Shown: piece by piece, positions 1 to 50,149 of the stretch
Layout: each line of letters begins with the position of its first letter
Numbering within the stretch: the stretch's first letter is position 1
Assembly (NCBI GenBank): GCA_900299235.1
Contig: OMIZ01000016.1
Location: forward strand, 1-50,149
Length of the DNA: 50,149 nt
Origin: Actinomycetota bacterium
GTDB lineage: Bacteria; Actinomycetota; Thermoleophilia; Gaiellales; Gaiellaceae
Reading direction: 5' to 3'
The notes under the pieces: generated by a model
The model's database searches: none
What the model was told of the DNA's origin: nothing
The model's input: the letters and a program-made list of their open reading frames with translations, nothing else
Program-made: the position numbers and the translations under genes

Positions 1-246
1 GCCGTCGGCGGCCGGGCCGAGATCCTGCTCGACGGCGGCGTTCGGCGAGGCCAGGATGTCGTGATGGCCCGCGCTCTGGGTGCCACGGCGTGCCTCGCCG
101 GCCGCCCGTGGTTCTTCGCGCTTGGAGCGGGCGGACGCGCCGCCCTCGAGCAGTACCTGGACGTCGTCAAACGCGACATCGATCGGACGCTCGCCCTGGT
201 GGGCATACCGCGCCTCGACGACGTCGACGGCTCTGTGCTGCGTTAG
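1..246 (+). CDS. FMN-dependent alpha-hydroxy-acid dehydrogenase/oxidase (LldD-like), C-terminal fragment, truncated by window start
   Basis: Frame 1 is open from base 1: AVGGRAEILLDGGVRRGQDVVMARALGATACLAGRPWFFALGAGG..., typical of the C-terminus of this family. Confidence 0.8.
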   Translation, partial: AVGGRAEILLDGGVRRGQDVVMARALGATACLAGRPWFFALGAGGRAALEQYLDVVKRDIDRTLALVGIPRLDDVDGSVLR

Positions 247-255
247 TCGAGCGCG

Positions 256-1953
256 CTACACGTTCTTGTACTCGGGTCCCGACCCGCCCTCAGGCGGCGT
301 CAGGCGGCCGCCCTTGGCCGTAATCGCGCCGCACTGCACGCAGTTCGACGGGTTGACCTGCACGCTCACCGTGCTGTCGCCGTCGGCCTCGAGCACCTCG
401 TACACCTGCGCTGGGCACATCGCCGTCCAGAGCTTCGCGATCTCGACGGGAACGTTCGTCTCGACCCGAATGTGATTCGGCTGATCGTCACGCGTCTTGT
501 TGCCCGACGCGAACACCGACGAGAGCTTGTCGAAGGTCAGCTTGCCGTCGGGCGCCGGGTAGTGCTTCGCGCGATCGGTGACGAAGATCTCCGCCTCGGC
601 GTCTGGATGGCTTGCAACCTGTCCGCCCGGCAAACGGCCGCCAGTGACCTGCGCGAGCGAGGCCAGTGCACCGCCAACGTAGAAGCCCTTGCTGAACACC
701 TGGCGCATGTTGCGCACCTTCTTGAGGTCGTTCCACACGTAGCTCTCGCGAATCGCATCGTCGTACCCGGCGAGCGCAGCTAGCGCGTGCGGGGCCTCGC
801 CCTGACGCAGCGCCTCGTAGGCCGACTCGGCTGCGAGGCGGCCCGTCTCGATCGCGTAGTGGACACCCTTGAGGGTTGGCACGTTCACGAAGCCTGCCCC
901 CTCGCCCGCGAGCAGCAGGCCAGGCGCATGCATCGACTTCGGCAGCGCGAAGAAGCCGCCGCTCGAGATCGTCTTGGCACCCCATTCGAGACGCTCACCA
1001 CCGGCGAGAATCTTGCGGATCAACGGATGGGTCTTCAGCTCCTGCAGCAGATCGTGTGCGGAGATCGCCGCGTCGCGGTAGTCGAGACCGACGACCATGC
1101 CGATCGTCAGGAGATCCTCACCCATCGGGTAGATGAACGAGCCGCCGAACTCACGGAACTTCGCGCCCGGCCGGAGCGGCCAGCCCATCGTGTGGACGAT
1201 CTTGTCGATGCCACCCGGAACGCGCCACACCTCTTTGACGCCAAGCTCCCACGTCTGCGGGGCGGCACCTCGGAGATCAAAGTGGTCGACAGCGGCTTCG
1301 GTCAGATAGCCCTGAACGCCCTCTGCGAGAATCGTCACCTTCGCGACGAGATCAACGCCCGGCTCGTAGTTGCCCAGCTCCTCGCCTTCCTTGCCACGGC
1401 CCTTGTCGCCGGTGCGCACACCAACGACCTTGCCGTCGGCCACGAGAACCTTCGTTGCCGAGGTTTCGGGCAGCAGCATTGCGCCACCCTCCTCGGCCTG
1501 CTCGGCAAGCCAGCGGCCAAGCTGCGAGAGCGACACAACGCGGTTGCCATGGTTGCGCATGGTCGGCGGAGGCGGGATCGGAATCGAGCCCTTCTTCGAC
1601 AGCACATAGACGCGCTCGCCCTTCACCGGCTCGCCGATCGGCATCTCATCGAGGGTCTTGCGGCCCTCAAACAGCTTCGCGATCGCGCGCGGGTTCATCA
1701 CCGCGCCAGAGAGCAGGTGTGAACCGGCCTGCTTCCCCTTCTCGATCACCGCGATCGGCACTTCACCGAGGCGCTCAGCGGTGTCAGGGTCGTCCTCAAG
1801 CAGCTGCCCAAGCCGAATCGCGGCCGCGAGGCCCGCAGGGCCACCGCCGACGATCGCGACACCAACCTCGATCCGCTCGTCCTCAGGATCGGTCGGCGTG
1901 CCAATCGCCTCTTTCGGCGAGTACGGAGGCGGAAAGTCCGATGCCCGGGTCAC
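256..1953 (-). CDS. Electron transfer flavoprotein-ubiquinone oxidoreductase (ETF-QO)
   Basis: VGVAIVGGGPAGLAAAIRL FAD motif, LSGAVMNPRA, GWPLRP, LPKSMHAPGLLLAGEGAGFVNVPTLKGVHYAIETG and C-terminal PPEGGSGPEY. The listed ORF runs to 2070 but overlaps the next gene; GTG at 1953 is a plausible start. Confidence 0.9.
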   Translation of the reverse strand: MTRASDFPPPYSPKEAIGTPTDPEDERIEVGVAIVGGGPAGLAAAIRLGQLLEDDPDTAERLGEVPIAVIEKGKQAGSHLLSGAVMNPRAIAKLFEGRKTLDEMPIGEPVKGERVYVLSKKGSIPIPPPPTMRNHGNRVVSLSQLGRWLAEQAEEGGAMLLPETSATKVLVADGKVVGVRTGDKGRGKEGEELGNYEPGVDLVAKVTILAEGVQGYLTEAAVDHFDLRGAAPQTWELGVKEVWRVPGGIDKIVHTMGWPLRPGAKFREFGGSFIYPMGEDLLTIGMVVGLDYRDAAISAHDLLQELKTHPLIRKILAGGERLEWGAKTISSGGFFALPKSMHAPGLLLAGEGAGFVNVPTLKGVHYAIETGRLAAESAYEALRQGEAPHALAALAGYDDAIRESYVWNDLKKVRNMRQVFSKGFYVGGALASLAQVTGGRLPGGQVASHPDAEAEIFVTDRAKHYPAPDGKLTFDKLSSVFASGNKTRDDQPNHIRVETNVPVEIAKLWTAMCPAQVYEVLEADGDSTVSVQVNPSNCVQCGAITAKGGRLTPPEGGSGPEYKNV

Positions 1954-2017
1954 TGGTTCGTACCTCGCATCGTCAAAGCCGCCATCGTGCCTCCCTTGGG
2001 TTTCAGTGAATGTGGTT

Positions 2018-3196
2018 CTAGACGCCGGCGAGCAGGAAGGCGCGGTCTTCGCGCACCATCTCGCGCGCAATCACAAGCCGCTGAACTTCCTGCGTGCCTT
2101 CGTAGATCTGGGTGATCTTCGCGTCGCGCATGTACCGCTCGACGGGGTACTCCTTGATGTAGCCGTACCCGCCAAGAATCTGCACAGCCTCGGTGGTCGT
2201 GTACATCGCGACATCGCCGCACTTGAGCTTCGCCATTGCGGAGGCCTTCGTGAGTTCAGGGCCGTCGATCCCTGCGTCGGCCATCATCCCGAACCGGTAG
2301 AGCAGCCCTCTCGCAGCCTCGCACTCGGTCTCCATGTCGGCGAGCTTGCCGGCGATCAGCTGATGCGCTGCGATCGGCTTGCCCATCGTCTCGCGCGTCT
2401 TCGCGTACTCAAGCGCGTAGTCAGTTGCGCCCTGCGCAATACCGAGTGCCTGCGCCGCGATACCGGGGCGCGAACGGTCGAGGATACGCATCGCGATCTT
2501 GAAACCTTCACCCTCCTGGCCAAGCAGGTTCTCGGCCGGAATACGCATGTCGGTGAAGAGCAGCTCGCCCGTCGTCGACCCCGAGATGCCCATCTTCGGC
2601 TCAAGGCGCGTCACCTCGAAGCCGGGTGTGTCGGCCTCAACGACAAATGCCGAGATACCGCCGTGGCCACCCTCAGCATCGGTCTTTGCGAACACGACAT
2701 AGACGTGCGCGACGCCGGCGTTCGTGATGAAACGCTTGCCACCGTTCAGAACGTAGTGGTCGCCGTCACGCGTCGCGGTCGCGCGCATCGCAGCCGAATC
2801 GGAGCCCGACCCGGCCTCGGTCAGCGCGTACGCAGCGATCCACTCGCCGCTTGCGAACTTCGGCAGGTAGCGCTGCTTCTGCTCCTCGTTACCTGCGAGC
2901 TTGATGCCAAGCGAACCGAGCTCCTGCACCGCGAGAATCAGACCGCTCGTCGCGCAGACCTTCGAGACCTCCTCCATCGCCACGAGCGCAAGGAGTGTGC
3001 CGGTACCGGTGCCGCCGTACTTCTCGCCAAACAGCAGGGCGAAGATGTCGTGATCGCGGAAGACATCGACGACGTCCCACGGGAACTCGTGCGACTCATC
3101 GATCTCGGCAGCGCGCGGCGCGATCTTCTCCGACGCGAGCGTCCGAACGAGCTCCCGGATCTCGCGCTGTTCCTCGGTGAGCAGGTCGAAGCTCAT
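2018..3196 (-). CDS. Acyl-CoA dehydrogenase
   Basis: AYALTEAGSGSD, RFITNAGVA, QILGGYGYIKEYPVERYMRDAKITQIYEGTQEVQR. Confidence 0.95.
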   Translation of the reverse strand: MSFDLLTEEQREIRELVRTLASEKIAPRAAEIDESHEFPWDVVDVFRDHDIFALLFGEKYGGTGTGTLLALVAMEEVSKVCATSGLILAVQELGSLGIKLAGNEEQKQRYLPKFASGEWIAAYALTEAGSGSDSAAMRATATRDGDHYVLNGGKRFITNAGVAHVYVVFAKTDAEGGHGGISAFVVEADTPGFEVTRLEPKMGISGSTTGELLFTDMRIPAENLLGQEGEGFKIAMRILDRSRPGIAAQALGIAQGATDYALEYAKTRETMGKPIAAHQLIAGKLADMETECEAARGLLYRFGMMADAGIDGPELTKASAMAKLKCGDVAMYTTTEAVQILGGYGYIKEYPVERYMRDAKITQIYEGTQEVQRLVIAREMVREDRAFLLAGV

Positions 3197-3966
3197 GCGT
3201 CAGGGTGCTGGAACGATGCGGGACGCTTTTCGACGAACGCGGCAAGGCCTTCACGCGCCTCGGGATTTGGCAGCACATGCGCGAGGGCAGCTGCTTCGTC
3301 GGCGAGGTTCGCGGTGTGATCACCCTGGAGCGCCCGGTTGACAAGGCTCTTCGCGAGCGCAACACCCTCCGGCCCCTTCTTCGTGATCAGCTTGGCGGTC
3401 TCGAGCGCCTTGTCCATGACGGGATCGGCAATGCCGTCGACCAGGCCGTGCTGGAACGCCTCCTCGGCGCCAACGAGCCGCCCGGTGAAGATCAGCTCCT
3501 TGGCGAAGCCGATCGATGTCGCACGAGCAAGACGCTGCGTGCCACCCCACCCGGGGATCAGGCCGTAGTTGACCTCGGGCTGCCCAAGACGCGCAGTCGA
3601 GGCGGCGTACCGGATGTCACACGCAAGCGCGACTTCGCACCCGCCACCGAGGGCGTACCCGTTGATTGCAGCAATCGTGGGCTTCGGCATCGTCTCAAGC
3701 AGGCGACCCGCCTCGTGTCCGAGATCGGCGAATTCCTTGGCCTGGTCGTAATTGACCTGCGCCATGTACTTGATGTCGGCGCCGCCGATGAATGACTTCT
3801 CACCAGCGCCTGTGACGATCACGCAGCGAACCTCGGCGTCGGCGGCAAGGTCGGCCAGCCGGTCACGCAGCTCGCGCACCGTGGCGATATCGAGCGCGTT
3901 CATCGCCTCCTGACGGTCGATCGTGACGACCGCGATGGCGTTCTCTGTCGAGACGAGGACGCTCAT
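3193..3966 (-). CDS. Enoyl-CoA hydratase/isomerase family
   Basis: [49 protein letters not shown]. Confidence 0.95.
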
Positions 3967-4355
3967 GCGACCGGCGCGCAGTTCTCGCGCAGGAAGTCGA
4001 CGATCTCGCTCGTGTGCGCGCCCGGCGTGAACACCGCAGCGACACCAAGCTCGCGCAGCTCCGCTGCATCGTCCTCGGGAATCGTGCCGCCGACGACGAC
4101 AAGCACGTCGCCAAGGCCCTGCGCCTTCAATCCTTCGAGGATCCGCGGCACAAGCGTCATGTGTGCACCAGAGAGAATCGAGATGCCAACAGCATCGGCA
4201 TCCTCCTGCAGCGCCGTCTCAACGATCTGATCAGGTGTCTGGTGCAGGCCGGTGTAGATCACTTCCATGCCGGCGTCACGCAGCGCACGGGCGATGATCT
4301 TGGCGCCGCGGTCGTGCCCATCAAGGCCAGGTTTGGCAATGACGACGCGGATCAT
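3963..4355 (-). CDS. icmB: B12-binding small subunit of split acyl-CoA mutase (IcmB-like)
   Basis: 130 aa stand-alone B12 domain: [19 protein letters not shown] (DxHxxG), [15 protein letters not shown]. Confidence 0.85.
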
Positions 4356-5215
4356 GACGCGTACTCGAAGAAGCCGCTACCGCTCTTGCGGCCGAGACGG
4401 CCGGACTTGAGCATGCGGACGAGGGTCGGGGGCGGTGCAAAGCGCGGCTCGCGGAAGGCCTCCCAGAGCGCGTCACACACGTGCACGTACACGTCGATGC
4501 CGATCAGGTCGATCAGGGCGAGCGGGCCGATCGGCCAGTTCGTGCCGAGACGCATGCCCTTGTCGATGTCCTCGGCCGACGCGACACCCTCATCGAGCAC
4601 CTTGATCGCGTCATTCAAGACCGGGATCAGGATGCGGTTGACGACGAAGCCAGGCGTGTCACCGCAGGCGATCGGATCCTTACCGAGCTTCTCGGCGAAG
4701 GCGTACGCCGTATCGAACGCGACAGCTGAGCTCTTGTCGGCGCGGACGATCTCGACGAGCGGGAGCACCGGCGCCGGGTTGAAGAAGTGCATACCCACCA
4801 TTCGGCTCGGATCAGCAAGCGCCGCGGCGATCTCGGTAACCGAGAGCGCAGAGGTGTTCGTCGCGAGCACGGTGTCGGGCCCCACTGCGGCCTCGATCCG
4901 GCGGAAGAGATCGTGCTTGACCTCGAGGTTCTCGAAGATCGCCTCGATCACAAGGTCGCAGCCTGCAAGGGCAGCAACGTCAGAGGCTGGCTCAAGCAGC
5001 GCGAGCTGGGCATCGCGATCCTCGGCCGAGAGCTTCCCCTTCTCGACGGCCTTGTCGAGCTGCTTCTGGATTCCGGCACGGCCGCGTTCGGCGAGCTCCG
5101 GGGTGTTTTCGCAGGCAACCGTCGGAACGCCGGCCTGGATGCAGAGCTGCGCAATCCCGGCCCCCATCGTCCCGAGTCCGACGACGCCGACCTTGTTGAT
5201 CTCGCGCGCGCTCAT
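4352..5215 (-). CDS. 3-hydroxybutyryl-CoA dehydrogenase family
   Basis: [17 protein letters not shown] Rossmann motif, [30 protein letters not shown]. Confidence 0.95.
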
Positions 5216-5249
5216 GCAATCCCTTCCGTAGGGCAGTTCACACCGAAAA

Positions 5250-5267
5250 ATCTACCAACCGTTTGTT
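5250..5267. promoter_or_regulatory. Putative operator of the AYCAAACG-NN-CGTTTGGT regulon (site 1)
   Basis: ATCTACCA-AC-CGTTTGTT, 35 bp upstream of the minus-strand 5215 start; weakest match (11/16). Confidence 0.5.
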
Positions 5268-5279
5268 GCAATAACCAAT

Positions 5280-5298
5280 GGAGGGCGCTTCGCCCTCC
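5280..5298 (-). terminator. Hairpin downstream of the UGSC-like gene
   Basis: GGAGGGCG-CTT-CGCCCTCC perfect 8-bp stem just after the stop at 5303; no strong T-tract. Confidence 0.5.
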
Positions 5299-5302
5299 TC
5301 GG

Positions 5303-5851
5303 CTATGCGGCTGCTGCGACTGCGCCGGCCGTCAGGTTCGCGGCAACCGTGTCGGCAACCGACGCTGCGAGCTTCCGCAGATGCGCCTCATCCTTCGACG
5401 AAACCGGGTGAGGAACAACAACCGTCGGGTAACCCGGCATGCCGAGCTTCGCCGAGAGGCCCGCGATGTGGTTGACGAACGGATCCGAGATCACGACCGT
5501 TGCCGGTACGCCCATCCGCTCAAACTGGAGCGCGTCGTGCAGGCTGCACGCGCTGCAAGCGCCACAGTCGCCGATCGCCGTCACGACGAGATCGGAGCGG
5601 CCAGCGACCGCCGAAGCAGTGTCAGGATCGATCGGAGCACCGGCCGACTTCTTGCTGACGACCTCAACCTCAGCGATCTCAACGCGGCTTCGCAGCTCCT
5701 CTGCGATCAGGTTCAGCAGCTTCTTCGCATTGGCCTTGCCGTTGTCGATCAACGCCAGACGCGCACCACCGGTGGGGATGCCCCGCTCGGCAAGGTGCAT
5801 CGGCTCGTACGTCTCCTCGACGACGGGCTTGTAAAGGGTTACCTGAGTCAC
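5303..5851 (-). CDS. UGSC-family-like redox protein, cysteine variant
   Basis: VVTAIGDCGACSACSLHDALQFERMGVPATVV aligns by eye with the GD-U-G-S-C-T-S-x-S-x-HD motif of UGSC proteins; Cys (TGT) at the Sec position. Confidence 0.7.
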   Translation of the reverse strand: MTQVTLYKPVVEETYEPMHLAERGIPTGGARLALIDNGKANAKKLLNLIAEELRSRVEIAEVEVVSKKSAGAPIDPDTASAVAGRSDLVVTAIGDCGACSACSLHDALQFERMGVPATVVISDPFVNHIAGLSAKLGMPGYPTVVVPHPVSSKDEAHLRKLAASVADTVAANLTAGAVAAAA

Positions 5852-6966
5852 GACGCGCTCCTTTCAGAATCAAGCGGGGGCAGGACAACTTCGCAGGCAT
5901 CGGGCCCGCAGTCGGGCAACGCTTCTCCAGCGACGCGAACACGCCGCGTCACCGAACGCGAATGGAGCTTCGGTGCCCAGGTTGGGATGTACGACGACCA
6001 GCCGGCACCTTCGCCACCGGCGGTCAGGACGAAAAGGTCATCGACCGAACCGAACGTGGCGAGCTTGCCATCGTCGCCGGTCTCCATCTTGTGCTGGCTG
6101 CCGCGCTCGATGATCACGCCCGCTGCCTCAAGCTCCTCCGGGAACACACGGCTCTCTGCGAGGAAGAACTCGCGGATCTGATCCTTCGTCCACCCAGCCT
6201 GGCGCACCGCGAGCGCGTGCTCCGGCCCCATGATCACGACGGCCTGGCCACCCTTGCCCGTGATGAACTGGCCGGCGACCTTCATGTACGAGACGTAGGT
6301 GCGAAGCACGCCCTCCGGATCCTCGTTGAGCATGTTCGCAACCTGGCGCGGCCCTTCGGTCGGGACGAGCGTCACGGTGGTGTCTTCACGCTCGTAGCCA
6401 AGTTCGACGCGGAGCGGCTCCCAAGGCGCTGGCGGATCGTCTTCGGCAAAGCACAGCGAATACTTGCCAGGATGACCGAACGACGAAGCGTCGAGGCTGC
6501 CGTGCTTGACACCGAGAACGTTGATCGAGATCAGACGTAACGCGCGGCCGATCGTCGCATTGGCGCGGTTGCCGCACCCAAGCGCGCCGAACCGGCTGTT
6601 CATGCCGATCTCGCGTGAGAGCGGGCCGCTGACGATCACGCACAGCGCCGACCCGCCCGTGCTCGTAAGTACCGCGTTTGCATTGAAAGCGGGATCGAGC
6701 AATGCACCCGTCGCGGCAAGCACGATCGGGAAGTACTCCGGTTTACACCCGGCCATAACCGCGTTCACCGCCGCGAGCTCAACCGTCACCGAGCGTCGCA
6801 GGGCGGGAACGGTGCCAAGGACTTCGTCGGCCTCCAGACCGCCAGCGGCGATCATCGCCTCGACACGATCGGCCGTCGGTGGCACGACGGGAAGGCCGTC
6901 TGTCCAGCCCTCCTCGAAGAAGGTCTCGATCGCGTCGACTTCGTCTACAGCAAACGTCTGGCTCAT
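5848..6966 (-). CDS. Uncharacterised UGSC-partner-type protein
   Basis: WTDGLPVVPPTADRVEAM, AVNAVMAGCKPEYFPIVLAA, NATIGRALRLISINVLG. Overlaps the UGSC-like gene by 4 bp. Start taken at MSQTFAVDEVDA. Confidence 0.7.
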   Translation of the reverse strand: MSQTFAVDEVDAIETFFEEGWTDGLPVVPPTADRVEAMIAAGGLEADEVLGTVPALRRSVTVELAAVNAVMAGCKPEYFPIVLAATGALLDPAFNANAVLTSTGGSALCVIVSGPLSREIGMNSRFGALGCGNRANATIGRALRLISINVLGVKHGSLDASSFGHPGKYSLCFAEDDPPAPWEPLRVELGYEREDTTVTLVPTEGPRQVANMLNEDPEGVLRTYVSYMKVAGQFITGKGGQAVVIMGPEHALAVRQAGWTKDQIREFFLAESRVFPEELEAAGVIIERGSQHKMETGDDGKLATFGSVDDLFVLTAGGEGAGWSSYIPTWAPKLHSRSVTRRVRVAGEALPDCGPDACEVVLPPLDSERSAS

Positions 6967-7000
6967 CGCGGCTCCCTCGCTTTCGCCAAGACCCCAACCG

Positions 7001-8656
7001 TTAGAAGGTCGGCGTCTCCCTCCAAATGCCCCACACTTCACGGAAAGCGTCGCACATTTCGCCCATCGTTACATCTACTCGGGCTGCATCGACGATCAGC
7101 GGCATCAGATTGGTGTCAGAGGCGGCGCCGCGCTTGAGCTCCGCGAGCGCCGATTCAACGGCGGCGTTATCGCGACGCGCCTTCAACTCCTTCACCCGGG
7201 CGATCTGCTTGTCCTCAAGCGCCGGATCGATCTTCAGGATCGCCGGAGCCGTGTCGTCCTCGAGCTGGTAGCGGTTGACGCCAACGACAATGCGCTGCTG
7301 CTGCTCAACCTCCGCCTGGTAACGGAACGCTGCGTCAGCAATCTCGCGCTGGAAGAAGTTCTGCTTGATCGCCTCGACGACGCCACCGAGCTTCTCGATC
7401 TGGTCGAAGTACGCGTATGCCTGCCGTTCCATCTCGTTGGTCATGTGCTCGACGTAGTACGAGCCGCCGAGCGGATCGATCTGGTTGACGACACCGGTCT
7501 CGTGCGCGATCACCTGCTGGGTGCGCAGCGCGATGCGAACGGCATCCTCGGTCGGCAGGGCGAGAGCCTCGTCGTAGCTGTTTGTGTGGAGCGACTGCGT
7601 GCCACCAAGTACCGCGGCAAGCGCCTCGATTGCTGTTCGGACGATGTTGACCTCAGGCTGCTGTGCCGTCAGCGACACACCGGCTGTCTGCGTGTGGAAG
7701 CGCATCAGCAGCGACTTTGGATCGCGCGCACCGTAGCGATCGCGCAATTCGCGCGCCCAGATACGGCGAGCCGCCCGGTACTTGCCGATCTCCTCAAAGA
7801 AGTCAAGGTGCGCGTTGAAGAAGAACGACAGGCGCGGTGCGAAGTCGTCGATATCCAGACCGCGCTCAAGCGCCCACTCGACGTAGGTAAACCCGTCGGC
7901 GAGCGTGAAGGCGAGCTCCTGGGCCGCTGTCGAGCCGGCCTCGCGGATGTGGTACCCCGAGATCGAAATCGGGTGCCACAGCGGCATCTCCTTCGCGCAC
8001 CACTCGACCATGTCGGTGACGAGGCGCATCGACGGCTCGGGCGGGAAGATGAACTCCTTCTGCGCGATGTACTCCTTGAGGATGTCGGTCTGGATCGTGC
8101 CGCGCAGCTTGTCGCGCGCAACGCCCTGGCGCTCGCCGACGCACGCATAGAACGCGAGCAAGATCGCAGCGGGCGAGTTGATCGTCATCGACGTTGAGAC
8201 CTCGCCGAGCGGAATCCCGTTGAAGAGCGTCTGCATGTCCTCAAGCGAGTCAACGGCGACACCTTCACGACCGACCTCACCGAGCGAGCGAGGATGGTCG
8301 CTGTCGTAGCCCATCAGCGTCGGCATATCGAAGGCGGTCGAGAGGCCCGTCTGACCGTGCTCAAGGAGGTACCGGAACCGCTCGTTTGTCTCCTCGGCAG
8401 TGCCGAACCCCGCGAACTGGCGCATCGTCCAGAGCCTGCCGCGGTACATCGACGGGTACACGCCTCGCGTAAATGGGAACTGGCCGGGGTAACCAAGGTC
8501 GCGGTCGTAGTCGATATCGACCGTCTCGGGTGTCGTGAGCGGCTCGCTTTCGAGGCCCGAAAGCGTCGTGAACAACTCGCCCTTCCGCTCGGGCGTCGCA
8601 GCGTACGCCTCGCGCCAACCCTCAAGGGATTGGTCGGTCGTATCGCGCAGGCTCAT
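7001..8656 (-). CDS. icmA: B12-dependent acyl-CoA mutase large subunit, isobutyryl-CoA mutase type (IcmA-like)
   Basis: [88 protein letters not shown]; no fused B12 domain. Confidence 0.85.
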
Positions 8657-8707
8657 TCGCTCTCCTCCACCGTCGTAATGCCTGGACACCGGCTGGGTCC
8701 GAAGCGT

Positions 8708-8725
8708 ACCAGCCGAACGTTTGGT
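8708..8725. promoter_or_regulatory. Putative operator (site 2), divergent icmA-like / EthD-like genes
   Basis: ACCAGCCG-AA-CGTTTGGT, 14/16 to consensus. Confidence 0.65.
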
Positions 8726-8761
8726 AGAAAAATGCGCCGCGAGGCGTTATGGTCACCTGCG

Positions 8762-9430
8762 ATGGTCGTCAGGATCGGTATGGCTCCACGCGCCCCGCAC
8801 CTCTCGTTCGAGGAGTTCCAGGCGCACTGGTCGTCGGAGCACGGCGCGCTCGCCGGTGGCCTCGCGGGGCTCACGTCGTACATCCAGAATCACGCGATTC
8901 TCCGTGCTGGACGACCACTGCTCCCGTACCCCGGCTTCGACGCGTGCTCGGAACTCTGCTTCGAGTCGCTCGAGTCGATGGACGCCGCGTTTGCGTCGGA
9001 GCACTACACCAAGGCGGTACAAACCGACGAGAAGAATCTGATCGACAAGACGCGGTTTGGGATGATGCTCACGTCTCGCCGCGTGCTCGACGACGGCGAC
9101 CCCGGCGAGAATGCGGTGAAGCTGCTCACGTTCTTCGCCATCGACCGCAACTCGTCGCTCGACGAGCTCTCGGAAGCGCTCGCCGGCCCCTACCGCGATG
9201 CGGTTGCCACGGCGAACCCGCTGCGCCACGAGCAGCTGATCCAGATTCCCGGAGCACACGACAGTCGCCGCGCACCCATGGCCGATGCGGCCGACCTGCT
9301 CTGGTTCCGCTCAGCAGACGAGGCGCTCGCCTTCGTCTCGAGCGACGCGAACTTCGCGGCGAGCTATGCCTTGACAGGGCGCGCGTTCGGCGCGCAACGC
9401 CACCTGGCGCACACGATCACTGTCGTCTAG
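8762..9430 (+). CDS. EthD-family-like protein
   Basis: MVVRIGMAPRAPHLSFEEFQAHWSSEHGALAGGLAGLTSYIQNHAI; second similar half after residue ~115. Listed ORF start (8294) runs through the icmA-like gene. Confidence 0.65.
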   Translation: MVVRIGMAPRAPHLSFEEFQAHWSSEHGALAGGLAGLTSYIQNHAILRAGRPLLPYPGFDACSELCFESLESMDAAFASEHYTKAVQTDEKNLIDKTRFGMMLTSRRVLDDGDPGENAVKLLTFFAIDRNSSLDELSEALAGPYRDAVATANPLRHEQLIQIPGAHDSRRAPMADAADLLWFRSADEALAFVSSDANFAASYALTGRAFGAQRHLAHTITVV

Positions 9431-9438
9431 CGGCTCGC

Positions 9439-9756
9439 TCAGAGCCCGAAGAGCATTGCGAGCGCCGAGTCGACCTCGGCCAGTTCGCTGGCCGACAGAA
9501 CGCCATACGAATCGCCAAGGCGTTCGCGCGATACGGCCGTGGTCTGCTCGACAAGCACCCGCGTTGGCGAACCATCGACATCGATCACCGGGCGGAAGGT
9601 TGCTGGAGCAGCAGACGCCGACGTCGGCGAGATGAGGACGGTCGAGAGCGGGAGGAGCTCTTCAGCCTGAACGACAATGCCGAACCTGGCACCGCGCTGC
9701 TCATGTCCCCGCGGATCTCGCGGGATCCGAAGGCGATACACCTCGCCGCGACGCAA
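9439..9756 (-). CDS. MazF/PemK-family toxin
   Basis: MRRGEVYRLRIP...RFGIVVQAEELLPLSTVLISPTS...VLVEQTTAVSRERLGDSYGVLS. Confidence 0.85.
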   Translation of the reverse strand: MRRGEVYRLRIPRDPRGHEQRGARFGIVVQAEELLPLSTVLISPTSASAAPATFRPVIDVDGSPTRVLVEQTTAVSRERLGDSYGVLSASELAEVDSALAMLFGL

Positions 9757-10002
9757 CTAGTCGTCCCAGATCGCAGCGATTGTGTCGAGGTCGCTTCGTA
9801 CCGCGTCGATGCCCGCGCGGTCTGCGGGATCATCGGCAAGCGCGAGAGCTTCCAGCCGTAGGGCACTGCGCCGCCTGCGAGCACCAGCCGCCTCGCTCAA
9901 GGCCAAACGGATGGCGTCGGAATCGGTGCGTCCCTCCGCCCGTAGAAGCGCGAGATCGCGCTCAGCCGTCTCATCAAGGCGCGCTTGCACAGTGCGAGAC
10001 AC
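9757..10002 (-). CDS. Ribbon-helix-helix-type antitoxin
   Basis: Immediately upstream of the toxin ORF; VQARLDETAERDLALLRAEGRTDSDAIRLAL is RHH-like. Confidence 0.75.
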   Translation of the reverse strand: MSRTVQARLDETAERDLALLRAEGRTDSDAIRLALSEAAGARRRRSALRLEALALADDPADRAGIDAVRSDLDTIAAIWDD

Positions 10003-10009
10003 GCACCGA

Positions 10010-10032
10010 GTGTATCACGATTTGTATTACAC
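10010..10032. promoter_or_regulatory. Palindromic operator of the MazEF-like pair
   Basis: GTGTATCAC-GATTT-GTATTACAC imperfect palindrome (7/9 arm match) 8 bp upstream of the antitoxin start. Confidence 0.6.
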
Positions 10033-10060
10033 CTTTGGGACGGGCCCGGAATGCCGAGGG

Positions 10061-11983
10061 CTAGATCGCGAGGCCGGCGTTTGCGCCAGCCTGGATCGCC
10101 GCAACGAAGTCGGCGGGCCTGGCAGCGTCACCGGCGAGGATCACGGTGCGCGAACCGAGATCGGCAGCAAACTTCTCGCCCTGCGGTCGCCAGCCCACCG
10201 CCATCGCGACGCGGTCAGCGGGGATTGCCGCCTGAGCGCCCGTCTCGACGCTCTCGTAGATCACCTCGTTCGCGTCGATCATCGTCACCTTCGCCCGCGT
10301 GATGATCGTCAGACCCTGCTCCTTGAGCTCGGCCAGCAGGTGCTTGCGCGTAATCAGTTCGATGCCCTGGCCAACGGTCGGCAACATCTCAACGATCGTC
10401 ACCTCGGCACCGGCGCCAAGCAGCCACTCGGCGGTCTCGCAGCCTGTCGCGCTGCCACCCACGATCACGACCTTCTCGCCCGGAGCGACGGCGACGCGGC
10501 CGTGGAGGATCTCCTGCGCGTCAAGGACGTTCGGGCCATCGGCACCCGGAATCGGCGGGATCAGCGGGTCGGCACCGACCGAGACAACAACCACATCGGG
10601 GTTCTCCGCTGCGACCAATTCCGACGTCACGACGCTGCTTGTGTGGATGTGCACACCGAGCTCAGCAAGCTTGCGAGCCTGGTAGTCGCGGAAGTCGAGC
10701 ACCGTGTGCTTGCTCGGCGCACGCGAAGCGACATCGAGCTTGCCACCAAGCTCAGGCTCGCGATCCCAGATCGACACGTCGTGCCCGCGCAGGCGAGCGA
10801 TGCGCGCCGCCTCCATCCCCGCAGGGCCACCACCCACCACCATCACGCGCTTCGCCACCGCCGCCTCACCGATCTCCCAACCGAGCTCGCGACCGACCTC
10901 TGGGTTCACCGCACAACGAGCCTCCTGCGCCTGGGCGACAAGGTCGACACATGCGTTGCACGAGATACACGGGCGCACGTCACTGCGATGGCCGGTGCGA
11001 ATCTTGACGGGCCAGTCGGGATCGGCGATCAGCCCACGCCCAACCGCGATCAGATCGGCGTCACCATCAGCGAGTGCCTGCTCGGCAAGCGCCGGATCGT
11101 CGAGACGACCAGCCGCAGTCACCGGCACCGAGACAGCGGCGCGGATCGCACGAGCAAGGTGCAGCAGGTAGCCGCGCGGCATGAACATCGGGCCGATCGT
11201 GTAGTGGAGCGCGTACCAGTTGCCGGCCGACACGCTGATCGTGTCGACACCGGCCTCCTCAAGCCACTTGCACACCTGCGTCGAATCCTCAAGCGTGAAG
11301 CCGCCCTCAGCCCCCTCCTCACCACTGATGCGATACGAGACCGGATAGTCGGCGCCGCAGCGCTCCTTGATCGCGCGAACGACCTCAATCGGGAAACGCG
11401 CACGATTTTCGAGCGAGCCGCCGTACTCGTCGTCGCGGAGATTCGAGAGCGGCGAGATGAACTCGCACGGCAGGTAGCAGTGCGCCCCGTGCACCTCGAC
11501 GTAGTCGAAGCCAGCCTCCTTCGCGATTGCCGCCGAGAGCGCGTACCAATCGACCATCTCGTGAATCTCGTCGATAGTCATCGCATGCGGCATCGGCGTT
11601 CGGCTCGAAAGCGGCACAGCCGAGGGGCCGATCGGCTGACCGAGCAGCGTCTGCCGACCCGGATGCCAGAGCTGGATGCCAACCGGGATGTCGTACTCCT
11701 TGATCGCCGAGGCAAGCTCGGTGAGGCCCGGGAGGAACTGTTCGCCGTGGAGCCGCAACTCCGGGCCGACGCCGTAGGCATCGGGCGAGACAAGCGAGGC
11801 CTCCAAGGTCATCATCCCCACCCCACCCTCGGCACGCAGACGGTAGTAGGCGAGCGTCCGCGCGTTTGAGGTGCCATCGTGCTCCGGCAAGCCAGTACCC
11901 ATCGGCGCCATCACGATGCGGTTCTTCGCGGTCAAGCCCGCGAACGAGAACGGAGAAAAGAGACGTTCGTAGGTGTCGCTCAT
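10061..11983 (-). CDS. NADH:flavin oxidoreductase / 2,4-dienoyl-CoA reductase family (OYE + FeS + FAD domains), copy 1
   Basis: LFSPFSFAGLTAKNRIVMAPMGTGL, PCISCNACVDLVAQAQEARCAVNPEVG, VMVVGGGPAGMEAARIARLRGHDV. Confidence 0.92.
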   Translation of the reverse strand: MSDTYERLFSPFSFAGLTAKNRIVMAPMGTGLPEHDGTSNARTLAYYRLRAEGGVGMMTLEASLVSPDAYGVGPELRLHGEQFLPGLTELASAIKEYDIPVGIQLWHPGRQTLLGQPIGPSAVPLSSRTPMPHAMTIDEIHEMVDWYALSAAIAKEAGFDYVEVHGAHCYLPCEFISPLSNLRDDEYGGSLENRARFPIEVVRAIKERCGADYPVSYRISGEEGAEGGFTLEDSTQVCKWLEEAGVDTISVSAGNWYALHYTIGPMFMPRGYLLHLARAIRAAVSVPVTAAGRLDDPALAEQALADGDADLIAVGRGLIADPDWPVKIRTGHRSDVRPCISCNACVDLVAQAQEARCAVNPEVGRELGWEIGEAAVAKRVMVVGGGPAGMEAARIARLRGHDVSIWDREPELGGKLDVASRAPSKHTVLDFRDYQARKLAELGVHIHTSSVVTSELVAAENPDVVVVSVGADPLIPPIPGADGPNVLDAQEILHGRVAVAPGEKVVIVGGSATGCETAEWLLGAGAEVTIVEMLPTVGQGIELITRKHLLAELKEQGLTIITRAKVTMIDANEVIYESVETGAQAAIPADRVAMAVGWRPQGEKFAADLGSRTVILAGDAARPADFVAAIQAGANAGLAI

Positions 11984-12963
11984 GCGTGTCCTCCTTCGAC
12001 AAGAAGCTTGCCGACTGCCTCGACCGTGGCGAAGGGGCCAAGCTCGTCGCCCTGACGCGCAGCGGTGGCAACCATGATCGGCAAATCGATGCCGGCAGCG
12101 TGGTACTCGGCCGCACGACGCACGACATCCTCGGCCCCACCAACGACCGTGATGTGACGCACCTCATCGTCGGAGACGAGCTCAAGCGCACCCTTGCGGT
12201 CACCACGAGCCCAGGCCTCACCCACCGCATCAAGGTTCTTCATCGTCCCGATGAACGAGTCGCGATGGGTTGGAACGCAGCCGTACTGCACGAGGTAGCG
12301 TCGCATGCGGTCAAGCGCAGCATCGGTCTCGGGTCCTGCGTACGCGAAGAACGAGACGATCACCAGGAGGTCATCGGGGTTCTTGCCCGCGCGCTCTGCT
12401 CCGCGTCGGGCAAGCGCGACGCGCTCTTCCGCTTCGTCGGGCGGGCACCAGGTCAGGAAGACGCCGTCGGCGACCTCGCCTGCAAGCTCGATCATCTTCG
12501 GCCGCATTGCCGCGAGCACGATCGGGACACGGTGCTCGTTGTCGAGCGTGAGCTTGAAGCCACTGTCGAGACGCTCACCATCAAGCGTCTTGCGCAGGTG
12601 CGGCACGTACTCGCGCACGTACTGCAATGGGGCGGCAAACTCGCGCCCGTGCCACTGCTCGACGACCATCGGACTGGAGACGCCAATGCCAGCCCACACA
12701 CGGCCGGGCGCAAGCGACGCGAGCGTCGCAAAGCCCATGCCGGTCATCGTCGCGCCACGCGGCTGCATCGCCACCACGCCCGTGCCGATCGTGATGCGCT
12801 CAGTCGAAACTGCAACGGCACCGAGGAGTGCCATCGCCTCAGGGCCCTGCACCTCGCCTGCAACGACGGTGTCGAACCCGCCACGTTCGGCGAGCTTCGC
12901 CAACTCGACGAGACGCTGCGCTGACAGCTTCTCCTCGACGGGGATGCTGACGCCGAGCCGCAC
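11980..12963 (-). CDS. LLM-class (luciferase-like, probably F420-dependent) oxidoreductase, copy 1
   Basis: MRLGVSIPVEEKLSAQRLVELAKLAERGGFDTVVAGEVQGPEAMALLGAVAVSTERITIGTGV. Confidence 0.85.
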   Translation of the reverse strand: MRLGVSIPVEEKLSAQRLVELAKLAERGGFDTVVAGEVQGPEAMALLGAVAVSTERITIGTGVVAMQPRGATMTGMGFATLASLAPGRVWAGIGVSSPMVVEQWHGREFAAPLQYVREYVPHLRKTLDGERLDSGFKLTLDNEHRVPIVLAAMRPKMIELAGEVADGVFLTWCPPDEAEERVALARRGAERAGKNPDDLLVIVSFFAYAGPETDAALDRMRRYLVQYGCVPTHRDSFIGTMKNLDAVGEAWARGDRKGALELVSDDEVRHITVVGGAEDVVRRAAEYHAAGIDLPIMVATAARQGDELGPFATVEAVGKLLVEGGHA

Positions 12964-13724
12964 TAAGCTCCCTTGCGCCGGTCGAGGAAGGCTTGAACGC
13001 GCTGCTTGTGATCGTCGGTCGTGAAGAGCAGCGCCGTCGACTCGATCGTGTCGGACATGCCGCGGCTCGCGTTGTCAGCGTTAATGAAGTTCTTTGCGAC
13101 GCGTACCGCGAACGGCGGATGGTCAGCTATCCGACCTGCGAGCGCGAGCGCCTGATCGAGCAACTCATCGTGCGGGTAGACCTCCTGCACCAGGCCGATC
13201 TCCTTCGCCTTGTGCGCGTCGATCTCATCGGCGCTGAACGCAAGCCAACGCGTCCACGCAACTCCAATCACCTGAGGCCCACGCACGATGCCGTACCCCG
13301 GCATCAGGCCGACCGTCGCCTCCTTGAACGAGAAGCGCGCCTGGTCGGACGCAAGGACGATGTCGCACGAGAACGTCAGCTCAGTGCCGCCGCCGTATGC
13401 GATGCCGTTGATCGCGCCGATCACCGGCACCTCGGCCTTTTCGACCGAATGGAAGGCGTCGAAGACAAGCTTCAGATGCCGCCGGTAAGCCGTGAGATCC
13501 GTGAGCTCCGCAAACGACTGAATGTCGCCACCGGCCGAGAACGCGCGGCCGCGACCCGTAAGGACGATCGCGCCACAGGCCGGGTCCGAGCACGCCTCGG
13601 CGAGCGCCAACGGCAGCTCACGAAAGAACGTCGGAGCCATCGCGTTGAGCTTCTCGGGACGGTCAAGCCACACGATTGCCACGTTGCCGCGGCGCTCGAC
13701 GCTAAAGACCTCGAGCTCGGCCAT
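12963..13724 (-). CDS. Enoyl-CoA hydratase family
   Basis: MAELEVFSVERRGNVAIVWLDRPEKLNAM; GAINGIAYGGGTELTFSCDIVLAS. Start corrected from 13964 because that ORF overlaps the next gene. Confidence 0.92.
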   Translation of the reverse strand: MAELEVFSVERRGNVAIVWLDRPEKLNAMAPTFFRELPLALAEACSDPACGAIVLTGRGRAFSAGGDIQSFAELTDLTAYRRHLKLVFDAFHSVEKAEVPVIGAINGIAYGGGTELTFSCDIVLASDQARFSFKEATVGLMPGYGIVRGPQVIGVAWTRWLAFSADEIDAHKAKEIGLVQEVYPHDELLDQALALAGRIADHPPFAVRVAKNFINADNASRGMSDTIESTALLFTTDDHKQRVQAFLDRRKGA

Positions 13725-13735
13725 CGCCGGCCGGC

Positions 13736-14524
13736 CTACCGGAACTCGCGCAGACGCGCGCCGGTCGGGTCGACCTCCTCGCGGAGGAGACGCACCTCCT
13801 CGGCGGTCGGCTCGGCAGTCACCGGAATCTCGCCCGACGGCACGATCACTTCGAAGCCCGTCGCCTCGACCACCTGATCGGCGGTGACGCCAGGGTGCAG
13901 GCTGCGGATACGCATCCGGCGCGACTCCGGCTCGAAATCGAACACACAGAGGTTCGTAACACACAACTGCGGGCCACCAGGAAGACCAAGGCGCGCGCGG
14001 TGGTCGCCGCCGTCGCCCCAGCCCATGCCCGAACGAAAGTCGAGCTTCTCGACGAAGGTGCGCGGATCGTGCGTCGTCGACCAGAGGTAGATAAGCGGCA
14101 GCATGCAGCCAAGGTCGGCCATACCGCCGCCGCCAGGGAGACGCACCTTCGGAGCCGTGTACGGGCCGATCACGGTGTTGTTGACGTTGCCGTACGCATC
14201 CATCTGCGCTCCGCGGAACGCGAACGTGTTGTACCGCCGGCCCTGCGAGTACGCCCAGAAGTCATACGACGAGCCCGAGAGCATCGTCGCGCCATCCCAG
14301 AGACCATCCGAAAGCGTCGACTCGGGGATCGCCTTCGGCTTCGCATCGACCGCGATTGAGCTTGCAGCCCAGACGAGCTCGGGCGCGTGGGTCTTCCGCG
14401 CGAGCAGGTAGGCGCAGACTGGAACGAACGACACGGCACCGTTGAATGCGCGCGTGTCGTTTGTGAACTCGTGAGCGAGCGTCGCGACCATCAGCTCGTC
14501 GATCGTGTACTCGACCGTGCTCAC
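13736..14524 (-). CDS. CoA-transferase-fold beta subunit (IpdB-like), copy 1
   Basis: MSTVEYTIDELMVATLAHEF..., FAFRGAQMDAYGNVNNTVIGPYTAPKVRLPGGGGMADLG. Confidence 0.85.
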   Translation of the reverse strand: MSTVEYTIDELMVATLAHEFTNDTRAFNGAVSFVPVCAYLLARKTHAPELVWAASSIAVDAKPKAIPESTLSDGLWDGATMLSGSSYDFWAYSQGRRYNTFAFRGAQMDAYGNVNNTVIGPYTAPKVRLPGGGGMADLGCMLPLIYLWSTTHDPRTFVEKLDFRSGMGWGDGGDHRARLGLPGGPQLCVTNLCVFDFEPESRRMRIRSLHPGVTADQVVEATGFEVIVPSGEIPVTAEPTAEEVRLLREEVDPTGARLREFR

Positions 14525-15423
14525 GAGCTCTTCCTCCGAATGTTGATCAGCGTGGCCGCGCCACCGTTCGCGTCGAGGAACGCGCCCTGCGACTCGGGGC
14601 CGTCGATCCGCTCAGACCAGAACCACTGCGCCTGCTCAGGATCGGTGTGTGCGGCGACATACGAGCGGAAGAACGCACCGTCGTAGCCGTATTCGGGGAA
14701 GCACGACGTCGGATAGGCGCCCCAGGGGGCTTCGGCGACAGCGTCGACCATGAAGCGCGGATATGTCGTTCTGGCAGGTTCGGCGATGAACGTCGACTCG
14801 CTGACGATCCGCTCGACCGTGATGATCGACTTGGCGGCCGCGCGAACAACCTCGGCGTCCATCCACACGAGCTTCGGATCGACACGGACGTTGCCACGTG
14901 TGTCGGCTTCGGTTGCGTGGACGATGCCGAAGTCGAGCGGCAGCGGTGTGCACGCAACGTACGCCTCGCCGGTGGCGGGGTCGGTCTCCGGGCGGAGGGT
15001 TGTCGGATGCAGCGCAAGCATGTCTGTGCCGAGACCAGCTTTGGTCGGCACGAAGGGAAGGTTGTAGGCAGCTGCCTGAAGACGGCAGATCAGCGTGTGC
15101 TCGCTGTACTCCTCGATCTCGACTTGACCAGCCTGAACGGCGGCGCGGAAGCGAGGGGCAAGGCCGAAGCCTTCAAGCGACACGAGACCTGAGACGACGC
15201 GCCGGACGCAGCCGGCCGCGACCAGCCACTCGATCGGCATTCCCGCAACAACAGCGACGACGGTGAGATCCTTGACGCGACGCTTCGCAAGCGTGCGGAC
15301 GAAGGCCATCGGTGCCGCGTTCATCGAGAGGCCGCCGATCCCGATCGTTGCTCCGTCGGGGATCAGCTCTGCCGCTTCTTCGAGCGAAAGCAGCTTGGAT
15401 TCGTGCTCGGAGGAAGCGGCCAC
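14521..15423 (-). CDS. CoA-transferase-fold alpha subunit (IpdA-like), copy 1
   Basis: LLSLEEAAELIPDGATIGIGGLSMNAAPMAFVRTL; LPFVPTKAGLGTDML. GTG start at 15423 preferred because the 15462 start would place the operator inside the gene. Confidence 0.85.
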   Translation of the reverse strand: MAASSEHESKLLSLEEAAELIPDGATIGIGGLSMNAAPMAFVRTLAKRRVKDLTVVAVVAGMPIEWLVAAGCVRRVVSGLVSLEGFGLAPRFRAAVQAGQVEIEEYSEHTLICRLQAAAYNLPFVPTKAGLGTDMLALHPTTLRPETDPATGEAYVACTPLPLDFGIVHATEADTRGNVRVDPKLVWMDAEVVRAAAKSIITVERIVSESTFIAEPARTTYPRFMVDAVAEAPWGAYPTSCFPEYGYDGAFFRSYVAAHTDPEQAQWFWSERIDGPESQGAFLDANGGAATLINIRRKSS

Positions 15424-15434
15424 TAGAATCGCGA

Positions 15435-15452
15435 ATCTACCGGCCGTTTGGT
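15435..15452. promoter_or_regulatory. Putative operator (site 3), divergent IpdA-like / alpha-beta hydrolase
   Basis: ATCTACCG-GC-CGTTTGGT, 13/16. Confidence 0.6.
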
Positions 15453-15463
15453 GGAAGGTCAAC

Positions 15464-16210
15464 TTGGTTCCGCCCTCATTCCTCGTCCCCGCACCTGATT
15501 CGCGCGTCGCCTACCGCGAGCGTGGCAGCGGCCCCGCCGTGGTGTTCCTGCATGGCGGCACGGGAACGGGCGAGTACGACTGGGCGTTCGCGGCCGAGCA
15601 CCTGGCGGATCGCTATCGCACGGTCGTTGTCGATATGCGGGGCCACGGTGAGACGCTTGACCCGACGGGCGAGATTGGAATGACGCGTTTCGGCCTGGAT
15701 CTGATGCACGTGTTGCGGGCCCTCGGGCTGAGCCGGGCGGTGCTCGTTGGGTTTAGCGCGGGCGGTAACACGCTCCTCCACTTCCTCTCGCGCGACCCGA
15801 GTTGGGCGACGGCGATCGTGACGGTCGGTGCGTCGGCGGAGGGTGATGCGTCGCGCGTCACGGAGATCATGACGGGCCCGTGGCCGCGCTCTCTGCGTGA
15901 GATGCCGCATGCTGGGTCGAAGGACAACCCTGAGTACTGGGCGGAGCTTCGCAATGCGCTCGCGCGCGATTGGGTCAAGAACCTTTCGTTGGATGCGGGA
16001 TCGCTTAGCCGAATCACGTGCCCTGCGCTTGTTGTGCATGGCGATAACGACCTCATTCAGCCGCTGCGCTATAGCGAGCGGCTTGTGCATGAGCTTCCGA
16101 ACGCGGAGTTCGCGTTGATCGAGAACGCGGGCCACTCGGTGCACCTCGAGCATCCCGAGACCTTCCTTGCGGTGCTCGAAGCATTCCTTGCGCGCGTGGC
16201 GCACCGCTAA
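15464..16210 (+). CDS. Alpha/beta hydrolase
   Basis: SRVAYRERGSGPAVVFLHGGTGTGEYDW, LVGFSAGGNTLLHF (GxSxG), NAGHSVHLEHPE. TTG start is a guess. Confidence 0.85.
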   Translation: MVPPSFLVPAPDSRVAYRERGSGPAVVFLHGGTGTGEYDWAFAAEHLADRYRTVVVDMRGHGETLDPTGEIGMTRFGLDLMHVLRALGLSRAVLVGFSAGGNTLLHFLSRDPSWATAIVTVGASAEGDASRVTEIMTGPWPRSLREMPHAGSKDNPEYWAELRNALARDWVKNLSLDAGSLSRITCPALVVHGDNDLIQPLRYSERLVHELPNAEFALIENAGHSVHLEHPETFLAVLEAFLARVAHR

Positions 16211-16215
16211 CCGCT

Positions 16216-16417
16216 CCACCCCCGGTGTCAGACACCGTTTCGTGTCAAGGGCAAACCTGGAACAAGTTTGCAACGTCTTGTGGTCGCCCCGAAGGCCCGC
16301 TTTCATGACGTGAGCAGGCCTTTCGCCCCCTCGTGCGCGGCGCGAGATTCCCGCCGCGATGTTACGAAGATGATCCAAAAGACACTTGACGGAAAATGGT
16401 GTCTGACACCGGGGTGG
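16216..16417. repeat. MITE/REP-like non-coding element with ~33-nt inverted ends
   Basis: Left CCACCCCCGGTGTCAGACACCGTTTCGTGTCAAG (16216-16249) and right CTTGACGGAAAATGGTGTCTGACACCGGGGTGG (16385-16417) are near inverted complements. Confidence 0.65.
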
Positions 16418-16434
16418 TAGACACCGGGGTGGTA
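16405..16434. repeat. Perfect 15-nt tandem duplication
   Basis: GACACCGGGGTGGTA repeated twice back to back. Confidence 0.9.
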
Positions 16435-16483
16435 GCCCGGCCCGGCGAGGCGCTCTCTTGGCAACACTCGCAACGCCTTAACG

Positions 16484-16516
16484 AAAGCGGCCGACCCTTG
16501 TGGGGTCGGCCGCTTT
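16484..16516 (-). terminator. Strong hairpin downstream of the ABC substrate-binding protein gene
   Basis: AAAGCGGCCGACCC ... GGGTCGGCCGCTTT, 14-bp perfect stem. Confidence 0.75.
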
Positions 16517-16541
16517 GCGAACCAGTCAGACGATTCGAGCG

Positions 16542-17795
16542 CTACTTCTTGGCGTGGGCGACACCACAGGTGCCGGCGCCGGCGTAGCCGTTCGTGATCG
16601 AGCTCTGCCAGTCGGAGTACCTACCGATCGGCACGAGCTGGTTCGTCCCGTAGTTGTAGGTGTACGGGCGCGCAGCACGGATGCCCATGTGGCAGTTGAC
16701 GGCATAAGAAATGGCCGGGGAGAGACCCGTGTCCATGTTCTTGATCGCCTCAATGCCCTTCTTGATCGCCGTGGCGGAGTAATCGCCGTTGGCGTTCTTG
16801 AGCGCCTGCACGATCGTCTGTGCAGCAGTCCAGCCGAGCGACCAGTTGCTCTGGGTGTACTCAGCCGAGTTGTAGCCGTACTTCTGTGCCATCGACATCG
16901 CCAGCTTGCCCGTGTCGTCAGTCGCCAGGTACGGCGGCGAGACGCAGTTCACGACGACGACGTTCTTGTTGGCGTTGTACGGCGTGCTCGTGAAGAGCAG
17001 CGGCTGCGCAGCACCGAACGACGTAGCGATCGGAACGTTCAGGTTGTACTGGTCGGCAGCCTTGACGAACGCGATACCACCCGAGATCGAGTGATGCTCG
17101 AGAACGAAAGCGACCTTGTTCGAGATCAGGTCCTGCACCTGAACCGACGCATCGGTCAGAACAGCAGGCAGCGTCTCATGAACCGGCGTACCACCAAGGG
17201 CGGTGATACGAGCCGTCATGTTCTGATCCCACTCAGTACCCGACGCAACGGCGATCGACGCGATGCCGACCTTGAGGCCGTTCAGGTTCTTGAGCTTGAG
17301 GTGCTTCATCTCGTACGCGAGGGCGACGTCACCCTGGTCCGAGTAGTTGCAGTTGCCCTCAAAGATCCAGGGCTGGAACGGGTTGCTGGCCGCCTTGACA
17401 GTGGCCTGCGTCATGAAGCCGATGGTCTGGTTCTGGGTAAGAACCGGAAGCACCGAGCCGAAGCCCGACGACTGACCAAGACCCATGATCACCGGAACGT
17501 GATCGTCGCTGATGAGCGACTTGACGATCGAAAGCTCCGTCGCCGGAGAGTACGCGTCATCCCGTTCGAGCAGGTTGACGTGATGACCGCTGACGCCACC
17601 CGCGTCGTTGACCATCTTGAAGTACGCCTCGATCGAGTGCATGATCGGCGACTGCGACGAAACGGTCGGACCGCTCTGGTCGCCGTCCCAGCCGATGTTG
17701 ATGTCAGACGCACGAGACTGGGACTGCGCGGCTGTAACAGCCACCGCGGCCGCAGTCAGTGCGACGGACAGGATGATCCCTACACGTCTAAGCAC
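16542..17795 (-). CDS. Branched-chain-type ABC transporter substrate-binding protein
   Basis: N-terminal signal peptide MLRRVGIILSVALTAAAVAVTAA; INIGWDGDQSGPTVSSQSPIMHSIEAYFKMVNDAGGVSGHHVNLLERDDAYSPATE. Confidence 0.9.
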   Translation of the reverse strand: MLRRVGIILSVALTAAAVAVTAAQSQSRASDINIGWDGDQSGPTVSSQSPIMHSIEAYFKMVNDAGGVSGHHVNLLERDDAYSPATELSIVKSLISDDHVPVIMGLGQSSGFGSVLPVLTQNQTIGFMTQATVKAASNPFQPWIFEGNCNYSDQGDVALAYEMKHLKLKNLNGLKVGIASIAVASGTEWDQNMTARITALGGTPVHETLPAVLTDASVQVQDLISNKVAFVLEHHSISGGIAFVKAADQYNLNVPIATSFGAAQPLLFTSTPYNANKNVVVVNCVSPPYLATDDTGKLAMSMAQKYGYNSAEYTQSNWSLGWTAAQTIVQALKNANGDYSATAIKKGIEAIKNMDTGLSPAISYAVNCHMGIRAARPYTYNYGTNQLVPIGRYSDWQSSITNGYAGAGTCGVAHAKK

Positions 17796-17848
17796 CGCTT
17801 GACCTCCAGGAAGTGAATTGCTCGCCGGTGTTGCTTGGGATGGATCAG

Positions 17849-17866
17849 ATCAAACAATCGGTTGTT
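17849..17866. promoter_or_regulatory. Putative operator (site 4), upstream of substrate-binding protein
   Basis: ATCAAACA-AT-CGGTTGTT, 12/16. Confidence 0.55.
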
Positions 17867-17997
17867 TTGCAACCATGACTTTGCCGCAGCGCAGCAAGCT
17901 CCTGCGCGACGGGTACATCCGCAATACGGGTATAGACGCCTGCACCAGCGCGAAGTTAGCGCGCCGCCCGGGTTGAAACGCTGATTTCGGGAGGCTT

Positions 17998-19767
17998 CTA
18001 GAGCCCGGACACAACGTCGGCGTGGCGCTCTAGCACCAGATCGCGCCGTACTTTGCCCGTTGCCGTCAGCTCGTCGTGGAGTGGCCTCGGGGCGATCGCA
18101 AACGCTTCGACGCGCGTTCCCTCGGCCAAACCAGCATTCACAGCAGCAACCTCAGCGGCGATCAGATCGCGTACGAGCGCGTTTGTTGCGAGCGCCGCGT
18201 ACGTCGTCACCGCGATGTCGTGATCCTTCGCCCAGTCGGCGACGGCCTCCTGCTGAAGCTCGATAAGTGCCGCTGGGGCCGCACGGCCGTTACCGACAAC
18301 GACTGCTGCCGAGATGTACGGCGACTGCTGGAGGGCCGACCCGACCGCCGTCGCCGCCACCTCTGCCCCCGACGAGAGCCGCAGCACTTCCGAGCGGCGC
18401 GCAACGGAGACGAGACGGCCGTCGGCGTCGAACTCCGCCACGTCTCCTGTGGCGTACCAGCCGTCGCTCGGCGGCGCCTCGGTCGTACCCAACACTCCCA
18501 CGAGGAGGCCGGGGCTGCGCACAAAGAGTTCGCCACCCTCACCGAGTCGAACCTCGATGCCGTCGATGACCGCGGCGCCGAGCGTGCCGCTGTCGCTGAG
18601 ATTCCGTTGCGCGAAGAGCACGCCGCCGGTCTCAACCTGGCCGTAATGCTCGTACAGCGGGATACCAAGCTGCCAGAACCATGACGTGACGTTCGACGAG
18701 ACGGATGCTCCACCGACGCCCGCATACCGCAGGCTGCTGAGGCCGGCCTTCTTCAAAATCGACTTGCCGGCGAGCACCCCACCGAGGAACGCGGAGAACC
18801 CACCGCTCCCGCCGGCGCGGCGTGCGGCCAGCGACGATTCCAACCGTGACATCGCGAAGCCGTAGACCCACCGCTTGAACGGCACGGCGCGGGCGATGCG
18901 GACTTCGACGATCGAGCGAATCCGCTCGTACACCTTGGGTGTGGCGAAGAGCACCGTTGGGGAGATCTCTGCCATGTCGTGGGCGATCGTCTCGGTCGAT
19001 TCCGGGAAGTTCACCGATGCGCCCGCGACAAGCGGCGCGACAACGTCGAACGCGCGGCCTGTCGCGTGCCCGAGCGGCAAGAGTGAGAAACACCGGTCGG
19101 TCGGCTTCAATGCGATCTTCGTTGCGAGCGCACGACCTGCCGCGATCTGTGCGGCGTGGCTCAGCAGAATCCCGCGCGGCACACCGGTCGTTCCTGATGT
19201 GTAACTCGCAATCGCAGCTGTCGTATCACTCAGCCGGGAGAGAAGTGCGGCGTGACGCGTGCCGTCAGCGACATGAGCCTCACGACCCGAGGCGCGGAAA
19301 TCTTCAAATGAGGTGATGCGCGCGTCGCGGTACTCAGCCGTGTGGAGCCCCTTCATGTCGAACACAACCAGATGCTCGTACGGGGGAAGGTCAGCGGTGA
19401 CGGCGAGCACGTTGTCGACCTGCTCCTGATCCCCGCAGATGATCACCTTGGCACCTGCAGCCTTGAGGTTTGCGGCGAGTTCATCGGCGTCCTGCACAGG
19501 CTGCAGCCCGACCGAAAGCGCGCCCGCTGTCTGGATTCCCAGGTCGCTCACGAGCCAACGCGGATCGTTCGCGGCATAGATCGCGACGGTATCGCCAGGG
19601 CCTACGCCGCGCGCATCGAGGGCGAGCGCGGTTTCGCGCACGACATCCGAGTAGGTCTTCCATGTGAACTCGCGCCAGAGGCCAAGCCGCTTGACGCGGA
19701 TCGCCACCGCATCGGGACGCGACGCAGCTTGCGCCTCGAGAAGGCCGGGAAGCGTCTCGACGCTCAT
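17998..19767 (-). CDS. AMP-dependent long-chain acyl-CoA synthetase family
   Basis: IASYTSGTTGVPRGILLSHAAQ, DGWYATGDVAEFDADGRL, TATGKVRRDLV. Confidence 0.92.
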   Translation of the reverse strand: MSVETLPGLLEAQAASRPDAVAIRVKRLGLWREFTWKTYSDVVRETALALDARGVGPGDTVAIYAANDPRWLVSDLGIQTAGALSVGLQPVQDADELAANLKAAGAKVIICGDQEQVDNVLAVTADLPPYEHLVVFDMKGLHTAEYRDARITSFEDFRASGREAHVADGTRHAALLSRLSDTTAAIASYTSGTTGVPRGILLSHAAQIAAGRALATKIALKPTDRCFSLLPLGHATGRAFDVVAPLVAGASVNFPESTETIAHDMAEISPTVLFATPKVYERIRSIVEVRIARAVPFKRWVYGFAMSRLESSLAARRAGGSGGFSAFLGGVLAGKSILKKAGLSSLRYAGVGGASVSSNVTSWFWQLGIPLYEHYGQVETGGVLFAQRNLSDSGTLGAAVIDGIEVRLGEGGELFVRSPGLLVGVLGTTEAPPSDGWYATGDVAEFDADGRLVSVARRSEVLRLSSGAEVAATAVGSALQQSPYISAAVVVGNGRAAPAALIELQQEAVADWAKDHDIAVTTYAALATNALVRDLIAAEVAAVNAGLAEGTRVEAFAIAPRPLHDELTATGKVRRDLVLERHADVVSGL

Positions 19768-20573
19768 TCGGCCGCCCCTACACCGAGGTAGGCCTCGATC
19801 ACGGCGGGATCCTTCTGTACCTCATCAGGTGTGCCGTCGGCGATCTTGCGGCCGAAGTCGAGCACGACAACATGCTCTGCGATGTCCATGACGACGCCCA
19901 TGTCGTGTTCGATCAGGAGCATCGTGACGCCGAGCGTCTCCTGCACGTCGAGGATGAAGCGCGACATGTCTTCCTTCTCTTCGACCGACATGCCGGCCAT
20001 TGGCTCGTCGAGGAAGAGCAGTCGCGGATCTTGTGCGAGCGCGCGACCAAGCTCGATGCGCTTCTGCACGCCGTAGGGAAGGTCGGAGACGATCGCGTTG
20101 CGATAGCGGGCGATATGGAGCAGCTCGATGATCTGCTCGACGCGCTCACGCTGGGCCTCTTCATCGCGAACGACGGCGGGCGTCCAGAACATGCTGCGGA
20201 GCAGGCCTGTCTTGCCGTGGAGATACCGGCCGACCATCAGGTTTTCGAGCACCGACATGCCCTTGAAGAGCGCGAGGTTCTGGAACGTGCGCGACACCTC
20301 GAGACGCGCGATCTTGTGCGTCGGAAGCTTGGTGACGTCGGTGTCGCCGATCGTGATCGATCCGTGGGTCGCGTGGTAGGCGCCGGTGCAGCAGTTGACC
20401 ATCGACGACTTCCCGGCACCGTTCGGGCCGATGAGCGCGGTCAGCTGACCTGGTGCGACGCTGAACGACACGTCGTCGAGGGCCCGCAGCCCTGCGAACT
20501 GCAGCGTCACGCCGGACACGTTCAGCCCGAGGCCGACAGTCGGCGATGTGCCGTGTGCGTCTACAGCGCCCAT
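19764..20573 (-). CDS. livG: ABC transporter ATP-binding protein (LivG-like)
   Basis: Walker A GPNGAGKSS; Walker B LLFLDEPMAGMS; HDMGVVMDIAEHVVVLDFG. Confidence 0.93.
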   Translation of the reverse strand: MGAVDAHGTSPTVGLGLNVSGVTLQFAGLRALDDVSFSVAPGQLTALIGPNGAGKSSMVNCCTGAYHATHGSITIGDTDVTKLPTHKIARLEVSRTFQNLALFKGMSVLENLMVGRYLHGKTGLLRSMFWTPAVVRDEEAQRERVEQIIELLHIARYRNAIVSDLPYGVQKRIELGRALAQDPRLLFLDEPMAGMSVEEKEDMSRFILDVQETLGVTMLLIEHDMGVVMDIAEHVVVLDFGRKIADGTPDEVQKDPAVIEAYLGVGAAE

Positions 20574-21367
20574 CGTCGCTTCTTCCGATAGTGCTTCTGG
20601 TTGGCGTAGCTGTGTGTCTCGCCGCCCGCACCGAGGTAGGCCTCCTGCACGGCGGGGTTGCTCTTCAGCTCGTCGGCGGTGCCTTCGAGTGCGACCTTGC
20701 CGTTTTCGAGGATGTAGCCGTAGTCGGCAAAGTCGAGGGCGATCTTGGCGTTCTGCTCGACGAGCAGCATCGCGGTGCCGAGCTCCTTGCGGACATCGCC
20801 GAGCCGCTCGAAGATCATTTCGACGACCTTCGGCGCGAGTCCGAGCGAGACTTCGTCGAGGAGCAGCAGCTTCGGGTTCGACATCAGCGCGCGCCCGACG
20901 GCAACCATCTGCTGCTCGCCGCCCGAGAGCCAGCCAGCCTTCTGACGGCGGCGGTCGCGCAGGACAGGGAAGAAGTCGTAGATCTGATCGATTGCGTCGT
21001 TGACGCCGCCGGTACCCCGCTGCGTCGCGCCGACCCGGAGGTTCTCTTCGACGGAGAGCTGCCGGAAGACGAGGCGCCCTTCGGGAACCTGCCCCACGCC
21101 GCGCGCGACGATTCGGTCTGCAGCAAGGCCGCGGATGCTCTGGCCGAGGAAGTGGATGTCGCCTTCACGGATTGAGCCGCTGTGCATGCTGAGGAGTCCC
21201 GAGACTGCCCGGATGATCGATGTCTTGCCGGCGCCGTTCGGGCCGAGCAGCGCGACAACGCCGTGGTCGGGAACTTCGAACGAAACGCCGCGAACCGCGA
21301 GCGAAACGCCATAGACGACCTCGACGTTGTTGACCGTAAGGAGCGGCCCAGCGGCTTCGGCGTTCAT
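20561..21367 (-). CDS. livF: ABC transporter ATP-binding protein (LivF-like)
   Basis: GPNGAGKTS; LSGGEQQMVAVGRALMSNPKLLLLDEVSLGLAP. Start at MNAEAAGPLL (overlaps livM-like stop) preferred over 21496. Confidence 0.93.
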   Translation of the reverse strand: MNAEAAGPLLTVNNVEVVYGVSLAVRGVSFEVPDHGVVALLGPNGAGKTSIIRAVSGLLSMHSGSIREGDIHFLGQSIRGLAADRIVARGVGQVPEGRLVFRQLSVEENLRVGATQRGTGGVNDAIDQIYDFFPVLRDRRRQKAGWLSGGEQQMVAVGRALMSNPKLLLLDEVSLGLAPKVVEMIFERLGDVRKELGTAMLLVEQNAKIALDFADYGYILENGKVALEGTADELKSNPAVQEAYLGAGGETHSYANQKHYRKKRRWAL

Positions 21368-22476
21368 GTCGTGTACGGCCAGCGCACGAAGGCCTGCTTC
21401 ACCTTGTGCCAAAGCCCGGTAAGGCCCGTCGGGGCGAACATCAGGACGAGCAGAATCAGGCCACCGAAGACGATCTTCGTGATCTGGGTCTGCCACGTGT
21501 GGACGTAGTCGGCGACGCCAGGCGACACGCCGCCTGACATCTCTGCGAAGGCGACGAGCGCGTTCGGGAAGAGCTGCCAGAGGATCGCGCCCAGAACCGT
21601 GCCGACGAGCGACCCCTCACCGCCGATGACGATCATCGCGATGAAGGCGATCGCGAGCGAGAGCTGGAAGTTGTCCTGCGTCGCGGCGCCGAGGTACCAG
21701 ACGTAGGTGGCGCCCGAGGCGCAGATGATGAACGACGAGATCGAGAAGCTCAGCACACGCACCTGCGAGACGTTGATGCCAGCTGCCGACGCGGCGATCG
21801 GATGGTCGCGCACCGCGATGAATGCGCGCCCGTGCCGGGTGCGCAGGATGTTCTTCACGAGCAGCAGGGCGATTGCAGCGAACGCGAGCAGGAAGAAGTA
21901 CCAATCCATGTCGGTGTTCAACCGCCACCCGAAGACCTTCGGGTAGTTGAAGATCACGCCGACAATCCCGAAGTAGTCGGCCTGAAACTTCAGGAAGGAG
22001 TAGAGCATGATGAAGTGGAGCGCCAAAGTGCCGAGCAGCAGGTAGATGCCCCGAATTCGGAGGGCCGGCAGACCGACGAGCGCACCAACGATTGCGCCCG
22101 CGAGACCTGCGGTGAGCACGACAACGAGGAACGGGAGGTGCATCCACTTGATGCCGACCGAGGCGGCGACCATGGCACCGATGGCGTAGAACGCTGCGTT
22201 GCCGATCGAGATGAGTCCGGTGTACCCCGTCAGCAGGTTCAGGCCGAGGGCGCCGACGACGTAGAGCAACGTGAAGTTGATCTGCGTCATGTTCATGTTG
22301 AGCGTCTCGTGCCGCGTCAGGTGCATCCCGAAGATCTGATGCTGCGTCATCACCCACGGCAGGTAGATCAGCGCCGCGCTCATGATCACGAACCAGATCG
22401 CCATCGCCTTCGTGCGAATCAGGCGCATCTCCTGGCGGTAAGAGGTGCTGTAGGAGCCGAAGCGCAGCGACTTCAT
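21364..22476 (-). CDS. livM: ABC transporter permease (LivM-like)
   Basis: Multiple TM segments; GYTGLISIGNAAFYAIGAM; RTRHGRAFIAVRDHPIAASAAGINV. Confidence 0.93.
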   Translation of the reverse strand: MKSLRFGSYSTSYRQEMRLIRTKAMAIWFVIMSAALIYLPWVMTQHQIFGMHLTRHETLNMNMTQINFTLLYVVGALGLNLLTGYTGLISIGNAAFYAIGAMVAASVGIKWMHLPFLVVVLTAGLAGAIVGALVGLPALRIRGIYLLLGTLALHFIMLYSFLKFQADYFGIVGVIFNYPKVFGWRLNTDMDWYFFLLAFAAIALLLVKNILRTRHGRAFIAVRDHPIAASAAGINVSQVRVLSFSISSFIICASGATYVWYLGAATQDNFQLSLAIAFIAMIVIGGEGSLVGTVLGAILWQLFPNALVAFAEMSGGVSPGVADYVHTWQTQITKIVFGGLILLVLMFAPTGLTGLWHKVKQAFVRWPYTT

Positions 22477-23348
22477 ACGCGCACGATCTCCTTCTGCCCG
22501 AAGAGGCCGTACGGGCGGAGCAGGAGCATCACCAGCAGACCGCCGTACACGACAGCCTGCGAGACATCGGTGTTGATGTAGCCGCCGGAGAACGCCTCAA
22601 GCAGCCCCACGACCATTCCGCCGGCGATCGCGCCGGGCACCGATTCAAGACCGCCAATGACGACGGCAGGGAACGCGTAGAGGCCGAGGCCCGAGAGCTC
22701 GATGTTCACGTTCTGCGTCTTGTTCGCGAGGATGATTCCGCAGACGAACGCGAGGATCGTCGAGATACCCCAGGCGACCATCGAGACACGCTTGATCGAG
22801 ATGCCTGAGAGCGCGGCTGCCTCGTTGTTTTCGGCGGCGGCGCGCATCTGGAGGCCGATGCTCGTGAAGCGGAAGAAGACTCCGAAGATCCCGATGACGA
22901 CGAGCGCGACGATGATCGTGAGCAGGTCGAACTTCGAGATGTTGACGCCCCATGGCTTGTAGACACCCTGCGCGATCGGGGTCGTGTACGCGCGGTCATA
23001 TGTGCCGAAGACCATCTGAACGACCGATTCGATGATCAGCGCGGCGCCGATTGTCGCCATGACGATCGCGAGGAAGCCGAGGCCGAGTAGTGCACGCACG
23101 AAGAGAAACTCGAACGCGAGACCGATCACGACAGCGCTTGCGAGCGCCACAACCATCGAGACCCACGTGTTCATCTTCAGGATCGGCCCGAAGGTGATCA
23201 GCATGTACGCGCCGACCATCATCAGGTGGCCCTGGGCGTAGTTGAACACCCGCGTGGCCTTGAACACGAGGACGAACCCGAGTGCGATCAGGCCGTAGAT
23301 CGCGCCTTTCGAGATACCGATGACCAGGAACTGAACGAACTGGGTCAT
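22473..23348 (-). CDS. livH: ABC transporter permease (LivH-like)
   Basis: GISKGAIYGLIALGFVLVFKATRVFNYAQGHLMMVGAY; GLQMRAAAENNEAAALSGI. Confidence 0.93.
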   Translation of the reverse strand: MTQFVQFLVIGISKGAIYGLIALGFVLVFKATRVFNYAQGHLMMVGAYMLITFGPILKMNTWVSMVVALASAVVIGLAFEFLFVRALLGLGFLAIVMATIGAALIIESVVQMVFGTYDRAYTTPIAQGVYKPWGVNISKFDLLTIIVALVVIGIFGVFFRFTSIGLQMRAAAENNEAAALSGISIKRVSMVAWGISTILAFVCGIILANKTQNVNIELSGLGLYAFPAVVIGGLESVPGAIAGGMVVGLLEAFSGGYINTDVSQAVVYGGLLVMLLLRPYGLFGQKEIVRV

Positions 23349-23447
23349 GCGCTGACTCCTTCTGCCGGAGCAGAAACGGGCAGGGTGCGGAGACGGGGTG
23401 CGGGGGTGTGGTGTTCGGTCACGCCATCGGGCACAGGGCCCAGGTCA

Positions 23448-23465
23448 AGCAAACGGTCGGTTGAA
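23448..23465. promoter_or_regulatory. Putative operator (site 5), upstream of livH-like
   Basis: AGCAAACG-GT-CGGTTGAA, 12/16. Confidence 0.55.
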
Positions 23466-23524
23466 TTTAGCCAGGTTTGGGTCTGTTCTACAACCCTGGA
23501 ACGACGTCCTGCCTTCAGGGTTGC

Positions 23525-23542
23525 GCCAATCTACCGTTTGGT
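23525..23542. promoter_or_regulatory. Putative operator (site 6), upstream of MaoC pair
   Basis: GCCAATCT-AC-CGTTTGGT; one perfect half-site, 14 bp before the GTG start. Confidence 0.5.
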
Positions 23543-23555
23543 TGATACTCCGGCC

Positions 23556-23993
23556 GTGCCCGTCGCCCTAGAAGAACTCGAGAAACTGATCGGAACGAGC
23601 TTTCCTGGCGGCCGCTACACGATCGAGCCATACCGCCACTGGCTGATGACAGACGCCGTTGGCGATACGCCGACCTCGTCGGGGCCCGCGAATCCGATGG
23701 AGATCTACCACGGCGCGATGGGCGGCCTCGGCATCACACTCGACGAGCTCTTTGCGCTGGTTGGTTCGAGCGCAGCTGACGGCCCGATGTTCGGCGAGGC
23801 GGAGATCGAGCAGGTCTTGCCGCTGCGGGTTGGTGATACCTACGACGTGCGCGGCGGCATCACGGGCATTGTTCGTAAGGAGGGGAAGTCGGGTGTGTTC
23901 GACATCCTCACGTTCAAGCTTGAGCTCGTGAACGAGGCTGGCGAGATCGCTGGGATCTCCACGAACTCTTTTGTCTTCCCTCGGAGGGATTGA
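23556..23993 (+). CDS. MaoC-like/FAS1-type dehydratase half (hot-dog fold)
   Basis: LEKLIGTSFPGGRYTIEPYRHWLMTDAVGD..., DTYDVRGGITGIVRKEGKSGVFDILTFKLELVNEAGE. Confidence 0.75.
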   Translation: MPVALEELEKLIGTSFPGGRYTIEPYRHWLMTDAVGDTPTSSGPANPMEIYHGAMGGLGITLDELFALVGSSAADGPMFGEAEIEQVLPLRVGDTYDVRGGITGIVRKEGKSGVFDILTFKLELVNEAGEIAGISTNSFVFPRRD

Positions 23994-23994
23994 G

Positions 23995-24402
23995 ATGGGC
24001 GCAGCAGTCGGCGACGAACTCCCACCACTCGTCATCGAGTCGGTGTCGGTTGAAGCGATGAAGACGGTCGCCGCGCTCTTGCACGATCCGAATCCGATCC
24101 ATTTCGACCTTGAGACGCTGCAGCGCCTCGGCATGGGTGATCGTCCGGTGAACCAGGGGCCGAACAACATGGCCTACATCGTTGCGATGCTTTCGCGGTA
24201 TGCCGGTGGCCCCGAGAACGTGCGCAAGCTGCGTGTGCGGTTCCTCGGCAACGTACTTGGCGGCGACCGCTTGACCGCACGTGGAGTGATTAGCAATGTG
24301 CGCGAGGAGAACGGCGCGACGGTCGCCGACGTTGATGTGTGGCTTGAGCGTTCCGCCGAGGACGTTGTCCTCAAGGGCGCCGCGACGATCACGGTCGGCT
24401 AA
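23995..24402 (+). CDS. MaoC family dehydratase
   Basis: LHDPNPIHFDLETLQRLGMGDRPVNQGPNNMAYI (D-x4-H hydratase motif). Confidence 0.85.
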   Translation: MGAAVGDELPPLVIESVSVEAMKTVAALLHDPNPIHFDLETLQRLGMGDRPVNQGPNNMAYIVAMLSRYAGGPENVRKLRVRFLGNVLGGDRLTARGVISNVREENGATVADVDVWLERSAEDVVLKGAATITVG

Positions 24403-24407
24403 CCGAC

Positions 24408-25643
24408 ATGACCGCGGGGGACGTTGACGGCGCGGCCGTCGCGACCCGCAGATTCGGACTCTCTGACAAGACGTCGTACTGGCTTGTCTTCTACGGAATG
24501 CTCTTCATCGTTGCGACGGGCACCGTCCCGGTCGCGATGTATCCGCTGTACGCGGCGACGTTCCACTTCTCACCTGCTGTCGTAACGCTGCTCGGCTCGG
24601 CGACGACGTTCGGTGTGATGATCGTGGTGCCGGTTCTCGGGGGTATCTCCGATGCGATCGGTCGCCGACCTGTGCTCGTGCCTGGGCTCTTGCTCGCGAT
24701 GCTGTCGATCGTCGGCTACATCTTCGCGAACGGCTTCTGGCTGCTCCTCGCGACGCGGATCCTCTCGGGCTTCGCTGTCGGCCTTTTCACTGGTGCTGCG
24801 ACGGCCACGCTCGCTGATCTTGAGCCGAACGGCGATACGCGGCGTGCGGCGACGCACGCGTCAGCGACGTCGGTTGGTGGCTGGGCGCTCGGCCCGATCA
24901 TCGGCGGCATCTTTGTGCAGTACGGCCCGTGGCCGCTGCGTCTCGTCTTCATCGTGAGCCTGGTGCTGCTCCTCCCCGCGCTGTACGGGGTCGTTGCGAT
25001 GCGCGAGACGATGGTGACGAAGAGCCGACACGACTTCACGCCGCAGCTGCGCCTGCCGCCGCGGGGTTCACGCGGCCTGTTCGCGCTCGCGTCGCTGATC
25101 GTGCTCTGCTCGTTCATGACTGCATCGATGTTCCAGGCGCTCGGCCCGACCATGGTCGTGCATCTCATGCACGTCCGGAATCTCGCGATCGCCGCGATCA
25201 GCGTCGTGTCATTCGTTGGCACCTCAGCGATCGCTCAGATGCGCTTCAACGCGGTGCCGATCAAGAAGGCGACTGTGCTCGGGCTGCTGATCATGCCGGC
25301 CGGGCTCGTGATCGTGATCACGGCGCTCTTCACTGCTCGTATCGAGCTGTTTGTGATCGGCGCGCTGATCGGCGGCTTCGGGCAAGGTCTCGCCTACCTC
25401 GGCGGCCAGGGGATCGTTGCCTACATCGCTCCTGCTCGGGAGCGGGCCGCAGTGTTTTCGACCTACTTCGTGATCGTCTATGTCGCGGGCGGCGGGTCGG
25501 CGATCACGCTCGGCATCTTCGCGAAGCAGTATGGGCTGCATTCATCGACGATCACCTACACGATCCTCGCTGGGATCCTCGCAGTCTCGACCGCACTGCT
25601 CACCGCGCGGACGACCATCTCGCGCCGCTCTGACGACGACTAG
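24408..25643 (+). CDS. MFS transporter
   Basis: ~12 hydrophobic segments; GGISDAIGRRPVLVPGLLLAM. Confidence 0.9.
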   Translation: MTAGDVDGAAVATRRFGLSDKTSYWLVFYGMLFIVATGTVPVAMYPLYAATFHFSPAVVTLLGSATTFGVMIVVPVLGGISDAIGRRPVLVPGLLLAMLSIVGYIFANGFWLLLATRILSGFAVGLFTGAATATLADLEPNGDTRRAATHASATSVGGWALGPIIGGIFVQYGPWPLRLVFIVSLVLLLPALYGVVAMRETMVTKSRHDFTPQLRLPPRGSRGLFALASLIVLCSFMTASMFQALGPTMVVHLMHVRNLAIAAISVVSFVGTSAIAQMRFNAVPIKKATVLGLLIMPAGLVIVITALFTARIELFVIGALIGGFGQGLAYLGGQGIVAYIAPARERAAVFSTYFVIVYVAGGGSAITLGIFAKQYGLHSSTITYTILAGILAVSTALLTARTTISRRSDDD

Positions 25644-25669
25644 CGACGAACCCAGCTCCGCCCCAGACC

Positions 25670-25729
25670 GAGACCTTGCTCTAGACCTTGCTCTTGACGT
25701 CCGTCGCCCACGGAGACCTCGCTCTCGAC
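25670..25729. repeat. Degenerate three-copy short repeat (AGACCTYGCTCTYGAC-like)
   Basis: AGACCTTGCTCTA, AGACCTTGCTCTTGAC, AGACCTCGCTCTCGAC in the convergent gap. Confidence 0.4.
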
Positions 25730-25865
25730 TTCATCCGCCGACGGAGACCGTCCCAGACCGAGCACGGGTTCCTCGACGGCCGCCGCGCAGGCTGGGCGCC
25801 TTCGCAAGGCCGGAGAGGTAGCCGGGCGACGCGTATGGGACGGTCCGCCGACTTAACCCTTTCAC

Positions 25866-27350
25866 CTAATCGGAAGCGGCGGCCTCGCCTGCTCTGATCC
25901 CGAAAACGAGGGCGGGACCGATGGTGCCGCCGGCGCCGGGGTATGCGAGCCCAAAAGGTGACGCCGCGGCGTTGCCCGCTGCGTAGAGGCCGGGGATCGG
26001 GGTTCCGTCGAGTGCGCTGAGGACGCGGCCGTCGGCGTCGGTCTTGGGGCCACCTTTGGTGCCGAGGCAGCCTGGGTGGATTTCGAGGGCGTAGTAGGGG
26101 CCTTCGCCAAGTGCGCCGAGTTCACCGACGAAGCGGTCGTAGGCGTAGTTGCCGCGGCCGAAGACGTTGTCGATGCCTGCGTCGGCGCCGCGATTGAAGG
26201 TGCCGACAGTCTGTTCGAGCGTGGCTGCGTCGATACCAAGTTTCTCGGCGAGTTCGCCGAGGGTGTTGGCTTTGGTGAGCCAGGCTGGGTCGGGGTCGTC
26301 GGGGGTGATGGTGAAGACGCGGTATTCGTTGCGGTAGGTCGCGTCGAAGATGAGCCAGGCAGGGACGTGTCGGAAGGCGTAGCTCGCGGCGTCGAAGTCC
26401 TGCATGGTGCGGCCGAGGTCGTTGTAGTTCTGGGATTCGTCGACGAAGCGGTTGCCGGTGCGGTCGACGATCAGGCAGCCGGGGCGTGCGCGCTCGCCGA
26501 GCATGAGGCGGTACATGGGGCTTGTGTCGATGAGGTCGCCGGGGAGGCTGACTGCTGGGGCCCACCACGCTTCGCTCATTGAGCCGAGTGCTGCGCCTGC
26601 GGCCATGGCGATGCGGAGGCCGTCGCCTTGGTTGGTTGGCACGCCGGTGGGTGCGGTCATCGGGCCGCGGAGGAATGCCTTCACGAGCTGTTCGTCGCGT
26701 TCGAAGCCGCCTGAGGTGATGATCACGGCGTCGGCTTCGGGCAGCGAGGTGATGCGCTGTCCTGTCTTTACCTCGACACCGAGTTCGAAGCAGGCTTCGA
26801 GGAGGCAGGCGATTAGCGCCTGGCCGGCGGTGAAGGTGCCCCGTTCTTTCCTTGCTGCGAGTTCGGCTGGGTCGGCGGTGCCGGCCCAGAGTTCGGCGTA
26901 GGTGATCGTGCCCCAGCGGTTTGGTGCATCGCGGATCAGTGAGCGCACGGCGTCGGGTGCGTCAAATGCGAGTGGCTCGAGCGAGCGGCCGCCTTGTGGT
27001 CGGCCTCCTGGATGCTCGGAGTGGTAGTCGGGGTACGGCAGGGCCGCCCAGCGCAGTGAGGTCTCGTCTTCGAGGCGCTTCGCGACGGGTCCTGAGTCGC
27101 GGACGAATACTTCGACGAGTTCGCGGTCGACGTCACCGAGCTCCAGGCTTCGCATGTACTCGAGGCCTGCCTCGATGGTGTCGTCGGAGAGGTGGTTTGC
27201 GGGCAGCCATGACACGCCGCCCGAGAGGGCGGTGGTGCCACCGACTTTCTCGTGGCTTTCGTACACGGTGACTGATGCGCCGGCCTTGGCTGCGGCCCAT
27301 GCTGCGGCGAGCCCAGCGGTTCCTGCACCGATAACTGCAACCCTTTTCAT
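25866..27350 (-). CDS. FAD-dependent oxidoreductase, 3-ketosteroid-delta1-dehydrogenase (KstD)-like
   Basis: VAVIGAGTAGLAAAWAAAKAGASVTVYESHEKVGGTTALSGGVSWLPANHL; C-term LAYPGAGGTIGPALVFGIRAGEAAA. Confidence 0.8.
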   Translation of the reverse strand: MKRVAVIGAGTAGLAAAWAAAKAGASVTVYESHEKVGGTTALSGGVSWLPANHLSDDTIEAGLEYMRSLELGDVDRELVEVFVRDSGPVAKRLEDETSLRWAALPYPDYHSEHPGGRPQGGRSLEPLAFDAPDAVRSLIRDAPNRWGTITYAELWAGTADPAELAARKERGTFTAGQALIACLLEACFELGVEVKTGQRITSLPEADAVIITSGGFERDEQLVKAFLRGPMTAPTGVPTNQGDGLRIAMAAGAALGSMSEAWWAPAVSLPGDLIDTSPMYRLMLGERARPGCLIVDRTGNRFVDESQNYNDLGRTMQDFDAASYAFRHVPAWLIFDATYRNEYRVFTITPDDPDPAWLTKANTLGELAEKLGIDAATLEQTVGTFNRGADAGIDNVFGRGNYAYDRFVGELGALGEGPYYALEIHPGCLGTKGGPKTDADGRVLSALDGTPIPGLYAAGNAAASPFGLAYPGAGGTIGPALVFGIRAGEAAASD

Positions 27351-29275
27351 GCTGCCCTCCCGGCGTCGTCGCCTTCTCTGAATGCGTGCATGGCTGTGCG
27401 GGGCGCGTTTGCGTCACCGATCACGATGAGCTGAGCGCCAGATCGCTCGGCCGCCCCTGCCAGCGAGGTGTCGCTGCGACCGTGGACGCTGGCGACGATT
27501 GCGGTGAAGGGTCGTTCGCGTACTTCCTTGGTGTAGACGTTGCGCGTCACGGCGAGGCCGCCAGCGATCCCGGCGAAGGCTGTGCTCGACTCCATCTCAA
27601 CGCCGAGTTCGACGTAGCGTCCGATCACATCGGCGAGGTGCGTGAAGCCGAGGTTCTGGCCGACGTTCAGGTACGGGGTCGCGATTGTGAGTTTGGCGCC
27701 GTTTCGCGCGATGTGCTCGGCGGTGAGGGCTGCTTCGCTGTCGGCTTTGAGATCGACGAAGAGCACTGCGCCGGTGAAGGTGGGCTGCGCTAGCGCTTCG
27801 TCGATTGAGAGCACGGGGATGCTGCCGTCGCTCTCGACACCAAGGCGGTCGGGCGCGGGCCTCGCCCCGGTCGCGAGCACGACGACGTCGGCTGACGCGA
27901 GCTCTGGCTCCCCCGCCTCAACTCCGACGTTGACCGTTACCCCGAGTGACGCGAGTTCACCTTCAAGCCATTCGATTGAGCGGTAGAGCTCGGCTGCATC
28001 GCCGAGGCCACGCACCCAGCGAAGGCGGCCGCCGAGCTCCTGCTCACGCTCGTACAGCGTCACGGTGTGGCCGCGTCGCGCAGCGATCTCGGCTGCCTTC
28101 AGCCCGGCAGGCCCACCGCCGACCACGACGACGTGCTTCGGGGTGGTCGTCGGCGTCGGCTCTCCCTGCGTTTCGCGCCCAACGTCTGGGTTGTGGAAGC
28201 AGGTGATCGGCAGGCCAGCGACCATCCGGTCGACGCAGCCCTGGTTCGCACCCACGCAGTGGCGGATGTGCACGCCGCGTGAGGTCTTCTCGACGAGGTC
28301 AGGGTCGGCGATCAGCCCGCGTGTCATTGCGACGAGGTCGCAGTCGCCGTTCGCGATCGCGGCCTCGGCCTGGACGGGATCGTTTACACGGCTTGCGGCG
28401 ATGATGGGCACCTGCTGCTCGATCTCGTCACGCAGCTTGTGCGCGAGGGGCAAGAACTCGCCGAGCCGGTGGCGGAAGTTGCCGATCGTGCGCGCGTAAT
28501 GGCCGGTACGGGAGCCCTCGGATTGATTGACGTAGTCGAGCCCACCCGTGCCAACGAACGTCTTTGCGACATGCCGTAGGCCTGCCTGACCGAGCCCACC
28601 TCGTTCCGGGTTGAGGAAGTCGTCGGTTGAGATCCGTAGGCCGACGACGGGCTCGCGCCCGATGCGCGCACGGACACGCTCGATTAGCGCCTTCCCGAAT
28701 GCGAACTGGTCGCCCCATTCGTCATCGCGCCGGTTGCCCCAGGGGCTAAACGACTGCTGGAGGAGGTAGCCGTGCGTTCCATGCAGCTCCACTCCGTCGA
28801 TTCCCGACTCGATCGCGATCGCCGCGGTGGCCGCGAATGCGTCGAGTACCTCTTCAATCTCGACGCCTGTCATCTTGTGGGCACCCTCGCCTTCGGCCGT
28901 GACGAGGTCGTCGAACGCCCAAATGGGCTGGAACGCAGTTCGCCCGTTTGAGGTGAACTGACCGCCGAAGTGGATCAGCTGTTGAAAGACCTTGCCGCCG
29001 TGCCGGTGGATGCGGTCGGCCATTGAGGTGAGCTTGCGGCGGAGGTCATCGGGCTCGTACGGAAAGTGCCCGAGCGCGTGACTTGATGGATGGACGTGAA
29101 CGGGCTGAAGGATGATCAGCCCCGCCCCGCCCTTGGCGCGCCGCTCCTGGTAGGCCTCGTACCGCTCACCGTCGATGCCCGGGCGGTAGTACTCGAGAAA
29201 CGAGCCGTGCGCCGTTGAAACGACGCGGTTGCGAACCTCGATCGAGCCGATCTGGACAGGGCTCAAGAGCTGCAT
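27347..29275 (-). CDS. NADH:flavin oxidoreductase / 2,4-dienoyl-CoA reductase family, copy 2
   Basis: LLSPVQIGSIEVRNRVVSTAHGSFL; HCVGANQGCVDRMVAGLPITCFHNPDVG; VVVVGGGPAGLKAAEIAARRGHTV. Confidence 0.92.
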   Translation of the reverse strand: MQLLSPVQIGSIEVRNRVVSTAHGSFLEYYRPGIDGERYEAYQERRAKGGAGLIILQPVHVHPSSHALGHFPYEPDDLRRKLTSMADRIHRHGGKVFQQLIHFGGQFTSNGRTAFQPIWAFDDLVTAEGEGAHKMTGVEIEEVLDAFAATAAIAIESGIDGVELHGTHGYLLQQSFSPWGNRRDDEWGDQFAFGKALIERVRARIGREPVVGLRISTDDFLNPERGGLGQAGLRHVAKTFVGTGGLDYVNQSEGSRTGHYARTIGNFRHRLGEFLPLAHKLRDEIEQQVPIIAASRVNDPVQAEAAIANGDCDLVAMTRGLIADPDLVEKTSRGVHIRHCVGANQGCVDRMVAGLPITCFHNPDVGRETQGEPTPTTTPKHVVVVGGGPAGLKAAEIAARRGHTVTLYEREQELGGRLRWVRGLGDAAELYRSIEWLEGELASLGVTVNVGVEAGEPELASADVVVLATGARPAPDRLGVESDGSIPVLSIDEALAQPTFTGAVLFVDLKADSEAALTAEHIARNGAKLTIATPYLNVGQNLGFTHLADVIGRYVELGVEMESSTAFAGIAGGLAVTRNVYTKEVRERPFTAIVASVHGRSDTSLAGAAERSGAQLIVIGDANAPRTAMHAFREGDDAGRAA

Positions 29276-29284
29276 GCGACCTCC

Positions 29285-30481
29285 TTACGACACGCGAAGG
29301 AGCGGCCCAGGGCGGCCGCAGGAACAGGGCGCGTTTGAGAGCGATCCTCGGGCGCCGGGAGCGAACCGCAGAAGTGGAGCGCCGCGACGGCCGAGCGGGG
29401 TGACGAGGATCTCTCCCTCGACACCTGGTGCGACAGGGGTGCCGTTTACATCGACAACTTCAACGAGGTGGCGCTCGAACACGTGCAGCTCACGCGAACC
29501 AGCAGCGCACGCCGCCGCAACAGCGCCCGTGGCGGGTGTTCCCCAGAGCGCAGCGTGTGGCCAGCCGCCCGCATCGTGTGTCGTCCCAACGACGAGTCGT
29601 ACCGAGCTGAGATCGGCGCCGGTCGCCTCAGCCTGCGCGCGAAAGCTTGCGACGTCGGCGTGCGCGGGCGCAAAGAGCACCGTTGCCTTGCCTTCAGCTG
29701 CCGCCGCGACCGGGTCGGCACCACCCGGAACGATCATTGTTGCCCGCAGGTGCGTCGCCGCGGCGGCGAGACCACGCTGCGAGGCGAGCGCGAGGATGCG
29801 ATCGCTTGCGGTCACTCCGGCTGTCGCTAGCGCCTTGGCAAGCGTCTCGTCGTTCTCTGCGATGTCAGTTGGAGTGAGCGGCAACGTGTAGCCGCCGAGG
29901 GTGATCTCCTGCGCAACCTGCTTGGCGTCAACAACCCCGAGCTCCGCGCCGACAAGCTCGGCTGCTCGCGTTGGCGGGACGGTGGTGATGTCGGCGGCGA
30001 CGTCTTCGGGCCCAACACCTGCTGCTGCGAGCCGGTCACGGTAGAACGGGCTTCGCTTGGCGGCGTGACGAACGAGCGTCTTCAGACGAGCCGCCGGAGC
30101 ACCCGGCCGCGTCGCGGCCTTTCGCACAGCATCGATGTCGTACCAGGTGGTGAGCCGGCAGATCATCCCGTCTCGCATCGTGAAGACGTCAACCGCCTCG
30201 AACTCGACCGGCACCCCTTCGTGGGTCTCGCCCGTGAAGTGGATCTCGACCGTCACGATGTCGCCGGCCACGTGGATCGCGTACGGATCGTCGTAGTGCA
30301 CCGGATAGGGCACGAGTACCGTCGAGTAGTAGGTGAGCACGTCCTCTTTGCCTGACCGCGGCCGTGCGCCTACACCGATCAGCTCGGCATCCTCGGTCCA
30401 GATGCCGTTGAAGTCGTCCCAGTTTTCGTTGTTCAGGCCGTCGAAGTACCGGCGAATCGCTTCCGGGACTTCGCCGGCCAT
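29285..30481 (-). CDS. Fusion: SnoaL/NTF2-like domain + degenerate, C-terminally truncated PaaK-like adenylation domain
   Basis: N-term AIRRYFDGLNNENWDDFNGIWTEDAELIGVG...TTWYDIDAVRKA; C-term RLKTLVRHAAKRSPFYRDRLAAAGV...CSCGRPGPLLRVS*. Confidence 0.75.
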   Translation of the reverse strand: MAGEVPEAIRRYFDGLNNENWDDFNGIWTEDAELIGVGARPRSGKEDVLTYYSTVLVPYPVHYDDPYAIHVAGDIVTVEIHFTGETHEGVPVEFEAVDVFTMRDGMICRLTTWYDIDAVRKAATRPGAPAARLKTLVRHAAKRSPFYRDRLAAAGVGPEDVAADITTVPPTRAAELVGAELGVVDAKQVAQEITLGGYTLPLTPTDIAENDETLAKALATAGVTASDRILALASQRGLAAAATHLRATMIVPGGADPVAAAAEGKATVLFAPAHADVASFRAQAEATGADLSSVRLVVGTTHDAGGWPHAALWGTPATGAVAAACAAGSRELHVFERHLVEVVDVNGTPVAPGVEGEILVTPLGRRGAPLLRFAPGARGSLSNAPCSCGRPGPLLRVS

Positions 30482-31597
30482 CTACAGGCTCCGCAGCCGC
30501 TCGCGGATCTCGTTCAGGGCGCGGAACGAGAAGCCGGCAAGTGACGGATCACCGAACGCGGTGATGTTCCAGAGGATCGGATGTCGCAGGCCCGCCCGGT
30601 GGAACTCCGCCATCTCGTCGACGATCTGGTCGACCGTGCCGCAGAAGGCGTAGTAGTCGAGCGTCCGGGGCGGGATCGCCTCGGCGATCCGCAGACCCTC
30701 CTCACGATTGACCCGCGTTGGCAGGAAGTCGTGGAAGCCCGAGCCGGCGCTACCGAGCGGCGGCTCGATGCCAAGCTTCTGGAACGTCTCCGATGGCAGG
30801 AGCACGCAGAGCAGACGCACGAGCGGATGCTGCTTGAGCCGCTCCACCGTCTCTTCGTCGGGGCCAACGAGCACGTACGCGAGCATGCCCGGTGTGACGC
30901 TGTCTTCCGCGCGACCCGCATCAACCGACGCGCTCTTGATGGTGTTGAGCGCGTTCGCGTACTCGGCAGCTTCCATCTTGGTTGGCAGCCAGCCATCGCC
31001 CTTGCGGCCCGTGATGCCAAGCATGCGCGGCTTGTGCGCGGCGATCCAGATCGGCGGGCCACCCGGCGTGTAGGGCTGCAGGCCGAGGACGGCGTCCTTC
31101 AGTTGGTAGAACTCGCCGTCGAAATCGACCGCCCCTTCGGCGCCCCAGAGCAGGCGGATCACATCGAGCGCCTCGTCGAGGTGGCCGACCGGCTTGTCCC
31201 ACGACATGCCGTACGGCGTGACGTTCAGCTGCTCACCGCTGCCGAGACCGAGGATCGAGCGGCCACGAGTGACGTGGTCGATCGTCAGCGCAGTCTGTGC
31301 GAGAACAGCTGGATGATGGGTGATTACGTCGGTGACGACGACACCGACCTTGATTTTTTCGGTCTGCGCGCCAACCACCGGCATCATCACCAGCGGGTCG
31401 AAATAGGTGTGCGGGTTTGGCTGGAACTTCGCGAGCGGCGTGATGTCCTCCGTCCACACCGACTCGGGGTGCCAGCCCATCAGGTGGCTTGGCCACCAGA
31501 TCGAGTCGTAACCGTCTGCCTCGGCCCGCTTGGCGAGCTCGACCGCCTTGTCAGCGGGCGGCATGATCGTTCCGGGTGCGCCGAACTCGATCTCCAT
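30482..31597 (-). CDS. LLM-class (luciferase-like) oxidoreductase, copy 2
   Basis: KAVELAKRAEADGYDSIWWPSHLMGWHPES..., LAQTALTIDHVTRGRSILGLGSGE. Start at MEIEFGAPG. Confidence 0.9.
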   Translation of the reverse strand: MEIEFGAPGTIMPPADKAVELAKRAEADGYDSIWWPSHLMGWHPESVWTEDITPLAKFQPNPHTYFDPLVMMPVVGAQTEKIKVGVVVTDVITHHPAVLAQTALTIDHVTRGRSILGLGSGEQLNVTPYGMSWDKPVGHLDEALDVIRLLWGAEGAVDFDGEFYQLKDAVLGLQPYTPGGPPIWIAAHKPRMLGITGRKGDGWLPTKMEAAEYANALNTIKSASVDAGRAEDSVTPGMLAYVLVGPDEETVERLKQHPLVRLLCVLLPSETFQKLGIEPPLGSAGSGFHDFLPTRVNREEGLRIAEAIPPRTLDYYAFCGTVDQIVDEMAEFHRAGLRHPILWNITAFGDPSLAGFSFRALNEIRERLRSL

Positions 31598-32397
31598 TAC
31601 TTCACACCTGCCTCTCGCTTGCACATTCCGTCGGGATCAATGACCTCGCGAAGCAGGCGCACCTGCTCGGCCGTTGGCTTCGGTGTCTCCTCGACGCTGG
31701 AGGGGACGAGCAGCTCGAAGCCAGTCGCCTCCTGCACCTGCTCGACGGTCACGCCCGGGTGCACCGAGCGCAGGCGCATCCGCTTTGAGTCGGGAGCGAA
31801 GTCGAGAACAGCCAGGTTCGTCACGACGAGCTTCGGGCCGCCGGTGAGGCCGAGCTTGTCGCGCTCGTCGCCACCACCGAGGTAGCCCGGGCATGAGACG
31901 AAGTCGACCTTCTCCACGAGCGAACGCGGGTTGTGGTTCGTGTTCCAGTACAGGAGGTTCTTCCCGAGCGCCCCCATGTCGGCGAGGCCGGCCGTCCCCG
32001 GCAGACGCACCTTCGGGCGGTGGTAGTCGTCACCGATCACCGAGTTGTTGGCGTTGCCGTACTGGTCAAGCTGCGCGGCGCCGACGCAGAACGTGTGCAG
32101 GTGGCGGCCGCTCTGGGCGTAATGCCAGAAGTCGCCGTACTGCTCGAGGTACATCACTGAGTCGCGCCAGAGAGGTGCTTCAAGCGTCGAGGCTGGCACC
32201 CGATCGGGGCGCGGATCGACACCGGCGGCACCTGCGAGCCATACGAGCTCGGGTGCGTGAGTGCGCAGCGCAAGCATGATCGCCGCGACAGGGATGAACG
32301 ACGCCATGCCGTTGCACACCTCGTCGCCGTCCTTGAACTGGGCGGCGAGCGTGGCGCACATCAGCTCGTCAATGGTGTATTCGCCGTAGTCAGCCAT
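31597..32397 (-). CDS. CoA-transferase-fold beta subunit (IpdB-like), copy 2
   Basis: MADYGEYTIDELMCATLAAQFKDG; FCVGAAQLDQYGNANNSVIGDDYHRPKVRLPGTAGLADMG. Confidence 0.85.
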   Translation of the reverse strand: MADYGEYTIDELMCATLAAQFKDGDEVCNGMASFIPVAAIMLALRTHAPELVWLAGAAGVDPRPDRVPASTLEAPLWRDSVMYLEQYGDFWHYAQSGRHLHTFCVGAAQLDQYGNANNSVIGDDYHRPKVRLPGTAGLADMGALGKNLLYWNTNHNPRSLVEKVDFVSCPGYLGGGDERDKLGLTGGPKLVVTNLAVLDFAPDSKRMRLRSVHPGVTVEQVQEATGFELLVPSSVEETPKPTAEQVRLLREVIDPDGMCKREAGVK

Positions 32398-33269
32398 TAG
32401 CGCGTCAACTCCAGAATCCGCTCGGCGCCACCAACGGCGGCGAGGTAGTCGGCCTGCGTCGCGGGCGCATAGACGTACTTCTGCAGGAACGCCTGCGTTG
32501 CCTCGTCGTCGCGCGCGACCTTGATCCACTCAAGGTGGAAGGCCGTGTCGTAGGTGTAGTTCGGGAAGAACGACGTCGGATGGGCGCCGTAGGGAACCTC
32601 GACAACCGCGTCGACGGCGAAACCCGGCAGCACCGTGCGGTCGGGATTGCGCCGCAGCACTTCGGTGTCGACGATCTCCTCGGCGGTGACGATGACCTTC
32701 TTCGAAGCCTTCGGGAAGATCCCGAGGTCGGGCCACTTGATCGTCGGATCCATCTGCACGTTCCCGCGCGCATCTGCCCGATGGGCGTGGATGAACGCGA
32801 CGTCCGGGACGAGCGCGCGACAGGCGACAACGGTCTCACCCGTGAACGGATCCTGGATCAGCGTCAGGTTGTCGTTGATGTCGACAAGGTCAGAGCCGAG
32901 CATGCCGCGAGTCGGCAGGAATGGCAGGTTGCGCGCACCGGCACCGAGCCGCGCGTTGAGCGCTGTCTCGGACAGCTCCTCGACACGCACCCGACCACCC
33001 TCGACAGCCTTGCGGTACTGGTTGCAGAGGCCGAACTGCTCCATCGACACCGCGGCACCGATGAACCGGTCGATCACGCCTGCGGCTGCAAGCCAGTCGA
33101 CGGCCATGCCGCCCACGAGACAGACGAGCCCGAGGTTCCGCTTCTCTTGGCGGATCAGCTCGCGGACGAGCGCCATTGGCGCTGCCTGCGTCGCCATGTT
33201 TTGGAGGGCGACGATCTCCCCGTCGGAAACGAGTCCGACCGCCTCCTCGATGGTCATGACCTTGTTCAT
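32397..33269 (-). CDS. CoA-transferase-fold alpha subunit (IpdA-like), copy 2
   Basis: MNKVMTIEEAVGLVSDGEIVALQNMATQAAPMALVRELI; LPFLPTRGMLGSDL. Listed start (33881) overlaps the SDR gene. Confidence 0.85.
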   Translation of the reverse strand: MNKVMTIEEAVGLVSDGEIVALQNMATQAAPMALVRELIRQEKRNLGLVCLVGGMAVDWLAAAGVIDRFIGAAVSMEQFGLCNQYRKAVEGGRVRVEELSETALNARLGAGARNLPFLPTRGMLGSDLVDINDNLTLIQDPFTGETVVACRALVPDVAFIHAHRADARGNVQMDPTIKWPDLGIFPKASKKVIVTAEEIVDTEVLRRNPDRTVLPGFAVDAVVEVPYGAHPTSFFPNYTYDTAFHLEWIKVARDDEATQAFLQKYVYAPATQADYLAAVGGAERILELTR

Positions 33270-34048
33270 GAGAGTTGCACGATCTCCATTCCACCGTGGA
33301 TTTCGAGGATCTGGCCTGTGATGTAGTCCGAGTCTGCCGAGGCAAGGAACGCCACAGATGCGGCGACGTCGTCCGGCTGGCCTGGCCGTCCGATCGGCAC
33401 CATCGCGTCGATCTTCGCAACGACCTCGCCGGGAATCCCGAGCACGTCTCCCTCGCCACGGGCGGAGGTCAGACGTGTGCCCTGGATGTAGCCCGGAGCG
33501 ACCGCGTTCACATTGATCTTCTGGTGCGCCCATTCGCGGGCAAGCGCCTTCGTGAGGCCGATCACGCCGCCCTTGGCCGCGCTGTAGTTCACGTTCCCGG
33601 CGACGCCATAGATGCCGTTGATCGACGCCATGTTGACGACCTTGCGGTTGTACGGAGCATCCTTCTGGCGCAATAGCCGTGCCGCGGAGCGGCAGAGGTA
33701 GAAGGTGCCCTTGAGGCTGACGTCGAGGACGAGATCCCACTCGTCGTCGGTCATCCGATGCAGCATCGCGTCGCGGGTGATGCCCGCGTTGTTCACGAGG
33801 ATGTCGAGCTTGCCGAACTCTCGCTCGGCTGTCGCAACGAGCTCGTCGCACGCTGCGACCTCGGCAACGCTGCCGACGCACACGACCGACCCGGGGATTC
33901 CAGCAGACGCCTCGCGGGCGACGTCGGCGTCGACGTCGTTGACGACGACCGACGCGCCCTCAGCGGCAAGCCGCTCGGCGATTGATTTGCCGATGCCCCG
34001 GCCGGAGCCGGTGACGATCGCGACCTTTCCTTCGAGCGTTCCTCCCAT
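33266..34048 (-). CDS. SDR-family oxidoreductase (FabG-like)
   Basis: VAIVTGSGRGIGKSIAERLA; NNAGITRDAML; NYSAAKGGVIGLTKALAREWA. Confidence 0.95.
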   Translation of the reverse strand: MGGTLEGKVAIVTGSGRGIGKSIAERLAAEGASVVVNDVDADVAREASAGIPGSVVCVGSVAEVAACDELVATAEREFGKLDILVNNAGITRDAMLHRMTDDEWDLVLDVSLKGTFYLCRSAARLLRQKDAPYNRKVVNMASINGIYGVAGNVNYSAAKGGVIGLTKALAREWAHQKINVNAVAPGYIQGTRLTSARGEGDVLGIPGEVVAKIDAMVPIGRPGQPDDVAASVAFLASADSDYITGQILEIHGGMEIVQLS

Positions 34049-34050
34049 CG

Positions 34051-35442
34051 CTAGTAGCGCCAAGCATCCCCGAACTCAGCGATGCGTCCGCCAAGCACGG
34101 TCTCGGCCGCGGTCAGGCCGGCGCGCGCAGCGCGGTCGACACCGATGCCGCGGCTGCGGAACGTCTCGCTCGCAAAGAGCAGGCCCTCGACGTTCGGCGC
34201 CTTCCAATGCGGGCGGTACGCACCGACGAGGCCCGGCTTCTGGATGACCCCGAACGACGGCTCGTACACCATGTGACGGCGACGCCACACGGGATTTGCG
34301 AGGCCGGGGTACATCGTGCCGATGTCGGCTTCGAACTTCGGGAAGATCTCCTGCAGGAACTGCTGGTCGTTGCCCTTCTCGCCCGGAACGATGCCGCCCG
34401 CGACGTAGAGGTACTTGCCCTCCGGCGCCGTGGTTGGATCGAGCGCGGTCATCTCGAACAGGAACCCCGGGACACGCGCGGTCGGCGTATGCAGCCAGGT
34501 CGACAGCTCGAGTCGATCGAGGATCGGCACCGGCTCGTCCGTTGCGAGGTAGAGGCCAAGCCACGCGATGCGGAACTTGTCCTGCGCGAGGTGCTTGATC
34601 TGGCCGACGTACCAGTCGGGCAGCTCCCACTCCGGCACCACCTTGAGGACATGCCACACAGGAAGGGTCGAGATGACGACGTCGGCCTCGATCAGCTCGT
34701 CTTCGAACATCTCGTTCGGGAGTATCCGCGGCTGGCGTGCGATGTGGACGCCCTTGACCTGATGGTTCTCGATGACGACGCGCTCGACGTTCGTGCCAAG
34801 CCGCACCTCGCCACCGTTCTCGGTGACGGCATCGGAGAGATCCTGGAAGAGACCATCCCAACCCTGCTCGGGCCAGAACGAGTAGGCCGCCATGTGCTTC
34901 TCCATGTAGTGCATCTTCCGCACGTACAGCGCTTCGCTCGCCGAGTGATCCCACCAATCTTCGGTCATGTACTCGAGGACGGAGATGTACTCGAAGAGAT
35001 CGACGACGCCCTGGTCGGTCGAGTACTGGTGGATCCACTCGCGCAGCGAGCGGTCGTCCCACTTCTCGAACTCCTCGTACGGCGTGTCGACGACGGCCTT
35101 GATGACCTTCTTCAGCTCGTCCTTGTTGCCGGAGTACCGGTCGCGGATCGAGCCCCACTTTTCGGCCTTGTGATCCCAGACGTTCATGTCGGTATTCGCC
35201 GGGCCGTGGCCGAGGCGCTTGCCGAGGTACTCGAAGATCTTGGTGATGCCCGAGCCGGAGTCCTCCAGGAGGTGTCCGCCGAGGTTGAGCTTGAAACCCT
35301 CGTCCGGCACGGCCATGCCGCGGCCACCGAGGTACGGGGCCCGGTCGAAGACGACGACCTTCTTCCCGTTCTTTGCCAGGATCGCGGCTGCCGAGAGGCC
35401 TGCTGCGCCCGCTCCGATTACCGCGACGTCGTACTTCGCCAT
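34051..35442 (-). CDS. CrtI-like (phytoene desaturase/amine oxidase superfamily) flavoprotein, copy 1
   Basis: YDVAVIGAGAAGLSAAAILAKNGKKVVVFDRAPYLGGRG; C-term SRGIGVDRAARAGLTAAETVLG. Confidence 0.85.
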   Translation of the reverse strand: MAKYDVAVIGAGAAGLSAAAILAKNGKKVVVFDRAPYLGGRGMAVPDEGFKLNLGGHLLEDSGSGITKIFEYLGKRLGHGPANTDMNVWDHKAEKWGSIRDRYSGNKDELKKVIKAVVDTPYEEFEKWDDRSLREWIHQYSTDQGVVDLFEYISVLEYMTEDWWDHSASEALYVRKMHYMEKHMAAYSFWPEQGWDGLFQDLSDAVTENGGEVRLGTNVERVVIENHQVKGVHIARQPRILPNEMFEDELIEADVVISTLPVWHVLKVVPEWELPDWYVGQIKHLAQDKFRIAWLGLYLATDEPVPILDRLELSTWLHTPTARVPGFLFEMTALDPTTAPEGKYLYVAGGIVPGEKGNDQQFLQEIFPKFEADIGTMYPGLANPVWRRRHMVYEPSFGVIQKPGLVGAYRPHWKAPNVEGLLFASETFRSRGIGVDRAARAGLTAAETVLGGRIAEFGDAWRY

Positions 35443-35466
35443 GTCCCCTCCGTCGTGTGAAAGTCC

Positions 35467-35484
35467 ACCAAACGTCCGTTTGAA
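35467..35484. promoter_or_regulatory. Putative operator (site 7), upstream of CrtI-like copy 1 operon
   Basis: ACCAAACG-TC-CGTTTGAA, 14/16. Confidence 0.7.
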
Positions 35485-35544
35485 AGTCTCTACCGTCGCC
35501 CACCCTCCGTCAAGCGGTATCGACGGCGCAGAAAAGCCCTGGAT

Positions 35545-35871
35545 CTAGCCGGATTGTGCGAGCGCAGCGCGAATCGCAGGCACCGTTTCGATCAACTTCG
35601 GCACCCCAACGAGGGTCGCGACCGAGAGCACAGCACCCCAGATCTCGTCGTCGGTCATCCCGAGCGCACGAGCGCGCTCGATGTGCGCCGTGAACGATTC
35701 AGCCGGCGCACCAAGCGCGATCAGTGCCCCGAAGCGCGTGAGCTCAATCGACCGTTCGTCGAGACCGGAGAGCCGCTCCAAGGCGACGCGCGCGTCACGT
35801 AGCGCAGCGACCGCCTCGGTCGGGAGGCCCGACAGGGCAGAAGGAACAGCGATCGGCGTTGGCTCCGACAT
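35545..35871 (-). CDS. Carboxymuconolactone decarboxylase/AhpD-like small protein
   Basis: LDERSIELTRFGALIALGAPAESFTAHIERARALGMTDDEIWGAVLSVATLVGVPKLIE. Confidence 0.75.
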   Translation of the reverse strand: MSEPTPIAVPSALSGLPTEAVAALRDARVALERLSGLDERSIELTRFGALIALGAPAESFTAHIERARALGMTDDEIWGAVLSVATLVGVPKLIETVPAIRAALAQSG

Positions 35872-35947
35872 CGCCCTGAACACTACTCGGCAGGCGCGAT
35901 CGCGTCTGCGTAGATTTTCTCTTCCCGCCCAAAGGAGCCGACGCGCC

Positions 35948-36475
35948 GTGAAGGTGACGAAGACTGACCACATCGCAATCGCCGTTCACGACCTGCGCGA
36001 AGCCGTGAGGCTTTTCATCGACACGATGGGCGGCACGTTCGTCGCCGGCGGTGACAGCGCGAACGAGGACATCCGCACGGTGCAGCTTGTCGTCGGGGGA
36101 TTCAAGATCGAGTTGATGCAGCCGCTCGGACACGACTCCTACCTGCAGCGCTTCCTCGACAAACGTGGCCAGGGCTTCCACCACATGACGATCTTCGTTG
36201 ACGATCTCCACGAGGCGATCGCAACGCTCGAGCGCGACGGCTACGAAACCGTCGATACCGACGACAGCTCCCCGCGCTGGGCCGAGACCTACGTCCGGCC
36301 GAAGTCGGGCTTCGGCACGCTGCTGCAGCTCGTGGAGACGAACAAGACGTGGGGTGATCCGTTCCCCGGGATCACACTCGAAGACGTGCTGAATGGCGAC
36401 GTCCACTGGCGTGACAACACCCCCACGTTGCGCTCGCCCGACGAACCCCGCCCCTACGATCCGACCAAGGCCTAG
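35948..36475 (+). CDS. VOC-family protein (methylmalonyl-CoA epimerase/glyoxalase-like)
   Basis: TKTDHIAIAVHDLREAVRLFIDTMGGTF...QGFHHMTIFVDDLHEAIATLERDGY; GTG start. Confidence 0.85.
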   Translation: MKVTKTDHIAIAVHDLREAVRLFIDTMGGTFVAGGDSANEDIRTVQLVVGGFKIELMQPLGHDSYLQRFLDKRGQGFHHMTIFVDDLHEAIATLERDGYETVDTDDSSPRWAETYVRPKSGFGTLLQLVETNKTWGDPFPGITLEDVLNGDVHWRDNTPTLRSPDEPRPYDPTKA

Positions 36476-36477
36476 CG

Positions 36478-36789
36478 ATGGGGCTTGAGCTGCGACCCAA
36501 CTGTGAGCTGTGCGACCGCGACCTGCCGCCGAGCTCGCCTGACGCTCGCATCTGCTCGTACGAGTGCACGTTCTGCGCCGACTGCGTCGACACGGTGCTG
36601 CACAACGTCTGCCCAAACTGCGGTGGCGGGTTCGTTCCGCGGCCGATCCGCCCGGTTACCGCCCGTCGCGCCGAGACAAGCCTCACGTTCGACCCGCCCG
36701 GCACGACGCGGCGACACACGAAGTACTCACGCGACGAGATCGCCACCTTCGTCGAGCCAGTACGCGACATCCCACCGGCTGACCGTTAA
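36478..36789 (+). CDS. DUF1272-like Cys-rich protein
   Basis: LELRPNCELCDRDLPPSSPDARICSYECTFCADCVDTVLHNVCPNCGGGFVPRPIRP. Confidence 0.85.
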   Translation: MGLELRPNCELCDRDLPPSSPDARICSYECTFCADCVDTVLHNVCPNCGGGFVPRPIRPVTARRAETSLTFDPPGTTRRHTKYSRDEIATFVEPVRDIPPADR

Positions 36790-36793
36790 CGAC

Positions 36794-36817
36794 GGAGGCC
36801 CCGTTGCCGGGGCCTCC
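36794..36817. terminator. Bidirectional-type hairpin between convergent genes
   Basis: GGAGGCCCC-GTTGCC-GGGGCCTCC, 9-bp perfect stem. Confidence 0.7.
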
Positions 36818-36840
36818 AGGTGCTGCCGTATCGGTCGCGC

Positions 36841-38016
36841 TTAGAAGCTGCGCGGAAGGCCGAGATCTTCGGCCACCAGGTTGCGAACCATCTGGTTGGT
36901 GATCGGCCCGATCTGGTAGAGCCGGGCGTCGCGCCAGTAGCGCTGCATCTGGTACTCGGCCGAGTAGCCGTAGCCGCCGAGGATCTGGATGCCGCGGTCG
37001 GCCGCCTCGGTCGCGTACTCGGAAGCGATCGCCTTCGCCGCCGACGACTCGATGTGGCACGGCTGATCGTTGTCGTACAGCCAGGCCGACTTGTAGGTCA
37101 TCAGCTCGGCCTGCATCAGCCGCATCTGCATGTCGGCGATCCAGTGCGAGATCACCTGGAACTGACCGATCTTCTTGCCGAATGCCTCACGCTCGGTTGC
37201 GTACTTGACCGACTCCTCGATCACACCGCGCAGAACGCCGGTCGCGAGAGCGGCGACCAGGATGCGCTCGTTGTTGAGCGTCGTGAGGATGTGGTTCCAA
37301 CCCTTGTTGACCTCACCGATCACGTGCGTGCCCGGCACGTACACGTTGTCGAGGGCGACCTCACACGAGCCGACACAGCGCATGCCGAGCTTCGGGATCG
37401 CCCGGGCGACGACGCCGTCGGCCTTCGCATCGACGAGGAACAGCGTCTTGCCCCGCGAGGGCTTCTCTGCGTCGCGATCGGTGGTCGCGAGCAGGAGCAG
37501 GTAGTCCGAGACGTGCGCCATCGTCGACCAGACCTTGGCGCCAGAGATCCGGAAGCCGTCGCCGTCGGGCTCAGCATTCGTGATCATGCCGCCGAGCAGG
37601 TCGGTACCGGCACCAGGCTCGGTGACTGCGATCGCCGTCTTGCACTGACCCGAAACGAGCTTCGGCATCAGTTCGGCCTTGAGGGCGTCAGACGCGAAGC
37701 GCTGGATCGACTTCGCGTTGAACTGGTTGATGCCCCAGATCCATGAGATACCGGCGAGCGAACGAGCGATCTCCTCCATGAAGATCGCCTGGATCATCGC
37801 GCCGCCACCCTGGCCGCCAAGCTCCTCCTCGATGCCGATGCCGAAGAAGCCCGCGTCGGCCATGTCCTGCCACAGCTGATGCGGGAAGTGGGAGCCGTCG
37901 TGGTCTTCGTGGCTCTCGAGTTCGAGGGCGTGCTCCTTGGGGCACTTGTCCTCAACCCACTCGCGCACAATCGCGCGAAAGTCGTTCTCTTCTTCCGAAA
38001 ATGCGAAATCCACCAC
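36841..38016 (-). CDS. Acyl-CoA dehydrogenase
   Basis: TAIAVTEPGAGTDLLGG; QILGGYGYSAEYQMQRYWRDARLYQIGPITNQMVRNLVAEDLGLPRSF. Confidence 0.95.
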   Translation of the reverse strand: MVDFAFSEEENDFRAIVREWVEDKCPKEHALELESHEDHDGSHFPHQLWQDMADAGFFGIGIEEELGGQGGGAMIQAIFMEEIARSLAGISWIWGINQFNAKSIQRFASDALKAELMPKLVSGQCKTAIAVTEPGAGTDLLGGMITNAEPDGDGFRISGAKVWSTMAHVSDYLLLLATTDRDAEKPSRGKTLFLVDAKADGVVARAIPKLGMRCVGSCEVALDNVYVPGTHVIGEVNKGWNHILTTLNNERILVAALATGVLRGVIEESVKYATEREAFGKKIGQFQVISHWIADMQMRLMQAELMTYKSAWLYDNDQPCHIESSAAKAIASEYATEAADRGIQILGGYGYSAEYQMQRYWRDARLYQIGPITNQMVRNLVAEDLGLPRSF

Positions 38017-38050
38017 TGCCTCCTTGCCCCGAGCTCGTCGTTACGGGCTA

Positions 38051-38068
38051 ATCAAACAAATGTTTGGT
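38051..38068. promoter_or_regulatory. Putative operator (site 8), divergent acyl-CoA dehydrogenase / biotinyl-domain gene
   Basis: ATCAAACA-AA-TGTTTGGT, 13/16. Confidence 0.65.
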
Positions 38069-38105
38069 GGAGCATAGTGGATGGTTCTGCGCTTAGATAC
38101 GACCC

Positions 38106-38318
38106 ATGGCTGATGTCCGCGCCCCGATCACCGGTGTCGTCTGGCAGATCCTCGTCGGTGAAGGCGACGCGATCGCGGTCGACCAGACCGTGATCGTGCT
38201 CGAGTCGATGAAGCTCGAGATTCCGGTTGATGCAGAGTCCGCCGGCACCGTACGCCGGATCCTCGTCGCCGAGGGCGACGCAGTCACCGAGGATCAAGTC
38301 CTCGTTGAGCTCACCTAG
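38106..38318 (+). CDS. Stand-alone biotinyl/lipoyl attachment domain protein (BCCP-like)
   Basis: 70 aa: VRAPITGVVWQILVGEGDAIAVDQTVIVLESMKLEIPVDAESAGTVRRILVAEGDAV. Confidence 0.9.
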   Translation: MADVRAPITGVVWQILVGEGDAIAVDQTVIVLESMKLEIPVDAESAGTVRRILVAEGDAVTEDQVLVELT

Positions 38319-38324
38319 CTGCCG

Positions 38325-39095
38325 CTAGCTGTGCGACCAGTTCGGCTCGCGCTTCGCGAGGAACGCAGCAACGCCCTCGCGCACATCAGCCGAGTTGAAG
38401 AGGTTCACGAAGAGGTCGTGTTCGCGGTCGAGACCCGCGTCGATGTTCGATGCGACCGCCTGCTTCGCTGCCTGCACGGCGAGTGCCGGGAGCGACGCGA
38501 GTCGTTCTGCCAGGGCGATCGCGCGTTCGAGCGCGGTCCCTTCGTCGGCGACAACGTTGACGATGCCGAGCTGCTTCGCGTCGGCCGCTCCCACTGTCGT
38601 TCCGAGATAGAGCAACTCCTTGGCCGCACCGACGCCAGCCCGGCGAAGCAAACGCTGCGTCCCACCCGCGCCCGGGATCAGGCCGAGCCGCACCTCCGGG
38701 AACCCGAAGCGCGCACGTTCGTCGGCAACGAGTAGGTCACACACGAGCGCCGCTTCGAGGCCGCCGCCAACAGCCGAGGCCTGAATTGCCGCGACCGTTG
38801 GCTGCGGGAGCGACTCCCACGCGCCAAACACGCGCCGGGTGAGCGCGGTGTGATGGTCGATCGATGATGCGCCGTCGAGCATCTCCTTGAACGCGTTGAG
38901 GTCGGCGCCCGCCATGAACGCTTTGTCACCAGCCCCCGTAAGCACGACAGCTCGGACGGCACGATCGCCGGCGAGCTGCTCCGCCGCAGCGCCGAGCCCC
39001 TCAAGTACCGCGTCGTCGATCGCGTTGACCGGCGGGTTCGTGACCGTGACGACCGCGACCGTACCATCGATCAGAACGGTGACGGGAGCGCTCAC
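38325..39095 (-). CDS. Enoyl-CoA hydratase family
   Basis: VTVTNPPVNAID; AIQASAVGGGLEAALVCDLLVADERARFGFPEVRLGLIPGAGGTQRLLR. GTG start at 39095. Confidence 0.93.
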   Translation of the reverse strand: MSAPVTVLIDGTVAVVTVTNPPVNAIDDAVLEGLGAAAEQLAGDRAVRAVVLTGAGDKAFMAGADLNAFKEMLDGASSIDHHTALTRRVFGAWESLPQPTVAAIQASAVGGGLEAALVCDLLVADERARFGFPEVRLGLIPGAGGTQRLLRRAGVGAAKELLYLGTTVGAADAKQLGIVNVVADEGTALERAIALAERLASLPALAVQAAKQAVASNIDAGLDREHDLFVNLFNSADVREGVAAFLAKREPNWSHS

Positions 39096-39937
39096 CGGGC
39101 GTCCTCGTAGCTGTTGAAGCCCTGGCCGGTCTTGCGCCCGAGGTGGCCTTCGCGCACGAGCTGACGCACGGTCTCGGGCGGCGTGAAGCGATCGCCGAAG
39201 GTTGCGGCGAGGTTGTCGGCGACCTTCTCGAGCACGTCGACGCCGGAGAGGTCGGCGGTCGTCAGCGGCCCCATCGCGTGGTTGAAGGCGAGCTTGCACG
39301 CGAGGTCGACATCGGCGGCATCTGCGATTCCCTCCTCGACGATCCGCGCCGCTTCAACCATGAAGAGCGCAATCAGTCGGGAAGTGATGAAGCCCGGCGT
39401 GTCGCGCTTGCAGACGACGGTCTGCTTGCCATACGCATGTGCGAGCGCAAGCGTCGCCGCGAGTGTCGCATCGGAGGTCTCGTCGCCACGGATCACCTCG
39501 ATCAGCCCCATAACCGGCGGTGGGTTGAACCAGTGGCTCCCGATCACGCGATCAGCCCGACCCGTGGCGGCGGCAAGCCGTGAGATCGAGAACTGCGACG
39601 TGTTCGTGGCGAAGATCACCTCGTCGCGGCACACGGCATCAAGTCGCCCGAGCACATCTTCCTTCAGCCCGAAATCTTCGATCACGGTCTCGATCACGTG
39701 GTCGGCGGCCGCACCGGCCGCTTCGAGGTCGGTGGACGTCGAGATGCGCGCTCGTGCGGCCGGGCCTGCATCGCCGAGCTTCTCAAGGCCGCGCTCGATG
39801 CGCTTCAACCCGCGCGCGATCGCATCCTCGCTGACCTCGACGATCGTGACGTTGAAGCCTGCAGCCGCAACGACCTGGGCGATCCCGCTGCCCATCGTGC
39901 CGCCTCCGCCGACGATTGCGATCTGCTCGACCGGCAT
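39092..39937 (-). CDS. 3-hydroxyacyl-CoA dehydrogenase
   Basis: MPVEQIAIVGGGGTMGSGIAQVVAAAGFNV; VIGSHWFNPPPVMGLIEVIRG. Confidence 0.93.
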   Translation of the reverse strand: MPVEQIAIVGGGGTMGSGIAQVVAAAGFNVTIVEVSEDAIARGLKRIERGLEKLGDAGPAARARISTSTDLEAAGAAADHVIETVIEDFGLKEDVLGRLDAVCRDEVIFATNTSQFSISRLAAATGRADRVIGSHWFNPPPVMGLIEVIRGDETSDATLAATLALAHAYGKQTVVCKRDTPGFITSRLIALFMVEAARIVEEGIADAADVDLACKLAFNHAMGPLTTADLSGVDVLEKVADNLAATFGDRFTPPETVRQLVREGHLGRKTGQGFNSYEDAR

Positions 39938-39950
39938 CGAACCCTCCTTG

Positions 39951-41099
39951 TTAATAGGAGCGCGGCAGGCCGAGGCCCGACGTCGCAATGTGATTGAGCG
40001 CAAGCTCGCGCGTGACCGGAACGGTCTCCAGCAGCCGCATGTAGACGAAATGCTGCAACATCCCGGTCTCGTCGGTGAAGCCGCTTCCGCCGAAGGTCTG
40101 CAGCGCGCGGTCGGCGGCGAGCAGACCTGCGTCACAGGCGGCGACCTTGGCGATGTTCGCCTCAAGGCCTGCCTTTTCGCCAGCGTCGTGCGCGCGAGCG
40201 GCTGCGAGGATCAGCGCCCACGCGCCCTCGATGCGCACGAGCGCTTCGGCAAGCGGATGCTGGATTGACTGGTGCGCGCCGATCGGCTGATCGAAGACCA
40301 CACGCTCCCTGGCATACGTCGTCGCGCGACCGAGGCAGTAGCGGCCAAGGCCTACTGCCTGCGAGGCGACGACGAGACGCTCGGGGTTCAACCCGTCGAA
40401 GAGCACGGCCCCGCCCTTGCCCGGCTCGCCGAGGATCGCCTCATCGGCGACCAGAACGTCGTCGAAGAAGACGCTCCACTGGTGCTCGAAGGCGGGCGCC
40501 TGGACGTTCACCTGCGTCGCCGTCACCCCGTCGCAAGGGTTTGGCAGCACGCACGTCACGAGACCGCCCGTGTCGAGAGACTGCGCGACAACGATCATCA
40601 GCTCCGAAGACTCCAAGGCCGAGATGTAGGTCTTCTCACCCGAGAGACGCCAGCCGTCGGCCGTCTTGCGCAGCGCAGTACGAAGGTTGTTGGCGTTCGA
40701 GCCGGCACCAGGTTCGGTGAACGCGAAGCAGAAGCGGCCGGTGCCATCGGCGATGCCGGGAAGCCACTGCTCCTTCTGTGCTTCGGTGCCGTGCCTGGCG
40801 ATGATCGCGCCGGCGATCGCCGTTGAGATCACGAGCTTGGCCGCCGGGTACCCGCCAGCAGCCAAACGCTCGCACGCGATACAGAGCTCGACCATCCCAC
40901 CCGCGCCGCCATAGGCCTCGGGCAGCGACAGGCCCGTGAAGCCGACCTCGGCAAGCTCGTCCCACTGCGCGAGCGAGGCCGAATGGTCGTCAAAATCGCG
41001 GTCGGCATAGCGCGCGCCCAGCTCGAAGGCGACCTCGGCGATCGCCTTCTGTTCTGAGCTCAAGCCGCGAAGTCCGTCTGTTGCACCCACGTTCGCCAT
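39951..41099 (-). CDS. Acyl-CoA dehydrogenase
   Basis: FCFAFTEPGAGSNANNLRT; ALQTFGGSGFTDETGMLQHFVYMRLLETVPVTRELALNHIA. Confidence 0.93.
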   Translation of the reverse strand: MANVGATDGLRGLSSEQKAIAEVAFELGARYADRDFDDHSASLAQWDELAEVGFTGLSLPEAYGGAGGMVELCIACERLAAGGYPAAKLVISTAIAGAIIARHGTEAQKEQWLPGIADGTGRFCFAFTEPGAGSNANNLRTALRKTADGWRLSGEKTYISALESSELMIVVAQSLDTGGLVTCVLPNPCDGVTATQVNVQAPAFEHQWSVFFDDVLVADEAILGEPGKGGAVLFDGLNPERLVVASQAVGLGRYCLGRATTYARERVVFDQPIGAHQSIQHPLAEALVRIEGAWALILAAARAHDAGEKAGLEANIAKVAACDAGLLAADRALQTFGGSGFTDETGMLQHFVYMRLLETVPVTRELALNHIATSGLGLPRSY

Positions 41100-41131
41100 G
41101 ACCGCGCCAAGCCTACAACGCCTGAGTGCTT

Positions 41132-41149
41132 TCCAAACGGTTGTTTGGT
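41132..41149. promoter_or_regulatory. Putative operator (site 9), divergent acyl-CoA dehydrogenase / thiolase
   Basis: TCCAAACG-GT-TGTTTGGT, 14/16. Confidence 0.7.
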
Positions 41150-41160
41150 AGATTGGGCCA

Positions 41161-42324
41161 ATGCTCGGTCGCGACGTGGTGATCGTTGAAGCGGTTCGGA
41201 CGCCCATCGGGCGTGGCCACCGCGAGAAGGGGGCGTTCCGGAATGTCCACCCGAACACGCTCCTTGGTGCGACCTACTCGGAAGTGATTCGACGCGCGGG
41301 CATCGACGCTGCGCTCGTTGAAGACGTGCTTGCAGGGTGCGTGCAGCAGTACGGCGAGCAGTCGTTCAACATCGGCCGTAACGCCTGGCTCCAGGCAGGT
41401 CTCCCCTACGAGACCCCCGCTACGACGATGGATCGTCAGTGCGGCTCGGCCCAGCAGGCTGTCAACTTCGGCGCCTCACAGATCGCTGCAGGAATCAATG
41501 ACATCGTCATTGGCTCAGGCGTTGAGCACATGGGGCGCATCCCGATGTTCGTCGGTCGCAAGTTCACCGACGAGGTTGGCACGCCGTACCCGCCAGAGCT
41601 CTACGAGCGCTACAACCTGGTCGACCAGGGCATCAGCGCCGAGATGATCGCGGAGCAGTGGAACCTTTCGCGAGAGCGCCTCGACTCGATCTCCGTCCGT
41701 TCGCACCAGCGCGCTGCACGCGCTCGCGAGGAGGGCCGGTTCGACCGCGAGATCGTCGGCATCGAGGCCGATGGCGCGCTTGTCACTGCAGATCAGGGCA
41801 TTCGCCCCGACACGACGCTTGAGGGCCTTGGCGAGCTGAAGACCGTCTTCAAGGAAGACGGCGTGATCACTGCCGGCAACGCGTCACAGATCTCTGACGG
41901 TGCCGCCGCTGTGCTTCTTGCCTCGGCCGACGCAGCAAGTCGTCTCGGCCTGAAGGCTCGCGCAAAGATCGTCGACCACACAACGGTGGGCGTCGATCCG
42001 GTGATCATGCTCACCGGCCCGATTCCGGCAACGCGCAAGATCCTCGAGCGCAACCGCATGTCGATCAACGACATCGACGTGTTTGAGGTCAACGAGGCGT
42101 TCTCCTCGGTGATTGGCGCATGGGAAGACGAGCTGCAGCCCGACACCGACCGCGTGAACATCAACGGCGGCGCGATCGCGCTCGGTCACCCGCTCGGCTC
42201 GACCGGCGCGCGTCTGATCACGACGCTGCTCCACGAGCTCGAGCGAGCAGACAAAGAGTTTGGCCTCGTGACGATGTGTTGCGGCGGCGGCCTCGGCACA
42301 GCAACGCTCATCCAGCGCCTGTAG
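41161..42324 (+). CDS. Acetyl-CoA acetyltransferase / thiolase family
   Basis: DRQCGSAQQAVNFGASQI (active Cys), INGGAIALGHPLGSTGAR, TMCCGGGLGTATLIQRL. Confidence 0.95.
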   Translation: MLGRDVVIVEAVRTPIGRGHREKGAFRNVHPNTLLGATYSEVIRRAGIDAALVEDVLAGCVQQYGEQSFNIGRNAWLQAGLPYETPATTMDRQCGSAQQAVNFGASQIAAGINDIVIGSGVEHMGRIPMFVGRKFTDEVGTPYPPELYERYNLVDQGISAEMIAEQWNLSRERLDSISVRSHQRAARAREEGRFDREIVGIEADGALVTADQGIRPDTTLEGLGELKTVFKEDGVITAGNASQISDGAAAVLLASADAASRLGLKARAKIVDHTTVGVDPVIMLTGPIPATRKILERNRMSINDIDVFEVNEAFSSVIGAWEDELQPDTDRVNINGGAIALGHPLGSTGARLITTLLHELERADKEFGLVTMCCGGGLGTATLIQRL

Positions 42325-42349
42325 CCAACACGATCCCGCGGAGAGACCG

Positions 42350-42829
42350 ATGACCGTACGCGCTGATCACCACATCTCCGTTCGGGTCTCGGATCTTGAC
42401 CGATCGATCCGTTTCTACACCGAAGCGGTCGGTGGCACGCTGCTCACCGAACCGGTCGTCCGTAACGGTCCGATCATCGACGAGGTGTTCGGGCAGGGTG
42501 CTGAGGCACGGATGTGCTTCGTCGGGTTCGACAGCAACAGCGTTGAGCTGTGGCAGTTTCTGAATCCGGTGACGCCGATTCCCTACTCCGACCAGCCGCG
42601 GCTCGGAATCATGCATTTTGCGATCACCGTCGACGACGTCGATGCTGCCGCTGCGCGCGTCGTTGCTGGCGGCGGCAAGCTGCGCTTCCCGGTCAAGGAT
42701 CTCGGTGGCGGCGACACGCCCGCCCGCTTCGTCTACTGCGAGGATCCCGACGGCAACGTCTTTGAGTTTCTCGACACCGACTTGCACGGCACGCTCGCGC
42801 GACTCAGGGCGCGCAACCAGGGCACGTGA
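42350..42829 (+). CDS. VOC-family protein
   Basis: ADHHISVRVSDLDRSIRFYTEAVGGTL...YCEDPDGNVFEFLD. Confidence 0.88.
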   Translation: MTVRADHHISVRVSDLDRSIRFYTEAVGGTLLTEPVVRNGPIIDEVFGQGAEARMCFVGFDSNSVELWQFLNPVTPIPYSDQPRLGIMHFAITVDDVDAAAARVVAGGGKLRFPVKDLGGGDTPARFVYCEDPDGNVFEFLDTDLHGTLARLRARNQGT

Positions 42830-44175
42830 AGGCCGACGTCGCAGTTATCGGGGCTGGCGTTGCCGGCCTATCGACCGCAGCGATCCTTGCCGCACAGGGC
42901 AAGAAGGTTGTCGTCGTTGAGCGCGAGCGCACGCTTGGTGGACGTTCACGTCACTGGCGCTATCGCGGCCACGAGATCGGGCTCGGCTCGCACCTCGTTG
43001 AGGATCCAGGCGATAGCCTCACGCGCGTCTGCGACCTGATGGGCATCACGATGACCCACTCGGAGCGCAGCGACTCGATGCCGTTCTGGGACAAGAAGGG
43101 CTGGAAGCCGATCCAGGAGTTCTACGGCGGCGCTGCGAAGGCAGGGCTAAGGAGCTGTATTGAAGCGCTCGTCGAAACGCCCTACGAGGAGCTCGACCGC
43201 TGGGATCACGCCTCGCTACGCGAATGGATGGCGCAGTACACGAGCGATCCGGGCGTCTACCTCGTGTGGGAGGCGATCTCGATGCTCGAGCAGATCACGA
43301 CCCACCCATGGGAGCATTCCGCGTCCGAGAACCTCTACATCCGCAAGCTGCACTACGAGCTCAAGCGCACGGCGGGCTACTCGTTCTGGCCGATCGGTGG
43401 CTGGGTGAAGCTGTGGGAGCAGATGGGCGAAGGGATCCGCAAGCTCGGTGGCGAGATCCTGCAGCCCGTGTCGGTAAACCGCGTGATCGTCGAGAACCGC
43501 GCCGTCAAAGGCCTTGAGCTTTCGACGGGCGAGATCCTCGAGACCGAGAACGTCGTCGCCTCCACCCCAGTCTGGAATCTGCCACGCCTCTTCGATCCTG
43601 GCGTGCTGCCATGGGATCTCGAGCAGCGGATTGACCTGCTGCGCAAGAACCAGAACCGCGCCTGCTGGATCGGCTACTGGATCGCAGCGAAGGAGCCGGT
43701 GATCGCGATGACCGAGCGTGAGATGGCGTCGTTCTTCGCCACGCCACGCACGGGACTCCCCGGCTTCACGCTCAACTTCACGGGGTACGACCCGTCGATC
43801 TCACCGAAGGGCGAGTACCTCACGTGCGTTGGTGCGGCCTTCGATGCGGTCGCGCACTACGGCGACAAGGCATGGCTCGAGCGAAAGTTCCAGGAGCTGT
43901 GGCTTGATATCGAAGAGATGCTCCCTGCCGCGAAGGGCGCGCTCTGGAAGAAGCGTCACCTGGTGACGAGCTATGGCGTCATTTGCAAGCCGGGCCTCGT
44001 TGGCGCAGTACGACCCGACGCGACGGTGCGTGGGGTCGACGGCCTCTGGCTCACGGGCGATACAACTCGCGCACGCGGCGTGGGTATCGACAAAGCCGCA
44101 CGCAGCGGCATTACGAGCGCGGAGGCCGTGCTCGGTACTCGACTTCCTCACTTCTCTGGGACGGTGCGATATTGA
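42826..44175 (+). CDS. CrtI-like flavoprotein, copy 2
   Basis: ADVAVIGAGVAGLSTAAILAAQGKKVVVVERERTLGGRS; extended shared motifs with the 34051-35442 product. Confidence 0.85.
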   Translation: MKADVAVIGAGVAGLSTAAILAAQGKKVVVVERERTLGGRSRHWRYRGHEIGLGSHLVEDPGDSLTRVCDLMGITMTHSERSDSMPFWDKKGWKPIQEFYGGAAKAGLRSCIEALVETPYEELDRWDHASLREWMAQYTSDPGVYLVWEAISMLEQITTHPWEHSASENLYIRKLHYELKRTAGYSFWPIGGWVKLWEQMGEGIRKLGGEILQPVSVNRVIVENRAVKGLELSTGEILETENVVASTPVWNLPRLFDPGVLPWDLEQRIDLLRKNQNRACWIGYWIAAKEPVIAMTEREMASFFATPRTGLPGFTLNFTGYDPSISPKGEYLTCVGAAFDAVAHYGDKAWLERKFQELWLDIEEMLPAAKGALWKKRHLVTSYGVICKPGLVGAVRPDATVRGVDGLWLTGDTTRARGVGIDKAARSGITSAEAVLGTRLPHFSGTVRY

Positions 44176-45824
44176 ACGCGATCGTGCAGGACTACGCTCT
44201 TCTCCGCGGCCAAGGGCTTGACCTCGGCCCGTACTACCACGCCTATCCCGAGGACAAGCGCACGATGCTGCGCGTTATCGCGAATCGCGCGAAGACGCAC
44301 GCGGCGAAGGATTGGATGGTGTTCGACTCCAAGGGTCGCCTGACGTTTGGCGATGGTTGGGCGAATATCTGCCGCGTCGGGCACGCGCTCGATCGCGATG
44401 GGTTTGCCCCGACAGCTCATGTCGGCCTGCTGCTGCGCAACCAGCTTGAGTTCCTGCCTGCGTTCTATGGCCCGCAGGTGCGCGGGGGTGTCTCCGTTCC
44501 GCTGAACGCCGACTCGCGCGGCCCACTGCTCGAAGCCGTGATCGTGCACAGCGACGTTGAGGTCGTGTGCGTCCGCACCGACCTGATCGATCGCCTTGAG
44601 GCCCTCCAGGATCTGGGCAAGCTTCAGCTGATCGTCGCGGTTGGCGATGAGGCGCTCCCCGATGCGATCAACGGCGTGCGTGTCGTCCGCTGGAGCGACT
44701 GGATCGAGGGGACGTCGAGCGAGCACACGTGGGAGTTCCCCAAGCCGTACGAGAACGCGACGATCCAGTACACGTCGGGAACAACGTCTCGGCAGAAGGG
44801 CGCTGTCTACACCCACCACTTCCTCTACCTCTACGCGGCGATGTGCACCGATAGCCAGCACCGCGTCGAGGAGGACGTGCTCACGGCGCCGCTCCCGCTC
44901 TTTCACGTTGCCGCAATGCACATCATCGCCAACTCATCCGCGCACGCTGCCTGTACCGGCCATCTCAAGTCGCGCTTCTCGGCTTCTCGCTACTGGCAGG
45001 AGGCTGCTGAAGACGGCGCAACCTGGGCAATCTTGCTCGGCCCGATGGCCGCGATGGTGCTGAAGATGACGCCGAGCCCGCCACCGGTGCACAAGATCAC
45101 GCGGATGTTCTGTCCGCCGCCACCGCCCGAACTCGAAGAGTTCGAGCGGGTGTTCGCTCCGGTGAAGATGATCTGGTGGGGCTACGGGATGACGGAGATC
45201 TACCCGCTGCCGATGATCGATCCCGACCAGCAGGATCTGTCGAAGCCCGTCGACTCGATCGGCATGCCGGTGAAATGGATGGATTACGGCGTCGTCGACG
45301 ACAACGATCGACTGCTCGGGCCGAATGAGGTGGGCGAGCTTGTCTTCCGACCGCGCATTAACGACGCGATGGTCAAGGAGTACTACAAGGATCCTGAAAA
45401 GACCGTCGAGGCGACGCGAAACATGATGTACCACACCGGCGATCTCGGTTTTTACGACGAGGACGGCGTGCTGCACTACCGCAGCCGCAAGCAGGAGCGC
45501 ATTCGCCGTCGCGGCGAGAACGTCTCGGCACCGGAGCTCGAATGGGTGGCGCTCCGTCACGAACTCGTGGTTGAGGCGGCCGCCTACGGTGTGCCGAGCG
45601 ACCTCGGCGAAGAGGACGTGAAGCTCGACGTGGTGCTTACCGGCGAGCTAACGCTCGACGAGTTCCATGAGTGGCTGTCGGCGAACCTGCCGAAGTACAT
45701 GGTTCCCCGCTTCCTCGAGTTCCGCGAGAGCTTCCCGAAGACGCCAAGCGAGCGTGTCGAGAAGTACAAGCTCAAGGCTGAGCCGGTCGACCGGCCCAGC
45801 GTTCGCGACGCCGAAAAGTCTTAG
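44172..45824 (+). CDS. AMP-dependent acyl-CoA ligase (carnitine-CoA-ligase-like)
   Basis: IQYTSGTTSRQKGAVYTHHF, YHTGDLGFYDEDGVLHYRSRKQERIRRRGENVSAPELE, PKTPSERVEKYKL. TTG start overlapping previous stop is inferred. Confidence 0.88.
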   Translation: MNAIVQDYALLRGQGLDLGPYYHAYPEDKRTMLRVIANRAKTHAAKDWMVFDSKGRLTFGDGWANICRVGHALDRDGFAPTAHVGLLLRNQLEFLPAFYGPQVRGGVSVPLNADSRGPLLEAVIVHSDVEVVCVRTDLIDRLEALQDLGKLQLIVAVGDEALPDAINGVRVVRWSDWIEGTSSEHTWEFPKPYENATIQYTSGTTSRQKGAVYTHHFLYLYAAMCTDSQHRVEEDVLTAPLPLFHVAAMHIIANSSAHAACTGHLKSRFSASRYWQEAAEDGATWAILLGPMAAMVLKMTPSPPPVHKITRMFCPPPPPELEEFERVFAPVKMIWWGYGMTEIYPLPMIDPDQQDLSKPVDSIGMPVKWMDYGVVDDNDRLLGPNEVGELVFRPRINDAMVKEYYKDPEKTVEATRNMMYHTGDLGFYDEDGVLHYRSRKQERIRRRGENVSAPELEWVALRHELVVEAAAYGVPSDLGEEDVKLDVVLTGELTLDEFHEWLSANLPKYMVPRFLEFRESFPKTPSERVEKYKLKAEPVDRPSVRDAEKS

Positions 45825-46011
45825 CGCTCGCGCGGTACAACAACTCCGAGCTGACGGCAGATCTCCCGAACGATGACCGGGCCGATCTCACGGTGCCGTG
45901 GCACAACCGAGGTGGCGCCACTTGAGCCACGCCAGACCGTGTGATTAGCGCCTTCTCGCCACAAGGATGCCCATGCAAACGGAGATGCCGCTCGAGCGCG
46001 CTGCGCCTCAC
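45821..46011 (-). pseudogene. hicA: HicA-like toxin, apparent 1-nt frameshift
   Basis: Frame A from GTG 46011 reads VRRSALERHLRLHG; the rest WREGANHTVWRGSSGATSVVPRHREIGPVIVREICRQLGVV is in another frame of the same strand. Confidence 0.75.
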
Positions 46012-46235
46012 GCACCGATCGTGACGCGAACGTGGCCGTCAGTCTGCTCAGCGGAAGCGACCGGCTCGCCACTTCTCACTTCAAGCAGCAGATTGAGTGC
46101 GTCAAGAACGTTCGCGCGGGCTTCTTCTGGCGTCCGACCCTGGCTGATCGCGCCTGGAACTTCTGGAACGGTGGCCATGATCCAGCCATCTCCGCCGTCG
46201 GAGAGAACCACGGTCACATTGAGACTTTCGCTCAT
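46008..46235 (-). CDS. hicB: HicB-family antitoxin
   Basis: LNVTVVLSDGGDGWIMATVPEVPGAISQGRTPEEARANVLDALNLLLE. Confidence 0.85.
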   Translation of the reverse strand: MSESLNVTVVLSDGGDGWIMATVPEVPGAISQGRTPEEARANVLDALNLLLEVRSGEPVASAEQTDGHVRVTIGA

Positions 46236-46298
46236 GTCACAACGGTAGCGCGACCCTCGACCGCTGCCAATTCGCTCTTTCGGACGTGTTCGCCGTGG

Positions 46299-47063
46299 CT
46301 AGAGCGGGAGCAGTTCGAGCCCGCCGTGGAGCTCAATGACCTGGCCGGTGATGTAGTCGGAGTCGGCCGAGACGAGGAAGTGCACGAGGGCCGCAACATC
46401 CTCCGGCTCTCCCGGACGTCCGATCGGGATCGCCCGCTCGATCTGATCCATCATCTCCGTCGGCTTGCCCGCGGTGATCTTCGTGTTCGCGATCATCCCC
46501 GGGGCGATCGCATTGACGTTCACTCCGGATCGGGCCCACTCGCGAGCAAGCGCTTTGGTGAGACCGATCACACCGGCCTTCGCAGCGGAGTAGTTCGTTG
46601 TGCCGGCGTAGCCGTACACGCCTGCGGCCGACGAGATGTTCACGACCTTGCGGTTGAAGCCCGCGTCACGCCGTCGCAGCTCCGGCGCCGCTGCACGGCA
46701 CATGACAAACACGCCGCGCAACACGACGTCGTGAACGATGTCCCACTGCTCATCGGTCATCTTGTGGAGCACTCCATCGCGCGTGATTCCGGCGTTGTTC
46801 ACGAGGATGTCGAGCGACCCGAAGGTCTCGCTCGCGACAGCAACGGCCGCCTCGGCCTGAGCCTCGTCGCTCACCGAACCGACTGCAACGGCAGCCTGGC
46901 CGCCGGCGGCAACGATCTCGGCCACGACGGCCTCGGCGCCTTCACCATTGACGTCGTTTACGACGACGGCGGCACCAACCGCAGCGAGCCGGTGCGCGAT
47001 CCCACGACCGATCCCACCGCCCGCACCCGTCACGAGTGCGACGCGCTCTGTGAGCCCCACCAT
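46299..47063 (-). CDS. SDR-family oxidoreductase (FabG-like)
   Basis: VALVTGAGGGIGRGIAHRLA; NNAGITRDGVLHKM; NYSAAKAGVIGLTKALAREWA. Confidence 0.95.
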   Translation of the reverse strand: MVGLTERVALVTGAGGGIGRGIAHRLAAVGAAVVVNDVNGEGAEAVVAEIVAAGGQAAVAVGSVSDEAQAEAAVAVASETFGSLDILVNNAGITRDGVLHKMTDEQWDIVHDVVLRGVFVMCRAAAPELRRRDAGFNRKVVNISSAAGVYGYAGTTNYSAAKAGVIGLTKALAREWARSGVNVNAIAPGMIANTKITAGKPTEMMDQIERAIPIGRPGEPEDVAALVHFLVSADSDYITGQVIELHGGLELLPL

Positions 47064-47089
47064 CTGGCAAACCCTAGATACTTCGGCCT

Positions 47090-47866
47090 ATGAACGTGCG
47101 CGAACTCTTTGACCTGACCGGCAAGACGGCGATCGTCACCGGTGGAGCGACTGGTCTCGGATTCCAGGCCGCCGAAGCGCTGGCCGAGCTCGGCGCCAAC
47201 GTCGTGATCTGCGGTCGCAAGCTCGAGCGGTGCGAGATTGCGGCGGCGGAGATTTCGACGCATACGGGAGCGACGGTGATCGGCGTCCGCTGCGATGTTG
47301 GCGAGCCAACCGATATCGAGCCGCTCGTGCTGCGCACGCTCGAGGAGTTCGGCGGCCTCGACATCCTCGTGAACAACGCCGGCACGAGCTGGGGCGCTCC
47401 GGCGATCGACCACCCACTCGAGGCGTGGGAGAAGGTGATACGCGTCAACCTTACGGGGCTCTTTGCGATGGCCCAGGCGGCAGCACGCGTGATGCAGGAG
47501 CGTGGCGGCGGCAAGATCGTCAACCTCTCCTCAAGCGCCTCGTTTTCCGGCCTTCCAGCCGAGCTGATGGACGCTGCGGCCTATACCGCAAGCAAGGGCG
47601 GGGTGAACGCGCTGACCAAGGATCTGGCCGTGAAGTGGGCGCCACTGGGTATCACCGTCAACGCGATCGCACCCGGGTGGTTTCCCTCCGACATGTCGCG
47701 CGTGACGATCGAACGGAACGCCGACCGCTTCCTCGATGAGATCCCGCTGCGGCGCTTCGGCGGCCCGCACGACCTGAAGGGCGCGGTCGCGTTTCTCTGT
47801 TCGGCTGCCTCAGATTTCGTGACGGGAACGATCGTGTCGGTCGATGGCGGCCAGACCGCGCGCTGA
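47090..47866 (+). CDS. SDR-family oxidoreductase
   Basis: TAIVTGGATGLGFQAAEALAELGANVVICGR; YTASKGGVNALTKDLAVKWA. Confidence 0.95.
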   Translation: MNVRELFDLTGKTAIVTGGATGLGFQAAEALAELGANVVICGRKLERCEIAAAEISTHTGATVIGVRCDVGEPTDIEPLVLRTLEEFGGLDILVNNAGTSWGAPAIDHPLEAWEKVIRVNLTGLFAMAQAAARVMQERGGGKIVNLSSSASFSGLPAELMDAAAYTASKGGVNALTKDLAVKWAPLGITVNAIAPGWFPSDMSRVTIERNADRFLDEIPLRRFGGPHDLKGAVAFLCSAASDFVTGTIVSVDGGQTAR

Positions 47867-47886
47867 GCGACTGTCGATTTCAAACA

Positions 47887-47904
47887 ATCAAACGTTCGAT
47901 TGAC
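47887..47904. promoter_or_regulatory. Putative operator (site 10), upstream of tetR gene
   Basis: ATCAAACG-TT-CGATTGAC, 12/16; core TCAAACGTTCGATTGA. Confidence 0.6.
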
Positions 47905-48013
47905 GCCACGCCGCGAACGCTGTAAAAGCAACGGTTGACAGCGATCACCTGCAACATGGGTTCATCCGTGAGCTCTTGTACGGTCGGTCGGGACGCCGAC
48001 GAAGGGAAATAGC

Positions 48014-48730
48014 TTGGATATCGAGATCGAATCGAAGGGCACGAGCAGGCGCCGCTCACGGCCGCCGCGTCGCCGCCGTCAGGAGATCCTCGAAGCCGCA
48101 GCTGGCGTCTTTCACGAGAAGGGGTACAAGGCCACATCGATTCAGGACATCGCCGACGCAGTCGGGATCCTGAAAGGCAGCCTCTACTACTACATCACCT
48201 CCAAGGAAGATCTCCTCTTTGAGATCCTCCAGGACGTTCACCGCCAGGGGCTCCAGAACCTTGAGCGCATCGAAGCCACCTCTGGCACACCGATGCAAAA
48301 GGTCCGTGCGTTTGTGACGATCCATGTCACCCACAACGCCGAGAACCTCGTGAAGATGGCGGTCTTTTTCCACGACTTCCGGTCACTGTCGCCGGATCGG
48401 CGCGAGATCATCGTCGCCGAGCGCGACCTGTACGACCAGCACCTCCGCAATCTGCTCGTCGAAGGACAGAAAGACGGTTCGGTCTGCCCCGATCTCGATC
48501 CCAAGCTCACAGCGATCGAGATCCTCGGGATGATGAACTGGATCTACCACTGGTACCGCCCGAACGGCAGCCTCTCGATGAGTGAGCTTGCCGAGACGAT
48601 GGCGGACTTCGTCGTCGCAGGTCTCGCGTGCGACCCCGCGACACATACGCCGGGCCACCGGCGCGCGTTCTCGCCGATGCCCACGGTGCCACCGCCACGC
48701 ATCGACCCGAACGCCGACGAAGACGACTAG
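48014..48730 (+). CDS. TetR-family regulator, KstR2/FadR-type
   Basis: RQEILEAAAGVFHEKGYKATSIQDIADAVGILKGSLYYYITSKEDLLFEIL; C-domain MNWIYHWYRPNGSLSMSELAETMADFVVAGL. Confidence 0.92.
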   Translation: MDIEIESKGTSRRRSRPPRRRRQEILEAAAGVFHEKGYKATSIQDIADAVGILKGSLYYYITSKEDLLFEILQDVHRQGLQNLERIEATSGTPMQKVRAFVTIHVTHNAENLVKMAVFFHDFRSLSPDRREIIVAERDLYDQHLRNLLVEGQKDGSVCPDLDPKLTAIEILGMMNWIYHWYRPNGSLSMSELAETMADFVVAGLACDPATHTPGHRRAFSPMPTVPPPRIDPNADEDD

Positions 48731-48736
48731 GGCAGG

Positions 48737-49210
48737 CTACTCCTCGACGGGATGCCAGACCCCGTCGACTGCCTTGTACGGGTAGGCAAGCTCGATCAGT
48801 GGGCCATGGCTCGACTCGGGCGAGATGAACGTCCACGCCTGCCAGTCGCGCGCCGGGTCTTGCGACAGCTCGGTGCTCGTGAGCTTGATCCCCTTGTCGG
48901 CGAGCCGCTTCACAGCACCCGGAAGGTCGGGCGCGGTGAAGCAGACGTGGTGCACGCCCTCCCCACGCTTCTCGAGGCGTCGTCCGAGCGGCCCGTCGTT
49001 CAGCGGACAGAGAAGCTGAATCTCAGCGCCTGACGGATTGACGAAGGTCGCCGAGCTCATCACGTCCTCGCCCGCCTCCCAGTGGTCGACAACGATCGGC
49101 TCGGCAAGCTGGCCCGGATCGAGCTCTTCGAGGATCGCCTTCCAGTCGGCGATCGCCTGATCGAGGTCGCGGACGAGAAAGCAGATGTGTGCGAGCGGGC
49201 CTCCGGGCAT
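48737..49210 (-). CDS. VOC-family protein (methylmalonyl-CoA epimerase-like)
   Basis: LAHICFLVRDLDQAIADWKAIL...GVHHVCFTAPDLPGAVKRLADKGIKL. Confidence 0.85.
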   Translation of the reverse strand: MPGGPLAHICFLVRDLDQAIADWKAILEELDPGQLAEPIVVDHWEAGEDVMSSATFVNPSGAEIQLLCPLNDGPLGRRLEKRGEGVHHVCFTAPDLPGAVKRLADKGIKLTSTELSQDPARDWQAWTFISPESSHGPLIELAYPYKAVDGVWHPVEE

Positions 49211-49218
49211 GTCTCCTC

Positions 49219-50149
49219 CTACCGGGCTGAGCGCAGCCGCGGCGCACTGCCCCAGGCAAACTCGATGCCCTGGTGGAGTGCCTCACGCGTCCGGCGCGGG
49301 TCAATGACGTCGTCGAGGAACAGATGCGCCGCAGCCTCCCAGGGCTCCGACTCGTGCGCCCACTCGATCGCGAGCTCGGCGGCGAGCGCGTCAGCCGCCT
49401 CCTTGCCTTCGTTCGCGAGCACCTCTTCGAGCTTGCGCTTGTGGACCGTACGGACGCCGGTCTCCGGCGCCATGAAGCCGAGCTCGGCCGTCGGCCAGGC
49501 AAGCACGAGGTCTGGGTGCGTGGGACGGCCACCGAGCGCGAAGTGCCCGCCACCGTAGGCCTTACGGATCACCAGGGCGATCTTCGGAACCTTCGCACGC
49601 GAGAGGCGCGCAACAACCTTCTCGTAGCCCGCCAGGATGCCGCCCTGCTCTGCATCGGAGCCGATCATCAGCCCCGGTACGTCCTGCAAGAAGACGAGCG
49701 GGATATTGAAGGTGTCACAGAGATCGATGAACGCGACCTCTTTGGCGAGCGCTGGAACGTCCATGACACCGCCGCGCTGCATCGGTTGACTCGCGACGAC
49801 GCCAACGACCTCACCTTCGAGGCGCGCGAGTGACGTCAGCACGCTGGCACCGACCTTTTCGGCCCACGGCAGGATGCTCCCACCGTCGAAGATCGCTTCG
49901 AGCACCTTGCGCATGTCGTACCCGCGACGCTGGTCGGTAGGCACCAGGTCGATCACCGTGGCGGGATCGCGTGACGGCGGAACCGCAGGCGCCGATGGGG
50001 CGGGATGATCGGCGGAGTCGGGCAGATACGAGAGCGCGCGGCGCAGAGCGGCAATTGCCTCCTGCTCCGTTTCGAAAACGGCATGCGCGTTGCGGTTCTT
50101 GCCAGCGGAAACTGCTGGGCCGCCAAGTTCGTCGGCGGTCAGTTCCTCA
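49219..50149 (-). CDS. Acyl-CoA carboxylase carboxyltransferase subunit, truncated by window end
   Basis: Frame open to 50148 (EELTADELGGPAVSAGKNRNAHAVFETEQEAIAALRRALSYLP...); VFLQDVPGLMIGSDAEQGGILAGYEKVV, RKAYGGGHFALGG. Confidence 0.93.
   Translation of the reverse strand, partial: EELTADELGGPAVSAGKNRNAHAVFETEQEAIAALRRALSYLPDSADHPAPSAPAVPPSRDPATVIDLVPTDQRRGYDMRKVLEAIFDGGSILPWAEKVGASVLTSLARLEGEVVGVVASQPMQRGGVMDVPALAKEVAFIDLCDTFNIPLVFLQDVPGLMIGSDAEQGGILAGYEKVVARLSRAKVPKIALVIRKAYGGGHFALGGRPTHPDLVLAWPTAELGFMAPETGVRTVHKRKLEEVLANEGKEAADALAAELAIEWAHESEPWEAAAHLFLDDVIDPRRTREALHQGIEFAWGSAPRLRSAR

Follow-up and report, generated by a model that had tools for sequence, protein, structure and literature searches.

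PaaK is a homodimer, and it has been suggested to recruit later enzymes of its pathway (PMC4432964, PMC4498308). In the PaaK-type coenzyme A (CoA) ligase NatL2, three cysteines and one histidine bind a structural zinc more than 20 Å from the AMP (PMC7204872). The Asp of motif III is needed for ribose binding, and replacing it abolishes acetyl-CoA synthetase activity (PMC3438747). Among SnoaL/NTF2-family enzymes, SteC, a dehydratase of steroid-degrading Comamonas, and BaiE of gut bacteria both act on steroid rings (PMC13101464), and IpdAB hydrolyzes a steroid ring in mycobacteria (PMC5380842). Besides, Escherichia coli PaaH is a catabolic enzyme with a second Rossmann domain that lacks the catalytic residues (PMC4498308).

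Here we describe a gene in a 50,149-nucleotide stretch of actinobacterial DNA (hereafter, the window) that joins a SnoaL/NTF2-like domain to a PaaK-derived domain stripped of its ATP-binding motifs. To our knowledge, catalytically dead homologues of adenylate-forming enzymes that selection has preserved as part of a fusion with another enzyme have rarely been documented in bacteria. Our literature search found no published description of a SnoaL-PaaK architecture, and no article joining SnoaL and PaaK, or phenylacetate-CoA ligase and pseudoenzyme.

Architecture of the fusion gene and its operon

The fusion gene (P0001) encodes 398 aa in a single frame that begins with ATG, ends with TAA, and has no stop in between (Table 1). 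Residues 9 to 109 matched the Pfam model SnoaL_2 (PF12680) with 55.8 bits, passing the gathering cut-off of 27. The C-terminal part had no Pfam match and matched PaaK-type NCBIfam models, namely, NF045666 (1e-19), NF041878 (1.3e-17), and TIGR02155 (1.5e-6), at scores below the equivalog cut-offs (70.8 of 300, 63.5 of 700, and 27 of 646 bits, respectively); PaaK-family chains in the PDB matched it as well. When the C-terminal parts of the two orthologues, combined into one profile, were compared by hhalign with a profile of 32 PaaK-type ligases, homology to the N-terminal AMP-binding domain of the ANL/PaaK family was found with a probability of 99.8% (E value, 4e-28); 262 of 269 columns aligned, corresponding to PaaK residues 17 to 325. 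The fusion thus has a reduced PaaK N-domain and ends before the C-domain with its catalytic Lys, of which nothing is present; only 9 bp separate the stop from the next gene, which leaves no room for a hidden C-domain. An earlier note made from the DNA letters had read the gene in just this way, as a clean frame with about 125 residues of SnoaL/NTF2-like domain, a PaaK-like remainder, and a stop where the mobile C-terminal domain should start, and the strings that it quoted (RLKTLVRHAAKRSPFYRDRLAAAG, EITLGGYTLPLTPTDI, and CSCGRPGPLLRVS*) are all correct in the 398-aa translation.

TABLE 1 Coordinates of the fusion gene, its sites, and the neighboring genes in the window
Feature	Position	Strand	Evidence or remark
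CrtI/HpnE-like FAD oxidoreductase, first gene of run	34051..35442	(-)	PF01593; other families have orthologues of about 60-67% identity
SDR dehydrogenase	33266..34048	(-)	PF13561; 4-bp overlap
CoA-transferase-fold subunit, IpdA-like	32397..33269	(-)	PF01144
CoA-transferase-fold subunit, IpdB-like	31597..32397	(-)	PF01144; 1-bp overlap
LLM-class (luciferase-like) oxidoreductase, immediately upstream of fusion	30482..31597	(-)	PF00296; gap 0 bp
SnoaL-pseudoPaaK fusion gene P0001	29285..30481	(-)	398 aa; orthologue P0002 88% identical, equal length
SnoaL/NTF2-like domain, aa 1-125	30107..30481	(-)	PF12680 E 7.7e-15; 13-sequence alignment; omega 0.006
Pseudo-PaaK domain, aa 131-398, N-domain only	29288..30091	(-)	hhalign probability 99.8, 262/269 columns; omega 0.10
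Lost P-loop site (motif I/A3), aa 191-207, QEITLGGYTLPLTPTDI	29861..29911	(-)	Alignment with functional PaaKs bearing SSGTTGxP-type loops
Lost motif II/A5 (YGLSE) site, aa 305-325, flanking helix deleted	29507..29569	(-)	Alignment
Motif III/A7 equivalent PLLRFAPGAR, aa 369-378; invariant Asp replaced by Ala377	29348..29377	(-)	Alignment; Asp role PMC3438747
Putative zinc-ligand codon C325, retained	29507..29509	(-)	Invariant column C244 of A2; NatL2 zinc site PMC7204872
Putative zinc-ligand codon H333, retained	29483..29485	(-)	Invariant column H252
Putative zinc-ligand codons C386 and C388 (CxC), retained	29318..29326	(-)	Invariant columns C307, C309
Old-yellow-enzyme-type NADH:flavin oxidoreductase (mycofactocin OYE_2/BaiCD-like)	27347..29275	(-)	PF00724; TIGR03997 8e-135, NF041087 3e-81, below cut-offs
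FAD dehydrogenase (ketosteroid- or oxocyclohexanecarboxylate-dehydrogenase-like)	25866..27350	(-)	PF00890; NF053676 3e-105, NF005882 5e-98, below cut-offs

The gene lies in an operon of eight minus-strand genes separated by gaps of -4 to +9 bp, in the order CrtI-like FAD oxidoreductase, SDR, IpdA-like, IpdB-like, LLM, fusion, OYE, and FAD dehydrogenase. Given the precedent of IpdAB (PMC5380842), ring degradation is the likely theme of the operon. The window also holds a paralogous minus-strand run at 10061-15462, with OYE, LLM, enoyl-CoA hydratase, and IpdB/IpdA-like genes but no SnoaL or PaaK gene; the IpdA-like copies of the two runs are 41% identical. A second CrtI-like FAD oxidoreductase gene (42826-44175, plus strand) encodes a protein 42% identical to the operon copy. 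Elsewhere in the genome, an intact PaaK gene (L180, 3777-5108, minus strand) adjoins a CoA-transferase-fold gene and an enoyl-CoA hydratase gene.

Distribution and origin of the fusion

Among 60 relatives, an orthologue (P0002) was found in a second species of the genus, the uncultured actinobacterium Kiruna_bin-03445 (G010; CAIWTI010000098.1). It is likewise 398 aa long, is 88% identical, and shares the last residues, the stop, and the gene order of the operon. The fusion is therefore neither an assembly artifact nor a recent truncation; a frameshift truncation is ruled out by the identical end in two species and by the lack of room for a C-domain. Within the genus, close matches to both the SnoaL gene and the IpdA-like gene of the operon occurred in only 2 of 13 genomes (G000 and G010 of G000 to G012), indicating that the operon is patchily distributed. 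No further genome with both domains in one protein was detected among 129 of the order (SnoaL query), 397 sampled from the phylum (whole-protein query), or 399 from the class (two-row profile). A scan of 84,980 species genomes with two exact 7-residue SnoaL peptides, which can miss distant cases, returned only the Kiruna orthologue. No plasmid record covered both domains, and scans of viral contigs gave four PaaKs, with no SnoaL and no PaaK relatives of the subgroup. A 566-aa frame in genome G141 that seemingly joined a SnoaL-end match to PaaK turned out to be a normal PaaK spuriously extended at its upstream end.

A tree with 44 PaaKs placed the two pseudo-PaaK domains together behind a branch estimated at about 3.1 changes per site. 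This length carries a long-branch warning and leaves the placement unsure; no close functional PaaK ancestor was found in this tree. A recent PaaK ancestor was not found in the same genus either, and the genome's own intact PaaK was among the weakest matches.

Homologues of the SnoaL domain occur unfused in other families of the phylum, where they adjoin orthologues of the CrtI-like (about 60 to 67%), LLM (56 to 59%), or OYE (50%) genes, and no PaaK was seen in those clusters. The presence of the same partner genes beside unfused homologues implies that the unfused state is likely ancestral and that the fusion arose from it as a rare variant. Two of these homologues have other additions: in G373 (L143, 7763-9370, plus strand), SnoaL follows an NAD-dependent epimerase domain via a Gly/Ser-rich linker, directly downstream of an LLM gene, and in G700 (L191, 3440-4189, minus strand), it is extended at its C-terminus by about 110 aa without a Pfam match.

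Loss of the ATP site and retention of the zinc ligands

Alignment with the 32 PaaK-type ligases confirmed that the SSGTTGxP loop, reported as missing in the earlier note, is gone. Where functional PaaKs have SSGTTGxP-type loops, the P-loop region reads QEITLGGYTLPLTPTDI in the fusion and QEITLGNFTLPLVATDI in the Kiruna orthologue; at the position of motif I, (T/S)SGTTGxP, stand QEITLGGYTL and QEITLGNFTL, respectively, in which no more than isolated Gly and Thr residues align, and these vary with the placement of gaps. Motif II, Y-G-x-(T/S)-E, is deleted together with the preceding helix in both orthologues, and both have Ala377 in place of the invariant Asp of motif III. It is thus extremely improbable that the protein is a still working ligase with an unusual ATP site or with its C-domain supplied in trans. 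The N-domain is present and nothing else speaks for such an enzyme, whereas motifs I, II, and III are all lost, including the Asp whose replacement abolishes activity in acetyl-CoA synthetase (PMC3438747). Furthermore, the genome, which is 88% complete, yielded a single PaaK C-domain (PF14535), and this is part of the intact PaaK on another contig; a split enzyme is therefore unlikely.

In contrast to the ATP motifs, the three Cys and one His of the NatL2-type structural zinc site are conserved at the aligned positions (C325, H333, C386, and C388), and we infer from these residues that the pseudo-PaaK domain binds zinc. By a hand tally from the alignment list, 16 of 22 PaaK columns conserved in at least 90% of the ligases are kept in the zinc-bearing stretch (PaaK residues 244 to 315), versus 8 of 24 in residues 40 to 243, within which motifs I and II fall. 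As far as the alignment indicates, the zinc part that keeps the fold has been retained and the nucleotide part has been dismantled. AlphaFold models of the fusion had pLDDT values of 34 (2-row alignment) and 43 (6-row alignment), too low to show an ATP site either way. A Foldseek search with the second model ranked the PaaK family first, a ranking that is partly circular because the alignment fed to AlphaFold contained PaaKs.

Selection on the two domains

Both domains are under purifying selection. According to Nei-Gojobori estimates, which rest on one pairwise comparison of the two orthologues with dS near 1, the SnoaL domain (aa 1 to 125) has a dN of 0.0035, a dS of 0.59, and an omega of 0.006, and the PaaK part (aa 131 to 398) has a dN of 0.10, a dS of 1.0, and an omega of 0.10 (bootstrap interval, 0.07 to 0.15). 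The operon neighbors range from 0.02 to 0.06 in the same species pair; the PaaK part is looser than these, yet far from neutral. Its omega, about 16-fold that of the SnoaL domain, is what might be expected if a dead piece of PaaK had been caught in the fusion and were now being lost. However, the upper bound of 0.15, the lack of any frameshift or stop in two species, and the intact zinc ligands make such a decaying remnant very unlikely.

Catalytic residues have been lost from a coding sequence under purifying selection, as in a pseudoenzyme. The loss of the ATP motifs, the retention of the zinc ligands, and the selection together identify an ancient maintained pseudoenzyme and not a degenerating gene. 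The earlier note had also taken the protein for what looked like a maintained pseudoenzyme and had named as checks the search for the architecture in other genomes, dN/dS across orthologues, and structure prediction. The first two support this assignment: Kiruna_bin-03445 shares the fusion, its length, and its stop, and both domains have omega values well below 1. In addition, the C-domain and all three ATP motifs are gone, and the zinc ligands are kept. The note's further proposal, an acyl/CoA-binding scaffold or sensor, is borne out only in the scaffold-like retention of the zinc subdomain.

Selection would also be expected if the PaaK part had gained a new, ATP-independent catalytic activity, and the long branch ahead of the two orthologues is compatible with a change of function. 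We nevertheless regard a new activity as improbable, considering that deletions have removed the active-site loops and that no new conserved catalytic constellation is recognizable with two sequences.

Possible roles of the two domains

Residues conserved in at least 12 of 13 SnoaL homologues include Y12, N17, D31, D64, E79, D98, W113, and D115, a pattern that fits an active site. Y12 and D98 fall where ketosteroid isomerase has its oxyanion-hole Tyr and Asp. The catalytic base of that enzyme, Asp38, has no counterpart here (no Asp stands at this position in the aligned DAELI-GVGARPRSG), and a copy of the ketosteroid isomerase reaction is therefore not implied. The SnoaL domain is most likely the catalytic part, dehydrating or isomerizing a keto or enone ring intermediate that would arise between the flavin- and F420-type redox steps of the operon; the action of SteC and BaiE on steroid rings offers a precedent (PMC13101464).

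The C-terminal domain goes back to a PaaK-type CoA ligase, of which it is the N-domain. ATP binding has been lost, as has the catalytic lid, and the domain has long been kept under selection, probably as a folded, zinc-stabilized module. The N-domains of PaaK as a rule form dimers. Since PaaK is a homodimer suggested to recruit later enzymes (PMC4432964, PMC4498308), oligomerization or partner docking is the simplest function that could survive. We therefore favor, with moderate confidence, the view that SnoaL is the working part and that the pseudo-PaaK domain is a selected, zinc-stabilized structural module, which most likely oligomerizes the SnoaL domains or docks a pathway partner.

The main rival to this zinc-stabilized platform is ligand sensing, as the earlier note had it: the pseudo-PaaK domain would sense an intermediate, or load it, through an acyl or acyl-CoA pocket that presents it to the SnoaL active site. 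ANL N-domains carry an acyl pocket, CoA-transferase-fold genes lie in the operon, and the domain is under selection, all of which would suit such a role. However, the zinc subdomain and the C-terminal end are the best-kept parts, residues 151 to 200 are the fastest-evolving stretch (62% identity between the two orthologues), and CoA binding in the superfamily also uses the C-domain, which is missing here; ligand sensing or substrate loading accordingly seems doubtful.

Returning to the structural reading, a more specific form of it is possible, and we put it forward tentatively: the ATP-stripped N-domain may be a dedicated zinc-stabilized binding or assembly module that organizes a ring-degradation complex around the SnoaL enzyme. 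If true, this would be a new reuse of the CoA-ligase fold without adenylation.

Comparison with known systems

Like the PaaK-type CoA ligases (phenylacetate-CoA ligase, NatL2, AjiA1, and BT_0428), the fusion shows homology over the whole N-domain, and its putative zinc ligands are those of NatL2; unlike them, it has no P-loop, motif II, or C-domain, has Ala for the motif III Asp, and carries an attached SnoaL domain. Among NCBIfam models, the PaaK part matched best that of the DVU_1553 family AMP-dependent CoA ligase (NF045666), whose 331 positions suggest an N-domain-sized protein; our search found no literature on this family. SteC and BaiE belong to the same SnoaL/NTF2 family as the first domain of the fusion, although the known cases are unfused. 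BaiE, too, acts alongside an OYE-type enzyme encoded in its operon; it was not among the PDB sequence matches. Ketosteroid isomerase shares the fold family but not the catalytic base. E. coli PaaH resembles the fusion in combining a catabolic enzyme with a dead domain, although its dead domain has a Rossmann fold and not an ANL fold.

The fusion sets the zinc subdomain, which keeps the fold, apart from the nucleotide site that was lost, and is a clean test case of what the N-domain of a CoA ligase can do without ATP. Besides, it marks a set of genes (CrtI-like FAD enzyme, LLM, OYE, SDR, and SnoaL) that is partly conserved in several families of the phylum (L187 to L192, L144, and L162 to L163) and possibly represents an undescribed actinobacterial ring-degradation pathway.
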